From an uncultured Roseovarius sp. (GTDB lineage: Bacteria; Pseudomonadota; Alphaproteobacteria; Rhodobacterales; Rhodobacteraceae), in contig NZ_CAJXNN010000001.1 of NCBI RefSeq assembly GCF_913057115.1, forward strand, positions 1 through 64,000: a DNA stretch of 64,000 bases, read 5' to 3'. The notes beneath the pieces were generated by a model, which was given only the letters and a program-made list of their open reading frames with translations, made no database searches and was not told the origin of the DNA. How positions within the stretch are numbered: the stretch's first letter is position 1; each line of letters begins with the position of its first letter. Of this stretch, positions 1-64,000 are shown in pieces. Both the position numbers and the translations under genes were made by a program.

Positions 1-341
<341 letters not shown>

Positions 342-907
342 AAAAGCTGTTACCAGCTTATCCTTGACGTTCGAACCTCTGCACATCTTATCGTCCCGGC
401 AGGGACGATAAATTCTCTGTTTGATGCACATCGTTTCCAAAGAAACGAAGTCCGTTCAAACAGTGAAGCTGACTATCCATCATCGGGCCGAAGCCCTAGG
501 TAGTTGATATGCAGGATTTGATCCATCGAAAGAACCAAACCGCCCACATATCTCTTCAGATACTCGCGATTTCAAAGAGCGTAGAGACAAAATCAACACG
601 AAGCGCCTAAATCTTTTTGGCGCAACCTGCGTCAGTTACCTCAGTGTTTGTTGCCTCGCTTCCCTCTGGAGCGTCGCTCCGTCGTTCCGTCTGGCGTTCC
701 GTTGTGCGCCTCAGCGCCGCCGGTGAGGGGGTATTTACGGATTACCGCCTGACCCCGCAACCCCTTTTTTCGAGAAACGTCATCTTTTTTTTAAAAAACC
801 GATTTTCCTTGGAAAAACATAGGGTTGGATAGGTGAAATTTCGCAAACCCACCGCGTGACGCAATTTTATTGCCGCGCCGCAGCGGGGCCATTCTCTATA
901 TATATGG

Positions 908-1132
908 TTATCCACAGGCTTATCCCCAAGACTCGGGCCAAACTTTCCGAGTCATCGCCAGAATCTGGGCGACTCGAGGGGTGAATCGCGCGTTCGGGCG
1001 ATTCATTTTTCGGATTCGAGGGCGATTTTTCTGAATCGGGGTGCGATTCACCCGGTGATTTTTCGTGAATCGGGGTGAATCGCGGATTTGGCCGATTCAT
1101 TTTTTGCCTGAATCGGCATCAGGCGATGAATC
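908..1132. promoter_or_regulatory. DnaA-box pair (TTATCCACA 908-916, TTATCCCCA 920-928) followed by a dense GANTC cluster
   Basis: 14 GANTC sites counted at 930, 949, 961, 971, 983, 1000, 1013, 1033, 1045, 1067, 1077, 1094, 1110, 1128. Confidence 0.6.
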
Positions 1133-1733
1133 AGGCCGCCTGTTTCCTACGCTGCGGGCGAATCCGAAGGGCCAGAAGCCCGAAAATCACCGCCAGATAG
1201 ATGAGCGGCTCCAATTGAAAGCCTTTGGACAGCCAAATGAAGTGAACAACCCCCAGAATCGCGATCACATAAGTGAGCTTATGAAGCTGCCGCCATTTCG
1301 GCCCCAACTTGCGGACCGAATAGTTATTCGAGGTCACGGCCAGCGGAATCATCACAAGGAATGCCGCCATCCCGATCGTCACATAGGGACGCTTTACAAT
1401 GTCGGCCCAAATCTGCGCCACGATCTGCACATCCAGAAGCAACCAGACCGCGAGATGGAGCGACACGTAGAAGAAGGCCATAAGGCCAAGCGCGCGACGG
1501 AACTTCAAAAGGTTGAGGCCCAGAAAGCGTCGTAGCGGCGTGATCGCCAATCCGGCGACCACCAGCTGTAGCGCGATCTCGCCCAGTTCACGCTCTAGCG
1601 CCTTGATCGGCTCCGCCCCCAAGCCACCTGTGACCCCCAGATAAAAGAGCCACGGCGCCGGAACGGCACACAGTATATATATGGCCGCTGTGGGGACGCC
1701 CCGGACAAGGGTATTGAAGCGGTCGACCAACAT
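1131..1733 (-). CDS. msrQ: Protein-methionine-sulfoxide reductase heme-binding subunit MsrQ
   Basis: Ferric-reductase-like multi-TM protein directly downstream of msrP. Confidence 0.9.
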   Translation of the reverse strand: MLVDRFNTLVRGVPTAAIYILCAVPAPWLFYLGVTGGLGAEPIKALERELGEIALQLVVAGLAITPLRRFLGLNLLKFRRALGLMAFFYVSLHLAVWLLLDVQIVAQIWADIVKRPYVTIGMAAFLVMIPLAVTSNNYSVRKLGPKWRQLHKLTYVIAILGVVHFIWLSKGFQLEPLIYLAVIFGLLALRIRPQRRKQAA

Positions 1734-2641
1734 CAGAAGTTCTTGGTCAGGTCCATGCCGTCATAAAGGCTGGCGACCTCGGCCTCGTAGCCGTTGAACA
1801 TCTGGGTGGGGATGCGCGGGGCAAACAGCCCGCCGCCGATTTGCCGTTCGGTCGCCTGAGACCAACGCGGGTGATCCACGGTAGGGTTCACATTACTATA
1901 GAAGCCATATTCGCGCGGGTTGGCCTTGTTCCAGCTTGTCGGGGGTTCTTCATCCGTCAGGGTGATCCGCACGATCGACTTGATGGATTTGAAACCATAC
2001 TTCCACGGCACCACCAAACGCAGGGGTGCGCCGTTCTGGTTGGGAATGTCGCGACCATAGATTCCGGTGGCCATTATAGTGAGGGGATGCATCGCCTCGT
2101 CCAGCCGCAGGCCCTCGACATAGGGCCAGTCCAGAACCGGGAATTGCACGCCCGGCATTTCATCGGGGCGCAGGGCGGTTTCAAAGGCAACGTATTTCGC
2201 GCCCGATTGAACGCCCGCCATATTCAGCAGGTCGGCCAGTTCAAAGCCGTTCCACGGCACCACCATCGACCATGCCTCGACACAGCGGAAACGGTACAGG
2301 CGTTCCTCGATGGTCATCTTCGCCATGATGTCCTCAAAGGCGAAATCGGCGGGGCGGTCCACCATCCCGTCGATTGTCACCGTCCAGGGCTGGGTGGTCA
2401 GGCGGTCGGCATAGCGGGCCGGGTCATCCTTGCCGGTGCCAAACTCATAATAGTTGTTGTAGCTGGTGATATCGTCCCAGTCGTTCGGCTCAAGCGCATC
2501 ACCTTCCGCGCGGGCAGCACCACCCATGCCGGCAAGGCCAAGCCCGGCGGCGGCCCCGGCGATCCATTGGCGGCGGTTCATATAGATATGTTCCGGCGTG
2601 ACCGCCATCTCACTCAGGTCGTTCTTCCACCGATTTGCCAT
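1733..2641 (-). CDS. msrP: Protein-methionine-sulfoxide reductase catalytic subunit MsrP
   Basis: Molybdopterin oxidoreductase motifs ([28 protein letters not shown]), Tat-like signal; start chosen at MANRWKND. Confidence 0.93.
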
Positions 2642-2719
2642 GTCATTTTCCCGTCTGTTGCACACAGTATATATAGGGGGCTCTACGCGCCCCTCCATAA
2701 TCGGGCAAATGAACCCTCC

Positions 2720-4213
2720 TCACATCTCGGTGGGGGCGTTGTAACTTGGCCGGATTTTGTTGAAGGGAATCGAGGTGCCATCGGCCTGTACGATGCGCAC
2801 ATGCCGCCGCCGCATCAGGCGCGGTTCGGCCACGCCGACGGAGTGGGCGATTGTCTCAACCTCCTTGATGACCGACTTGGCGTAGTTGGCCACTTTCTCG
2901 AACTTATCCTCCACCACAAGGCCTGCCTGAAGATGAGGCGCATGGGTGGTGATCCCGGTGGGGCATGTGTTGCGATTGCATTTGAGTGCTTGGATACAGC
3001 CAAGGCTAAACATGAAGCCCCGCGCCGAGGTGACGAAATCGGCGCCCGCACACAGGGCCCAGGCCACATCCGAAGGGTTCACAAGTTTGCCGCTGGCGAT
3101 AATACGAATGCGTTCTTTCAAACCATACCGGTCGCGCATGTCGACCATCCGTGGCAGGGCCTCACGGATGGGCATGCCCACAAGATCAATCAGTGGCATG
3201 GGCGCGGCCCCGGTGCCCCCCTCGCCGCCGTCGATGGTGATGAAGTCGGGCGCACAATCGGCCCCGCGCTCATTGATCAACTCGAAGAACTCGGCCCATG
3301 CATCCGACGAACCGACCACCGTTTTGAACCCGCAGGGCTTGCCCGTGACTTCCCGAATGTGGGCGACCATATCCAGAAGCTCACTATAACTGTCGATCTC
3401 GCGGTGACGGTTGGGCGAGATACTGTCCTGGCCTTCCGGCACGCCGCGGATCGCGGCGATCTCGGCGTTGATCTTTTCACCGGGCAGGATGCCGCCCTTG
3501 CCGGGCTTGGCCCCCTGCGCCAGCTTCAGCTCGAACATCTTGACGTGGGGATTGCTGCCCATTTCGCGCAGCTTGATGTCGTCAAGGTTACCGTTTTCAT
3601 CGCGCACACCATATTTCGCGGTGCCGATTTGATAGACGATGTCGCAACCGCCCTTGAGGTGATAGGGCGATAGCCCCCCTTCCCCGGTATTGAGCCAGAT
3701 ACCCGCCTTCGCCGCACCACGGCTGAGGGCCTCGACGGCAGGGCGGGAAATGGCACCGTAACTCATCCCGGAAATATTGTAGATCGACTTAGCCCGGTAA
3801 GGCACCGCCGCTGTCGGCCCGATCTCCATCGGCGCGGTCGCGGCGAATTCATCGTCCAGCGGCGGAAAGCAGGCGTTGACGAAAATCGGCGTGCCGGCAA
3901 TCGACAAGCTGCGGGTCGAGCCAAAGGCCACCGTGTTCCCCTTGCCTTTCCCCGCATGGTAAACCCAATCGCGCTGCGCGCGGTTAAACGGCATTTCCTC
4001 ACGATCCATGGCGAAGAAATACTGCCGAAAGAACTCGCCCAGTTTGGTGAAGAGCCCGCGAAAACGCCCTATGACCGGGTAGTTGCGGCGGATGGCGTCG
4101 CCCGTTTGGGTTTTGTCGAGGATAAAGAGGACTAGAACGGCCAGTGTGAGAAGGCCAAGGGCGATCACGAAGATCAAGGCAAGAAGTTCAAGCGCGTTCA
4201 CGGCGTAGGTCAT
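2720..4213 (-). CDS. FMN-binding glutamate synthase family protein
   Basis: GltB2-like motifs (FITIDGGEGGTGAAP, CNRNTCPTGITT); start at MTYAVNALELLAL. Confidence 0.9.
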   Translation of the reverse strand: MTYAVNALELLALIFVIALGLLTLAVLVLFILDKTQTGDAIRRNYPVIGRFRGLFTKLGEFFRQYFFAMDREEMPFNRAQRDWVYHAGKGKGNTVAFGSTRSLSIAGTPIFVNACFPPLDDEFAATAPMEIGPTAAVPYRAKSIYNISGMSYGAISRPAVEALSRGAAKAGIWLNTGEGGLSPYHLKGGCDIVYQIGTAKYGVRDENGNLDDIKLREMGSNPHVKMFELKLAQGAKPGKGGILPGEKINAEIAAIRGVPEGQDSISPNRHREIDSYSELLDMVAHIREVTGKPCGFKTVVGSSDAWAEFFELINERGADCAPDFITIDGGEGGTGAAPMPLIDLVGMPIREALPRMVDMRDRYGLKERIRIIASGKLVNPSDVAWALCAGADFVTSARGFMFSLGCIQALKCNRNTCPTGITTHAPHLQAGLVVEDKFEKVANYAKSVIKEVETIAHSVGVAEPRLMRRRHVRIVQADGTSIPFNKIRPSYNAPTEM

Positions 4214-4324
4214 TGGGGGTCTCGGGTGTTGATGTGTATCAAAGGTAAAGGCATGGTTGGCCTGTAGACTGCGCCTTTGAATACCCGGCGACAACCGGAA
4301 ACCAGAGCTTAGGGAGAACTTGCC

Positions 4325-4768
4325 ATGAAAACCTGGATACTGGCCGCCGCACTGGGATTGGCCGCCCAGACCGCAACCGCGCAGGAGATGGTAACCTATA
4401 CCACAGACCAAAATTTCGGCGATGTGGCCTTTGGATTGGAAAGTGCCATTCTGGACAGGGGTCTGGTCATTGACAGTGTCAGTCACGTAGGCGAGATGCT
4501 GGAGCGCACCCGCGCCGATGTCGGATCGGACGTCAAGCTGTTCAAAGAAGCCGACGCCTACAGCTTTTGCTCGGCCACCTTGTCACGCGAGGTGATGGAA
4601 GCGGACCCGATGAACATCGCCTATTGTCCTTATGATATCTTCATCGCCGAACGGGCCGATGCCGAGGGCGAGGTGATCATCGGGTACCGTAGTTTCCCCG
4701 AGGGCGAGATGCAGAAGATTCAGGACCTTCTGGACGGGATCGTGCGCGCGGCGATCGGGATGGAGTGA
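4325..4768 (+). CDS. DUF302 domain-containing secreted protein
   Basis: Signal peptide plus DUF302-like sequence (VTYTTDQNFGDVAFGLESAIL...). Confidence 0.75.
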   Translation: MKTWILAAALGLAAQTATAQEMVTYTTDQNFGDVAFGLESAILDRGLVIDSVSHVGEMLERTRADVGSDVKLFKEADAYSFCSATLSREVMEADPMNIAYCPYDIFIAERADAEGEVIIGYRSFPEGEMQKIQDLLDGIVRAAIGME

Positions 4769-4789
4769 CCCCTGCACCCACGGCAAACG

Positions 4790-4871
4790 AACGTACGACT
4801 TGTACGTTTCACCCCCGGTTTTCGTACGAAATTCGGGGGTTTCTTATTGGCCTTCGTACGAGTCGTACGAA
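4790..4871. repeat. Triple-palindrome element, copy 1 (TTCGTACGAA-based)
   Basis: AACGTACGACTTGTACGTT / CCCCCG-N3-TTCGTACGAA-N3-CGGGGG-TTTCTT / TTCGTACGAGTCGTACGAA; same spacing as the copy at 40752. Confidence 0.8.
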
Positions 4872-4920
4872 ACGCGACGCCCCCACAGCTTGAGTTGTCA
4901 GGATCTGCGCACGGCGGCGC

Positions 4921-4965
4921 CGAAATCTTGCAAAGATTTCGGACCGATTTCTTTTCAAGAAATCG
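4921..4965. repeat. 45-nt twin hairpin, copy 1
   Basis: CGAAATCTT-GCA-AAGATTTCG / GAC / CGATTTCTT-TTC-AAGAAATCG. Confidence 0.8.
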
Positions 4966-5176
4966 TCTTGGCACTCCGGATCCGATCACGTGGCGGTGAG
5001 CGCAGATCACAAGAGTTTGACTGGAAATCTTTTTGCCCGGTGGCTTAGGCCAAGCGGCACATCGGTCAAGTGGCATCGGCGGAAACCCCCGGTGAACCGT
5101 CGCGGGCCCAATCGCGTAGGTCTGTTCGATGCCAATGACGGCATTGAATTCTTCAGCAACCGAAGGAGACCAAATC

Positions 5177-5662
5177 ATGTTTCGCCGTACTTATCTTGCA
5201 CTGACCGCTGCCGCCGCTCTGATGGCTGGCCCCGCCCTTGCCGATGGACATGGAAAAATGGACATCGTGGATACCGCCGTGGATGCGGGCAGCTTTGAAA
5301 CGCTGGTCGCGGCCGTGCAAGCCGCCGGCTTGGTGGACACCCTGAAGGGCGAAGGCCCGTTCACTGTTTTCGCACCGACCGATGAGGCTTTTGCTGCCCT
5401 GCCTGAAGGCACCGTGGAAAGCCTGCTGGAGCCTGAGAACAAGGACAAGCTGACGTCGATCCTGACTTACCACGTGGTGCCGGGCAAAGTGATGTCGGGC
5501 GACCTGTCGAACAACATGATGGCCGGGACCGTCGAGGGCAGCGAAGTGACCATCATGACCGAAGGTGGTGTCACTGTTGACGGCGCCAACGTCGTCACTG
5601 CCGATATCGAGGCGAGCAATGGTGTCATTCACGTCATCGACGGTGTGATCATGCCGAAGTAA
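5177..5662 (+). CDS. Fasciclin domain-containing protein
   Basis: Signal peptide; FAS1 motifs ([39 protein letters not shown]). Confidence 0.93.
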
Positions 5663-5696
5663 GGCCACGCGCCTTACGCCACTCACGGGCAGGATT

Positions 5697-5728
5697 GGCC
5701 CCGGCGCTTTGCCGGGGCCTTTTCGTTT
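5697..5728 (+). terminator. Intrinsic terminator after fasciclin gene
   Basis: GGCCCCGGC-GCTTT-GCCGGGGCC-TTTTCGTTT. Confidence 0.85.
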
Positions 5729-5843
5729 GGGGTGGTGTTTTTGGATGTGAGCCCGGCAAGGTCACCGGGTTTCCCATATGAAGTTGGGCGGCTTCGGCCG
5801 CCCTTCCCATTTCTGAAACCAAGGCTCTGTCAAAGCCCAGTAG

Positions 5844-5982
5844 CCGCGCGAACGCCAGACCGCGGGGTGGCGACCGAACGTTTGAGCCCCTCGATTTATC
5901 CTAGCCACTATCGGAGACCCTCAACACGGGGCGAATACGCGAACCAATCGCCAGCCCCGGGGGCGGTCTGGCGATCGCGCGG
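5844..5982. repeat. Long inverted repeat, 19/20 bp arms (5844-5863 and 5963-5982)
   Basis: CCGCGCGAACGCCAGACCGC vs reverse complement CCGCGCGATCGCCAGACCGC; inner GGGGTGGCGA/TCGCCAGCCCC can extend the stem. Confidence 0.65.
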
Positions 5983-6034
5983 CGGCGCTACGCGCCTTGA
6001 TTCCGCGCGGAGGCATCTGCCCCACCCTTTGCCA

Positions 6035-8284
6035 CTAATGCTGTGTTTCGCCCTTTTCGACGGTGAAGAAGAAATCCTCTTCCGGGTCGCGGGCCAGCAC
6101 CTCGTCGGGCACACATTCGGGGCCGGACAAAAAGACGTTGGAGCCGAAATGCACATGCATATGCGCCAGCTTGCGCATCCGCTGCCCATTCAGCTCGGCA
6201 AAGAAGTTCGAATAGTTCTCGGTCGCGCGTAGCTCATCAATCTTGGCGCGGTGCATTTTCACGCAGTGGGCGTGCATCGCGGCAATTTCGGGGTCGGCCA
6301 TGAATTTGGCCAGCTCTTCTTCGACCCGAGGGATCATCCGTTGGATCGAGGTGTCTTCCTCGGCGTTGTTGTTCATGCGGAACCAGTAGGCGAGGCCTTG
6401 GTCGCGGTCGACGTGGTTCACCCGGCCCCGGTCGCGTTTCACAAGGAAACTTTCGGCAGAGCGCACGGCGTAATGGTTCAGCTGCACCAAGTCATAACCG
6501 TAGGTCGTGACCGTTGAACGCCAGCCGTTGCGATACATGGATTCCGGCAGCGGGATGCCCGAGCCGTTGACCCACATGATTTCATCCACCAGTTGCGGGT
6601 TGAGGCCCTTGGGCCGGTGCACCCCCAGTTTCTTGAAGATGCCGATGTTCTGAAACAGGGTCTTGAATCCCCAAGCCTGATGCGGCTTGCGGGCATATTC
6701 GGGCGCGCAGCGGGTGAATTGCCGGATGATCAGGTCATCGTGGAAATCGGCGATATCGGCATTGCCGAAAAGCCGCCAAGTCATGGCGATCATGTTGGCA
6801 TCGGGGACGGCCTCGAAGAGATCATCGAGCGTGCCATCGCCCACTTTGATGTTGATGAACTCGTCCACGTCGATGCAGGTGGCCCATTTGGCATCCTTGA
6901 TCAACGGCTCATCGCCCGCGGCGGCAAGGGCGGCGTGCTGCGGTTTGAGGTTCATTTCGCGAAACGGGTTGTCGCGGTGTTGGATGTATCCCTTGGCCTG
7001 CAAGAGATCGAACATATCGTCGGTGCCGTCGCTACAATCGTTGGTGTAGATCAGGAAATCGTCAAATCCGATGGCGCGGTGATAGGCCAGCCATTCAAGG
7101 ATGAAGGGACCTTCGTTTTTCATCGTGGTAACGATGGCGCGGCGGCCCCGGCCCTTGTGCACCTTTTTGGGCGCGACATCGGGCACGCGGACGGGTTTGT
7201 GGCCGAAAGTCTTTTTTGACAGCTTCAGCAGGCGGTCATCTTCGATCAGCGCGGTTTTCGGCACGATGAGCGAGACCGCATCGGCCGGGTGGCGCAGATT
7301 CATGAAGCGGTAAGAGCGGCCCGGTTTGGTCAGGTCAGGTTCGGCGTTGCCGATACGGGTCAGCCGCCAGATGGCTTTTTCAGGCGCCTTGGCCGGGGCG
7401 ATGCACCAACGGGTCTTGGGTTTGCCCGCGTCGAATTGCACGCAGATATGATCGGCGAATTGAATCGGGTCATTGTTGCGGACGCGCCATGGGTAACAGG
7501 TTTGCCCCAGAAGCTGGATCACCCCGCCATTGGCGGCAACGGCACGGTCAAAGATCGTATCGTCGCCATCATCGATGATCAGGTCGTGAACCTCGATATT
7601 GGCCACGGCGCGCGCCTCGGCCAAGAACCGGTCGCGCATGACCTCATAGCAATGCAGCGCGCCGATGGGCGAGGACCATGGTGCCGGCGGTGGAACTTCC
7701 ATGCGATCCTTGCCCGGGGCGGCGGGAGCGCAGAAGGGGTGCGCCTCGGCGGGAAGGTCCTGTTTGCCCAAGGGGTGGTGAGACCGCAGGACGGTAACCT
7801 GCATGGGCCGCTCCATGGCCACGACGCCTTGGGTCAGGGCCGCGTCAAAGTCGGGGCGCTCGCCGGGGCGGGCCCGGTCGAGGATGACGGCGGCGTTCAT
7901 GCCGTGGTGGTCTGCGTTGAAGGCCAGCCATTGCAGGATGGTGTCGGCGTCCTCGCCATTGGAAAGGGCGGCGGCGGCATCGAGCCCCTCGAAGTCATGC
8001 AATTCGGGGGCCGAGGGCGTCACCTCGACCTTGGCACCGTCGAAGGAGAGGGCGAAAGCCCCCTTGCGTGTCAATGAAAGGCGCACCACCGGCGCACCGC
8101 CGATGGTGAAGATTGACAGGACTTCGGCCCGTTTCGGGAAGCCTATCTGCTTGGGGTCGGTGCCGGGTTGGAAATAGAGGGTGGCCACCTGCCCGCCTTC
8201 GGCGTCATGCGCCACGGCCTCCAACAGGGTGATGCCATTGGCCGTGGCCCCGGCCATTTCGCGAAAGTGTACCTGCCCTGCCAT
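6035..8284 (-). CDS. Glycosyltransferase family 2-like protein, C-terminal active-looking domain, N-terminal degenerate half
   Basis: TTMKNEGPFILEWLAYHRAIGFDDFLIYTNDCSDG, DVDEF, LGVHRP, NHYAVRSAESFLVKRDRGRVNH. Confidence 0.85.
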   Translation of the reverse strand: MAGQVHFREMAGATANGITLLEAVAHDAEGGQVATLYFQPGTDPKQIGFPKRAEVLSIFTIGGAPVVRLSLTRKGAFALSFDGAKVEVTPSAPELHDFEGLDAAAALSNGEDADTILQWLAFNADHHGMNAAVILDRARPGERPDFDAALTQGVVAMERPMQVTVLRSHHPLGKQDLPAEAHPFCAPAAPGKDRMEVPPPAPWSSPIGALHCYEVMRDRFLAEARAVANIEVHDLIIDDGDDTIFDRAVAANGGVIQLLGQTCYPWRVRNNDPIQFADHICVQFDAGKPKTRWCIAPAKAPEKAIWRLTRIGNAEPDLTKPGRSYRFMNLRHPADAVSLIVPKTALIEDDRLLKLSKKTFGHKPVRVPDVAPKKVHKGRGRRAIVTTMKNEGPFILEWLAYHRAIGFDDFLIYTNDCSDGTDDMFDLLQAKGYIQHRDNPFREMNLKPQHAALAAAGDEPLIKDAKWATCIDVDEFINIKVGDGTLDDLFEAVPDANMIAMTWRLFGNADIADFHDDLIIRQFTRCAPEYARKPHQAWGFKTLFQNIGIFKKLGVHRPKGLNPQLVDEIMWVNGSGIPLPESMYRNGWRSTVTTYGYDLVQLNHYAVRSAESFLVKRDRGRVNHVDRDQGLAYWFRMNNNAEEDTSIQRMIPRVEEELAKFMADPEIAAMHAHCVKMHRAKIDELRATENYSNFFAELNGQRMRKLAHMHVHFGSNVFLSGPECVPDEVLARDPEEDFFFTVEKGETQH

Positions 8285-8292
8285 CTGCCCGG

Positions 8293-9342
8293 TCAGCCCT
8301 TGTTGCCCCGTGCCGCCGCCATGCTGCGCAGGTAACTGCGCAGCGCCTCCGGGCTGGGTGGGGTGCTGTTGATTGTCAGGCCCAATTGCCAGTGAAAGCG
8401 GGTTTCTTCAACATCCTGCATGATGTCGGCCAAGCGGCGTTGATGCGCGGCCACGGTGGCCTCGTGGCAGGCGCGGACATCCGGCAGGGTCATCAGGTCT
8501 TCCAGCATGGCACGGGTGGCGGGCAGCATGGCGTCGATGCGGGTTTCCTCGACCGTGTTCCAGTTCCTTTCCACCCAGTAGCCCACGTCGATGGGTTTTT
8601 GCATGTGATTGGGCAGGCCGCGGTGGCGCTTGACCATGAATTCATCGCGCGAGCGCAGGGAATAATGGTTCAACTCGGCCAAAGGGGCATGGGCCTTCGC
8701 GTGGTTGTAAAGCGTGATCATCTCGTCGTTTTGTACGAAGCTGTCGGGCAGGCGCTCGCCCCAGGCACTGAGCCAGACCGCATCGCGGCGCGGTTTGCGG
8801 CGGGGCCGGTGGACCCCGAGTTTCTGGAAGGCCTTGGGGCGCATCAGCGATTTGAAAAGATGCGCCATGGGAAATTGCAAATCGCGGGGGGCGGCGCGGC
8901 GGAACCGTTCAGGCGTGAGGGCCGGATCATAGCCTGCCTGCCCGTCCGAGCCGAAAAGCCGCCACGGGATGGCCACGGCATCGGCCTTGCCGCCCTGCCC
9001 TTGCACTTGCTCCATGACCCCCGGAAGGTCGCCAAAGGCGGGATCGAGTGACAGGAATTCATCACAGTCGAAGACCATGACCCAATCGGCCCCGGCCACG
9101 AGCGGATGATCGCCCGCCAGCCTGAGCGCCTGCCATTGCACGGATTTGCGCCCCTTCGGCGCAAAGCGCAGATGGGTCACACGCCCCGAGGCCTGCAAGG
9201 CATCCAAAAGCGCATCGCTGCCATCGGTGCAATCGTGGGTGAGCACGAGAATATGATCCAACCCCGCCGCCAGATGATGCGCCACCCATTCCACCGCATA
9301 GGGGCCGTCATCGCGTAAACATGTGACACCCAGAACTGTCAT
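8293..9342 (-). CDS. Glycosyltransferase family 2-like protein
   Basis: Shares EWVAHHLAAGLDHILVLTHDCTDG, DCDEF, LGVHRP, NHYSLRSRDEFMVKRHRG with neighbours. Confidence 0.85.
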   Translation of the reverse strand: MTVLGVTCLRDDGPYAVEWVAHHLAAGLDHILVLTHDCTDGSDALLDALQASGRVTHLRFAPKGRKSVQWQALRLAGDHPLVAGADWVMVFDCDEFLSLDPAFGDLPGVMEQVQGQGGKADAVAIPWRLFGSDGQAGYDPALTPERFRRAAPRDLQFPMAHLFKSLMRPKAFQKLGVHRPRRKPRRDAVWLSAWGERLPDSFVQNDEMITLYNHAKAHAPLAELNHYSLRSRDEFMVKRHRGLPNHMQKPIDVGYWVERNWNTVEETRIDAMLPATRAMLEDLMTLPDVRACHEATVAAHQRRLADIMQDVEETRFHWQLGLTINSTPPSPEALRSYLRSMAAARGNKG

Positions 9343-9698
9343 ACCCTGCCCGATACCGCCTTTTGATTATGCCCGGATTACCATGACTATCATGCCCTGG
9401 CCATCTTCACGCAAGAGCCGGTCACTGACACGGGGGCAACATAACCCGCCGCTGTTGCACGAAGTCAGGCACCACACTGGGCGGCGTGCATGTCATGAGC
9501 TTGCAAAGAAGGCAATCGGGCAGCCAAAACAGGGCAGATCACCATGAAGAAAGCAATCGCCTTGCAAGCCGCCCCAGGGCGGAACAGGTGTGGCTTACCG
9601 GCTGACCGGGGGCCGCAAACTGATATCCGCAAAAGGCTTTGCACACCCGTTGATCGTAACAGTATGGCACCAAGGCTTTTTCAGGTCGCTTTGACCGA

Positions 9699-10706
9699 TT
9701 ACGCCGATTTCGCCAGTTGCACGGCCGGAACGCCCTGTTCGAGGCTGGCGCGCAGGGCATTTGTCAGTTCGTCGAGTTCGGGGTCCATCAGGATCGACGC
9801 GGCCTTGCGCTGGTGCCATTCGACGGCCCTCTGATGCAACTCGCCAAGCACCGGGTCGGATTTCAGGTCAGCGGCGAGTTTTTCGCTGGCGCTTTGGTAA
9901 CGTTCGATGGAGGTGTCTTTTTCATCGTTCAAATTGAACCTGTCCCAATAGTCCATGCCCAGCACATGGTGGGAATGGTTGGCCCGGCCACGGGCGCGTT
10001 TGACAAGGTAGCTTTCCATCGAGCGCAGCGCATAGTGGTTGACCTGTGCGCCAGTGAAAAGCGGAGGGTTGTCGGTGCGTTCACCGTTTACGATATAGTC
10101 ATCGCCGCCCGGCAGGACGCGTTTTGTGGTTTCGATATGGTCCTCGAGGGACACCGGCGCATGCAATCCCATGCGCTGGAACTTGTGTTGATTGGTATAA
10201 AGGGATTTTACGAATTTGCCGGTCTTGGGGCGCTCCTCGGCGTCCCATTCAAATTCTCCCATGGTGAATTGTCGGGTCACTGGCGTATCGGTGAATTTCT
10301 CGATTCCGTCAGGGCCGAAAATGCGCCACGGCACCGAGATCACATCGGCATCCGCACCGGAGCCTTCGACAAGCGCCTGAACCGATCCGTCACCCATATG
10401 GATGTTGAGGTATTCGTCCACATCACAGACAAAGACCCATTTCGCGTCCATCACGATGTCATAGCGCCGGGAGGCCTGTCTCAGGGCAGAGCGGTGAATG
10501 CCGCCCCCACGGACAATCGTATTGTGCTGAGTGACAAGCCCCAATTCCTGCAATCTCAGAAGGATTTCGACCGTGGGATCGGTGCAGTCGTTGGTGCAGA
10601 CCAGAATATGGTCGAACCCAAGGGTTTTATAATGAGCCACCCAATCAATGATATAGGGGCCTTCGTTCTTCATCGTTGATACAACGGTATAGGTCTCTTT
10701 ATCCAT
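9699..10706 (-). CDS. Glycosyltransferase family 2-like protein
   Basis: STMKNEGPYIIDWVAHYKTLGFDHILVCTNDCTD, DVDEY, NHYALRSMESYLVKRARGRANH. Confidence 0.87.
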   Translation of the reverse strand: MDKETYTVVSTMKNEGPYIIDWVAHYKTLGFDHILVCTNDCTDPTVEILLRLQELGLVTQHNTIVRGGGIHRSALRQASRRYDIVMDAKWVFVCDVDEYLNIHMGDGSVQALVEGSGADADVISVPWRIFGPDGIEKFTDTPVTRQFTMGEFEWDAEERPKTGKFVKSLYTNQHKFQRMGLHAPVSLEDHIETTKRVLPGGDDYIVNGERTDNPPLFTGAQVNHYALRSMESYLVKRARGRANHSHHVLGMDYWDRFNLNDEKDTSIERYQSASEKLAADLKSDPVLGELHQRAVEWHQRKAASILMDPELDELTNALRASLEQGVPAVQLAKSA

Positions 10707-10820
10707 TTGTGTGCCCTAGGTTTGGCGGCATCTTCGGCCGGTGTTTCTCATTTTGACAACGGCATGGTTGTCGAGGTTTTGCCAAGACTTGACTTCATTC
10801 GTGCCCGGCGTGGCGGTGAT

Positions 10821-13034
10821 CTACTTGTTTTGCAAGGCTTGCAGACCAAGGCGGACCTTGCGGTTGTCATTATGGGCGAGGATGTATTCGCCCAGACGTT
10901 TGGCGAGTTGGGTATGATCCTTGTCCACGGCACGCGAAAAAAGCTCGCGTTGGTACCGCGGGAAGGTCTTACGGGTGCGCAGCATCTGGTAGTAGTCCTG
11001 CGAGGTCAGTGTGCCTGACAGCGCCCCAAGGATGATGGGAGTAAGGATTCCCATCTGGTTGAGAGAAGAGCCAAGCCGATGCCCCAGAAGCGGTGCGCGC
11101 AGGCGTTCGACATTGTCATGCTCGAACCGCGCGACATGGCCGGAATCCAACGGCTCGTAGGGATCATAGAGGATGTAGACCTTGTTGGCGGCAGCGGAGG
11201 CTTGCGCGGCATCGCCATAGGGGCCGGTAAAGTCGCGATCCCATGCCACCTTGTAGCGGGTCTCCCAAGGCACGATGGATTTATCCAGCGTGGTTTGCGG
11301 ACTGATGGCCACCACATCCGCCCCCGGCGCGGCGGCGGAAAAGGCGCAGGCCGCATAGCCGCCCATGGACGCGCCGTAAAACACCACCCGTTTGAAGCGG
11401 TTGAAAAAGCCGCTGTCGCGTAACTCATCAAATTGTTCGGAGACCCAAGGATTGCGATACCACGTCCAGCCGCCGGCCAGCACGCCCAGCATCGACCACC
11501 CCTGTTCCTTGATAAAAGAATAGCCCCAGGGCCGCCTGTCATCGCGTTTGTTCATGGTGATATCGAGGTTATCGAAAGTCACCACAAGCGTGTCGTCGCT
11601 ACGCGGCATGAACAGGAAAGAATGGCCTTCGGGACCGGGGCGATAGAACCCGTCGTCGCCCGCAAGCCGAGTGGCGATGTCATCCCACGCGGCATCATCG
11701 CCGCCTTCGGGCGGTTTGGGGGTGACCATGACACGGATGACGGGTTTGCCGTCTTCTTCGCGCGTCGAAAGCTGTTCGTTGGTCCCGTAGTTCTTCAGGA
11801 GGGGAAAACCGCCCGAGCCTTTCTTGATGTCCATGAACACCCGGCTGTCGGAATGCAGGCAGCGGTCGTAAATCCTGTTCAACCGGCGGATGCGATAGTT
11901 GCAGCCAAACCCATCGAGATTGCACAGCACATCCACCGGGCGCAGGTCTTTTTCGTTTCGGATCACGCGAATGCGGTCGGACTCAACCCCGTTGCTTTGA
12001 AGAAAGGCACAGTAATCGGCGATCCAAGGCTGCGGGTCGTTGCCGAATTCGCCGGACCTGTCCACGTCAAACAGTTGAACGTCACAGTCGTGTTGGTGGT
12101 GCAGGGACAGAATGAAACTGCCCGCCGCCCCGGTCATGTCGGCGACGGTGGTCACTTCATCCAGATCAAGGTGATCGACCAGCGCACCATCGAACGTCGC
12201 ATTGCCACGGCCCTTGATCGGCGCAAGCGCGGGTTCGATGCCGTGCTCTTGCACCAGCTTGTCAAGGTACGACCCTTGCGGCGCCAACCCGTGATGCTTG
12301 TTTCCAAGCTGCTTCTTGTTCGAGGCCCAAAGGTGCAGGGCGGTGGTTTCATCGGTGATCAGCCCCTCGGCGATCGACGCACGGCGCAGGAATTTCGTTC
12401 GATCCCGGAAGGTGATGGGATAGAAGGCATCAAGCGGCTGCACCTTATCCTCAAGCCCCAGCGCATGGGCATAGTGGGTCACCATCATCGGCCCCCAGAC
12501 GCCCCAAGGCTGCCCGGTGATATGGACGGGCTTGCCGGCCTTGGCCTTTCTCTCGAATTCCTTTTGCTTCGATTTCGGCAGGAAGGGCGCGATGGAGTAG
12601 CGATCGGAGGTGAAATCCAGCATTTGCGAGAGCATCTCGCTGTCATGTGGCAGGCCGAGCACGGCGTTGTTGACGCGATGTTCGCCCGGCAGTTCGTAGC
12701 CCATGACATAGTCGCTGTCATAGTCCATGGGCCGGTGGCAATAGACATCGGTATCGATCCAGATCATGCCGGGGCATTGGTGGATCATGTGCAGGCGGAA
12801 CCAATCGGCAAAGAGCGCGAAACTGTTCTTTTGCTCGTACTTGATGAAATCGTCGGTATCTATGATCTCGCGCCCGTCGCGGCGGATCACGCCTTCGGGG
12901 ACATTGGGGATGTCCTCATAGCTGAACAGGGTGATCTTTTGGCCCTTGTCGACAAAGGATTTCAGGCAAAGCTGTTCCAGCCAACTGAGTGGACCGCCGA
13001 TCCAAAGGGTACCTACCTCACGCTCTCGCGCCAT
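10821..13034 (-). CDS. Multidomain protein: DXD-type glycosyltransferase + methyltransferase-like middle region + alpha/beta-hydrolase-like C-terminus
   Basis: IWIDTDVYC near N-terminus; VADMTGAAGSFIL...CNLDGFG...KGSGGFPLLK in the middle; VVFYGASMGGYAACAFS nucleophile elbow. Confidence 0.65.
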   Translation of the reverse strand: MAREREVGTLWIGGPLSWLEQLCLKSFVDKGQKITLFSYEDIPNVPEGVIRRDGREIIDTDDFIKYEQKNSFALFADWFRLHMIHQCPGMIWIDTDVYCHRPMDYDSDYVMGYELPGEHRVNNAVLGLPHDSEMLSQMLDFTSDRYSIAPFLPKSKQKEFERKAKAGKPVHITGQPWGVWGPMMVTHYAHALGLEDKVQPLDAFYPITFRDRTKFLRRASIAEGLITDETTALHLWASNKKQLGNKHHGLAPQGSYLDKLVQEHGIEPALAPIKGRGNATFDGALVDHLDLDEVTTVADMTGAAGSFILSLHHQHDCDVQLFDVDRSGEFGNDPQPWIADYCAFLQSNGVESDRIRVIRNEKDLRPVDVLCNLDGFGCNYRIRRLNRIYDRCLHSDSRVFMDIKKGSGGFPLLKNYGTNEQLSTREEDGKPVIRVMVTPKPPEGGDDAAWDDIATRLAGDDGFYRPGPEGHSFLFMPRSDDTLVVTFDNLDITMNKRDDRRPWGYSFIKEQGWSMLGVLAGGWTWYRNPWVSEQFDELRDSGFFNRFKRVVFYGASMGGYAACAFSAAAPGADVVAISPQTTLDKSIVPWETRYKVAWDRDFTGPYGDAAQASAAANKVYILYDPYEPLDSGHVARFEHDNVERLRAPLLGHRLGSSLNQMGILTPIILGALSGTLTSQDYYQMLRTRKTFPRYQRELFSRAVDKDHTQLAKRLGEYILAHNDNRKVRLGLQALQNK

Positions 13035-13262
13035 ACTCGATCCTCGATGCTTGCCACCTGTGCCCGCACAAGCGCGTGCAACAGGCGGTGCAAAGGATGG
13101 AATTCCCCCGACCCGAATATCTCATAGATGCCTGCCCACGTTTTGCCTGTCGGGTTCGATGACCCGTTTTGTTGTTTGTTGGCATAGTGGCAAAAACTTG
13201 CCGTTTCGTCACCATGTAATATGGCAGGCGGCGCAAAGCGTGGGTTTCAGGCCACGCGCAGG

Positions 13263-13589
13263 TTATCCCGCGCGGTTGCGCTCCAGCTCCGCGCGCAGTT
13301 GCTCGGCCTCGTGGCGGGCTTCGCGAAGGCCGTCCATGGTGGCCGAAAGCTCGGCCTCGGTCTGCGAAATCTGGTTGGTCAGCTCGGCCTCGCGCTGTTG
13401 CAGGTAGGTGATCGCCTGATCGCGGGTTTCTTCGGCCTCGTGCAGTTCCTGCGCCATTTTCTCAAGCTCTTCCACGTCGGAGCCGGATACGCGGATAAAC
13501 CGATGCACGAGCCAGTTCGCAAACCAGCCCATGCAAAAGGCCACGAACAGAACGATGGCCGTGGCGATAATAAATTCAGTTCTGTTCAT
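13263..13589 (-). CDS. Hypothetical membrane-anchored coiled-coil protein
   Basis: N-terminal TM then heptad-rich sequence; overlaps the upstream OmpA gene by 14 bp. Confidence 0.7.
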   Translation of the reverse strand: MNRTEFIIATAIVLFVAFCMGWFANWLVHRFIRVSGSDVEELEKMAQELHEAEETRDQAITYLQQREAELTNQISQTEAELSATMDGLREARHEAEQLRAELERNRAG

Positions 13590-15492
13590 CTTCGGTGCCT
13601 TCCTGATCCCCGGCTTCGCCTGCCTCGTCTATATTTTCGATAGGTTTCTCAAGGCTTTCAAGGGTTGTTTCCTGTGGCTTGATCGGTTCGGGGCGGATCA
13701 GTTTGAATTCGATCCGGCGGTTGGCCTCACGGCCTTCCTCGGTGCCATTGTCGGCAATCGGGTCGCTTTCGCCATAGCCCTTGGCGGTAAAGGATGAGGT
13801 CAGCACACGCCGCAGGCGCAATTCATTGAGAACCGCGCGCGCCCGCGCTTGGCTCAATCGTTCGTTCATGACTTCGCGGCCCTGGCTGTCGGTGTGACCT
13901 TGGATTTCCATCCGTATCTCGCCACACTCGTTCAGGATGTCGGCGATACGGTCCATGATGGCCGCGCCATTGGCATCGATATTGGCCGAACCCGGCTCGA
14001 AATTGATCTTGTCGTCGGCCTGCACCTCGGCGATGCGCGCCTCGCATTCCTCGGGCGTCGGAATGCTGGCCACCGGATCGAGTTCTTCCTTGTAAGTCAC
14101 GTCGATCGAAAACTGGTTGCGTTCACCCAGCTTGTCCGACAGGAACCCGGCGATCTTTGCCTTGGCGTCCAACTGGCCGGTGTTGCCCGACACCGAAAGC
14201 TCCTCGGGCCGGACGATGACCGCGCCGTTCGACAGGTAAGACAAGGTCTCTAGCCCGGTCAGCACCCGCAGGGACCAGTTGTCGGGCAAGTCCTCGGCCA
14301 CGCGCGCCGTGCTGTGTACCGCGTCCGAGGTGAACCGCGCCTTGGCAAAGCTGTTGACGGTTTCGCGGGTCACTTCGCTATCCACACGACCGCGGATCTG
14401 AACCAGACCCTCGGGCGAAAGCGTCGCCACGAATTCCGGCGTCACCTGCGTGTCATCCTCGGGCTTGGGCAGGACGGCGTGCAATGCGAAGACTTCGGGC
14501 AAAGAGGTCTCAAGCTGCCCCACGATATCGTCGAAAGCCGCCTGCGGCGTGCCTTCGGCGGCGACAAGTGAAATATCCGCATCCGAAAACGTCACACTTC
14601 CGCCGCCCAATTTGCCCAGGGCGGCGATGGATTGTTCCACCGCACGCGCCCATTTGGGCGAGGGGACGCCAAGGCCGATTGTACAGGCTGTCTTTTCTGT
14701 CAGGCCCACCTCGCTCGCCGCGCGCAGAATGCGGTTGCGCGCCTCTTCGGTATCGGCCGAGCAGGCATCGAACCGAGGGGTGCCGCCCTCGATCAGGAAG
14801 CGCAGGGTAAAGGGCGTGATCACCGGACGCGGCGACGAGATATCCAGGCCAAGGCGCACATCATCCGGCACCCGGCGCGCCAGTTCGGTTTCGATACGCC
14901 GCTTGTCTTTTTCAGAATCGGCCATGGCGGTGATCATCACCCGCTCGGCATCGACGGAAATTTTCGCCCGTTGCAACTGCGCCAGGGACCGCACCGCATA
15001 ATCCAGAGCCGCTTGCCATGTTTCAGGCTGCGGGTAATCAGCGGCTTCCAACAGGTCGATCACCTCGCCTTCGTCGGTCTGCTCGGCAATCCCGGCAACA
15101 AGGTCTTCCCGGTCGGTGTTGGCCGGAACAAGACCGATAAGCGAAATGCCACTGCCGTTGCGCAGCATCTCGACGGAAAACCGTGGCGGCGCGATTTTGC
15201 TGGTATCTTCGACGAGCATTTGGTCGATCACCCGGGCCGCGTCGACGACCTTGCCCGCCACTGTCAAGGCCTTGAAACGCAGGGCTTCACTGGGCGCGGT
15301 TCCTGCAAGAAATACCTGCAAACCGTTGGCATCAACCTCGGTCCAGGTCAGGTTTTCACTATCCAACTGCTCAAGCACCGCAGTGCGCGAGCCGTCTTCT
15401 ATGGCCGTGACGGCAAAGCGCGCCGCCAACAAGCACACGACTCCGGCGAAGAAGAACACGGCGACTATGGAAAAGAGTGAAGACAGGCGCAT
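13576..15492 (-). CDS. OmpA family protein
   Basis: C-terminal OmpA domain (EIRMEIQGHTDSQGREVMNERLSQARARAVLNEL), N-terminal TM. Confidence 0.9.
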   Translation of the reverse strand: MRLSSLFSIVAVFFFAGVVCLLAARFAVTAIEDGSRTAVLEQLDSENLTWTEVDANGLQVFLAGTAPSEALRFKALTVAGKVVDAARVIDQMLVEDTSKIAPPRFSVEMLRNGSGISLIGLVPANTDREDLVAGIAEQTDEGEVIDLLEAADYPQPETWQAALDYAVRSLAQLQRAKISVDAERVMITAMADSEKDKRRIETELARRVPDDVRLGLDISSPRPVITPFTLRFLIEGGTPRFDACSADTEEARNRILRAASEVGLTEKTACTIGLGVPSPKWARAVEQSIAALGKLGGGSVTFSDADISLVAAEGTPQAAFDDIVGQLETSLPEVFALHAVLPKPEDDTQVTPEFVATLSPEGLVQIRGRVDSEVTRETVNSFAKARFTSDAVHSTARVAEDLPDNWSLRVLTGLETLSYLSNGAVIVRPEELSVSGNTGQLDAKAKIAGFLSDKLGERNQFSIDVTYKEELDPVASIPTPEECEARIAEVQADDKINFEPGSANIDANGAAIMDRIADILNECGEIRMEIQGHTDSQGREVMNERLSQARARAVLNELRLRRVLTSSFTAKGYGESDPIADNGTEEGREANRRIEFKLIRPEPIKPQETTLESLEKPIENIDEAGEAGDQEGTEDEQN

Positions 15493-15554
15493 GAACAGAA
15501 GGCCATTTGCTAAGTGGTCGGCTCGTATCTATGCCCTGCAAGGGGCAAGTGCAA

Positions 15555-16520
15555 TCACAGCAGAAGCGCGACGGCGAAAAACGGCAAGGGCAGCAACCCG
15601 GCATCCCGGTTCGACCTGAAAAGGTGCAGCAGGCGGTCATGGTCGCCAAGGTTCAGCTTGCGCATCTGCCAGAACATGTGCCAGCCCATCGCCCATGGCC
15701 CCAGAAGCGCCACGAGAAGGGCGGGAATGCTTCCTGCGATGGCCGCGAGAATCACCGCCATGGCCATAAGGGACACCGTGATCACCAAGAACCAAGACAG
15801 CCATTTGGGCGTGGCATCGCCAAACAGGCGCGCCGTGGATTTCACGCCAATGAGAGCGTCATCTTCCTTGTCTTGGTGGGCATAGATGGTGTCGTAAAAC
15901 AGCGTCCAGGCGATGCCCGCCATGTAAAGCACCACGGCGGGCCATTCCAACCGCCCGGTATGCGCCGTCCAGGCCAGCAAAGCGCCCCAGTTGAAGGCCA
16001 ACCCAAGGAAGACCTGGGGCCACCATGTGAACCGCTTGGCAAAAGGATAGATCGCCACCGGCAAAAGCGACAGCACGCCAAGGCCGATGGCCGCGATGTT
16101 GAAGGTCAGCAGAATGGCAAAGGCCACCAGCGCCTGTGCCACCAGCCACGCCAGCGCGCCTTTCACGGTGACTTGCCCCGAAGGAATGGGCCGCGAGGCG
16201 GTGCGCGCCACGCTGCCGTCGATATGCCGGTCGGTGATGTCGTTCCACGTGCAACCCGCCCCGCGCATCAGGAAGGCCCCGATGCCACAGCCCGCGAAAA
16301 TCCAAAGGTCGTGCCATGTCGCCCGGCCATCGTGCAGCATGGCCAGCAAAAGACCCCACCAGCAGGGCAGTAGCAAAAGCCAAGTGCCAATCGGCCGGTC
16401 CGCCCGCGACAGCCGCAGATAGGGGCGCGTGGCGGCGGGGGCCAGCCTGTCCACCCAATTGCCGCGATAGGCATCGGCGACTTGGCCCTTGTCCTCTGGC
16501 GTCTCGTTTGTGCCGGTCAT
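15555..16520 (-). CDS. ubiA: 4-hydroxybenzoate octaprenyltransferase
   Basis: DRPIGTWLLLLPCWWGL; GAGCTWNDITDRHIDGSVARTASRPIPSG; YAHQDKEDD. Confidence 0.95.
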   Translation of the reverse strand: MTGTNETPEDKGQVADAYRGNWVDRLAPAATRPYLRLSRADRPIGTWLLLLPCWWGLLLAMLHDGRATWHDLWIFAGCGIGAFLMRGAGCTWNDITDRHIDGSVARTASRPIPSGQVTVKGALAWLVAQALVAFAILLTFNIAAIGLGVLSLLPVAIYPFAKRFTWWPQVFLGLAFNWGALLAWTAHTGRLEWPAVVLYMAGIAWTLFYDTIYAHQDKEDDALIGVKSTARLFGDATPKWLSWFLVITVSLMAMAVILAAIAGSIPALLVALLGPWAMGWHMFWQMRKLNLGDHDRLLHLFRSNRDAGLLPLPFFAVALLL

Positions 16521-16531
16521 ATGGTGCCCCC

Positions 16532-17287
16532 ATGGCAGATACGAAGATCAGGCTTTATGTAGAGCAGCCCTTGGGGGAAGGGCAAACCATTCCTCTGAGC
16601 CGCGACCAGGCGCATTACCTTTTCGGGGTGATGCGACGCGGCGTGGGCGATGCTTTGGCGGTGTTCAACGGGCGCGACGGCGAATGGCGCGCAGTCGCGC
16701 GCGAAGCAGGCAAGCGTGGCGGCACGCTGGAGGTGGTTGAGCAGACCGCGCCGCAGCGCGATCCGCCCGACCTGTGGCTACTGTTTGCGCCGATCAAGAA
16801 GGCGCGCACCGATTTCATCGTCGAAAAAGCCGCCGAGATGGGCGCGGCGCGGATCATGCCGGTGCAGACCGAGTTCACCAATTCCGAACGCATCCGGCAG
16901 GACCGCCTGCAAGCCCACGCCGTTGAGGCTGCCGAACAATGCGGCGGAACATTTGTGCCAGAAGTCAGCGATTTGCAAAAACTGGATCGCGTCTTGGCAG
17001 ATTGGCCCGAGGATCGGCAGTTGATGTTCTGCGACGAAGGATTGGCCGGCGGCTCTTCAGCCCTGACGGGCTTCATCGCCCGCGAAGAGGGCCGAAAGGC
17101 CCGGCTGAGCGAACCTTGGGCGATCCTGATCGGCCCCGAAGGCGGGTTTTCCGAGGGTGAGCGCGCCCGGCTTCACGCCCTGCCCTTTGCCCATGCGGTC
17201 AGTCTTGGCCCGCGCATCCTGCGCGCCGATACCGCCGCCGTGGCGGCGCTGACGGTCTGGCAGCAAGCGCTTGGAGATTGGGCATGA
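16532..17287 (+). CDS. rsmE: 16S rRNA (uracil(1498)-N(3))-methyltransferase
   Basis: ILIGPEGGFSEGE and LGPRILRADTAA motifs. Confidence 0.95.
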   Translation: MADTKIRLYVEQPLGEGQTIPLSRDQAHYLFGVMRRGVGDALAVFNGRDGEWRAVAREAGKRGGTLEVVEQTAPQRDPPDLWLLFAPIKKARTDFIVEKAAEMGAARIMPVQTEFTNSERIRQDRLQAHAVEAAEQCGGTFVPEVSDLQKLDRVLADWPEDRQLMFCDEGLAGGSSALTGFIAREEGRKARLSEPWAILIGPEGGFSEGERARLHALPFAHAVSLGPRILRADTAAVAALTVWQQALGDWA

Positions 17288-18081
17288 CAGCGCCCCGTCT
17301 GCATGTTCTGACCGCCAAGGGCTGCGATCAGGCCGTGGTTCTCAGGCGCGGGCCGAAAGATTGGGTGGCAAGCCTGATCTGGGACCGGGCGACCGGCACG
17401 GTCGAGCTTGGCCAGTGGCTTCATGCCCGGCTGTACGAGCACCGTGCAGACCTGTCGCCGGATGGGCGGCACATGATTTATTTCGCGGCGCGGTTCGACG
17501 AGCGGACCCATGGCTGGACGGCGATCAGCCGGGCGCCTTGGCTGACCGCGCTGACCCTGCTCCCGCAAGAGGGCACGTGGTATGGCGGTGGGGCCTTCAC
17601 GCCCGAGGGCCGGGTGTTCTTCAACGGCGCGCGGCCACCTGACAACCTGCCCGACGGTCTACAGCCTGCCGAGCCCACGGCCTACCCGCATGGCACCGAT
17701 GGGTTTCACATGGGCGGGCTCTATCCGATGATGATGCAGGCGCGGGGCTGGCGCCAGACGGGCGGCGAAGGCTACGAGACGGTACTGGAAAAACCCGCCG
17801 GGCAGGGCTGGACGCTGGAGCTGGGCGTTGCGCTGCGGCGACGGAACCGGGCGTTGATCTCCAACCGCTATGCGCTGCGGAGCGCCAAGGGAGCGACCCT
17901 GGACCAGCCCGATTGGGAATGGGCCGAGCCCTGGGGCGAGGGGCTTCAGGTTGCCGCCCGGGGCGCGCTTTGGCAGGTACCTTTGACGCAGGCGGGGCCG
18001 GGCCGACCTAGCCCGATACAGGACTTCAACGACATGGAAATCGAGCTTCGCGAAGCGCCTTACGAGGGGGTTGGCACATGA
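17278..18081 (+). CDS. Hypothetical protein
   Basis: Long ORF with coding-like composition, overlaps rsmE and the next gene. Confidence 0.75.
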   Translation: MGMTAPRLHVLTAKGCDQAVVLRRGPKDWVASLIWDRATGTVELGQWLHARLYEHRADLSPDGRHMIYFAARFDERTHGWTAISRAPWLTALTLLPQEGTWYGGGAFTPEGRVFFNGARPPDNLPDGLQPAEPTAYPHGTDGFHMGGLYPMMMQARGWRQTGGEGYETVLEKPAGQGWTLELGVALRRRNRALISNRYALRSAKGATLDQPDWEWAEPWGEGLQVAARGALWQVPLTQAGPGRPSPIQDFNDMEIELREAPYEGVGT

Positions 18082-18593
18082 GCGGCTTCATTCGGCCCGA
18101 AGCCATGCAAAGCCTTGCCCGCTGGCGCGAGGTGCTGATCGGCACCGGGGCCTTGGCGCTTGGCGTGTGGTGGGTTCTGGGCACCAGTGGTTTGCTGCAT
18201 TGGATCGGCTATGTGGTGGCCGCGGCTGGCCTTGCCCTCATCGCAGCCGGGGTTCAGCGCGCCCGCTTTCGTGGGGCGCGTGGTGGTGCGGGCGTGGTAC
18301 AGGTGGACGAAGGGCAGATCGCCTATTTCGGCCCCCTGACCGGCGGCGCCGTGGCGCGCAGCGAAATGACCGCCGTTCTGATCGACCCTTCAGGACACCC
18401 GGCGCACTGGATCCTTCGTCAACCAGACCAGCCCGACCTTCATATCCCGGTCAACGCTGAAGGCGCCGATGAACTGTTCGATGCCTTCGCCGCGCTGCCC
18501 GGCCTGCGCACAGAATACATGCTGGCCCGGATGAAAGCGCCGGGCGACCAACCTACGGTCATCTGGCAAAAACGCACAATGATGCTGCATTGA
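18078..18593 (+). CDS. Hypothetical membrane protein
   Basis: Two predicted TM segments; ATGA overlap with upstream gene. Confidence 0.8.
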   Translation: MSGFIRPEAMQSLARWREVLIGTGALALGVWWVLGTSGLLHWIGYVVAAAGLALIAAGVQRARFRGARGGAGVVQVDEGQIAYFGPLTGGAVARSEMTAVLIDPSGHPAHWILRQPDQPDLHIPVNAEGADELFDAFAALPGLRTEYMLARMKAPGDQPTVIWQKRTMMLH

Positions 18594-18656
18594 CACCCCT
18601 GACGATTAGCGCCACTTCTGAACGTCAAAGCGCGCGGCAAGGCAGGAGAAGCGCCC

Positions 18657-20027
18657 ATGTCCATACCCCAATCCGGTGGCGGCCCGATCGAGCGGCACGA
18701 ACAACTGGCCGAATACCTGGCAGACGGCTGCAAACCGCGCGACGACTGGCGCATCGGCACCGAGCACGAGAAGTTCGGCTATTGCAAGGACACGCTCAAG
18801 CCCATCCCCTATGAAGGGGAGCGCAGCGTTCTGGCGGTACTTGAGGGCCTGCGCGACGGTCATGGCTGGGCCCCGCTGGAAGAAGGCGGCAAGCTGATTG
18901 GCTTGGAAAAGGATGGCGCGAACGTCAGCCTTGAGCCGGGTGGGCAGTTGGAACTCTCGGGCGCGCCCTTGGAAAACATCCACCAGACCTGTGACGAGGT
19001 GAATGACCATCTGGCCGACGTGAAGGACATCGCCGACAAGGTCGGCGTGGGCTTCATCGGGCTTGGAGCCGCGCCGATCTGGACGCATGAACAAATGCCG
19101 CGAATGCCCAAGGGGCGGTACAAGCTGATGACCGATTACATGGATCGCGTCGGCACCATGGGTAAATCCATGATGTACCGAACCTGCACCGTGCAGGTGA
19201 ACCTTGATTTCGGGTCCGAGGCGGACATGGTGCAAAAGCTGCGCGTGGCACTTGCCCTGCAGCCTGTGGCCACGGCACTGTTCGCCAATTCACCGTTTTT
19301 CGAAGGCAAACCCAACGGCCACAAGTCATGGCGCAGCCGTGTCTGGCGTGATCTGGATGCGGACCGGACAGGCATGTTGCCCTTCGTCTTTGACGAAGGC
19401 TTCGGCTTCGAGGCGTGGGTGCAATATGCCCTCGATGTGCCGATGTATTTCGTTTATCGCGACGGGGTCTATCACGATGCCTTGGGGCAATCGTTCCGCG
19501 ATTTTCTGAAAGGTGAATTGCCCGCCCTGCCCGGTGAAAAGCCCGCCCTTTCCGATTGGGCGGATCACCTGACCACCATTTTCCCAGAGGCACGGATCAA
19601 GAAATTCATCGAAATGCGCGGCGCCGATGGCGGCCCCTGGCGCAGGCTCTGCGCGCTGCCCGCCTTCTGGGTGGGGTTGATGTACGACCAGGCCGCCTTG
19701 GATGCGGCCTGGGATCTGGTCAAAGGCTGGGACGCGCCGACGCGCGAGGCGCTGCGCATTGCGGCCAGTGAACAGGCGCTTGATGCCCGCGTCGACGGGA
19801 TTTCCATGCATGAAATCGCGCGCGAGGCCGTGGCGATTTCCGAGGCCGGTTTGAAGGCCCGCGCGCGCCCCGGCGCGGGCGGCATGATCGCCGATGAAAC
19901 CCATTTCCTGAATGCCCTGAAGGAAAGCATCGAAAGCGGCCGGGTGCCCGCAGATGAATTGCTTGAGCACTACAATGGTGATTGGAACGGCGATCTGACC
20001 CGGATTTACGCGGAGTATTCGTATTAA
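18657..20027 (+). CDS. gshA: Glutamate--cysteine ligase
   Basis: Class II GCL motifs (RIGTEHEKFGYCKDTLKPIPYEG; MYRTCTVQVNLDFGSEADMVQKLRVALALQPVATALFANSPF). Confidence 0.95.
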   Translation: MSIPQSGGGPIERHEQLAEYLADGCKPRDDWRIGTEHEKFGYCKDTLKPIPYEGERSVLAVLEGLRDGHGWAPLEEGGKLIGLEKDGANVSLEPGGQLELSGAPLENIHQTCDEVNDHLADVKDIADKVGVGFIGLGAAPIWTHEQMPRMPKGRYKLMTDYMDRVGTMGKSMMYRTCTVQVNLDFGSEADMVQKLRVALALQPVATALFANSPFFEGKPNGHKSWRSRVWRDLDADRTGMLPFVFDEGFGFEAWVQYALDVPMYFVYRDGVYHDALGQSFRDFLKGELPALPGEKPALSDWADHLTTIFPEARIKKFIEMRGADGGPWRRLCALPAFWVGLMYDQAALDAAWDLVKGWDAPTREALRIAASEQALDARVDGISMHEIAREAVAISEAGLKARARPGAGGMIADETHFLNALKESIESGRVPADELLEHYNGDWNGDLTRIYAEYSY

Positions 20028-20055
20028 AGCGAAACCGGCCCCGGGCCTCAGTTCA

Positions 20056-20087
20056 AAAAGCCCCGGCTCGAAAGCCGGGGCTTTTTC
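20056..20087. terminator. Bidirectional intrinsic terminator
   Basis: AAAAAGCCCCGGCT-CGAA-AGCCGGGGCTTTTT. Confidence 0.9.
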
Positions 20088-20088
20088 G

Positions 20089-20430
20089 TTACGCCTTAGC
20101 GATTTGATCCGGCCCGCCAACCGCGACAAGCCGCAAGGTGCCGACCGCGTGGGTAAATCCAAGGCCAAGGCAGAGCGCGGCAAGGCCAAGGGCCAGAAGC
20201 AGGGCCAGCATCGGTTCCATCTGGAACGCGCCCAGAAGCGCCACGATCAGGATGATCCCACCCACGCCGATGGCGGCAAAGCCGGTGGCGATGGTGACCG
20301 AGGCGGTTTTGATCGCCGGGCCGTTCTTTGGACAATCCGCCATCATCGCGCCGATGCGCAGGATCATGCCCGTGAGCACCGCCAGAAGGGACGCGGCACC
20401 GATGAAGTAGATGGATGCGTGAATGAGCAT
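20089..20430 (-). CDS. Small hypothetical membrane protein
   Basis: Three predicted TM segments; same strand as regulator at 20931. Confidence 0.7.
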   Translation of the reverse strand: MLIHASIYFIGAASLLAVLTGMILRIGAMMADCPKNGPAIKTASVTIATGFAAIGVGGIILIVALLGAFQMEPMLALLLALGLAALCLGLGFTHAVGTLRLVAVGGPDQIAKA

Positions 20431-20444
20431 GGTCAGTCTCCTTT

Positions 20445-20906
20445 TTACTCAGGAATTGCATTGGGGGTGATCGGCGCGAGGAACCCGCGCCGGAATTGGG
20501 GGTAGAGCCATCCAAAGGCCAAGCCCCAGAGGAAAGCGAAGACCCCGCCGAAAGCACCGAACATGATGAGCATGTCGTTCACGTCCTGCCGCCCCGGCAG
20601 GATATCTGTCCAAAGCAGGATCGGCAGGGTGGCTGTGTTGACAGCTACAGCCAGAACGCCAATGGGGATCGGCTTGGCCTCATAGCGGCGCAAGTACCAC
20701 AGCAAGGCCGGCGTGCCGCAAATCAGGTAGGCAGGCGCGCCAAAGATCAAGGCGAAGATCGGGACAACAGCCCAGAAGGTGAATATTGTTACCACCAAAG
20801 GCGCACCCAGCAGGGCCAAAACGAAGGCCACCGGATCAATGACATGGCCGGTGCCCTTGAGTTGCGGCCAAAACGGCGATCTGATATTTCCAGTTATTTC
20901 TGTCAT
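20445..20906 (-). CDS. Hypothetical membrane protein
   Basis: Multiple predicted TM segments. Confidence 0.75.
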   Translation of the reverse strand: MTEITGNIRSPFWPQLKGTGHVIDPVAFVLALLGAPLVVTIFTFWAVVPIFALIFGAPAYLICGTPALLWYLRRYEAKPIPIGVLAVAVNTATLPILLWTDILPGRQDVNDMLIMFGAFGGVFAFLWGLAFGWLYPQFRRGFLAPITPNAIPE

Positions 20907-20930
20907 GAGTGAAACTCCTGTCCAAAATTT

Positions 20931-21464
20931 TTACCCGTCACGCCCCTTCGGCAGGAACCGCGCGATCCGCGCGCCCAGTTTCAGAACGCTCAGTTGCACC
21001 CCACGCGGCAGGCGCGACACATCGCGATACCAATCGTCAAACATCTGCATGGTTTCCAGAGTCTCAGCAATGCGCGCCTTGATCTTGGGGGGCGTGTCAT
21101 CTTCCTCGGCCTCTTCGGCGACCCGATGCAGGGCGGACAGTGTCGGCGCGTATTCGCGTTCGCGCCGCCCTTCGACCACCGCGTTCACCAGATCGAACAT
21201 ATCGCGGATCGAGGTGAAGTGATCACGCCGGTCGCCCAACTGTCGGCTGGAACTGACCAGCTTCCAAGCCTGCAATTCCTTGAGACCGTTCGAGACATTG
21301 GAGCGCGCAAGGCCCAAGGTTTCGCTGATCTCTTCTGCGGTCAGCGGCTCTGGCGCGATGTGCAACAGCGCGTGGATCTGCGCGACCGAGCGGTTGACCC
21401 CCCATTTCGCGCCCATATCCCCCCAGTGAAGGATGAAATCCTGCATGGCTTGGGTCAGGTGCAT
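20931..21464 (-). CDS. GbsR/MarR family transcriptional regulator
   Basis: Winged HTH (PLTAEEISETLGLARSNVSNGLKELQAWKLV) typical of GbsR group. Confidence 0.88.
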   Translation of the reverse strand: MHLTQAMQDFILHWGDMGAKWGVNRSVAQIHALLHIAPEPLTAEEISETLGLARSNVSNGLKELQAWKLVSSSRQLGDRRDHFTSIRDMFDLVNAVVEGRREREYAPTLSALHRVAEEAEEDDTPPKIKARIAETLETMQMFDDWYRDVSRLPRGVQLSVLKLGARIARFLPKGRDG

Positions 21465-21480
21465 TCTCGTGACTCCGCTA

Positions 21481-21500
21481 ATTTCTGTATAGACAGAAAT
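21481..21500. promoter_or_regulatory. Candidate operator of the GbsR/MarR regulator
   Basis: ATTTCTG-TATAGA-CAGAAAT perfect 7-bp dyad, 17 bp upstream of the start codon. Confidence 0.5.
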
Positions 21501-21519
21501 ATCAGAAATGCGCGCAAAG

Positions 21520-21783
21520 TCAAGCCGTATCCGGAATGAACGCCAAAACGAAGGCCACCACCTTGGCCTCGGGCATCTCGCAGGGTTTCAGGCGCGCGCC
21601 TGTCTGCAAGTCATAAAGGTTCATGCTGATGTAATCTGCGCCGCCCAACTCGCGGGCGACCAACTCGTGACTGCGGCCACCCGCATAGGTTCGGCGCGTC
21701 ACCTGATAGCGCCGCCCGTGGGCCTGCCCTGTAAAGGCCCCCAAGGGCAGCGCGTGAAAGGCCTTTAGAAAGGCATCATTCAC
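21520..21783 (-). CDS. Hypothetical protein
   Basis: Short ORF overlapping plsY start by 4 bp. Confidence 0.7.
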   Translation of the reverse strand: MNDAFLKAFHALPLGAFTGQAHGRRYQVTRRTYAGGRSHELVARELGGADYISMNLYDLQTGARLKPCEMPEAKVVAFVLAFIPDTA

Positions 21784-22385
21784 TTTTTGCCGATCTTCGG
21801 CTCGGTCCCGGCGCGCAGGCGGGCGATGTTTTCACGGTGCCGCCAAAAGACCAGCAGGGTCAGCAAAGCACTAAGCAGGAAAATCGCCCCCGGCCCGATG
21901 AAGGCCACCCAGAAGGTCGAGGAGGCCGCCGCGACAATGGCTGAAAGCGAGGAAATTCGCGAAATCGCCGCCGTGACCAGCCATGCCAGGCAACACAGCG
22001 CGCCCACCGGAAAGGCCAGCGCCAGCATCAACCCAAGGAAGGTGGCCACGCCCTTGCCGCCCTTGAAGCCCAGCCAGACGGGGTAGCAATGCCCCAAGAA
22101 CGCCATCAGTCCCGCCAGTTGCGCGGCATCTTCCCCCGCCAAGGCCCGCGCCAAAAGCACCGCAACGGCGCCCTTACCGCCATCAAGGATCAGCGTGCCC
22201 AGCGCGGCGGCCTTGTTGCCCGTGCGCAAAACATTGGTCGCCCCGATATTGCCCGAGCCGATCTCGCGCAGGTTGCCAAGGTTCATCAGCTTGGCAAGCA
22301 CCATGCCAAAAGGGATCGACCCCATCACATAGCCGATCACGGCCCAGAGGATCAGGATGGTGGCGGTCGACTCGATCACAGGCAT
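21780..22385 (-). CDS. plsY: Acyl-phosphate glycerol-3-phosphate acyltransferase
   Basis: GSIPFGMVLAK, GSGNIGATNVLR, GHCYPVWLGFKGGKGVAT. Confidence 0.95.
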   Translation of the reverse strand: MPVIESTATILILWAVIGYVMGSIPFGMVLAKLMNLGNLREIGSGNIGATNVLRTGNKAAALGTLILDGGKGAVAVLLARALAGEDAAQLAGLMAFLGHCYPVWLGFKGGKGVATFLGLMLALAFPVGALCCLAWLVTAAISRISSLSAIVAAASSTFWVAFIGPGAIFLLSALLTLLVFWRHRENIARLRAGTEPKIGKK

Positions 22386-23663
22386 TTATTCGGCCTCGTA
22401 AACTTGGGCACCGCCCACATAGGTGGCCAGCACACGGCCCTGCATGCGTTGGCCATCAAAGGGGGTATTCTTGGATTTTGAGCGTAGAGTGGCGCGATCC
22501 ATGACAAAGGGCTTGTCTGGATCAAAGAGCACCAGATCGGCAGGCGCGCCTTCGGCCAGCCGCCCACCGGGCAGCCCGAGGCGTTTGGCCGGATTCAAAG
22601 CCATCGCACGGAACAGCGTCGGCATGTCCAGATCCCCCGCATGGTAAAGCCGCATCGCCGCTGGCAACAGGGTTTCCAGCGCCACCGCGCCGCTGGCCGC
22701 TTCTTCGAACGGCAAGCGTTTGCTTTCCTCGTCCTGCGGGGTGTGCATGGAACTCAGCGTATCAATCAGCCCGGTGCGCAGCGCCTCGACCACAGCCTGC
22801 CGGTCTTCTTCGGACCGCAGCGGCGGCTTGACCTTGAAGAAGGTCCGGTAATCGGCCACGTCCAATTCGTTCAGCGTCAGGTGATGGATGCTTGTCCCGG
22901 CGGTGATGTCCAGCCCGTTGCGCTTGGCCCGTTCCAAGGCGGGCAAGGCGCGGGCGGTGGTGATCTGATCGGCGTGATAGCGCGCGCCGGTCATTTCCAG
23001 CAGGGCGATATCCCGGTCGATCCCCATCCGCTCGGCCATGGGCGACACGGCGGGAATACCGCGCAGCGAGGCAAACTTGCCACTGGTCGCGGCCGCCCCT
23101 GCAGATAGCCCCGGCTCCTGCGGGTGGGCAATGACCAAGGCCCCAAGCCCGCGCGCATAGGTCAGCGCCCGTTGAAAGACCTTGGTATTGCTGATGACGT
23201 TGTCGCAATCGGTAAAGGCCACCGCGCCTGCATCCATCAAGAAGCCGATCTCGGTCATCTCGCGCCCTTCGCGGCCCTTGGTCAGCGCCGCCATGGGCCG
23301 CACGTTCACCGGCCCGGCCGCATTGGCCCGGCGCCCCACGAATTCCAGGGTTTCAGGGCTGTCAATCGAGGGCAGGGTATCGGGCCGGGTGACCATGGTG
23401 GTCACGCCACCCGCCGCCGCCGCCAAACCCGCCGAGCGATAGCTTTCCTTGTGCCGCTCGCCCGGCTCACAAACCTTCACGCCGATATCGACGATGCCCG
23501 GCGCAAGGCATTTGCCGCCACAGTCTACCGTCGCATCGGCCTTGGGGGCCTCGCCCGCACCCGTAGCCTTGATCGCGCCCCCCTCGATCAAAAGCCAACC
23601 GGGCGCGTCGGTGCCTGCCTCGGGGTCGATCAACCGGGCATTGGTGAAAAGGGTTGTGGTCAT
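22386..23663 (-). CDS. pyrC: Dihydroorotase
   Basis: Amidohydrolase fold; GGVTTMVTRPDT, SIHHLTLNE; operon with pyrB. Confidence 0.93.
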   Translation of the reverse strand: MTTTLFTNARLIDPEAGTDAPGWLLIEGGAIKATGAGEAPKADATVDCGGKCLAPGIVDIGVKVCEPGERHKESYRSAGLAAAAGGVTTMVTRPDTLPSIDSPETLEFVGRRANAAGPVNVRPMAALTKGREGREMTEIGFLMDAGAVAFTDCDNVISNTKVFQRALTYARGLGALVIAHPQEPGLSAGAAATSGKFASLRGIPAVSPMAERMGIDRDIALLEMTGARYHADQITTARALPALERAKRNGLDITAGTSIHHLTLNELDVADYRTFFKVKPPLRSEEDRQAVVEALRTGLIDTLSSMHTPQDEESKRLPFEEAASGAVALETLLPAAMRLYHAGDLDMPTLFRAMALNPAKRLGLPGGRLAEGAPADLVLFDPDKPFVMDRATLRSKSKNTPFDGQRMQGRVLATYVGGAQVYEAE

Positions 23664-24112
23664 CCCGTCGCTCTCCCCATCTGGGCCTCGATCCGGGCCT
23701 TGGTTTGGGCCGGGTCGGATTGGAACTTCAAAAGGTGCTTGTCGCCGCCCATGGTGACGATCTGCACCGCCGAGCCCAATGTTCGGACCTTGTCGATCTC
23801 ACTCAGACGCGCGGCGCGGGTCTGCGGCCCCAAAACCCGCCGATTGGTCAAATCCCAGCGCACGTTCAACTCGTCCGAGGCGACATACCACGCGCGCAGG
23901 CCCACGGCAGCCAAACCGCCCACGCCGCCCGTCCAGACATGCGGGTTGCCGATCATCCATAGAATCGCCATGCCCGCACCCATGGCCACCACGGCCAGCC
24001 AGACATGCGCCCAAAGGTAGGCCTGCTTGTCGGGGTAGAAACTTTCGATCACCTGCTCCCCCTCACCCAAGGGCGTCGTGGGCACCAGCGAATGAACCGA
24101 CGATTCCATCAT
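23660..24112 (-). CDS. Hypothetical membrane protein (bPH2-like)
   Basis: Two TM then WDLTNRRVLGPQTRAARLSEIDKVRTLGSAVQIVTMGG. Confidence 0.7.
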   Translation of the reverse strand: MMESSVHSLVPTTPLGEGEQVIESFYPDKQAYLWAHVWLAVVAMGAGMAILWMIGNPHVWTGGVGGLAAVGLRAWYVASDELNVRWDLTNRRVLGPQTRAARLSEIDKVRTLGSAVQIVTMGGDKHLLKFQSDPAQTKARIEAQMGRATG

Positions 24113-24648
24113 GCGGCCACCCAGACAATCAGCGCCACCAGAGCGAACAAGACCAAAAGCGCAATGCTCGCCACCCGGCCTGACATTGCCGCGTCACTGG
24201 GTGGGGTTTTGCCACCTGTGGTGCCCCTGGCGCTTTCCGAGGGCAGTGGCTTGAAACTCACCGGGGCGCGTTCCTCGGTATAGGTGCCGACCCAACGCAG
24301 GGGGGGCTTCGGCGTCAGGGTCGCGGCATGCCCGCCAAAGGCACTGGAGAGCAGCACCAGAACCGTTCCGCTGAGCGCTTCAAGCCGGGCGCGATCCTCC
24401 TCGACCTCGGCCTCCGACACACCAAGACCATCGACCATATACCCGGCAAGGCCCACACCTTCGAGGGTGCTGACCGGGAAAAGCTCCACGAATTCCATGT
24501 TCAAACGGTCCACGCCCAGCGCCTCTTGCAGGGCCGAGGGCACATCCGAGTCATCCGCGAATTCATCCAGTTCAGCCTCCGGCAGGTCGACGGTGAACAG
24601 CCGCACGACCCCGTGCTCGTTCTCCTTGATCTCGAACCGCTCGCTCAT
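24109..24648 (-). CDS. Hypothetical protein with C-terminal TM
   Basis: ATGA-type overlaps with both neighbours in the pyrB-pyrC operon. Confidence 0.75.
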
Positions 24649-25595
24649 GCCAGAACCTCGCGCGGCTTGGCGCGCAGGTTGCGGGCCAGCAAATCCATCG
24701 CCGCCATGCGCACGGCCACACCCATTTCCACCTGTTCCTGAATGACGCTGCGGTTGATGTCGTCAGCGATCTCGCCATCAATCTCGACGCCCCGATTCAT
24801 CGGGCCGGGGTGCATGACGATGGCATCCTCCTTGGCGAAGGCCAGCTTTTCGGCATCCAACCCGTAGCGGAAGTAATATTCGCGTTCCGAGGGGATGAAC
24901 CCGCCGTCCATCCGCTCGCGCTGAAGCCGCAGCATCATCACCACGTCGACATCGCGCAGGCCCTCTTCCATATCATCGTAAACCTCGACGCCAAAGTCCG
25001 CGATCCCCGAGGGCATCAGGGTGGGCGGGCCAATGAGGCGGATACGGTTCTCCATCTTGCCCAGCAAAAGGATGTTCGAGCGTGCCACGCGGCTATGGGC
25101 GATATCGCCGCAAATCGCGATGTTCAGGCGATGCAGCCGCCCCTTTGCCCGCCGAATGGTCAGCGCATCCAGAAGCGCCTGCGTGGGGTGTTCATGCCGC
25201 CCGTCACCGGCGTTCAGAACCGCGCAATTCACCTTTTGCGACAGAAGGTCCACCGCGCCCGAATGCGGGTGCCGCACCACCAGCAAATCGGGGTGCATCG
25301 CATTGAGTGTCATGGCCGTATCAATCAGGGTCTCGCCCTTTTTGATGCTGCTGGCCTGCATGGCCATGTTCATCACATCCGCGCCCAGACGCTTGCCCGC
25401 GATTTCGAAACTGGCCTGCGTGCGGGTGGAGTTCTCAAAGAACATGTTGATCTGCGTGAGGCCCGCCAGCGCATCGGAATGCTTCACATCGCGGCGGTTC
25501 AGATCGACGTATTGATCGGCCAAATCCAAAATGGTGGTGATCTCGGGGGGGCTGAGGGGTTCGATCCCCAGAAGATGGGACTGTGCAAAGGTCAT
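24645..25595 (-). CDS. pyrB: Aspartate carbamoyltransferase catalytic subunit
   Basis: [38 protein letters not shown]; start chosen at [12 protein letters not shown]. Confidence 0.95.
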
Positions 25596-25767
25596 CCGCC
25601 GCTCCGTTCCGTGATCCTTCCCGCTTATAGGAAGGGTGGCGGCGCGGGGCAAGGTGGGTGATGGCCGAAGGCATTAGTTCAAAGATGGGCCAGCTTCACT
25701 GAAAACGCTTTGACGCTTTGCTCCTTTTCACTCAACTATAGGCAGCGATAGAAAAGCACACCGAGGG

Positions 25768-27419
25768 TTGTTTATGTCGGAACAAAAGATGTTCAGCGCA
25801 CGTGAGGAGTCAATTCATCAGATATTCAAGGAAAAGCGGTACTCAATACCTTATTATCAAAGGCCCTATTCTTGGCTTAAAGACAACGCGGAGAGCTTGT
25901 GGGACGATCTATTCTCAACATGGCAAGAAGGTGGAATGGACGGTTCTGGGTATTTTCTTGGTAGCGTAGTTTTGGTAAATAATCCGAAATCTGGTCGCGA
26001 CGAGGTGGTCGACGGTCAGCAAAGATTTATCACCCTACAACTTCTACTATGCGCACTTTCTCATAGCCTAAATAGCGCTGACAAACGCAGAAAACTAACC
26101 GGCTATTTCATTTCAGAGGAAGATGAATTTGCCGGAACCAAAGCTGAATTAGTCTTACAGCCTGGCACAAGGTATCAGTCAGCCTATGAGCGCATCCTAA
26201 ACAACCAATCGCCAGAAGAGCACGATACAATCGTCGGGAAGAGATTTCTGGAGAACTATCAGATTTTCCGAAACCATTGCGACGACCTTAATCAAGATGA
26301 AATTGCCGACTTTGGTAAGTTCATTCTACAAAAATCATTTATTGCGGTACTACGTGCCGAGGATCAGCTTCGAGCTCTGAGGATTTTCGCGATCCTAAAT
26401 GACCGAGGCATAGATCTACACCCTGTGGACATTCTCAAAGCAAACATTCTGGAAAGGACAAATCTATCCGAGGACCAGAAAAGCAAGTATGCGGAACACT
26501 GGGAAGAATACGAAGAAGATTTCGAGCGGAAACGCTTTCAAGACCTTATCGGCCACATTCGAATGACTTACATCCGCGCTCGAACCCAAAATCCCTTGCA
26601 CGATGACATTTTAGATAGGCTCAAAACGGCTAAACAATCCGAAGAATTCTTAAAAACCGAGTTGCCAAGCTTTGCCAAGGCATTCGAAGCGCTACACAAC
26701 TCAGAAGATATTGACGTCCGAAACCTTGTTGAAATCGGCAGACGTGCTGGCTTCAAGGACTGGGAAGCACCAGCACTGTTTTTGACAAGAAAAAATCAGA
26801 AGTCTCGAATTACAAACAAATCGTAAGGGAAATTACGGGCATTGTAGTCTTCCTCGCGATCACAAAAGCTCCAGACGGCCAACGTGCAGGGCGGTTTGGC
26901 AAAATGATTGGAGACCTTGAACAAATCCTTCAAAAGAAGAAAAAACTCCAAGAAGTGGACAGCCTAAAAATCAGCAAGGCTGAATGGGCGGCCTTTGAAA
27001 CCGCATTGAAAGGTAACGCATATGGAATCAGAGGCTTACGGGCTGGTCTACTCTGGTTAGAGTGCATCTCAGGCGACGATGATAGATCAGTTGAAAGCTC
27101 TGAAATTACGATTGAGCACGTTTTGCCAAGAGCTGTTGGCACGGAAGATTTCTGGCTTGATCGGTTCTCCGAGCAATTATGGAAAGAACATTCGAACCGG
27201 CTAGGAAATCTTCTACTCGTTTCAGGACGCTCTAACACGAAAATGGCGAGAAAGCCGTTCAAAGAGAAAATGAAATACGTCGAGCAAAAGGGAGGTAGCT
27301 CTTGGATATGGACCCAAGATGCTTTGCAAAGAGAAGACTGGACAATGGAAGATATTGAGGAGCGCGAGCAAGCGATGCTATCGCGCTTTAAAAAGCGCCT
27401 CAATATCACCGAAGACTAG
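25768..27419 (+). pseudogene. DUF262 + DUF1524 (GmrSD-like) protein, reading frame broken near 26790-26796 (mutation, sequence error or programmed -1 shift)
   Basis: ORF1 25768-26826: IPYYQRPYSWL, VVDGQQRFITLQLL (DUF262); ORF2 to 27419: IEHVLPRAVG...NRLGNLLLVSGRSNTKMARKPFKEK (HNH/DUF1524). Frame 0 is open directly after the A6 run. Confidence 0.85.
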
Positions 27420-27442
27420 TTCAAAAGACTGGGCAAACTGCA

Positions 27443-27481
27443 CCGACGCGATACCGACAGAATACCGACGTTTTACCGACG
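27443..27481. repeat. Four ACCGAC motifs at exact 11-bp period
   Basis: ACCGAC at 27443, 27454, 27465, 27476. Confidence 0.75.
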
Positions 27482-27545
27482 TGGGTTTTTTGCGGTCTTT
27501 CAGGCCCTTTCCCCTCCCCCCTCACAGGGCTACCTTAAGGGCGAA

Positions 27546-28322
27546 ATGGAATCGGCTTTGGATTTTCACACCGCAAAGGCGCTGCTGGATTGGCAGATCG
27601 AACTCGGCGCGACCGAGGCGATTTGCGATGCCCCGGTCAACCGCTACGAGGTGCCGGAAAAACAGGCCAAACCAACCCCCGCAGCGGCCCCTGCGCCGGT
27701 GGTTGAGGAAAAAACCGATTCTGTGGCCGAGGCCAAGGCAGCGGCGAAATCCTGCAATGATCTCAATGCCTTGCGCGCGGCCATGGCCGCGTTTGAGCAC
27801 TGCGAATTGAAGCGCGGCGCGCGCAATCTGGTCTTTGCCGATGGCACCCCGCAGGCCCGCGTGATGATCATTGGCGAGGCCCCGGGCCGAGATGAGGATC
27901 GCGAGGGGCGGCCCTTTGTTGGCCGGGCCGGGCAATTGCTGGATCGGATGTTGGCGGCGATTGATCTGGGCCGCGAGGCGCAAGCCATTGAAAACGCTGT
28001 CTATATCACCAACGTCCTGCCGTGGCGACCGCCCCAGAACCGCGACCCCAAGCCCGAAGAAATCGCCATGCTGCTGCCGTTTCTACAGCGGCATGTGGAG
28101 CTGATTGATCCGCAAGTCATTGTTTTGATGGGCAATATCAGTTGTCAGGCGGGGCTTGGGCGGCGCGGCATCACCCGTCTGCGCGGCAACTGGGCCGAGG
28201 CCTATGGCCGCCCCGCCCTGCCGATGTTCCACCCCGCCTACCTTCTGCGCAACCCACACGCCAAGCGTGAGGCTTGGGCCGACCTGCTTGAACTAAAGGC
28301 GCGGCTTGGGGCAAGCCAATGA
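27546..28322 (+). CDS. Uracil-DNA glycosylase (family 4-like)
   Basis: MIIGEAPGRDEDREGRPFVGRAGQLLDRML; NVLPWRPPQNRDP; MFHPAYLLRNP. Confidence 0.92.
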   Translation: MESALDFHTAKALLDWQIELGATEAICDAPVNRYEVPEKQAKPTPAAAPAPVVEEKTDSVAEAKAAAKSCNDLNALRAAMAAFEHCELKRGARNLVFADGTPQARVMIIGEAPGRDEDREGRPFVGRAGQLLDRMLAAIDLGREAQAIENAVYITNVLPWRPPQNRDPKPEEIAMLLPFLQRHVELIDPQVIVLMGNISCQAGLGRRGITRLRGNWAEAYGRPALPMFHPAYLLRNPHAKREAWADLLELKARLGASQ

Positions 28323-28918
28323 AAATACTGGCGTTTTCCGATCTGCACCATTCCGCCTCTCGTGCCGAAATTCTGGTCGAGGCCGCGCAAGAGGCCGATC
28401 TTGTCATCGGCGCCGGGGATTTCTGTAACGCCCGCCGCGGCCTGCCCGAGGCTATGGCCCTGCTCGATGGCATCACCGCGCCGATGGTGGTGGTGCCGGG
28501 CAATGCCGAAAGCGATAAGGAACTTAAAAAAGCTGCGCGCAAAGGCATCCACGTCTTGCATGGTGAAGCCTGTGACATCGGTGGTCTGCGCCTTTTTGGT
28601 GTGGGATATGGCGTACCGCCGACGCCTTTTGGCGCGTGGTCGTGCGATATGTCAGAAGCAGACGCCGAGAGCCTGCTAAACCGTTGCAAGGGCGTGGATA
28701 TTCTGATCACCCATTCGCCGCCCAAGGGTGTTGCAGATGTGACATCGCAGGGGATTTCGGTCGGCTCCACCGCCATCCGCGCGGCCATCGAGACCCTGCA
28801 ACCGCAACTGGCCCTTTGTGGCCATATCCACGACAGTTGGGGCCAAACCGGCCAGATTGGCGCGACCCAAGTGGTCAACCTTGGCCCCACGCCAAATTGG
28901 TTCAAGATCGACGCATAA
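28319..28918 (+). CDS. Metallophosphoesterase
   Basis: FSDLHHS, GAGDFCN, VPGNAES, CGHIHDSWG. Confidence 0.9.
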   Translation: MKILAFSDLHHSASRAEILVEAAQEADLVIGAGDFCNARRGLPEAMALLDGITAPMVVVPGNAESDKELKKAARKGIHVLHGEACDIGGLRLFGVGYGVPPTPFGAWSCDMSEADAESLLNRCKGVDILITHSPPKGVADVTSQGISVGSTAIRAAIETLQPQLALCGHIHDSWGQTGQIGATQVVNLGPTPNWFKIDA

Positions 28919-28933
28919 AGGATAAATTTAGGC

Positions 28934-29476
28934 ATGAGCCGTATCGACGAGAGCAAAGACTTCATCCCTGTTCGTATCGCCATCCTCACGGTCAGCGATA
29001 GCCGCGATATCTCCGAGGACCGCTCGGGCGAGGCTCTGGTCACCCGGATCGAAGCGGCGGGTCATATCCTTGCCGATCGGATGATCGTGCGCGACGAGCG
29101 CGACCAGATCGCCGATCAGTTGCGCGAATGGGTCGCTTCGGATGATGTCGATGTCGTGATCTCGACCGGCGGCACGGGCTTGACCGGGCGCGACGTGACG
29201 GTTGAGGCGCATCGTGATGTTTATGAAAAGGAAATCGACGCCTTCGGCACGATTTTCACCATGGTTTCGATGCAGAAGATCGGCACAAGCGCGGTACAAT
29301 CCCGCGCAACCGGGGGCGTTGCGGGCGGCACTTACCTGTTTGCCCTGCCCGGCAGCCCGGGGGCCTGCAAGGATGCATGGGACGAGATTCTCAAGTGGCA
29401 GTTGGACTACCGGCACCTGCCCTGCAATTTCGTGGAAATCATGCCCCGGCTGGACGAGCATCAGCGACGGAAATAG
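28934..29476 (+). CDS. moaB: Molybdenum cofactor biosynthesis protein B
   Basis: ILTVSDSRDISEDRSGEAL, STGGTGLTGRDVT, ALPGSPGACKDAWDEIL. Confidence 0.93.
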   Translation: MSRIDESKDFIPVRIAILTVSDSRDISEDRSGEALVTRIEAAGHILADRMIVRDERDQIADQLREWVASDDVDVVISTGGTGLTGRDVTVEAHRDVYEKEIDAFGTIFTMVSMQKIGTSAVQSRATGGVAGGTYLFALPGSPGACKDAWDEILKWQLDYRHLPCNFVEIMPRLDEHQRRK

Positions 29477-29572
29477 CGACCCGCCGCGTTGAACCTCCGG
29501 CGCTTGGCTTTTTCCGCCCGACGCTTACATTTAACCATCGGGCCCTTGGGCCAAGCAAAGGACACGGTGTGC

Positions 29573-31024
29573 ATGCGGTTTTTGCGTCAAAGCCTGACTG
29601 GCTTGTTTTTGGTTTCACTGACTTTGGCCCTGCTGGTCTATGCAGGCCAACTGGTTTTCAGTGCCTTGCAAGAGCGCATGGCCAGCGAACCACGCGTGCC
29701 AGAACGGCAGGAACGCGTTTTTGCCGTCAACCTTGTCATGGCCGAGGAACAGACCATCACACCGGTATTGACCGCATATGGCGAAATACAAAGCCTGCGG
29801 ACTTTGGAAATTCGCGCCAAGACCAGTGGAACCCTGACCGAACTATCCGAGGATTTCGAAGAAGGCGGTATGGTCGAACAAGGCCAGCTGCTGGCCCAGA
29901 TCGACCCGTCCAACGCGCAATCGGCCCTGAACCTTGCCGAAAGCGACCTACTGGATGCGCAGGCCGAGGTGCGCGATGCAGAACGTGCGCTTGAAATCGC
30001 CCAAGATGAACTGGCCGCCGCGCGCGAACAGGCCGCGCTGCGCGAGCGGGCCTATCGGCGTCAGCTTGATCTGGAAGAGCGTGGGGTGGGCACCGCTGCG
30101 GCGGTGGAAACCGCTGAACTATCTGCCGCACAGGCCCGACAGGCGGAACTAGCCAGCCGTCAGGCCCTTGCCAATGCCGAGGCTCGGGTCGATCAAGCCC
30201 GTACACGTTTGTCCCGGTCAAAGATCGCTCGCGATGACGCGCAACGGCGCCTTGAGGATACCACGATCACTGCTGAATTCGCCGGCACCCTTGACGCAGT
30301 GAACGCTGTCGCGGGTGGTTTCGTGTCACTCAATGAGCGGCTCGCCAACTTGATTGATGCCAATTCACTGGAAGTCGCTTTCCGGGTCTCGACAGCGCAG
30401 TATGTGCGTCTGCTCGACGATGAGGGGCAGCTCATTCGCGCGCCCGTTTCGGTGGCCTTGGCGACACAGGGGCTGGATCTTCGCGCCACTGGCCGGATCA
30501 TCCGTGACAGCGGCGCTGTCGAAGAGGGTCAAACCGGGCGCATGATATTTGCAAAACTCGACAAGCCCGGCGGCTTGAAGCCCGGCGACTTCGTCACTGT
30601 CGAGATCGAAGAACCACCGGTTGCCAACGCGATACGCCTACCTGCCACGGCGCTCGGCCCGGAAGGCAACGTATTGGTTCTGACCTCGGAAGACAGGCTT
30701 GAATCCATGCCGGTGAAACTTCTGCGACGGCAGGGCGATGATATCCTTGTCCGGGCCGATGGCCTTTCCGGCCGCGAAGTTGTCGCGCAACGATCTCCGC
30801 TTCTGGGAGCGGGCATCAAGGTGCGACCGCTGCGGCAGCAATCCGAGGCCGACAGCAACGATTTGATGGACCTCAGCGATGAGCGCCGCGCCCGCCTGAT
30901 CGAGTTCGTGCGCGACAGCACTGACATGGGGCGCGAGGAAAAGTCCCGCCTGCTGGCTCAGCTGGAACAGGCCAAGGTCCCTGCCGGCATGGTCACGCGG
31001 CTTGAAACCCGCATGGGGGGCTAA
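29573..31024 (+). CDS. Efflux RND transporter periplasmic adaptor subunit
   Basis: HlyD-like lipoyl/hairpin organisation directly upstream of RND permease. Confidence 0.9.
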   Translation: MRFLRQSLTGLFLVSLTLALLVYAGQLVFSALQERMASEPRVPERQERVFAVNLVMAEEQTITPVLTAYGEIQSLRTLEIRAKTSGTLTELSEDFEEGGMVEQGQLLAQIDPSNAQSALNLAESDLLDAQAEVRDAERALEIAQDELAAAREQAALRERAYRRQLDLEERGVGTAAAVETAELSAAQARQAELASRQALANAEARVDQARTRLSRSKIARDDAQRRLEDTTITAEFAGTLDAVNAVAGGFVSLNERLANLIDANSLEVAFRVSTAQYVRLLDDEGQLIRAPVSVALATQGLDLRATGRIIRDSGAVEEGQTGRMIFAKLDKPGGLKPGDFVTVEIEEPPVANAIRLPATALGPEGNVLVLTSEDRLESMPVKLLRRQGDDILVRADGLSGREVVAQRSPLLGAGIKVRPLRQQSEADSNDLMDLSDERRARLIEFVRDSTDMGREEKSRLLAQLEQAKVPAGMVTRLETRMGG

Positions 31025-31027
31025 GCC

Positions 31028-34000
31028 ATGGCACGCCAGATCCCGGCCCGCGCCGGTGGGCTATTGTCTTACTTCACGCGCCACAGGACCGTGGCAAACC
31101 TTTTGTTGGTGGTCCTGGTGGTGCTGGGCCTTGCGGCCGCCCCCAAGATGCGGGCGCAGTTTTTCCCTGACGTAATCGTTGACAGCGTGAGTGTTTCGGT
31201 CATCTGGGACGGGGCAAGCGCCGAAGATGTGGATGCTGCCATTGTGCAGGTATTGGAGCCCGCGCTTCTTGCCGTGGAAGGCGTCGAAAGCAGTAGCGCC
31301 ACCAGCCGCGAAAACCGCGCCAGCGTCGAGCTTGAATTCGAGCCCGGCTGGGACATGGGCCGCGCCGCGGACGAAGTGCAAGCAGCGGTCGATGCCATCA
31401 CCACGCTGCCCGAAGAAGCCGAAGAACCGCAGGTTCGCCGTGGGGCGTGGCGGGACAGGGTGACAGATATCGTCATTACCGGGCCAGTCGCGCCCGAGCA
31501 GCTTGGCCTTTTTGCCGATGAACTCGTCACGCGGCTTTTCAATGCAGGCGTCACACGGACAACGGTAAGAGGGGTTGCCGCACCGAAGACGATTGTTGAA
31601 GTCACCTCGACCGAACTTATGTCGCACGACGTCACCATGGCCGAGATCGCCGAAGTCATTGCCGGCGAAGTGGATGCCGACCCCGCAGGCGATGTAAAAG
31701 GCGCCAATACGCGGGTGCGAACGGGCGTCGAAAAGCGCCAACCCGATCAGATTGCGGCGATTGTCCTACGCTCGAACCCGGATGGGTCTTCGCTGACCAT
31801 TGGCGATGTGGCCGACGTGCGAGTCGAAGGGATCACACGGGACCTGAGCTATTTCGTGGGCGATGACCCCGCCATGTCGATCCGGGTAGACCGGTCGGCG
31901 CGCGGCGATGCCATCGCCATCCAGGAGGAAGTGGCCAAAATTGCCGCGGCGATGGAGCGGACCCTGCCGGAGGGGGTCAATATCGAATTGATCCGCACCC
32001 GCTCAGAGGCGATTTCCGGGCGGCTGGATACGCTCTTGGACAACGGGATCACGGGGCTGGCGCTTGTCGTGGCGCTTTTGTTCATGTTTCTCAACGCCCG
32101 AACGGCCTTTTGGGTGGCGGCGGGTATTCCGGTGGCGATGCTGGCGGCGATTGCCCTGATGTATATCGGTGGGCTGACGATCAACATGGTTTCGCTTTTT
32201 GCCCTTATCATTACCCTTGGCATCGTGGTGGATGACGCCATCGTGGTGGGCGAACATGCCGACGCGCGCTATCGAAAGTTCGGGGAAGCTCCGGTGGTTG
32301 CCGCTGAACGCGCGGCACAGCGGATGGCCCTTCCGGTGTTTTCTGCCACGCTGACAACACTGATTGCGTTTTTCGGGCTGACCGCCGTTGGTGGCCGCTT
32401 TGGCGATTTGATCATCGACATTCCGTTCACCGTGATCGCCGTTTTGACCGCATCACTGGTGGAATGCTTCCTCATCCTGCCGCATCATATGTCCCATTCC
32501 CTGAGCCATGCGCACAAGCGGCACTGGTACGACGCCCCAAGCCGCGTGGTGAACCACGGATTCGTCTGGGTCCGCGAGGCCTTGTTCCGGCCTTTCATGG
32601 CGTGGGTGATCCGCCTGCGATACCCCGTCATGGCCGGCGTGATTGCCATTCTCGCCTCGCAGGTCGCCGTTTTCGTGCAGGGCGACGTGCAATGGCGTTT
32701 CTTCAACGCACCCGAGCGCGGTAGCGTCACCGGAAATTTTGCCATGGCGCCGGGTGCCACGCGCGAAGACTCGCTTGAGATGATGCGCGAATTGCAACGC
32801 GCAACCGAGGAATTGGGCGCCGAGTACGAAGAACGCCATGGCCGCAATCCATTGGACTACGTGATGGCGCAGGTCGGCGGGAATACGGGTTATGGTCTGG
32901 CAGGTGCCGACACCAAGGAACCCGATCAACTGGGCGGCATTGCGATAGAATTGATTGATGCCGACCTGCGGCCTTATTCCAGCTTTGCCTTTGTCGGCGA
33001 GTTGCAGGAACGCGTGCAGCATCATCCGCTGGCCGAAACCGTCAGCTTCCGAGGGTGGCGCTCAGGGCCCGGGGGGGATGCCTTGGACGTGGAGTTTTAC
33101 GGGGCAAGCGCCGAGACCCTCAAGGCCGCATCCGAAGCCTTGAAAGAGGCTTTGTCGCGCTATCCGGAGGTGTCGGGCGTCCAAGACAATCTGGCCTACG
33201 ACAAACAGGAGCTTATCCTTGAGCTGACGCCACAGGGTCAAGCGCTTGGCTTTACCATAGATGGCTTGGGCCGTGTGATGCGCCACCGTCTGAACGGTAT
33301 CGAGGCGGCGACATACCCGCTTGGCCCACGCAGCGCCGAGATTCGTGTGGAATTGCCCGAAGATGAGCTCACCGCCGATTTCCTTGAACGCATGCAGTTG
33401 CGCACGCCGCAAGGCGCCTATGTGCCACTTGCCGATTTGGTAAGCGTGGAGCAGCGCACCGGGTTTTCCACCGTGCGGCGAGAAAACGGCATCCGCTTGA
33501 TCAATGTGACCGGGGACATCTCGGAAGATGATCCGGCCCGCGCGAGTGAAATCAACGAAGCCCTCGAAACCGAGATACTGCCCCGGATTGCCAGCGAACA
33601 GCAGGTCGAATGGCGGCTGTCGGGCCTGAGCGAGCAGGAGAGTGAATTTCTGGCTGATGCGCGTCTTGGCCTGATCCTGACCCTGACCGGCATTTACCTT
33701 GTTCTGGCATGGGTCTTTTCAAGCTGGACACGGCCCATTGTGGTGATGGCGATCATTCCCTTCGGCTTGGTTGGCACGATCTATGGGCATAATGCATGGG
33801 ATGTGCCGCTGAGCATGTTCACGGTTGTGGGACTGTTGGGTATGACAGGTATTATCATCAACGACTCGATCGTTCTGGTCACGACAATCGACGAACACGC
33901 CCGGGACCGTGGGCTTTTCCCCGGGATCATCGACGGGGCGGTTGACCGGCTCAGGCCCGTTTTCCTGACGACAGCGACAACTGTTCTTGGTTTGATGCCC

Positions 34001-34435
34001 TTGCTTTTCGAAGGCTCGCAACAGGCGCAGTTCCTGAAACCCACCGTGATCACATTGGTTTACGGTCTTGGGTTCGGGGTTGTCGTGGTCCTGTTGGTGG
34101 TGCCTGCCCTCATTGCGATGCAGCAGGACGTGGCACGCCAGACAAACGCCCTGAAGCGTAGTCTGCGCGCGCCGGTACCGGCGGTTCGCAGAACAGTCGC
34201 CTTGGGTGGGGTGGCGATCATGGCTTGGCTGGTCGCGACCATGGGCACCACCCTTGTGTCAGGCACCCTGCCGGCGGTCCTGACCTCGCTCGCCCCAATG
34301 CTTGAGGAATTGCCCGCGATGCCCGCCGCCTTGGCAATATTCATCACCGGTGCGGCGCTGATCGTTCTGGGGCTTTACGCGGGGCTGTCCCTGACCGGCC
34401 GGAGCCGGGCCGATCAGCGTGCCGGACAACCCTGA
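31028..34435 (+). CDS. Efflux RND transporter permease subunit
   Basis: AcrB-like; LGIVVDDAIVVGEHADARY, MTGIIINDSIVLVTTIDE. Confidence 0.95.
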   Translation: MARQIPARAGGLLSYFTRHRTVANLLLVVLVVLGLAAAPKMRAQFFPDVIVDSVSVSVIWDGASAEDVDAAIVQVLEPALLAVEGVESSSATSRENRASVELEFEPGWDMGRAADEVQAAVDAITTLPEEAEEPQVRRGAWRDRVTDIVITGPVAPEQLGLFADELVTRLFNAGVTRTTVRGVAAPKTIVEVTSTELMSHDVTMAEIAEVIAGEVDADPAGDVKGANTRVRTGVEKRQPDQIAAIVLRSNPDGSSLTIGDVADVRVEGITRDLSYFVGDDPAMSIRVDRSARGDAIAIQEEVAKIAAAMERTLPEGVNIELIRTRSEAISGRLDTLLDNGITGLALVVALLFMFLNARTAFWVAAGIPVAMLAAIALMYIGGLTINMVSLFALIITLGIVVDDAIVVGEHADARYRKFGEAPVVAAERAAQRMALPVFSATLTTLIAFFGLTAVGGRFGDLIIDIPFTVIAVLTASLVECFLILPHHMSHSLSHAHKRHWYDAPSRVVNHGFVWVREALFRPFMAWVIRLRYPVMAGVIAILASQVAVFVQGDVQWRFFNAPERGSVTGNFAMAPGATREDSLEMMRELQRATEELGAEYEERHGRNPLDYVMAQVGGNTGYGLAGADTKEPDQLGGIAIELIDADLRPYSSFAFVGELQERVQHHPLAETVSFRGWRSGPGGDALDVEFYGASAETLKAASEALKEALSRYPEVSGVQDNLAYDKQELILELTPQGQALGFTIDGLGRVMRHRLNGIEAATYPLGPRSAEIRVELPEDELTADFLERMQLRTPQGAYVPLADLVSVEQRTGFSTVRRENGIRLINVTGDISEDDPARASEINEALETEILPRIASEQQVEWRLSGLSEQESEFLADARLGLILTLTGIYLVLAWVFSSWTRPIVVMAIIPFGLVGTIYGHNAWDVPLSMFTVVGLLGMTGIIINDSIVLVTTIDEHARDRGLFPGIIDGAVDRLRPVFLTTATTVLGLMPLLFEGSQQAQFLKPTVITLVYGLGFGVVVVLLVVPALIAMQQDVARQTNALKRSLRAPVPAVRRTVALGGVAIMAWLVATMGTTLVSGTLPAVLTSLAPMLEELPAMPAALAIFITGAALIVLGLYAGLSLTGRSRADQRAGQP

Positions 34436-35247
34436 ATATCAACGGCCTGACCACCGCCAAGAACGGTTATCCGTAGACCATCCCGATTGAGTGCGAAGCT
34501 GTCGCCTTCGACGTGATAAAGTTCCGTTTCAGCCACAAGCCGCCCATTCTGCCGGGTCGTTCTGGCCTGTGCCACCCAGATTTGCGGGTTGTCCGTCTCA
34601 ATGACGGCGATCTCGTCACGGCCTTGGCGCTTGACGTCAATCTCGGCGCGCAGGCGCATCCCATCTTCTATCGGCGATACGGAACAAACAACGCGTCCAA
34701 CGCCTGCTTCCCGGGCCGAGTACGGTCGCGCCGCAAGCGCCGCCACGATGCGCGGATCACGCTTACCGCCTGCCTGAGGAAGATCTTGCGAGATGCTCAG
34801 GGTCAAAGGCAGGCACACATCTTTGCACAGCCCCAGTTCAAGCGTGCCATCCAGATTGATCGCCTGCCCTGCCTGCTTTGGCGTAAAATGTATCGGCAAC
34901 GTCAGGGAATCGGCATATCCGATAGTGCGCACCCCGTTTTGGGACAGAGTACGGGGTGTTGGCCATGTGATCGCCACATCCGACAAATTGCGCGACCCTG
35001 ACCAGTTGAAGCGCGGCGGAATGCCCGCATCGCCGGGCGCGCGCCAATAGGTTTTCCAACCGTCCTGAAGTTCCAGATGAAGGGCAGCGACATGGCGCCC
35101 ATCCGTAGCACGCCATCCTGTCAGGATACTGGCCTCAACCAGATCGGCGGCAGGATTGGCATGCACAGGGGGCGCAAAGGCACCTGCAAGAGCCACGCAA
35201 ATAGCAGAGAGTTTTCTAATCATGCCTTTCAAATGGGGGATTCCCAT
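34414..35247 (-). CDS. DsbD N-terminal-domain-like secreted protein
   Basis: Signal peptide; GWKTYWRAPGDAGIPPRFNWSGSRNL, LCKDVCLPL. Confidence 0.8.
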   Translation of the reverse strand: MGIPHLKGMIRKLSAICVALAGAFAPPVHANPAADLVEASILTGWRATDGRHVAALHLELQDGWKTYWRAPGDAGIPPRFNWSGSRNLSDVAITWPTPRTLSQNGVRTIGYADSLTLPIHFTPKQAGQAINLDGTLELGLCKDVCLPLTLSISQDLPQAGGKRDPRIVAALAARPYSAREAGVGRVVCSVSPIEDGMRLRAEIDVKRQGRDEIAVIETDNPQIWVAQARTTRQNGRLVAETELYHVEGDSFALNRDGLRITVLGGGQAVDIQGCPAR

Positions 35248-35361
35248 TGAAATGCCAACTCACTTTCCGGCGAGAAGTCGCGAGTATGTCGCATCGCATG
35301 CTTGCACTGTAGCCACGCTACCCCCATTCTTTAGGAGGTAAGCCAGAGAACAGAGCATCCC

Positions 35362-35928
35362 GTGACTGACCAGATTGACCTGACAGGAAAGCTACTGATC
35401 GCCATGCCCGGCATGGGCGACCCGCGATTCGCCCATGCGGTGATTTACGTCTGTGCGCATTCCGAAGAAGGCGCCATGGGATTGGTCATCAACAAGCCAA
35501 CAGGCGATTTGCACCTTCGCGATTTGCTGGAGCAGTTGTCAATCAAGCCAACCCCGGACACGCGTGACATCCAAGTGCATTTCGGCGGTCCGGTCGAACA
35601 CGGCCGCGGCTTTGTCTTACATGACTATGGCTATCACTCCTCGATTTCCACACTGGACGTGAACGAAGAGTTCGCGATGACCGCCACGCTGGATATTCTT
35701 GAGGACCTCGCCGAGGGGCGTGGCCCGGGAAAGGCCATCATGGCGCTTGGCTATGCGGGTTGGGGGCCCGGACAAGTGGAAGCCGAAATCGCCCAGAACG
35801 GTTGGCTCACCTGCGAGGCCGACCATGCCTTGGTTTTTCAAACCAGTGACACCCAGAAATGGGAAGCATCGCTCAAGAAACTGGGCATTAGCGCCTTGGC
35901 GTTATCGTCGGACGCAGGACACGCCTGA
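35362..35928 (+). CDS. YqgE/AlgH family protein
   Basis: GKLLIAMPGMGDPRFAHAVIYVCAHSEEGAMGLVINKP. Confidence 0.95.
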   Translation: MTDQIDLTGKLLIAMPGMGDPRFAHAVIYVCAHSEEGAMGLVINKPTGDLHLRDLLEQLSIKPTPDTRDIQVHFGGPVEHGRGFVLHDYGYHSSISTLDVNEEFAMTATLDILEDLAEGRGPGKAIMALGYAGWGPGQVEAEIAQNGWLTCEADHALVFQTSDTQKWEASLKKLGISALALSSDAGHA

Positions 35929-35930
35929 AC

Positions 35931-36215
35931 CTATTTCAATTCGATCTCGACAAAGGCCATGGCGGCCGTGCCTGCGTTAATGACATTGTGCTCGACGCCT
36001 TCGCTTCGACGGTAAGCGTCTCCGGCACGGACGGTCACGTCCTGCCACTCTCCTCCCGGCAACTCCAGCCGCATATGACAATCCGTGAGCGCCGTGATGA
36101 CATAATCGTATTCATGCCGGTGCCAGCCGGTCTCTTGCCCGGGCTCAAAATCGAACCGCGTTACACGTACGCGATCGTCGTCGAGCATGGCCGTCGAAGA
36201 ACACTTGTCGGACAT
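35931..36215 (-). CDS. Cupin domain-containing protein
   Basis: FEPGQETGWHRHEYDYVI. Confidence 0.85.
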   Translation of the reverse strand: MSDKCSSTAMLDDDRVRVTRFDFEPGQETGWHRHEYDYVITALTDCHMRLELPGGEWQDVTVRAGDAYRRSEGVEHNVINAGTAAMAFVEIELK

Positions 36216-36442
36216 GGATAACCTTTCTTTCAAAGAATGCCCGTCCACATCATGCCGTTGCACGATTGCATTGCAAAGCTATTCCTTGTGAAAGCACACG
36301 AAATTATTGGTGCCCGTTCGCGGCTGGAGTTTTACGACAAGTCCGGACCAAAGCATTGGCTGACCCTATTGGGTTGCTGCTGTGAACGGACCTGAGCGCC
36401 CAAATATTCCTTGGGCGCTGAAACCTAGCAATCTCGGGATTT

Positions 36443-36519
36443 TGGTAGCGGAGGAGGGACTTGAACCCCCGACACGCGGATTATGATTCCGCTGCTCTAA
36501 CCACCTGAGCTACTCCGCC
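36443..36519 (-). tRNA. tRNA-Met (anticodon CAT)
   Basis: GGCGGAGTAGCTCAGGTGGTTAGAGCAGCGGAATCATAATCCGCGTGTCGGGGGTTCAAGTCCCTCCTCCGCTACCA. Confidence 0.95.
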
Positions 36520-36590
36520 AAACCGTGGCGGTAGGTAAGACAGGGCGCGCGTCAGGTCAAGTGCCAAAATCGTGGTTTTCGCCAGGCGGC

Positions 36591-37139
36591 TCAGCTTCTG
36601 TTCAGCAGCGGCTCGATCGCGCGTGTAATCGCTTGGGCGCGGGGCCGAGTTGCCGACCCCCAGACATTAACGACCTTGCCATCTGGACCAATCAGAACCT
36701 TGGTGAAGTTCCAGCTTGGAGTGAACCCCTCTGCCTCTGCAAGCCACTTGTAAAACGGATGTGCTTCGGGGCCGCGTACGCGGGTAATTGTCGTCATCGG
36801 TAAGGTCAGATTGAAATTCACCTCACAAAACTCAGCGACTTGTTCATCGCTGGCAAACTCTTGCTTGAAGTCCTGTGAGGGGACAGCCAATACGACCAAC
36901 CCTTGATCGCGGTACTCGTCATAAAGAGCCTGAAGCCCATCGTATTGCTTGGTGAACCCACAACGTGAAGCCGTGTTCACGACAAGCACAGGCTGGCCAG
37001 CCCAATCGGAAAACGAAAGTACCCCGCCATCAATCGAGTCGAAGCGCCAAGATCGGTCAGCCGCTACAGCCGGTATGGTCGAGAGTCCGGCCCACAGGCA
37101 GGCGGTGCCCAGAAATCGGCGGCGAGAATGCATCGGCAT
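36591..37139 (-). CDS. Glutathione peroxidase family protein
   Basis: NTASRCGFTKQYDGLQALYDEY; secreted-type N-terminus. Confidence 0.9.
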   Translation of the reverse strand: MPMHSRRRFLGTACLWAGLSTIPAVAADRSWRFDSIDGGVLSFSDWAGQPVLVVNTASRCGFTKQYDGLQALYDEYRDQGLVVLAVPSQDFKQEFASDEQVAEFCEVNFNLTLPMTTITRVRGPEAHPFYKWLAEAEGFTPSWNFTKVLIGPDGKVVNVWGSATRPRAQAITRAIEPLLNRS

Positions 37140-37241
37140 GGGTCACTCCAGAATGAAATTCCGTCGCTCGATATGTAGACCGGGCAATGCCTTCGTCCAA
37201 TGCAGCTTGTGTCCTGCGCCAAGCTCAAGCATTTTCCACCT

Positions 37242-38675
37242 ATGACACATCACACAGACACGTCCAGAAACCTTGACGATCTTCGCGACATTCTTGGCCC
37301 GGACTACGTAAAGACAGGCGAAGAGGCCGCGCCATGGTCACGCGACTGGCCGGGTCACGCACATTGGACGCCGCTTGCCGTCGTAAGGCCCGCAAACACC
37401 CAAGAAGTCGCCAAAGTGGTCCAATGGGCCAATCATACCGCGACTCCCGTTGTGCCGGTTTCAGGGAATACCGGCCTTGTCGAAGGGAGCAGCGCCGAAG
37501 GGGCACTCATGCTGTCCCTGGATCGCCTGTCGGCGATTCGTGAAATCCGTCCAGAGGCGAAGGTGGCGATTGTCGAAGCGGGCGCTGTCCTGTCCAATAT
37601 CCACAGCGCAGCCGAAGAGCATGATTTGATCTTTCCCCTGACCTTTGGCGCCCGGGGCTCCGCCATGATCGGCGGAGCATTGTCGACCAATGCGGGCGGA
37701 TCGAACGTGGTGCGCTATGGCAATACGCGGCACCTCTGCCTTGGTATCGAGGCCGTCCTGCCCACCGGCGAAGTCGTGGATTTGATGAGTGAGTTGCACA
37801 AGGACAATTCCGGCTATGACCTTCGCGATCTGCTGATCGGAGCCGAGGGGACATTGGGCATCATCACGGCGGCTGTGCTCAAGCTGCACCCCAAGCCCAA
37901 AGCCTATGCCACAGCCATGGTCGCCGCCCCGTCACTCAAAGATGCGCTGACCCTGCTCAACATTTTACAACAGGAAACCGGCGGCGCGGTCGAAGCCTTT
38001 GAATTCATGCCGCAGGTTTACATGCAGGCCTATCTTGAGCGCTTCCCCGAGGCACGCGCGCCCTTCGATGAGGCGTACGACATCAACATTCTGGTTGAGG
38101 TCGGTGCCCTTTCCCCGCGCGAGGCCACCCCCGGCCCGGATGGTCAGGTGCCCGTCACCGCCCACCTCGAGGAGGTCTTGGGCCGCTTGTTCGAGCAGGG
38201 TGCCATTCTGGATGCCGCCGTCGCCCAATCAGATGCGCAACGCCAAGAAATGTGGGCGCGGCGCGAAGCCTCGGCCGAGGTGGCGCGTTTAAGGCAACCC
38301 TTGGTCGACAACGATATCGCCGTGCCACTGGACAAGATGCAGGAGCTGCTTGAGCAGATCACCGAAAACGCGCTGTCACTTGATCCTGACCTCCTTCCGA
38401 TGTGCGTGGCACACCTTGGCGACGGCAACCTGCACTTCGCCGCATGGCCCAGCACGGATGACCCTGAAACCTTAAAGAAAATCAAGGATATGGTGGATGA
38501 CACCGCGATTGCCTTGGGCGGGAGTTTCTCCGCCGAACATGGCGTTGGCTTGACCAAGAAGCCCGCCATGTCCCGGCACAAGAACCCGACGGCCCTCAAG
38601 GCGATGCGCGCGATCAAACAGGCTCTTGACCCTCAGGGCATCATGAACCCCGGGAAAGTACTGCCTGACGATTAG
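37242..38675 (+). CDS. FAD-binding oxidoreductase (GlcD / D-2-hydroxyacid dehydrogenase type)
   Basis: VVPVSGNTGLVEGS, LSTNAGGSNVVRYGNTR, GSFSAEHGVGLTKK. Confidence 0.92.
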   Translation: MTHHTDTSRNLDDLRDILGPDYVKTGEEAAPWSRDWPGHAHWTPLAVVRPANTQEVAKVVQWANHTATPVVPVSGNTGLVEGSSAEGALMLSLDRLSAIREIRPEAKVAIVEAGAVLSNIHSAAEEHDLIFPLTFGARGSAMIGGALSTNAGGSNVVRYGNTRHLCLGIEAVLPTGEVVDLMSELHKDNSGYDLRDLLIGAEGTLGIITAAVLKLHPKPKAYATAMVAAPSLKDALTLLNILQQETGGAVEAFEFMPQVYMQAYLERFPEARAPFDEAYDINILVEVGALSPREATPGPDGQVPVTAHLEEVLGRLFEQGAILDAAVAQSDAQRQEMWARREASAEVARLRQPLVDNDIAVPLDKMQELLEQITENALSLDPDLLPMCVAHLGDGNLHFAAWPSTDDPETLKKIKDMVDDTAIALGGSFSAEHGVGLTKKPAMSRHKNPTALKAMRAIKQALDPQGIMNPGKVLPDD

Positions 38676-39619
38676 TCGCGCCAGTCGAAGAATCCGGGTC
38701 CACCCTGTTCCAATAGCTTTACAGCCATCTCGCGGCCAAGGTCGGGACCATCTTCGATCGGCGCGGACTGGTCATCGGAAAGCGCTTCCGACCCGTCCGG
38801 GCGCAGCACCTCACCACGAAGGCGCAGCGTGCCACCATCCAGTTCCGCCAAGCCTGCAATGGGCGTTTCACACGACCCATCAAGTGCGGCGAGGAAGGCC
38901 CGTTCGGCGGCGAGCCGTTGGCCCGTGACCTTGTCGTGAATTGCCGCCAGCATATCGGCGGTACGGGTGTCATCCATCCGCCGTTCGATCCCGATGGCTC
39001 CTTGGGCCACGGCGGGCAGCATCACGTCAGGCTCAACCGCGGCAGTGGCCACATCGGCACGATCCAGACGATTGAGGCCGGCCATGGCAAGAAAGGTACA
39101 GGCGGCCACGCCATCATCCAATTTCTTCAATCGTGTCTGTACGTTACCGCGAAATTCAACCACATTCAAATGGGGATACTTCACCAAAACCTGCGCCTTG
39201 CGCCGTAAGGATGAGGTGCCCACCTTGGCCCCCTCCTCAAGCTCGGCCAGTGATGTGACATGCGGCGAGACAAAAGCATCGCGCACGTCTTCACGTGGCA
39301 GATAGGTATCCAGAACCAACCCCTCGGGCTGCAAGACCGGCATATCCTTCATCGAGTGAATCGCAATGTCGATATCCCCCTTGAGCATCGCATCTTCAAT
39401 CTCGCGGGTGAACAGACCCTTGCCGCCGATCTCTTTCAACGGACGGTCAATCACCTTGTCGCCCGTTGTTTTTATCACAACGATTTCAAAGGCTTCTTGA
39501 GGAAGGTCGAAAGCGGCGGACAGCCTGTCACGGGTCTCATAGGCCTGCGCAAGAGCCAGCGGAGAACCACGGGTGCCCAGCTTCATCGGGGTATCGGGGG
39601 TCGGTAAATCGCGTGTCAT
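38672..39619 (-). CDS. hemC: Hydroxymethylbilane synthase
   Basis: [42 protein letters not shown]. Confidence 0.96.
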
Positions 39620-39715
39620 GGCATGGGTCTAGCCATGTCCCAGCGCCCTGACAAGCGGCGGATGCTTGACATTGTGTCGCCATGGGGTGACCACCTTGCC
39701 AAACGGAGGAACACC

Positions 39716-40750
39716 ATGACCGCGCATAAGACGATCCTGAGGGCCCTCGCGGGCGAAACGCTTGAGACACCGCCCATCTGGATGATGCGGCAGGCAGGGC
39801 GGTATCTGCCCGAGTACAAGGCCACGCGCGCGGAAGCGGGCGACTTCCTTTCCTTGTGTTATAACAGTGACTTAGCCACTGAAGTCACCCTGCAACCGAT
39901 CCGCCGTTATGGATTTGACGCGGCCATTCTTTTTGCCGACATCTTGCTTGTGCCGCAGGCCTTGGGCGCGGATCTGTGGTTTGTCACCGGCGAAGGCCCA
40001 CGGCTTTCGACAATCACCAATGAGGCGGGGTTCAAGGCCCTGAAACCGGCGTCCGATATCCACGAAACCCTAAATCCGATTTACCAAACCGTGCGTAACC
40101 TTGCCGCAGCACTTCCCAAGGAAACCACGCTCATCGGATTCGCCGGCGCGCCCTGGACGGTGGCTACCTATATGATCGCCGGGCAAGGCACCCCCGATCA
40201 AGGCCCAGCCCATGCGCTGAAGGCTGAAAACAAAGACCTTTTCGAAGCGCTGCTGGAGCGTCTGACCGAAGCCACCATCGAATACCTCTCGGCCCAGATT
40301 GAGGCAGGTGCCGAATGCGTCAAGCTTTTCGACAGCTGGGCCGGGTCACTGAAAGGTGAAGATTTCGACAATTACGCGACCGCCCCGGCGAAACGCATCA
40401 TTGCCGAACTCAAGGCCCGCCACGGCGATATTCCGATCATCGCCTTCCCAAGGCAGGCCGGGGATAAGTACATAGGATTCCACGAAAAAACTGGGGCGGA
40501 CTGTGTTGCGCTGGACGATTCGGTGAGCCCCGAATGGGGGGCCGCGAATGTGCAAACCTCGGGCTGCGTACAGGGAAATCTTGCGTCAAGACATATGGTT
40601 ACGGGTGGTGACGACCTTGTGCGCGAAACCCGCCACATCGTGGACGCCTTCAAAAATGGCCCGCATATCTTCAACCTTGGCCACGGGATCACCCCCGATG
40701 CCGACCCCGACAACGTGCAACTGATGATCGACACGGTGCGCGGCGGATAA
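39716..40750 (+). CDS. hemE: Uroporphyrinogen decarboxylase
   Basis: [39 protein letters not shown]; divergent from hemC. Confidence 0.97.
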
Positions 40751-40751
40751 T

Positions 40752-40854
40752 TTCGTACGAGTCGTACGCTCAAGGGGCCATTTTCGTACGAAAACCGGCC
40801 CCTTTCCAAAATGCACCGTACGAGTCGTACGAAACAGGCCAACCGTACGGTGCA
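40752..40854. repeat. Triple-palindrome element, copy 2 (core 40752-40833) with an extra outer dyad to 40854
   Basis: TTCGTACGAGTCGTACGCT / GGGGCC-TTTTCGTACGAAAA-GGCCCC-TTTCC / ACCGTACGAGTCGTACGAA; plus TGCACCGTACG...CGTACGGTGCA. Confidence 0.8.
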
Positions 40855-40912
40855 CATGGCCCATATTAACCTTTTCCAGACATGCTACCTCAGCACGACA
40901 AGAGGCAAAGCC

Positions 40913-41152
40913 ATGTTCATCGAAGTTCTTAGCAACGAATTCCGCACCCGGTTTCGGGCATATATGGATCACCACCTCACCACAGGCGATCGCATCCTCG
41001 TCACCCGCCACGGCGAACCTGTGGGCGCTTGGGTGAGTCACCGGGATTTCAAACGGCTGGAAGAGGCCGACAACAGCCGAGAAGAATTTCTGGAACACCA
41101 GCACCAACAGCGGATGCGCGACTATCGCATGTTACGTTATGAGCAGATGTAG
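40913..41152 (+). CDS. Phd/YefM-like antitoxin-type small protein
   Basis: FRTRFRAYMDHHLTTGDRILVTRHGEPVGAWVSHRDFKRLEE resembles Phd/YefM N-termini; start uncertain. Confidence 0.55.
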   Translation: MFIEVLSNEFRTRFRAYMDHHLTTGDRILVTRHGEPVGAWVSHRDFKRLEEADNSREEFLEHQHQQRMRDYRMLRYEQM

Positions 41153-41155
41153 ATA

Positions 41156-41253
41156 GGGGGCTTTGCCCCCGCCGCCCTTCGGGCGACTCCCCCAGGATAT
41201 TTTAGAACAGAAGAAGATTGATGCGTTCATGTCTTCTTCTGGCCCCAAATATC
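41156..41253. repeat. Convergent pair of intergenic hairpin/tail elements
   Basis: GGGGGCTTTGCCCCC + second hairpin + GATATTTTAGAACAGAAGAAG facing CTTCTTCTGGCCCCAAATATC. Confidence 0.6.
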
Positions 41254-41331
41254 CCCGCCGGAGGCACCCGAGGAAGAGGCCGGAGGCCGATGACGAGATA
41301 TCAAGCGCGCGCGCAGCGCGCACAATATGAA

Positions 41332-41352
41332 AACCCCCGCGCGGGGCGGGGG
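41332..41352 (-). terminator. Intrinsic terminator of clpB
   Basis: On minus strand CCCCCGCCCCGCGCGGGGG followed by TTTTC. Confidence 0.7.
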
Positions 41353-41361
41353 CTCAAAGGT

Positions 41362-43980
<2,619 letters not shown>

Positions 43981-44176
43981 GGTAGTTCTCCTTTTTCCAA
44001 GCGTTCCCCCGGGTTGCCCACCCAGTATTAGGCATGGGACGGTCGGGGACCTCGACCATTGAAATGGGTAACGGGCGCGTGATCTTCAAGGATTGCTTGG
44101 CCAAATCCCGCCACCGATGTGGTTTTGCGAAAACTTTTTCGTGATTCCCCCTGAAAGCCGCGCCAGGCCGCACCAC

Positions 44177-44197
44177 CTATCCACAATGTTATCCACA
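44177..44197. promoter_or_regulatory. DnaA-box pair upstream of clpB
   Basis: CTATCCACA 44177-44185 and TTATCCACA 44189-44197, 12 bp apart. Confidence 0.5.
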
Positions 44198-44216
44198 GGC
44201 CCGCGAGGACAGACCA

Positions 44217-44495
44217 ATGACCATGCCGAAAGTGATCCTGAGCCGCGTTCAATACGCTCCCGAGGTGCCCGGCTTCACCGCGCTCGTTCATGTGTGTGAC
44301 GGCGGGATGGACTATACCTACCCGGTGCAAATGGCCGCCCCGCTGACGGAGGAATTCGACACGATCAGCCGCGCCCTGACCCGGCGGGGCCTTTCCGCGC
44401 ACCAGAACGCCAAGGCGGATTGTTTGCGCATGGTGAGGCCCGATCTGACACGGCTTGATCCCGGTCTTGGTGTGAAAAACGGTGTCGCCGCCTAA
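44217..44495 (+). CDS. Hypothetical protein
   Basis: Short ORF divergent from clpB. Confidence 0.7.
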   Translation: MTMPKVILSRVQYAPEVPGFTALVHVCDGGMDYTYPVQMAAPLTEEFDTISRALTRRGLSAHQNAKADCLRMVRPDLTRLDPGLGVKNGVAA

Positions 44496-44623
44496 GGCCT
44501 GACATCTTTCCGGAGCGGGGAAAGCGCTTTTGGAATTCACCTCGTTTCCAAGAGCCACCGCGTTTAAGACATGCGTGTTTGTAGTGAGTGATGCGATGAC
44601 CATGCAGGTCATCAAGGGGTTAT

Positions 44624-44893
44624 ATGCACATATTGGATGTCGAGCTGGCAGCGCTTCGAAATTGCCCTGAAACCGGGCGAGTCAACGCGACCGTGACCTT
44701 GAGGACAGACGCGGGCAGTATGACCATCGAGGCCACGGCCTCGGATGATCGGGACGGCGACAGGCGCGGCTTTATCGAAACGTTGATGCAGGATGTCATG
44801 CGCCAAATCCGCTTCATGCCCGAGGTGCGAAGCGGCCAGACACGGGTCACCCTTGCACCGGATGCGCTTGACCGCGCGATGCAACAGGCTTGA
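44624..44893 (+). CDS. Hypothetical protein
   Basis: Short ORF upstream of pyrF. Confidence 0.6.
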   Translation: MHILDVELAALRNCPETGRVNATVTLRTDAGSMTIEATASDDRDGDRRGFIETLMQDVMRQIRFMPEVRSGQTRVTLAPDALDRAMQQA

Positions 44894-44947
44894 CGCGGGC
44901 CGGGCAGGCCGCGACAAGGGCCGCGCAATCCACCCGCGAGAAGGCCC

Positions 44948-45655
44948 TTGCCCATGTCCCATGCCCCTGACGACCGTCTGATCGTTGCCCTTGATGTGCC
45001 GAACGCCCTTGAGGGGCTGCAACTGGCCGAGAGTTTGGGCGATGCGGTGAGCTTCTACAAAATCGGCTTGGGGATGCTGACTGGTGGGGGCCTCGCGCTT
45101 GCCAATGAACTCAAGCAAGATCACGGCAAGCGCATTTTCCTCGATATGAAACTGTTCGATATCGGGGCCACTGTCGAGGCAGCAGTGCGCGGTCTGGCGC
45201 AGTTCGATCTGGATTTTCTCACGGTCCATGGCGACCCGCATGTGGTACGCGCCGCGCAGGAAGGCGCAAGCGGCAGCCAAACCAAGATTCTGGCTGTGAC
45301 CATTCTGACCTCTTTGGACCGCGGCGATCTGGATGCAGGTCTGATCAAACCCGGGGATATTCGCGATCTGGTGGCCGAACGCGCGGGCCGCGCCTTCGAG
45401 GCAGGGGCCGATGGCGTGATCGCCAGCCCGCAAGAGGCGGCGATGATCCGCGCCCTGCCCGAGGCCGATGGCCGCTTGATCGTGACCCCGGGTGTGCGCC
45501 CGGCGGGCGCGGCACTGGGCGATCAGAAGCGGGTGGCGACACCCGCGCAGGCGTTGCATGACGGGGCCGATCATATCGTCGTGGGGCGTCCGGTCTGGGC
45601 TGCACCGGACCCGGCAAAGGCAGCCCGGGATATTCTGTCGGAGATTTCGAGGTAA
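44948..45655 (+). CDS. pyrF: Orotidine-5'-phosphate decarboxylase
   Basis: LIVALDVPNALEGLQLAE, FLDMKLFDIGATV, VTPGVRPAGAA. Confidence 0.96.
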   Translation: MPMSHAPDDRLIVALDVPNALEGLQLAESLGDAVSFYKIGLGMLTGGGLALANELKQDHGKRIFLDMKLFDIGATVEAAVRGLAQFDLDFLTVHGDPHVVRAAQEGASGSQTKILAVTILTSLDRGDLDAGLIKPGDIRDLVAERAGRAFEAGADGVIASPQEAAMIRALPEADGRLIVTPGVRPAGAALGDQKRVATPAQALHDGADHIVVGRPVWAAPDPAKAARDILSEISR

Positions 45656-45700
45656 GGCGCTTCGGACGGGTTTGGACACCACGACTGCCGGGGGCGCATA

Positions 45701-45745
45701 CGAAATCTTGAAAAGATTTCGATCCGTTTTCTTTGCAAGAAAACG
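45701..45745. repeat. 45-nt twin hairpin, copy 2
   Basis: CGAAATCTT-GAA-AAGATTTCG / ATC / CGTTTTCTT-TGC-AAGAAAACG. Confidence 0.8.
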
Positions 45746-45751
45746 GCCCCC

Positions 45752-46963
45752 TTACCCCTCCTCGGTCACAACGGTCGAACTGCGTTCCAATGTCCGGTGC
45801 ACCGGGCACTTGTCAGCGATTTCCATCAGTTTTGCGCGTTGATCCTCGGACAGGTCGCCCTCAAGGCGCACCACGCGGGTAAACTTGTCGGCCTTGGCAT
45901 CAGAACGCGAATTCGCATCCTGAGCATGGACCTTGTCATGGCTCACATCGACGCTGACGTGGCGCAGGGGCCAGCCCTTGCGGCGGGCGTACATGCGGAT
46001 GGTCATCGAAGTGCAGGCCCCCAACCCCGCCGACAGGAAGCCGTAGGGCGACAGGCCGCGATCAGTGCCGCCATAGGCCTCGGGTTCATCAGCAAGAAGG
46101 TGATGCTCTGACCCCGCGTTGACATCTTGCAGGAAGCCCTTTGGGTCGGCCTCGGACACGCGCACGATGCCCTCGGGCGCGCCGGGGGGCGGCGCAGGCG
46201 GTGCAAGGTCGAGGTAACGCGTGGCCCATGCGGCGATGACCTCGGCGGCGTATTCGGCATCGGAAGGATCCGAGATCAGGTGGTCCGCCTCGTCCAGTGT
46301 GACAAAGCTCTTGGGGTGTTTGGCGGCCTTGAAAATCTCGGCGGCGTTCTCGATACCGACGATCTCGTCGCGCGGGGCGTGCAGCACCAGAAGCGCGCGG
46401 CGGAGGTTGGCGATGTCGTCATGCAGGGTTTCGCCCTTCACGCTTTCAACAAAGCCCTTGCCGATGGTCACGGGCCGCCCGCCAAGGTGAACTTCGGCGC
46501 GGCCCTGTTCTTCGATCTGGTCGAGGGCCTCATCGAAATTATGGGTCACATGTTCCGGGTCCGACGGCGCCCCGATGGTGACGATGGCCTTGGCGCTGTC
46601 GATGCGTTTGGCCGCCGCCAAAACGGCGGCCCCACCCAGCGAATGCCCGATCAAAAGGCTGGGGGCCATGTTGCGGTTGGCGAGGGCCGTGGCGGCGTGC
46701 TGCAAATCCTCGATATTCGAGGTGAAGGAGGTATTGGCGAACTCCCCTTCGCTATGGCCCAGCCCGGTGAAATCGAAGCGCAAAACCGCGATCCCCGCTC
46801 CCGCGAGGCGCGCCGCGATGCGGCGCACGGCGGGAATATCTTTGGAGCAGGTAAAGCAATGGGCAAACAGCGCCGTGGCAAGATGCGGGCCGTCCGGCAT
46901 GTCCAAACGTGCGGCGAGAGTATGGCCGGAATGGCCTGTGAAGGTGAAACGTTCGGTTGGCAT
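45752..46963 (-). CDS. Bifunctional alpha/beta hydrolase / OsmC family protein
   Basis: LLIGHSLGGAAVLAAA hydrolase domain; C-terminal OsmC (GLSPYGFLSAGLGACTSMTIRMYARRKGWPL). Confidence 0.93.
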   Translation of the reverse strand: MPTERFTFTGHSGHTLAARLDMPDGPHLATALFAHCFTCSKDIPAVRRIAARLAGAGIAVLRFDFTGLGHSEGEFANTSFTSNIEDLQHAATALANRNMAPSLLIGHSLGGAAVLAAAKRIDSAKAIVTIGAPSDPEHVTHNFDEALDQIEEQGRAEVHLGGRPVTIGKGFVESVKGETLHDDIANLRRALLVLHAPRDEIVGIENAAEIFKAAKHPKSFVTLDEADHLISDPSDAEYAAEVIAAWATRYLDLAPPAPPPGAPEGIVRVSEADPKGFLQDVNAGSEHHLLADEPEAYGGTDRGLSPYGFLSAGLGACTSMTIRMYARRKGWPLRHVSVDVSHDKVHAQDANSRSDAKADKFTRVVRLEGDLSEDQRAKLMEIADKCPVHRTLERSSTVVTEEG

Positions 46964-47176
46964 GGGCCCTTTCCTTGGGTCGCTTGTGCATCCAAGGGTA
47001 TGGGTTCGGACCTTTTGGTGCCAGCGATGTGTCAGTCGCGTCACGGCAAGGTGATCTCCGAGAGGGCTTGAAACCGGTGAAAACTTGAGCGGAATTGACC
47101 GCAGTTTAACCGCGTCCGGCAGGGATTTGTTAACGCAAGGGCCGGCATCCTTCTCCTCGTGGAGATTGGAGGGGCC

Positions 47177-47911
47177 ATGAAGATACGCCTCAGAACACGA
47201 AGGGATGTCACCCTTTTCGCCTTGGCGATCAGCCTGCTTGCGGTATTGGGCAGCCTTGCGCTGCGCGGCCTGTTACAGCCTGCGGATGTTTATGCGCGAA
47301 CGCTTGTGTCAGGCTCGGCCGTGGCGGCGATGCTGGCTGCGCCGATTGCCTATTACATCGGGTTGCAGATGCTGGATACGCAGCGTCTGACGCAGGCGTT
47401 GGAGCATGCCGTCAATCACGACAGCCTGACCGGCGCCTCGACCCGTGCCAGTTTCGAAGCGCAGGTGGCGCAGCTTCCGTCCGGGCCGAAGGCCATCATG
47501 GTGGTGGACATCGACCACTTCAAAACGGTGAACGACCGCTTTGGTCATCAGGCGGGCGATAGCGCCCTGTGCCAGTTTGCCCTGCGTCTCAAACGGAACT
47601 GCCGCGAGGATGATATCATCGCGCGCTTCGGCGGTGAGGAATTCGTCGTGCTGCTGCACAACGTGAGCCTTGCCGACGCCCAGGCCGCCGCCGAGCGGCT
47701 TTGCGCCAAACTGCGCGAGGCTCCGATCATCTTGAATGGTCAGGCTCATCGCCTGACGGCGAGCTTCGGGGTTGCGCCATTGGTCAATGCGCGCGAGCTA
47801 GATGACGCCTTGGCACAGGCGGATGCGGCGCTCTACCGTGCCAAGAGTGCCGGCCGCGACAGGGTGTTCACAAGCGATACCAAGGCTCCGCCATTCAGCG
47901 AAGCCTCTTGA
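47177..47911 (+). CDS. GGDEF domain diguanylate cyclase
   Basis: Two TM; DIDHFKTVNDRFGHQAGD; FGGEEFVVLL. Confidence 0.94.
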   Translation: MKIRLRTRRDVTLFALAISLLAVLGSLALRGLLQPADVYARTLVSGSAVAAMLAAPIAYYIGLQMLDTQRLTQALEHAVNHDSLTGASTRASFEAQVAQLPSGPKAIMVVDIDHFKTVNDRFGHQAGDSALCQFALRLKRNCREDDIIARFGGEEFVVLLHNVSLADAQAAAERLCAKLREAPIILNGQAHRLTASFGVAPLVNARELDDALAQADAALYRAKSAGRDRVFTSDTKAPPFSEAS

Positions 47912-47921
47912 GGCAAAGGCC

Positions 47922-49262
47922 TTATCCGCCCATGAGTTCGGGATCGAACGGGTATTTCGTGAGGTTCTCGAAGCCGTCTTCGGTGATCAGCACCTGGTCT
48001 TCCAGCTTGATCGAGAAATCACCGCCTTCTTCGCCCACCAAGGCCTCGACACAGAGGGTCATGCCCGGTTCAAGCTCATAATCGAAGGCGCCTTCGACCA
48101 TGTGGTCAGGGTAGGCCACGAGGGGCCATTCATCACACAGCCCCACGCCGTGCATCAGGCAGCCATATTTCTGGCGTTGGTACTTGGCGTCCAGAACATG
48201 GGTGTTGCGGCTGAGATCCTGAATATTCACGCCGGGTTTGAGCATTTGCATGTTGGTCTGGATATGTTCGACCGCGTGTTGCATGGCATAGATCATATCG
48301 GGGCGCGGCTTTTGATCGCCGATCCACCATGTGCGCGAGATGTCGACGCAGATGCCGTAGCTGCCGACAAGGTCGGTATCGAAGGCGATGATCTCGTTGT
48401 TCTGGGTGATGCGCCCGCCGCATTCCTGAAACCACGGGTTGGTGCGCGGCCCGGAGGTGAGCAGGCGGGTTTCGATCCATTCGCCGCCACGGCGGATGTT
48501 TTCGGCGTGCAGCACGGCCCAGATGTCATCCTCGGACGTTCCACCAAGGGGCACGTTCTCGCGGGCGAATTTCTCCATCTCATGCACCGCCACTTCGCAG
48601 GCATGCGAGGCGCAGCGCATGGCGAGGATTTCATCGGGGCCTTTGACGGAGCGGGATTTTTCGGTGACTTCCTCACCTTCCATGATCTCAAGCCCCTGCG
48701 CCTCCAGCGCGCGCAACCCGTGCAGCATGATCTTGTCCACGGCGAGGCGCTTGTTGCCCGGCGCGTGTTCTTCCAGAAGCACGCGGATTTCATTCGACAG
48801 CGTATCGGCGGCCACATCGACCTTATCGCCCCGGTCGAAATAAAACAGGTCCGCGCCCGAGCGTTGTTCGCGGACCAGCGGGTTGAATTCGGACAGGAAG
48901 GGCGAATTCTTGTAATCCCAGATCACCATGTAGCCATCGGCACAGAGCAGGACCGCGCGGAAGGGGTTATGGGTGTTCCAAAGCTGCATGTTTGTGCTGT
49001 CGGTGGCGTAGCGGATGTTGAGCGGGTCGAACATCAACAGGCCCGCATAGTCGCGGTCAACGATATGTTGGGTCAGACGTTGCCAGCGATAGCGGCGCAT
49101 TGCCTGCAAGTCGGGCAGTTGCAGGCCCGCCGACGCCCATTCCGCATAGGCCAGTTGCGTTGGCCCGATTTCCACGCGGTCAGCATCGTTGGGGGTGTTA
49201 TCGCCCAGCGTGGCACCACGGGTGGGGTCAATCTTGCGGCGATCACGGAAATGGGTGTTCAT
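47922..49262 (-). CDS. dddP: DMSP lyase DddP (M24 metallopeptidase-fold)
   Basis: Recognised DddP-type sequence: [47 protein letters not shown]-type region, [21 protein letters not shown]. Confidence 0.88.
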
Positions 49263-49432
49263 CGGCAGCCTCCTTTCAAGAAGGCTGCACCGGGTTTTGC
49301 CGCGCCGCTTGCCGGAATGCGACGCATTTCCACGTCGCATTTTGCCTGTCACGTAAGTTTTGGAAAAGCGTCACGCGGGTTTTGGGAAGCCCTTGTTTGG
49401 TGCGCCAACACACCAACAAGAGGGATGATTCC

Positions 49433-50641
49433 ATGCGTTTCGTGACGACATCTGTATTGGCGCTTTCGGTCGTGGCCGGGGCGGCCACCGCCGAACAACT
49501 GACCTATGGGCCGCGGCCTGCCTACCTGATTGACCGTATGGCCGAGGGCGCGTTGAAAGACAGCCTGAGCGCCTGTTTGGGCCAAAGCCCCAAGCGGTCG
49601 GATTTTTCCATCGGGCACCGGGGCGCGCCCTTGATGTTCCCCGAGCATACCGTTGAATCGAACCGCGCAGCCGCCCGGATGGGCGCGGGCATTCTGGAAT
49701 GTGACGTGACCTTCACCAAGGACCACGAACTGGTCTGCCGCCATGCGCAGAACGACCTGCACACAACCACCGACATTCTGGCCAGCGATCTGGCCGAGAC
49801 CTGTGTTGTGCCCTTTACGCCTGCTTCGGGTGATGAACCGGCCAAGGCGGAGTGCCGGACATCGGAAATCACGCTGGCCGAGTTCAAGACCCTGACCGGC
49901 AAGATGGATGCCGCCGACAAGAGTGCCACCACGGTCGAAGGTTACATGGACGGCACCGCCGGCTGGCGGACCGATCTTTATTCGGTCGAGGGGGGCACCT
50001 TGATGACCCATGCGGAGTCGATCGAACTCTTCCGGGATTTGGGCGCGAAATTCACGCCTGAGCTGAAAAGCCCATCGGTCGAGATGCCGCATGATGGGTT
50101 TTCGCAGGCCGATTATGCCCAGAAGCTGATTGACGAGTACAAGGCGGCGGGCGTGCCGGCATCCGATGTCTGGGCGCAGAGCTTTAACCTTGATGATGTG
50201 CTCTATTGGATCGAGAACGAACCGGAGTTCGGCAAGCAGGCGGTTTATCTGGACGGGCGGTATAGTGTCGAAGGGTTCGATCCGATGGACCCGGCGACCT
50301 TTGAACCCAGCATGCAGGACCTTGCCGATATGGGCGTGCAATACATTGCGCCGCCGATGTGGATGCTGGTGACCACCGAAGGCGAGGAAATGGTGCCCTC
50401 GGCCTATGCCAAGGCGGCGAAAGAGGCCGGTTTGAAGCTGATCACCTGGACGCTGGAACGGTCTGGCCCGCTGACCAATGGCGGTGGGTGGTATTTCCAG
50501 TCGGTCAAGGACACCACCGATACGGACGCCGATTACTTCACCCTGCTGGATACCCTGCATAAACAGGTTGGCATCGAAGGTATCTTCAGCGATTGGCCGG
50601 CGACGGTGACCTATTACGCCAATTGCATGGGCATCGAGTAA
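49433..50641 (+). CDS. Secreted glycerophosphodiester phosphodiesterase
   Basis: Signal peptide; [44 protein letters not shown]. Confidence 0.93.
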
Positions 50642-50646
50642 AGTTT

Positions 50647-50713
50647 GGGGGCGCGCTCATCAGGCCTTGCGGCCTTCCTCGCGAGGAGCGCAAGCGATGA
50701 GCGCCCCCTTTTT
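50647..50713. terminator. Branched bidirectional terminator / palindromic element
   Basis: Outer stem GGGGGCGC..TCATC/GATGAGCGCCCCC, inner AGGCC-TTGC-GGCCT, TCCTCGCGAGGA and GC-GCAA-GC, then TTTTT. Confidence 0.7.
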
Positions 50714-50719
50714 CGCCCC

Positions 50720-51487
50720 TTAGCGTGATTGTTCGTGTTCGAACCTTTGGCGCGCGATGGCCTCGTTGCGGTCGGCCTTTTGCTGATCGGTGAGGCACGC
50801 CTCGACATAGTCAAGATGCGCGATGACAGCGGCGCGGGCAGCTTTGCCATCGCGGGCTTGAAGTGCTGCATTTATGGCGCGGTGTTGGTCCAGAAGCGCG
50901 CCGCGCGTGGTGCGCTGTTTGAACATGACTTGGCGGTTGTAGAACACGCCTTCCTGCAAAAGCTGGAACATCGAGCGCATCATGTGCAGCATGACCACGT
51001 TATGGCTGGCCTCGATGATGGCCATGTGAAACTCGGCATCCAGCTGCGCCTCGGTCTTGGGACTGCGCTTGGTGTGGGCCGCTTCCATCTTTTCGAAGAC
51101 GGTCTGCACCACGCGCAGGTCGGTGTCCGAGGCCAAGCGCGCGGCGCGCTCGGCGGCCAGCCCTTCCAGATCACGGCGGAAGGCGATGTAATCGAACACG
51201 GCCTCGTCGTGGTCGGCGAAAAGCCGGATCAGGGCGGGGGAAAAGGCGCTGCCCAGGACATCGGCCACGAAGATACCTGCACCCGCGCGGCTGGAAAGCA
51301 GGCCCTTGTCTTGCAGGTCGGCCACAGCCTCGCGCAGGGAGGGGCGGGAGACCCCCAGCTTTTCGGCCAGTTCACGTTCGGACGGCAGGCGTTCGCCGGG
51401 GCGCAGGATGCCCCGGAGGATCAGCTTTTCGATCTGGCGGGTGACAGCCGTCGAGAGTTTCTCGGGCGTGACTTTTTGAAATGGCAT
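50720..51487 (-). CDS. FadR/GntR family transcriptional regulator
   Basis: LRPGERLPSERELAEKLGVSRPSLREAVADLQDKGLL; FCD-type C-terminus. Confidence 0.93.
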   Translation of the reverse strand: MPFQKVTPEKLSTAVTRQIEKLILRGILRPGERLPSERELAEKLGVSRPSLREAVADLQDKGLLSSRAGAGIFVADVLGSAFSPALIRLFADHDEAVFDYIAFRRDLEGLAAERAARLASDTDLRVVQTVFEKMEAAHTKRSPKTEAQLDAEFHMAIIEASHNVVMLHMMRSMFQLLQEGVFYNRQVMFKQRTTRGALLDQHRAINAALQARDGKAARAAVIAHLDYVEACLTDQQKADRNEAIARQRFEHEQSR

Positions 51488-51546
51488 TGGCGCGGTCCTG
51501 AACGGGGTGGCCGGGATGATAGGGGCAACTGCGACCTCGGGCAAGT

Positions 51547-51912
51547 TCAGCCGCTTTGCCGCCACTTGCCAAACTGTTCAGGCAAGAAGGCCTCAACCGC
51601 CGCCGTGGCGATCACCAAGGTTTCGCCGTTGTCGGGGTTGGTCACGTTTTGCCCGCCTTTGACCGCCGTGACCTTGGCTTGTCCGCGCGGCAGGGTTTTG
51701 GCCAGTGCCGCGCAATCCAGCGCCTCGGGGTCTTGCACGCCGATGGTCACCTGCACCTCCATTTGGCTGTGGCTGATGCCGATGGCCCCGAAGATGGGCA
51801 GGGTGGAATGGCGGATGGCATCCTGAATGGCGCGGGTGGCGGCCTTTTGGTAATCCATCCCGTGCAGGTCGTTGCCCATGCCCATTTCGATAATCACACG
51901 GCGGCGGATCAT
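51547..51912 (-). CDS. Lin0512 family protein (paralogue 1)
   Basis: MGMGNDLHGMDYQKAATRAIQDAI, VQDPEALDCAALA; ATGA overlap with upstream paralogue. Confidence 0.85.
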   Translation of the reverse strand: MIRRRVIIEMGMGNDLHGMDYQKAATRAIQDAIRHSTLPIFGAIGISHSQMEVQVTIGVQDPEALDCAALAKTLPRGQAKVTAVKGGQNVTNPDNGETLVIATAAVEAFLPEQFGKWRQSG

Positions 51913-52262
51913 TGCAGGCGCTCCATGTCAAAGGCCACGGAAATGGCGGCATTGGCGATGACGGTGGGGTTGCCCTCACCTTCCGGGCGGGGGATGTCGA
52001 GGCCACCGTGGGTGGCGGTGACGGTGACTTGGCCATAGGGGAAGACCTCGGCCACGGCTGCACAATCCACGGCGTCGGGGTCTTGCACGGCCACTTCGAC
52101 GTCGATCAGCATGGCGGATTTATCGAAGCCGAAAAGCTCGGCAATGTTGATGGAGTTGTGCCAGAGGGCATCTTGCACGGCGCGCTTGGCGGCTTGGGTA
52201 TAGTCGCGGCGGCGCAGCGAGGTGCCCATGCCGAATTCGGTCAGGACGCGGTGTTTGGGCAT
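51909..52262 (-). CDS. Lin0512 family protein (paralogue 2)
   Basis: FGMGTSLRRRDYTQAAKRAVQDAL, VQDPDAVDCAAVAEVFPYGQVTV. Confidence 0.85.
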   Translation of the reverse strand: MPKHRVLTEFGMGTSLRRRDYTQAAKRAVQDALWHNSINIAELFGFDKSAMLIDVEVAVQDPDAVDCAAVAEVFPYGQVTVTATHGGLDIPRPEGEGNPTVIANAAISVAFDMERLQ

Positions 52263-52313
52263 CGTGGGGTTCCTTCGGTTTTCTGCGCAGTTTGCCGGGA
52301 TCGGCGCGCGGGT

Positions 52314-52976
52314 TCAATGCGGGATCAGCAGGGCGATGACACCGACGATGATCAGGCTCAGCGCCCAGACCACATCAAGGTTGAACCAGCTTTTCTTGAG
52401 GAACTTGAGGCCCAGCCAATAGTAGACGCCCATGGCCACCGCCCCGCCCGAGGCGGCCATGGCAAGGGTGTGCAGCAGGGCCACCATCAACGCGCGGGTT
52501 GTATCCGTCGCCATGAGGGCGGCAGCGGCGCTGTGGCCTGCGTTTTGGTCAATCGTGGCGCAGATGCCAAGGTAGATCGGCACCAGCATCAGCCCCGCCC
52601 CATGCGCCATGGCCGCAAGGAAGGACCAAAGCGCCAGCCTTGTGGGCGGCACACGGGCCAGAAACCTTGGGTGGCGGCGGTTGATCAGAAGGTAAATCCC
52701 GAGGCCAATCACCAGACAGGCAGCAGCAATGCGCAATTCACGCTGCCATTCGACCAGCGTGACCATGAGCGAGAAGGGCAAAAGCACCACCACCATGGCC
52801 AGCATGTGCCCCACCGCCAGCGCCAGAAGCGCGCGGTACAGGGCCCCTGCCCGGCTTTCCATCAGTGCCGCCGACACCGCCAGCGGCCAGCCCATGCCGG
52901 GGTTGATCCCATGGTAGATGCCTGACGCGGCCACGGCCCACCACAGGGCTGCCGTCGTCGAAATATCGCCTGTCAT
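52314..52976 (-). CDS. Multi-TM membrane protein with HGINPGMGW and HGAGLMLVP motifs
   Basis: About six TM segments; HGxNPG motif resembles NicO/UreH-type metal transporters. Confidence 0.75.
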   Translation of the reverse strand: MTGDISTTAALWWAVAASGIYHGINPGMGWPLAVSAALMESRAGALYRALLALAVGHMLAMVVVLLPFSLMVTLVEWQRELRIAAACLVIGLGIYLLINRRHPRFLARVPPTRLALWSFLAAMAHGAGLMLVPIYLGICATIDQNAGHSAAAALMATDTTRALMVALLHTLAMAASGGAVAMGVYYWLGLKFLKKSWFNLDVVWALSLIIVGVIALLIPH

Positions 52977-53068
52977 ATATGTTCTGCCCGCCCGCCCCGG
53001 GCGCATCCCGGGGCCTCATGGTTGGCCGAGAAGTCCCGGGTTACGCCCGGGACGCCGTTCAGCATGGT

Positions 53069-54469
53069 TCAGACAGAGGGGTAGCAGAAGCTATCGGTGG
53101 AACAATCGCCCCCCTCAAGCCGGATTTGGTGCGCGCGGTAGCCCTTGGGGAAGTTCACGTAGAAATCCTTGTCCAAGGTCAGGCCGCCGTTTTCGCCCAC
53201 ATGGGCCATGACCATCTGCCCGCCTTCATCGTCGGGATAGAATTGATCGTCCCACGAGGAATAGAGCGAGTTGGTCCAATAGACGCGTTTACCATCGCGG
53301 CTGATTTCCACCATCTGCGGGCCATAGGCGAAATCCTGACCGTTGGGGTGTTTTTTATCGGCCACGATGCCGCCCAGTTCGACCTTACCGGCCAGCGTGG
53401 GGTTCATCGGGTCGGAGACATCGTATTGATGCATCTCACCAGTGCCCCAGCAGGCGACGTAGAGGTATTTGTCGTCAAGCGAGAGGTCGATATCGGTAAC
53501 CAGCGGCGGCACCGCCTCGAACCCTTTGAGAAGCTCGGGCAGATCATCGGCGGCGGCGGGTTGCGGCGGGATGGTGATGGTTTTCTTGGCCTCGAATGTG
53601 CCGTCATCCTTGCGCCACCATGTCCAGATGGAGCCTTCGAGGTTTGTGGTATCCACCACCACGCCGCAGAAGCCGTAATCCTTGGCCGGGTCGTGGGCGG
53701 GACGAATCTCCAACGCCATCTGGTGGTTTTCGCCCAGGTCGATGGTTTGGACGTTCTTGCGCGCGCGCAGATCCCAGAAGTGGATCGCGTGGCCATATTT
53801 GTTGGACAGAAGATCCTCAGGTACGATGCCGTTTTCAAACTGCGGCGGCAGGCCCCATTCGGAACTGACCATGTAGTTGCGCGGCAGGTTCCACCAGAAA
53901 TCATAGTGTTTGTCCTGTGCCCCACGGTCCATTTCATAGCGGCCAAGGATTTCGAAGGTTTCGCAATCCATGATGAAGATGCCCGGCGGGCCATCCATGC
54001 CATCCTCGCCGCCACCACCAAGGGTGGAGACATAGATGCCTTCGGGGCCGCAGTGGATGGTATGCGGGCGGGAATAGCCGGTTTTCTCGAACACCTCTTC
54101 AGGTTCGATAACCTTGTGAATCTTGGCCTTGAGCGGCTCTTTCACGTCGATGATGTAAATCCGGCTGGAACGGATGCCGGGAATGATCAGGTAGCGGCGT
54201 TCAAGGAAAGCATGGCCAGTCAGCGGCGAGAGCGCCGAGGAACAGGCGTTCCAGCCGAAATGGTGAAACTCATCGCCTTTATGGGGCATGATCACCTGAT
54301 GCAGGATTTCGCCAAAGGTTTTCGACTTGGGGTCAACATCGACCACGGCCAGACCGTCGGGTTGGCTGCCATCGGGGCTGAGCATCAAGGTGAAGGCCAG
54401 CGTTTCGGCGGGGGCCTCCATGGCCATTTTCGGGGTCGCGTGAAAGGTTGGGTCCGGTCTTAGATTCAT
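53069..54469 (-). CDS. mtoX: Selenium-binding protein SBP56 family / methanethiol oxidase
   Basis: FHHFGWNACSSALS, SRPHTIHCGPEGIYVS, GYRAHQIRLEGGDCSTDSFCYP. Confidence 0.9.
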   Translation of the reverse strand: MNLRPDPTFHATPKMAMEAPAETLAFTLMLSPDGSQPDGLAVVDVDPKSKTFGEILHQVIMPHKGDEFHHFGWNACSSALSPLTGHAFLERRYLIIPGIRSSRIYIIDVKEPLKAKIHKVIEPEEVFEKTGYSRPHTIHCGPEGIYVSTLGGGGEDGMDGPPGIFIMDCETFEILGRYEMDRGAQDKHYDFWWNLPRNYMVSSEWGLPPQFENGIVPEDLLSNKYGHAIHFWDLRARKNVQTIDLGENHQMALEIRPAHDPAKDYGFCGVVVDTTNLEGSIWTWWRKDDGTFEAKKTITIPPQPAAADDLPELLKGFEAVPPLVTDIDLSLDDKYLYVACWGTGEMHQYDVSDPMNPTLAGKVELGGIVADKKHPNGQDFAYGPQMVEISRDGKRVYWTNSLYSSWDDQFYPDDEGGQMVMAHVGENGGLTLDKDFYVNFPKGYRAHQIRLEGGDCSTDSFCYPSV

Positions 54470-54594
54470 GTGAAATTCCTCCCTGTGCGGGTGCCTTTTT
54501 TGAAATACCGACAGCACCCTGCGGCAGAGGGTCGCACATAATCAAATGTCTGACAAATGAAATCGCTCTTAAGTTGCTGGGCCTCTTAAGGTGA

Positions 54595-54625
54595 AAAGGC
54601 CGCCACCCTTTGCGGGGTGACGGCC
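54595..54625 (-). terminator. Intrinsic terminator of PRC-barrel gene
   Basis: On minus strand GGCCGTCACCCC-GCAAA-GGGTGGCGGCC-TTTT. Confidence 0.8.
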
Positions 54626-54650
54626 CAAGCGTGAATGGAACGGACAGGTA

Positions 54651-55241
54651 TTAATTCCAGAACCCTTCGTCGACGCCCTTCATCTCTTCCAATTCTTCTT
54701 CATTGAACTGGGTCACGAAGGCATAGCTGACGTCGTCGACGGGGACGAGTTTTGCATCATCCACGGACAGGACAACGTGTTTGTCGGCCAGACCCAAAAA
54801 ACCACCCACTTCGGCGACGATACCTGTCATCTTGCCGTTCTTCGACAGGACCACATCTTCAATCTCACCGATTTGGTTCCAGTCTGAATTCACACCGTCA
54901 AAGTTGGCATTGTCCCAACCTTCGTCATTGGCTTCATCGGTGGTGTAGATCGCGCCGCCGGTGATATCGCGGGTGCGGATCAACTCGCCCTGCATATCGC
55001 TCATTTCGGCGGTTGAGACTGTCCAGTCACCGCTTGCTTCTTTGTCCATGCCTTTTTCGGCATTGGCTTGATCCATCTTTTTGGATTGTTCACCGTAATC
55101 GCCCGAGGCGTTCATCTCGGCGTTGGATTCGACTTGGGCCTTGTCGGATTTGTTGTGGTCTTCGCTTGTGGAATGGTTGTCGGCAAAGGCTGTGGTGGCG
55201 GCCAGCGCCATTGCAATCGCTGTCGTTCCAAAGAGTTTCAT
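54651..55241 (-). CDS. PRC-barrel domain-containing secreted protein
   Basis: Signal peptide; QGELIRTRDITGGAIYTTDE...IGEIEDVVLSKNGKMTGIVAEVGGFLGLADKHV. Confidence 0.88.
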   Translation of the reverse strand: MKLFGTTAIAMALAATTAFADNHSTSEDHNKSDKAQVESNAEMNASGDYGEQSKKMDQANAEKGMDKEASGDWTVSTAEMSDMQGELIRTRDITGGAIYTTDEANDEGWDNANFDGVNSDWNQIGEIEDVVLSKNGKMTGIVAEVGGFLGLADKHVVLSVDDAKLVPVDDVSYAFVTQFNEEELEEMKGVDEGFWN

Positions 55242-55373
55242 GACATGCCTCCTTTTCGTTTGGCTTGTGCAATCAGAACGCAATCGCCCCCCGATCCTGT
55301 TCCAGACCGGAGGGCGAAAAGACTCATGATTTGCGATGGAACGAAGGCCGCCGGATTGCGTTATGCGCGCGGC

Positions 55374-55982
55374 TTAGAACTCCACCCCGATTTGCGCCTT
55401 GATGCCTGAGCGGAAGGGATGCTTCACCAGTTCCATTTCGGTTACCAAGTCGGCGATTTCGATTAGGTCATCCTTGGCGTTGCGGCCTGTCAGGACGACG
55501 TGGGTCATGTGCGGTTTTTCCTCGGCGAGGAATTGAACCACCTCGTCGATATCAAGGTAGTCGTAGCGCAGGGCGATGTTGATTTCGTCCAGCAGGACCA
55601 TCTTGTTGGCCTCATCCCGGATCAACTCCTTGGCCTTTTCCCATGCGGCTTGGGCCATTTCGGTATCGCGCTCGCGATCCTGGGTTTCCCAGGTGAAGCC
55701 CTCGCCCATGGTGTGGAACGAACAGGTGTCGGAAAACTTGGACAGGATCATGTCGCGTTCGCCCGTGCTCATCCCGCCCTTGATGAACTGCACCACGGCG
55801 CATTTCATGTCATGGGCGATGCAGCGGAAGATCATCCCGAAGGCGGCCGAGGATTTGCCCTTGCCCTTGCCGGTGTGGACGATGATCAGGCCTTTCTCAT
55901 CGGTCTTGGTGGCCATGATCTTGTCGCGGGCGGCCTTTTTCTTGGCCATTTTCATCGCGTGGCGGTCGGGGTCGTCAGACAT
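55374..55982 (-). CDS. cobO: Cob(I)yrinic acid a,c-diamide adenosyltransferase
   Basis: GLIIVHTGKGKGKSSAAFGMIFR; KMVLLDEINIALRYDYL; VVLTGRNA. Confidence 0.95.
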   Translation of the reverse strand: MSDDPDRHAMKMAKKKAARDKIMATKTDEKGLIIVHTGKGKGKSSAAFGMIFRCIAHDMKCAVVQFIKGGMSTGERDMILSKFSDTCSFHTMGEGFTWETQDRERDTEMAQAAWEKAKELIRDEANKMVLLDEINIALRYDYLDIDEVVQFLAEEKPHMTHVVLTGRNAKDDLIEIADLVTEMELVKHPFRSGIKAQIGVEF

Positions 55983-55997
55983 GAGCGCGGTTTCCTT

Positions 55998-56714
55998 TCA
56001 CTGGAATAGACCCAAAACATAAGGCGCAATCAGGGCGGTTAGCAAGGCATTGAGGCCCATGCCGATACCTGCGAAGGCACCGGCGGTTTGATTGACCTGA
56101 AAGGCGCGGGCGGTGCCGATGCCGTGGGCGGCGACCCCCACCGAAAAGCCGCGCGCGCGCCAATCGGTGATGCGCAGGGCGTTCATCAGCGGCGTGACCA
56201 CGACCGCACCGATAATCCCGGTGATGATGACAAGGGCCGCGGTGAGTGTGGGCAAACCGCCCAGTTTCTCGGCGATACCGATGGCGACGGGCGCGGTGGT
56301 GGATTTCGGCGCGAGCGAGGCCAGCGTTGCACCTTCGACGCCCAGGGCTTTGGCAATCCAGAGCGCAGACGCAACAGCAGTGACCGAGCCCACGATCAAC
56401 GCGCCCGCCATGGGAAGGAGCGTACGCCGGACGTGGTGCAGGTTGCTGTAGAGCGGACCAGCAAGCGCCACAGTGGCCGGGCCAAGCATGAAATGCACGA
56501 ACTGCGCGCCCTCGAAATAGGTGGCATAGGGGGTTCGCGTGGCCCAGAGCACCACGCCGAGGATCACCATGGCCAGCAGCACCGGGTTGACCAGTGGGTT
56601 GCGGCCCGAGGCGCGGAACAGGGCATCGCCGATGAGGTAAGCGATCAGCGTGGCCGTCAGCCACAAAAGCGGCCCTTCGCGCAGGTAGGACCAGATGTCG
56701 GGCAGGTCAGTCAT
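55998..56714 (-). CDS. LrgB family protein
   Basis: LGPATVALAGPLYSN; APKSTTAPVAIGIAE; GVAAHGIGTARAFQ. Confidence 0.93.
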   Translation of the reverse strand: MTDLPDIWSYLREGPLLWLTATLIAYLIGDALFRASGRNPLVNPVLLAMVILGVVLWATRTPYATYFEGAQFVHFMLGPATVALAGPLYSNLHHVRRTLLPMAGALIVGSVTAVASALWIAKALGVEGATLASLAPKSTTAPVAIGIAEKLGGLPTLTAALVIITGIIGAVVVTPLMNALRITDWRARGFSVGVAAHGIGTARAFQVNQTAGAFAGIGMGLNALLTALIAPYVLGLFQ

Positions 56715-57070
56715 TCCGCGCCCTCCGTACTGCCGGTCAGGCGGGCGAGGGCCACGAAAGTCAGTGCGCCTGCGACAAGCGCGATAAGAGTGCTGGCCAC
56801 CAGCGCCGCTATGAGGGCAAGGCCCGAAGTGCCCAAGACCTCGACATGGCTGATGACACCGACCCCAGCGGGCACGAAGAGCAGCGACAGATGCGCAAGG
56901 ATGCCTTGCGAGGTTGGCAGGATGCGTTCGGCAAGCGGCTTGCTTGCCAGGAAACTCACCAGCAAAAGCGCCATGCCGATCACCGGGCCGGGGATGGGCA
57001 GCGCCAGCAGGCGAGCCAGCACCTCCCCCACCAGTTGGGCAACGAGGATAATGGCGATGTTGAGGATCAT
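56711..57070 (-). CDS. CidA/LrgA family protein
   Basis: LPIPGPVIGMALLL; paired with LrgB. Confidence 0.9.
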   Translation of the reverse strand: MILNIAIILVAQLVGEVLARLLALPIPGPVIGMALLLVSFLASKPLAERILPTSQGILAHLSLLFVPAGVGVISHVEVLGTSGLALIAALVASTLIALVAGALTFVALARLTGSTEGAE

Positions 57071-57160
57071 GGGATTGGCCTTTCGCGTCATGCTCTGGGT
57101 CAGCATATGGACCGCGCAGCGAAAGGAAAGACCGCGCCCGGGGGACGCGGCCCTTTGGTT

Positions 57161-58372
57161 CTAAGCGTGGGCTGTGGCGCGTGGGGCGGCAGGCCGCCCG
57201 AAATGCCGCTTGTTGAGATGCAGCATCAGCCAGATCATCGCGAATTGCGAGGCCAGCGCGATGGCGGTCAGCGCCCAGAAGGCCAGCCCGAACTTGTCGA
57301 TCACACCGGCTTCTACCAGCCCCTTGTTGACGAAGAAATGCATCATCACCGCGAAGGCCACACCGGGGCAGATCAGGGCATATGAGCCGGGCGAGGTTTT
57401 CTCACCGGTGACGAACTCGGACATGTACCCCTGACGCTTCAGGACCAGGAGGCCAAGCAGCAGGAACAGCACCTCGATGGTCAGCAGGCGGGCGAGAAAC
57501 ACCAGCGTTTCACCCGGTGTGCCGTGGGCGTCAAAGGCCACGTGCAACCCATGGTTCTGCCGCATGAAAAGAATACCCAGAACGGTGACAATCGGCACGA
57601 CGACCATCAGGGTCGGCGCGGCCTCTTTCGCGGTGCCGTGGTGGAGCATGGAGTTGAAGCCGGTGATCGCGGCGACCAGCGTGTAGATGATAGCGGTGAT
57701 CCCGAAGAAGGTGGAAAGCACAAGGCTGACCCCGACTGTAATGGTGTTGGTGCTCATGGCGGCAGGTGCGGCGAGGCCCACGCCAACCATCGAGATCGCG
57801 AAGGCGGGCAAGAGTTGGGCAAAGGAGTTATGAGCGGTGACGTCGAACACCCCGCCTTGGGTCAGAACCCGGCCAAGAAAATGGCCGATCAGGCGGAAGG
57901 CCCAGACCCCCAAACCTAAGAAGGCCACAAGCGCCAGCGGGAAGAGGTATTCGACGATTCCCCAAAGCCCCGGCACGAAGACCAGACCAAGGATGAAGCC
58001 GACGTTGATTGTCATGGCGGATGCCAAGGGCGCGGCCAGAAGGGTGGTTTCGCCATTGGTTTTTCGCAAATCGTTGTACGCTTGGGTCTTCATGAAGCGA
58101 CGCAGGGCAGCGATATTCCAGATCAATGATTTGATATTGAGAATGGCCATCGCGGCGATACCCAGCCACGCTGTGACGATGGCCGCTTGCAATGCAGGGT
58201 TTCCGCCGCTGAAGGCCGCCATCACATCCTCGAACACCGGCACGGGGCGGCCCGGATGCGGCACCCAGAACATCAGGTACATGAAGAAGGTGACCACAAG
58301 CCCCCCTGCCCCAAGCGAGGCAAGGAAGTAGAGCGGTGAATAGGTATCGGCGGGGCGGGTTTGTGCGGGCAT
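57161..58372 (-). CDS. Large multi-TM protein, TsoY family-like
   Basis: About ten TM; SLGAGGLVVTFFMYLMFWVPHPGRPVPVFEDV; family assignment from memory only. Confidence 0.6.
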   Translation of the reverse strand: MPAQTRPADTYSPLYFLASLGAGGLVVTFFMYLMFWVPHPGRPVPVFEDVMAAFSGGNPALQAAIVTAWLGIAAMAILNIKSLIWNIAALRRFMKTQAYNDLRKTNGETTLLAAPLASAMTINVGFILGLVFVPGLWGIVEYLFPLALVAFLGLGVWAFRLIGHFLGRVLTQGGVFDVTAHNSFAQLLPAFAISMVGVGLAAPAAMSTNTITVGVSLVLSTFFGITAIIYTLVAAITGFNSMLHHGTAKEAAPTLMVVVPIVTVLGILFMRQNHGLHVAFDAHGTPGETLVFLARLLTIEVLFLLLGLLVLKRQGYMSEFVTGEKTSPGSYALICPGVAFAVMMHFFVNKGLVEAGVIDKFGLAFWALTAIALASQFAMIWLMLHLNKRHFGRPAAPRATAHA

Positions 58373-58385
58373 GGTCGCCTCCTTT

Positions 58386-58430
58386 CACATTCCAATTTCG
58401 GAATATATTACATTCTAAAATTGGAATGTG
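58386..58430. promoter_or_regulatory. Tandem ATTC-N8-GAAT operators upstream of the TsoY-like gene
   Basis: ATTCCAATTTCGGAAT 58389-58404 and ATTCTAAAATTGGAAT 58412-58427; outer perfect 13-bp inverted repeat CACATTCCAATTT/AAATTGGAATGTG. Confidence 0.75.
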
Positions 58431-58485
58431 TATGGGGCGGAATGTCGCTGCCTGAAACTGAAGAGGGCTGGAAGGCCGTTACATG

Positions 58486-59358
58486 TCAAACCAAGACGAA
58501 GTCTTGAAGCGCATAGCCCTGCACAAAAAGCAGAGCGGTCAGATCACCGTGGTTCACCCGCACATCACATTGCGCGGCAACGCTTGGCTTGGCGTGTAGC
58601 GCCACGCCGGTTCCCGCGCGCCCCAGCATGCCAAGATCATTCGCGCCATCGCCCACGGCGATTACATCCGCCTCGGTGATACCCAACTGTTCCGTGACCT
58701 CTTCAAGTGCGGCCACCTTGGCCTCGCGACCAAGGATTGGGCGGGAAACGTCGCCAGTGAGGGTTCCGCTCTCTATCAACAGGGTATTGGCGCGATTCTC
58801 ATGAAAGCCGAGATCGGCCGCCACCTTTTCAGTAAAGGCCGTGAACCCACCCGAGACCAGCACGCAATGCCCGCCATTGGCCCGCATCGTTGCCAAAAGG
58901 GTTTTGCCACCGGGCATATAGCTGATCCGCTCGGCCAGAACTTGGTCTATCACGGCCTCATCCAACCCTTTCAAAAGCGCCACGCGTTCAAGTAATGCAC
59001 CTTCGAAATCCAACTCACCGTTCATGGCCCGCGCGGTGATCTTTTTCACGTGGTCCCCGACCCCAGCCACATCCGCCAACTCATCGATACACTCCTGCTG
59101 GATCATGGTGCTGTCCATATCGGCCAGAAGCATTCGTTTGCGCCGTCCCTCGGTGGGTTGCACGACCAGATCGACGCGCATTCCCTGAAGATCCTCCCAG
59201 ACCTGCCACAGGTTTTCAGGCAAAGCCTGCAAATGAAACTCCGCTGCCTCGTCAGGCGACAGCCAAATCGCCTGAGCCCCGCCCCAAGCATTGCGCAGGG
59301 TTTCGACAAGAGCAGGCTCAAGCGCGCCCTTCGGCGCAATCAGGGTGGCGGTGAACAT
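58486..59358 (-). CDS. serB: Phosphoserine phosphatase
   Basis: LLADMDSTMIQQECIDELAD; VLVSGGFTAF; AVGDGANDLGML. Confidence 0.96.
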   Translation of the reverse strand: MFTATLIAPKGALEPALVETLRNAWGGAQAIWLSPDEAAEFHLQALPENLWQVWEDLQGMRVDLVVQPTEGRRKRMLLADMDSTMIQQECIDELADVAGVGDHVKKITARAMNGELDFEGALLERVALLKGLDEAVIDQVLAERISYMPGGKTLLATMRANGGHCVLVSGGFTAFTEKVAADLGFHENRANTLLIESGTLTGDVSRPILGREAKVAALEEVTEQLGITEADVIAVGDGANDLGMLGRAGTGVALHAKPSVAAQCDVRVNHGDLTALLFVQGYALQDFVLV

Positions 59359-59551
59359 GAAAAACCTCGGGTTTGTAATGCACCTGCGGCATAGCGCAGG
59401 TCAGCCAAGGGTTCCAGTGGGCGGCGCGCAAACAGGGCCCACGCCGGGCCACATCTGTCCCGCAAGTTTCCGATCGTAGCCACCATGCGTCGTATTTTGC
59501 CACCGAAACGCCGCTGAATGTCATTTCTGCACTTGCGAAATTGCCGGACGG

Positions 59552-59612
59552 GCCGTATCCCATTCGGTGGGACACCCCTCCCCAACGAGGGGCGCTTATC
59601 TGGAAGGGTAGC
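59552..59612 (+). ncRNA. serC leader RNA motif
   Basis: Two short hairpins directly upstream of serC: TCCCATTCGGTGGGA and CCCCTCCCCAACGAGGGG; alphaproteobacterial serC 5' leader context. Confidence 0.7.
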
Positions 59613-59616
59613 AGAA

Positions 59617-60771
59617 ATGGCTATTGAACAACCGGCAACGCGGCCGGCCAATCCGCGTTTTTCCTCTGGCCCCTGTGCCAAACCCCCCGCATTTTCGCTG
59701 GATAAACTAAGTGACGCGCCCTTGGGCCGCAGTCACCGTGCCGCCGTGGGCAAGGCCAAGCTGAAGGCCGCCATCGAAGGCACCCGCGAGGTGCTGGGCA
59801 TCCCCGCCGACTATAAAATCGGCATCGTCCCCGCCTCGGACACCGGCGCCGTGGAAATGGCGATGTGGAACCTCTTGGGCGAACGTAAGGTCGAAATGCT
59901 GGCCTGGGAAAGCTTTGGCGCGGGTTGGGTTACCGACGCGGTGAAACAGCTCAAGCTGGATGCCGAGGTCAAAGAAGCCCCCTATGGCGAGATCGTGGAC
60001 CTTTCCACGGTCGATACCGACAATGACGTGGTCTTCACCTGGAACGGCACCACCTCGGGCGCGCGTGTCCCGAACGGCGATTGGATCAAAGCCGACCGCC
60101 AAGGCCTGACCATCTGTGATGCCACCTCAGCGGCCTTTGCCCAGCGCCTGCCGTGGGACAAACTGGATGTCACCACCTTCTCTTGGCAGAAGGTTCTGGG
60201 CGGTGAGGCTGCGCATGGCATGATCATCCTCAGCCCCCGCGCCGTGGAGCGCCTGGAAAGCTACACCCCCGCCTGGCCCCTGCCCAAGATCTTTCGCCTG
60301 ACCAAAGGCGGCAAGCTGATCGACGGTATTTTCGAAGGCGCGACCATCAACACACCTTCGATGCTGGCCGTGGAGGATTACCTGCTGGCGCTTGACTGGG
60401 CGCGCTCGGTCGGGGGCCTCGAAGGGTTGCGCGAACGCGCCTATGCCAACCTTGCCGCGGTGCAAAGCTTCGTTGCCGAAAACGATTGGCTGGCCTTCTT
60501 GGTCGATGATCCGGCAATCCGCTCGAACACCTCGGTCTGCCTGAAGTTCACCGATGAGCGCATCACCGACGGCGCGGCTTTCGCCAAGGCTATCGTCAAG
60601 CGGCTGGATACCGAAGGCGTGGCTTATGACATCGGCGCTTATCGCGATGCGCCGGCGGGCCTGCGCATCTGGTGTGGCGGCACAGTCGAAGCAGCCGACG
60701 TCGCGACCCTCATGCCCTGGATCAAATGGGCCTTTGAGGCCGAGATCGACGCGCTGAGCGAAGCCGCCTGA
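59617..60771 (+). CDS. serC: Phosphoserine aminotransferase
   Basis: [39 protein letters not shown]. Confidence 0.95.
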
Positions 60772-60774
60772 TCC

Positions 60775-60819
60775 CGATTTCTTGAAAAGAAATCGGTCCG
60801 GACTTTTTTCAAAAGTCCG
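60775..60819. repeat. 45-nt twin hairpin, copy 3 (serC-serA intergenic)
   Basis: CGATTTCTT-GAA-AAGAAATCG / GTC / CGGACTTTT-TTC-AAAAGTCCG. Confidence 0.8.
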
Positions 60820-60856
60820 GGCCACGCCCCAACATTTTCTCATAAGGACCAGAAAC

Positions 60857-62452
60857 ATGGCTCCCAAAGTACTCGTCTCCGACAAGCTCTCGGAAACCGC
60901 CGTTCAAATCTTCCGCGACCGAGGCATCGACGTTGATTTCATGCCCGACCTCGGCAAGGACAAGGAAAAACTGGCCGAGGTGATCGGCCAATACGATGGC
61001 CTTGCCATTCGCTCGGCCACCAAGGTCACCCCGACGATCCTTGACGCGGCCACCAATCTCAAGGTCGTGGGCCGTGCCGGGATCGGCACCGACAACGTCG
61101 ATAAAGAGGCCGCGTCGAAAAAGGGTGTGATCGTGATGAACACGCCCTTCGGCAACATGATCACCACCGCCGAACATGCCATTGCGATGATGTTCGCCGT
61201 GGCCCGTCAAATCCCCGAGGCCTCGGCCTCGACCCATGCGGGCAAATGGGAAAAATCCAAGTTCATGGGCACCGAACTGACCGGCAAGACCCTTGGCGTC
61301 ATCGGCGCGGGCAACATTGGTGGCATCGTTTGTGACCGGGCCCGTGGCCTGAAGATGAAGGTCGTGGCCTATGACCCCTTCCTGGGTCAGGAAAAGGCCG
61401 ACAAGATGGGCGTGGAAAAGGTGGAACTGGATGAGCTTCTGGCTCGCGCCGATTTCATCACCCTGCACGTGCCGCTGACCGATCAGACGCGCAACATCCT
61501 GTCCAAGGAAAACCTTGAGAAGACCAAGAAGGGCGTGCGCATCATCAACTGTGCCCGTGGTGGCCTTGTGGATGAAGAGGCTTTGGCCGACCTGCTGAAA
61601 TCCGGCCATGTTGCGGGCGCGGGTTTTGACGTTTTCGCCGAGGAACCCGCCAAGGAAAACCCGCTGTTCAACCTGCCCAACGTGGTCTGCACCCCGCACC
61701 TTGGGGCCGCCACCACCGAGGCGCAGGAAAACGTGGCGCTGCAAGTGGCTGAGCAAATGTCGGACTATCTGCTGACCGGCGCCGTGACCAACGCGCTCAA
61801 CATGCCGTCGGTGACCGCTGAAGAAGCCAAGGTCATGGGCCCGTGGATCAAACTGTCGGATCACTTGGGCAACTTCATCGGCCAGATGACCGATGAGCCG
61901 ATCAAGGCGATCAACATCCTTTACGATGGTGTGGTCTCGGAAATGAACCTTGAGGCGCTGACATGCTCGGCTGTCGCGGGTATCATGAAATCGGTGAACC
62001 CCGAGGTGAACATGGTTTCCGCTCCGGTGGTGGCCAAGGAACGCGGCGTCAAGATCTCGACCACCAAGCAGGACAAGTCGGGTGCGTTCGAGGGCTATAT
62101 CAAACTGACCGTGGTCACCGATAAGCGTGAACGCTCCATCGGCGGGACAGTGTTCTCGGATGGCAAGCCGCGTTTCATCCAGATCAAGGGCATCAACATC
62201 GACGCCGAGATCGGCGCGCATATGCTTTACACCACCAACAACGATGAGCCGGGCATCATCGGCACCTTGGGTCAGACCATGGGCGAGAACGGCGTCAACA
62301 TCGCCAACTTTACCCTTGGCCGCTCGGCGGCGGGGGGTGAGGCCATTGCCCTGCTTTACATTGATCACAAGGTTTCGCCCGAGGCGATCAAGAACCTTGA
62401 AGCGACCGGCAAGTTCCAACAGGTCCGCGCCCTGGAATTCGACGTGGCCTAG
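60857..62452 (+). CDS. serA: D-3-phosphoglycerate dehydrogenase
   Basis: VVGRAGIGTDNVDKEAA; GVIGAGNIGGIVCDRA; INCARGGLVDE; C-terminal ACT domain. Confidence 0.97.
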   Translation: MAPKVLVSDKLSETAVQIFRDRGIDVDFMPDLGKDKEKLAEVIGQYDGLAIRSATKVTPTILDAATNLKVVGRAGIGTDNVDKEAASKKGVIVMNTPFGNMITTAEHAIAMMFAVARQIPEASASTHAGKWEKSKFMGTELTGKTLGVIGAGNIGGIVCDRARGLKMKVVAYDPFLGQEKADKMGVEKVELDELLARADFITLHVPLTDQTRNILSKENLEKTKKGVRIINCARGGLVDEEALADLLKSGHVAGAGFDVFAEEPAKENPLFNLPNVVCTPHLGAATTEAQENVALQVAEQMSDYLLTGAVTNALNMPSVTAEEAKVMGPWIKLSDHLGNFIGQMTDEPIKAINILYDGVVSEMNLEALTCSAVAGIMKSVNPEVNMVSAPVVAKERGVKISTTKQDKSGAFEGYIKLTVVTDKRERSIGGTVFSDGKPRFIQIKGINIDAEIGAHMLYTTNNDEPGIIGTLGQTMGENGVNIANFTLGRSAAGGEAIALLYIDHKVSPEAIKNLEATGKFQQVRALEFDVA

Positions 62453-62474
62453 GCCGAACCCCGCGAGAAGACCG

Positions 62475-62504
62475 AAACGCCGCTCCGCTTTGGGGCGGCG
62501 TTTT
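62475..62504 (+). terminator. Intrinsic terminator of serA
   Basis: AAACGCCGCTCCGCTTTGGGGCGGCGTTTT. Confidence 0.85.
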
Positions 62505-62557
62505 GCTTTTTGGGCTTGCCCCTTTCCAATCACCCCGCGACCTGCGATCACTCCCCC

Positions 62558-63289
62558 ATGACCCAACCAATTTACGCCATTGGCGACATCCACGGCCAAA
62601 AGGCCCTGCTTGACCATGCCCTTGCCCTGATCGAGTCCGACGCCGGTCGCGAGGCGCGCGTTGTTTTTCTGGGCGACTACATTGACCGAGGCCCCGATAG
62701 CCGCGGGGTGATTGACACCTTGATCGAAGGTCAAGCGAGCGGGCGCGATTGGATTTGCCTGCGGGGCAATCACGACACCTATCTTCCGCGCTTTTTCGAT
62801 GCGGGTGAGGCCTATACCAGCAAAGGCCACCCGGACCTGCCGTGGTGGGCCGAGCGGCTTGGCGGCGATGCGACCTTGGCCAGTTACGGGATCGAGATCG
62901 AGGGCAAGACCGACACCGCGATATTGAAGGAAACCCGTGCCAAGGTTCCGCCTGCGCATCGCGACTTCCTGGCCGCATGCCCATTGTACCACCGCGAGCC
63001 GGGCTTGATTTTCGTTCATGCCGGCCTGCGCCCGGGTCTGCCACCGGAAAAGCAGTCCGAAGAAGATCTGATGTGGATACGCGAGCCCTTTCTTTCGGAC
63101 CCGCGCGATCATGGGGCGATCGTCGTTCATGGTCACACCGCGATCGACGCCCCCTGCCACCATGGCAATCGGGTCAACCTTGACGGCGGAACCGGTTGGG
63201 GCCGCCCACTCCATCCTGCTGTTATCGAAGATGGCAAATTCTGGATGCTTACCGCCGCCGGACGGCAACCACTCGATCCTGTCGGTTGA
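62558..63289 (+). CDS. Metallophosphoesterase (serine/threonine phosphatase-like)
   Basis: YAIGDIHGQKALLDHA; GDYIDRGPDSRGVI; LRGNHD; VHGHTAID. Confidence 0.93.
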   Translation: MTQPIYAIGDIHGQKALLDHALALIESDAGREARVVFLGDYIDRGPDSRGVIDTLIEGQASGRDWICLRGNHDTYLPRFFDAGEAYTSKGHPDLPWWAERLGGDATLASYGIEIEGKTDTAILKETRAKVPPAHRDFLAACPLYHREPGLIFVHAGLRPGLPPEKQSEEDLMWIREPFLSDPRDHGAIVVHGHTAIDAPCHHGNRVNLDGGTGWGRPLHPAVIEDGKFWMLTAAGRQPLDPVG

Positions 63290-63395
63290 CCCGGGGAGAC
63301 ACGCCGGATTTCTGTGACTGACGGTGCGTTCCGTTTGCCTTCCCACGCGCCCTGCGGATAGGCTTGGCTCGAAGCTCAGCAACAGGGAATGACCC

Positions 63396-64000
63396 ATGAC
63401 CGATATCGTGATTCTGGACGGTGCGCGCACCGCAATTGGCACTTTCGGCGGTAGCCTCGCCGGGACCCCACCAAGTCAATTGGGCGCCCATGTCGCAAAG
63501 GCCGCCATGGAGCGGTCCGGGGTCGAACCGGCGCAAGTCGGCCACGTGGTCTTTGGCCATGTCATCAACACCGAACCGCGCGACATGTACCTGTCGCGGG
63601 TTTCAGCGATGGATGCGGGCATCCCCGATATGGTGCCTGCCATGAACGTCAATCGCCTCTGCGGGTCCGGCGCGCAGGCAATTGTTTCGGCAACACAATC
63701 CCTGATGCTGGGGGATGCGGATTACGCCGTGGCGGGTGGCGCCGAGTCGATGTCCCGCTCGCCCTTCATCATCCCCGATCAACGCTGGGGGGCGAAGATG
63801 GGCGATGTCAAAACGCTCGATATGATGCTGGGTGCTTTGAACTGCCCCTTTGGCACCGGCCACATGGGGGTGACTGCCGAAAACGTGGCAACAGAGCACG
63901 AGATTTCACGAGAAGCCCAGGACGCCTTTGCCGCCGAAAGCCAAGCCCGTGCGGCCAAAGCGATAGAGGCAGGCCACTTCACGGACCAGATCGCGCCGAT
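63396..64000 (+). CDS. Acetyl-CoA C-acyltransferase (thiolase), truncated by window end
   Basis: Own translation: MTDIVILDGARTAIGTFGGSLAG...NVNRLCGSGAQAIVSATQ...GGAESMSR. Confidence 0.93.
   Translation, partial: MTDIVILDGARTAIGTFGGSLAGTPPSQLGAHVAKAAMERSGVEPAQVGHVVFGHVINTEPRDMYLSRVSAMDAGIPDMVPAMNVNRLCGSGAQAIVSATQSLMLGDADYAVAGGAESMSRSPFIIPDQRWGAKMGDVKTLDMMLGALNCPFGTGHMGVTAENVATEHEISREAQDAFAAESQARAAKAIEAGHFTDQIAP

Follow-up and report, generated by a model that had tools for sequence, protein, structure and literature searches.

Two adjacent ATTC-N8-GAAT dyads precede the gene for a TsoY-family membrane protein in the 64,000-nucleotide stretch of Roseovarius DNA analysed here (the window), and this pair of dyads is genuine, with conservation across the marine Rhodobacteraceae. 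Most likely it is the docking site of a sulfide- or persulfide-sensing repressor that is encoded elsewhere in the genome. The dyads are very probably operators of the SqrR/BigR/SoxR type, and they are probably bound by an SqrR-like ArsR paralogue, C12 ArsR. For this we computed the operator and its conservation, its sharing with pmpAB, the co-occurrence of the paralogue, the shift of the half-site and the predicted fold of TsoY.

Both dyads match ATTC-N8-GAAT exactly and start 23 bp apart (Table 1). They are framed by a perfect 13-bp inverted repeat, CACATTCCAATTT (58386-58398) and AAATTGGAATGTG (58418-58430), which is read directly from the sequence and is nested, according to an inverted-repeat search, in a larger inverted repeat of 27 nt (81%). 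The coordinates given for this arrangement in the original prediction were confirmed exactly. A scan for hairpins or terminators gave no match, nor did a sigma-70 promoter scan. The GCGACA element farther upstream is possibly an activator site, RegA/PrrA-like by resemblance alone. Two single dyads in a 64-kb window are unremarkable (1.07 expected; 32 of 100 shuffles reach two), and hence the case rests on their arrangement and conservation.

Table 1. Features of the TsoY locus in the window.
Feature	Position	Strand	Remarks
TsoY-family membrane protein gene, 403 aa	57161..58372	-	NF047644 527.6 bits; AlphaFold2 pTM 0.85; Foldseek TehA/SLAC1 top hits
TsoY start codon ATG	58370-58372	-	minus-strand gene
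Shine-Dalgarno GGAGG of TsoY	58378..58382	-	from the sequence
13-bp inverted repeat framing both dyads	58386..58430	.	14-58 bp 5' of ATG; from the sequence and inverted repeat I1
Proximal dyad ATTCCAATTTCGGAAT	58389..58404	.	17-32 bp 5' of ATG; exact match, kept in orthologue promoters
Distal dyad ATTCTAAAATTGGAAT	58412..58427	.	40-55 bp 5' of ATG; exact match; pair kept at 23-26 bp in about half of 81 promoters
GCGACA element	58443..58448	-	71-76 bp 5' of TsoY ATG; in promoters of orthologues concentrated at -73 to -90

Conservation upstream of orthologues, on which the original prediction was staked, is indeed strong. In the promoters of 80 orthologous loci and the window (81 in total), dyads were sought within 160 bp upstream of TsoY. 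The exact motif is present in 64 of the 81 (shuffles: mean 0.23), and 72 carry it with at most one mismatch (shuffles 5.1). Paired dyads with a spacing of 20-26 bp were found in 45/81 promoters, or in 40/81 when counted more strictly (shuffles 0.63). In most cases the proximal dyad occupies -30 to -36, and its distal partner -54 to -61. Conservation extends to the single 16-bp dyads, the inner bases of which vary, and to their spacing of 23-26 bp; the outer 13-bp repeat is not conserved. Adjacency and conservation of the dyads are far above chance. Additionally, 15 TsoY promoters contain an FNR-like box TTGA-N6-TCAA, most of them at -72 to -78 (shuffles 0.1), while in others GCGACA takes up a similar position, a layout that suggests an activator bound upstream and a repressor covering the core promoter. 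Three more distant genomes possess TsoY without an ATTC-N8-GAAT dyad. In one distant genome (L299), two ATTAG-N6-CTAAT dyads flank an FNR-like box about 200 bp 5' of TsoY, with the same 16-bp geometry and a different half-site.

The genome-wide distribution of the dyad was analyzed by pattern search. The genome of the window (G000; 3.44 Mb, 76 contigs, a single TsoY) has the exact single dyad at 32 sites and a sole exact double dyad, the one upstream of TsoY. Across 49 genomes we detected the exact double dyad at 17 places, 15 of them before TsoY. One further copy precedes a two-gene YeeE/YedE operon (PF04143, DUF6691; pmpAB-type), and the last one lies in Seohaeicola between coxE- and xdhC-like genes (L167, 1501-1541), where relatives carry pmpAB; it looks like an operator relic after pmpAB loss. 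A second sample of 199 family genomes again gave real double dyads before TsoY (14 checked) or pmpAB (3). Phaeobacter marinintestinus UB-M7, a cultivable relative, carries them in exact form in front of TsoY and of pmpAB alike (loci L006 and L172). Paired matches with an GAATTTGCAAATTC centre and a spacing of 22 (G068 C10, G073, G082, G148 and G170) precede neither TsoY nor pmpAB and were rejected as another element. Elements of the form ATTC-N8-GAATTTGCAAATTC-N8-GAAT were seen at L235, L239, L244, L246 and L248 in several Rhodobacteraceae, with three near-identical copies in one genome.

In most of 23 genomes a dyad lies at -32 to -40 before pmpAB, with or without a C12-type paralogue, and often there is an FNR-like box near -75, like in many TsoY promoters. 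In G000 we found dyads before soxC and at an upstream position of the sox cluster (C34; its genes were assigned by eye from the ORFs), before the genes for a Blh-like persulfide dioxygenase and a rhodanese (C72), and before those for a SoxH-like hydrolase and a rhodanese (C58). The site is thus common to known reactive-sulfur targets, in the relatives (pmpAB-type) as well as in G000. ATTC-N8-GAAT is also the deduced site of Rhodobacter capsulatus SqrR (RcSqrR) and was found for YgaV too (PMC9774250), and yeeE-yedE-pdo2 is controlled by BigR in Acinetobacter (PMC7315123). Because the dyad matches the SqrR site and BigR-type targets carry it, TsoY belongs, by its operator, in a reactive-sulfur regulon. 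Both the operator class and the sulfur link of the original prediction have therefore held up.

Three further loci of G000 deserve mention. Its true SLAC1-family gene (PF03595, 184 bits) lies, together with a small gene that is DsrE-like by eye, behind an FNR box and the one-mismatch dyad ATATGCTGAATATGGAATGT (L127 2348-3791; C27). The arrangement is kept in three Roseovarius-group relatives, and the locus is a probable second anion-channel target; as a general target it was rejected, being conserved in four Roseovarius-group genomes only. The one-mismatch dyad ACATGCGAGATTCGGAATGT stands beside an FNR-like box, TTGATCTAAATCAA, before the gene for a Spy/metal-resistance-like periplasmic protein (L128 2400-2890; C3:2955). 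Finally, the perfect palindrome ACATTCCAGCGCTGGAATGT precedes DUF2946-like genes (L129 3640-4050; C14:24530); it fits the TsoY half-site, and its context looks metal-related.

The original prediction had the regulator act in trans and suggested a search of the genome for an SqrR/BigR homologue. This part stands: the conserved neighbours of TsoY in 80 loci include no ArsR gene, and the seven HTH_5 matches in G000 include two SqrR-like proteins, namely SoxR, encoded within the sox cluster (C34), and the orphan C12 ArsR, neither of them beside TsoY. What had to be refined is the identity of the regulator, since the best candidate is a paralogue distinct from SqrR and SoxR. The best solved relative of both proteins is R. 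capsulatus SqrR (6o8k). Every aligned member, C12 and C34 among them, retains the two SqrR cysteines, so that both proteins have the sensing cysteines of this ArsR type. Where the likely recognition helix would have Q, C12 ArsR (104 aa) has M/I; its orthologues read RQAAVSQ[M/I]LARLR, while SqrR and SoxR read RQAAVSQQL. By analogy with the ArsR fold, the variable residue would sit in the DNA-reading helix. Against the BigR equivalog NF040642 the protein reaches 105.7 bits, below the 155-bit cut-off, and it is best described as an SqrR-like paralogue and not as BigR itself. Orthologues are present in 29 of 48 TsoY genomes with 69-86% identity and at least 138 bits; the next paralogue scores at most 120.4 bits. 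The gene is usually located behind an enolase-superfamily gene, with no sulfur gene cluster around it. Upstream of the paralogue itself no dyad was seen in 31 loci, for which reason autoregulation via the same dyad was rejected.

The double operator co-occurs with the paralogue. It is present in 24 of the 30 genomes with the C12 paralogue (window included) versus 0/19 without it (Fisher 1e-8); in the remaining six paralogue-bearing genomes the dyad is degraded or single. In the second sample all 19 double-dyad genomes have the paralogue (127.6-157 bits) versus 0/27 controls without a double dyad (at most 124.4 bits), although the score gap of 127.6 versus 124.4 bits is narrow. Four of these 19 genomes appear, by their coordinates, to repeat the first set, and one (G068) was included because of its site sequence, with the gene behind the site left unchecked. 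The half-site changes as well: before TsoY it is ATTCC in 61/93 cases with the paralogue and ATTCA in 19/29 without it (p 5e-6), and at the single dyads of sox, Blh, SoxH and pmpAB genes none of the 20 half-sites counted has C as its fifth base, all of them having A or T there. The half-site difference (ATTCC or ATTCA) thus goes hand in hand with that in the helix residue (M/I or Q).

The main rival to C12 ArsR is SoxR of the sox cluster (C34), which as an ordinary sulfane-sulfur repressor would bind the dyads itself; the paralogue would then be irrelevant and its co-occurrence a matter of shared ancestry. SoxR-like proteins are indeed found in nearly all TsoY genomes compared, and genomes without the paralogue keep a single dyad before TsoY and pmpAB. 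Moreover, the paralogue state changes independently only about 2-4 times on the TsoY tree, so few times that an independent-pairs test is powerless, and the phylogenetic association of paralogue and double dyad rests on few independent events. Nevertheless, the double dyad is missing from all 19 genomes with SoxR-like proteins and no paralogue, the half-site preference differs between the two groups, and C was never seen as the fifth base in the half-sites tallied for sox, Blh and single pmpAB dyads. We therefore regard SoxR as the rather unlikely reader of the TsoY pair. It is clearly less probable still that the dyad serves a regulator of another kind, such as a metal sensor or a MarR/Rrf2-type protein. 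The palindrome before the DUF2946-like genes of the same genome and the frequent position of TsoY between cobN and cobO would fit such a regulator, but the double dyad is shared with a YeeE/YedE sulfur-transport operon, the motif is identical to the SqrR site in the literature (PMC9774250), and an SqrR-like paralogue co-occurs with the dyad. A chance or structural feature without a DNA-binding role (e.g. an mRNA hairpin) is disfavoured as highly improbable: the number of single dyads lies within chance and a long inverted repeat does precede the start codon, but conservation (64/81 exact versus 0.23 in shuffles) rejects a chance origin, the 16-bp dyads and their spacing are kept while the outer 13-bp repeat is not, and a terminator-like site is absent.

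With C12 ArsR as the preferred regulator, we turn to the protein under its putative control. It is a TsoY-like membrane protein, as originally proposed, and matches NF047644 over its full length far above the cut-off of 150 bits. The selenoprotein TsoY model NF047643 gives 50.5 bits (cut-off 250); the gene product is not a selenoprotein. Since "Tso" denotes the three selenoprotein operon (PMC13188914), the name is no evidence of a sulfur function, and to read it as thiosulfate is wrong. A Pfam search matched no family, PF03595 (SLAC1) included, and neither sequence and profile searches against the PDB nor a comparison with a viral fold library gave a match. An AlphaFold2 model from 24 orthologous sequences (pLDDT 83, pTM 0.85) was compared with the PDB by Foldseek, and the first eleven matches were all TehA/SLAC1; the top match, TehA, has a probability of 1.00 and a TM-score of 0.66 on the target, but an E value of 4e-3 and an rmsd of 5.9. 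The predicted fold of TsoY appears to resemble that of the SLAC1/TehA anion channels, and the protein is probably a channel-like transporter. That it moves a sulfur anion in the manner of a channel is a possibility that we hold a little below even.

In many relatives (loci L001-L080) TsoY is located between cobN and cobO, and in the window it adjoins lrgAB and cobO (55374-58372); we found no reason for this tie to cobalamin genes. In another family of the phylum (L298, 323-4137), TsoY is flanked by a gene for an octaheme tetrathionate-reductase-family cytochrome c and by a SLAC1 gene; this is one of the three distant genomes in which TsoY has no ATTC-N8-GAAT dyad. On the minus strand of the window (50720-54517), a short way downstream of TsoY with a few genes in between, genes for SBP56 (selenium-binding, methanethiol-oxidase-like), an unassigned membrane protein, two Lin0512-family proteins and a GntR/FCD regulator are grouped. 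MTO chemistry liberates H2S, and a tie of the SBP56 cluster to sulfur sensing is thus conceivable.

In summary, we propose the following explanation, which we consider likely as a whole. Two C12 ArsR dimers would occupy the two dyads on the TsoY promoter, separated by about two turns of the helix, and thereby block transcription. Upon build-up of persulfide or polysulfide, a sulfur bridge would form between the two ArsR cysteines and release the repressor from its operator, so that TsoY would be expressed, aided in many relatives by an FNR-type activator bound upstream. TsoY could then pass a sulfur anion (e.g. sulfite or thiosulfate) or a related anion via its SLAC1/TehA-like pore. The binding of C12 ArsR, the inducer, the sign of the control and the TsoY substrate are the steps that we infer. 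One may speculate further, with a good deal of doubt, that Rhodobacteraceae possess a specificity-switched SqrR paralogue (SQQL to SQ[M/I]L, ATTCA to ATTCC) with a two-dimer operator that is largely dedicated to a SLAC1-like TsoY moving a reactive sulfur anion. In the open-access papers searched we found no report of TsoY control or of a C12-type paralogue. TsoY, a family of no known function, hereby gains a testable regulator, inducer and fold and would be tied to sulfur stress, while the reactive-sulfur response of marine Rhodobacteraceae gains a probable channel-like protein. The two paralogous persulfide sensors form a natural pair, in which the operators differ along with one residue of the likely recognition helix, and offer a simple system to study sensor divergence.

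Compared with known systems, TsoY appears to resemble the SLAC1/TehA (TDT) anion channels in its predicted fold, but has no detectable sequence similarity to them, lies outside Pfam SLAC1 and is longer (403 versus about 310 aa). With the Tso system (selenoprotein TsoY, ArsR-type TsoR) it shares the TsoY family, although the selenocysteine form does not occur here and the regulators considered here reach just 44 of 115 bits against TsoR. That NCBIfam names an ArsR-type TsoR there hints, independently though weakly, at an association of TsoY with ArsR regulators. The BigR regulon (yeeE-yedE-pdo2 of Acinetobacter baumannii; the Xylella bigR operon) is alike in that this type of dyad is found here, too, before a YeeE/YedE pair and before a Blh-like dioxygenase gene; it differs in that our candidate regulator is encoded outside the target operons and scores below the NCBIfam BigR cut-off. 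SoxR of the sox clusters (Hyphomicrobium, Paracoccus) is a homologous ArsR protein with a soxR-like counterpart in the G000 sox cluster, whereas the C12 paralogue is an orphan and TsoY lies outside that cluster. Finally, the SqrR regulon of R. capsulatus is alike in its ATTC-N8-GAAT sites and in its two-cysteine ArsR repressor, the cysteines of which are found in C12 and C34; in contrast to it, we find here a separate paralogue with M/I for Q, a double operator, mostly ATTCC half-sites and a target predicted to be SLAC1-like.
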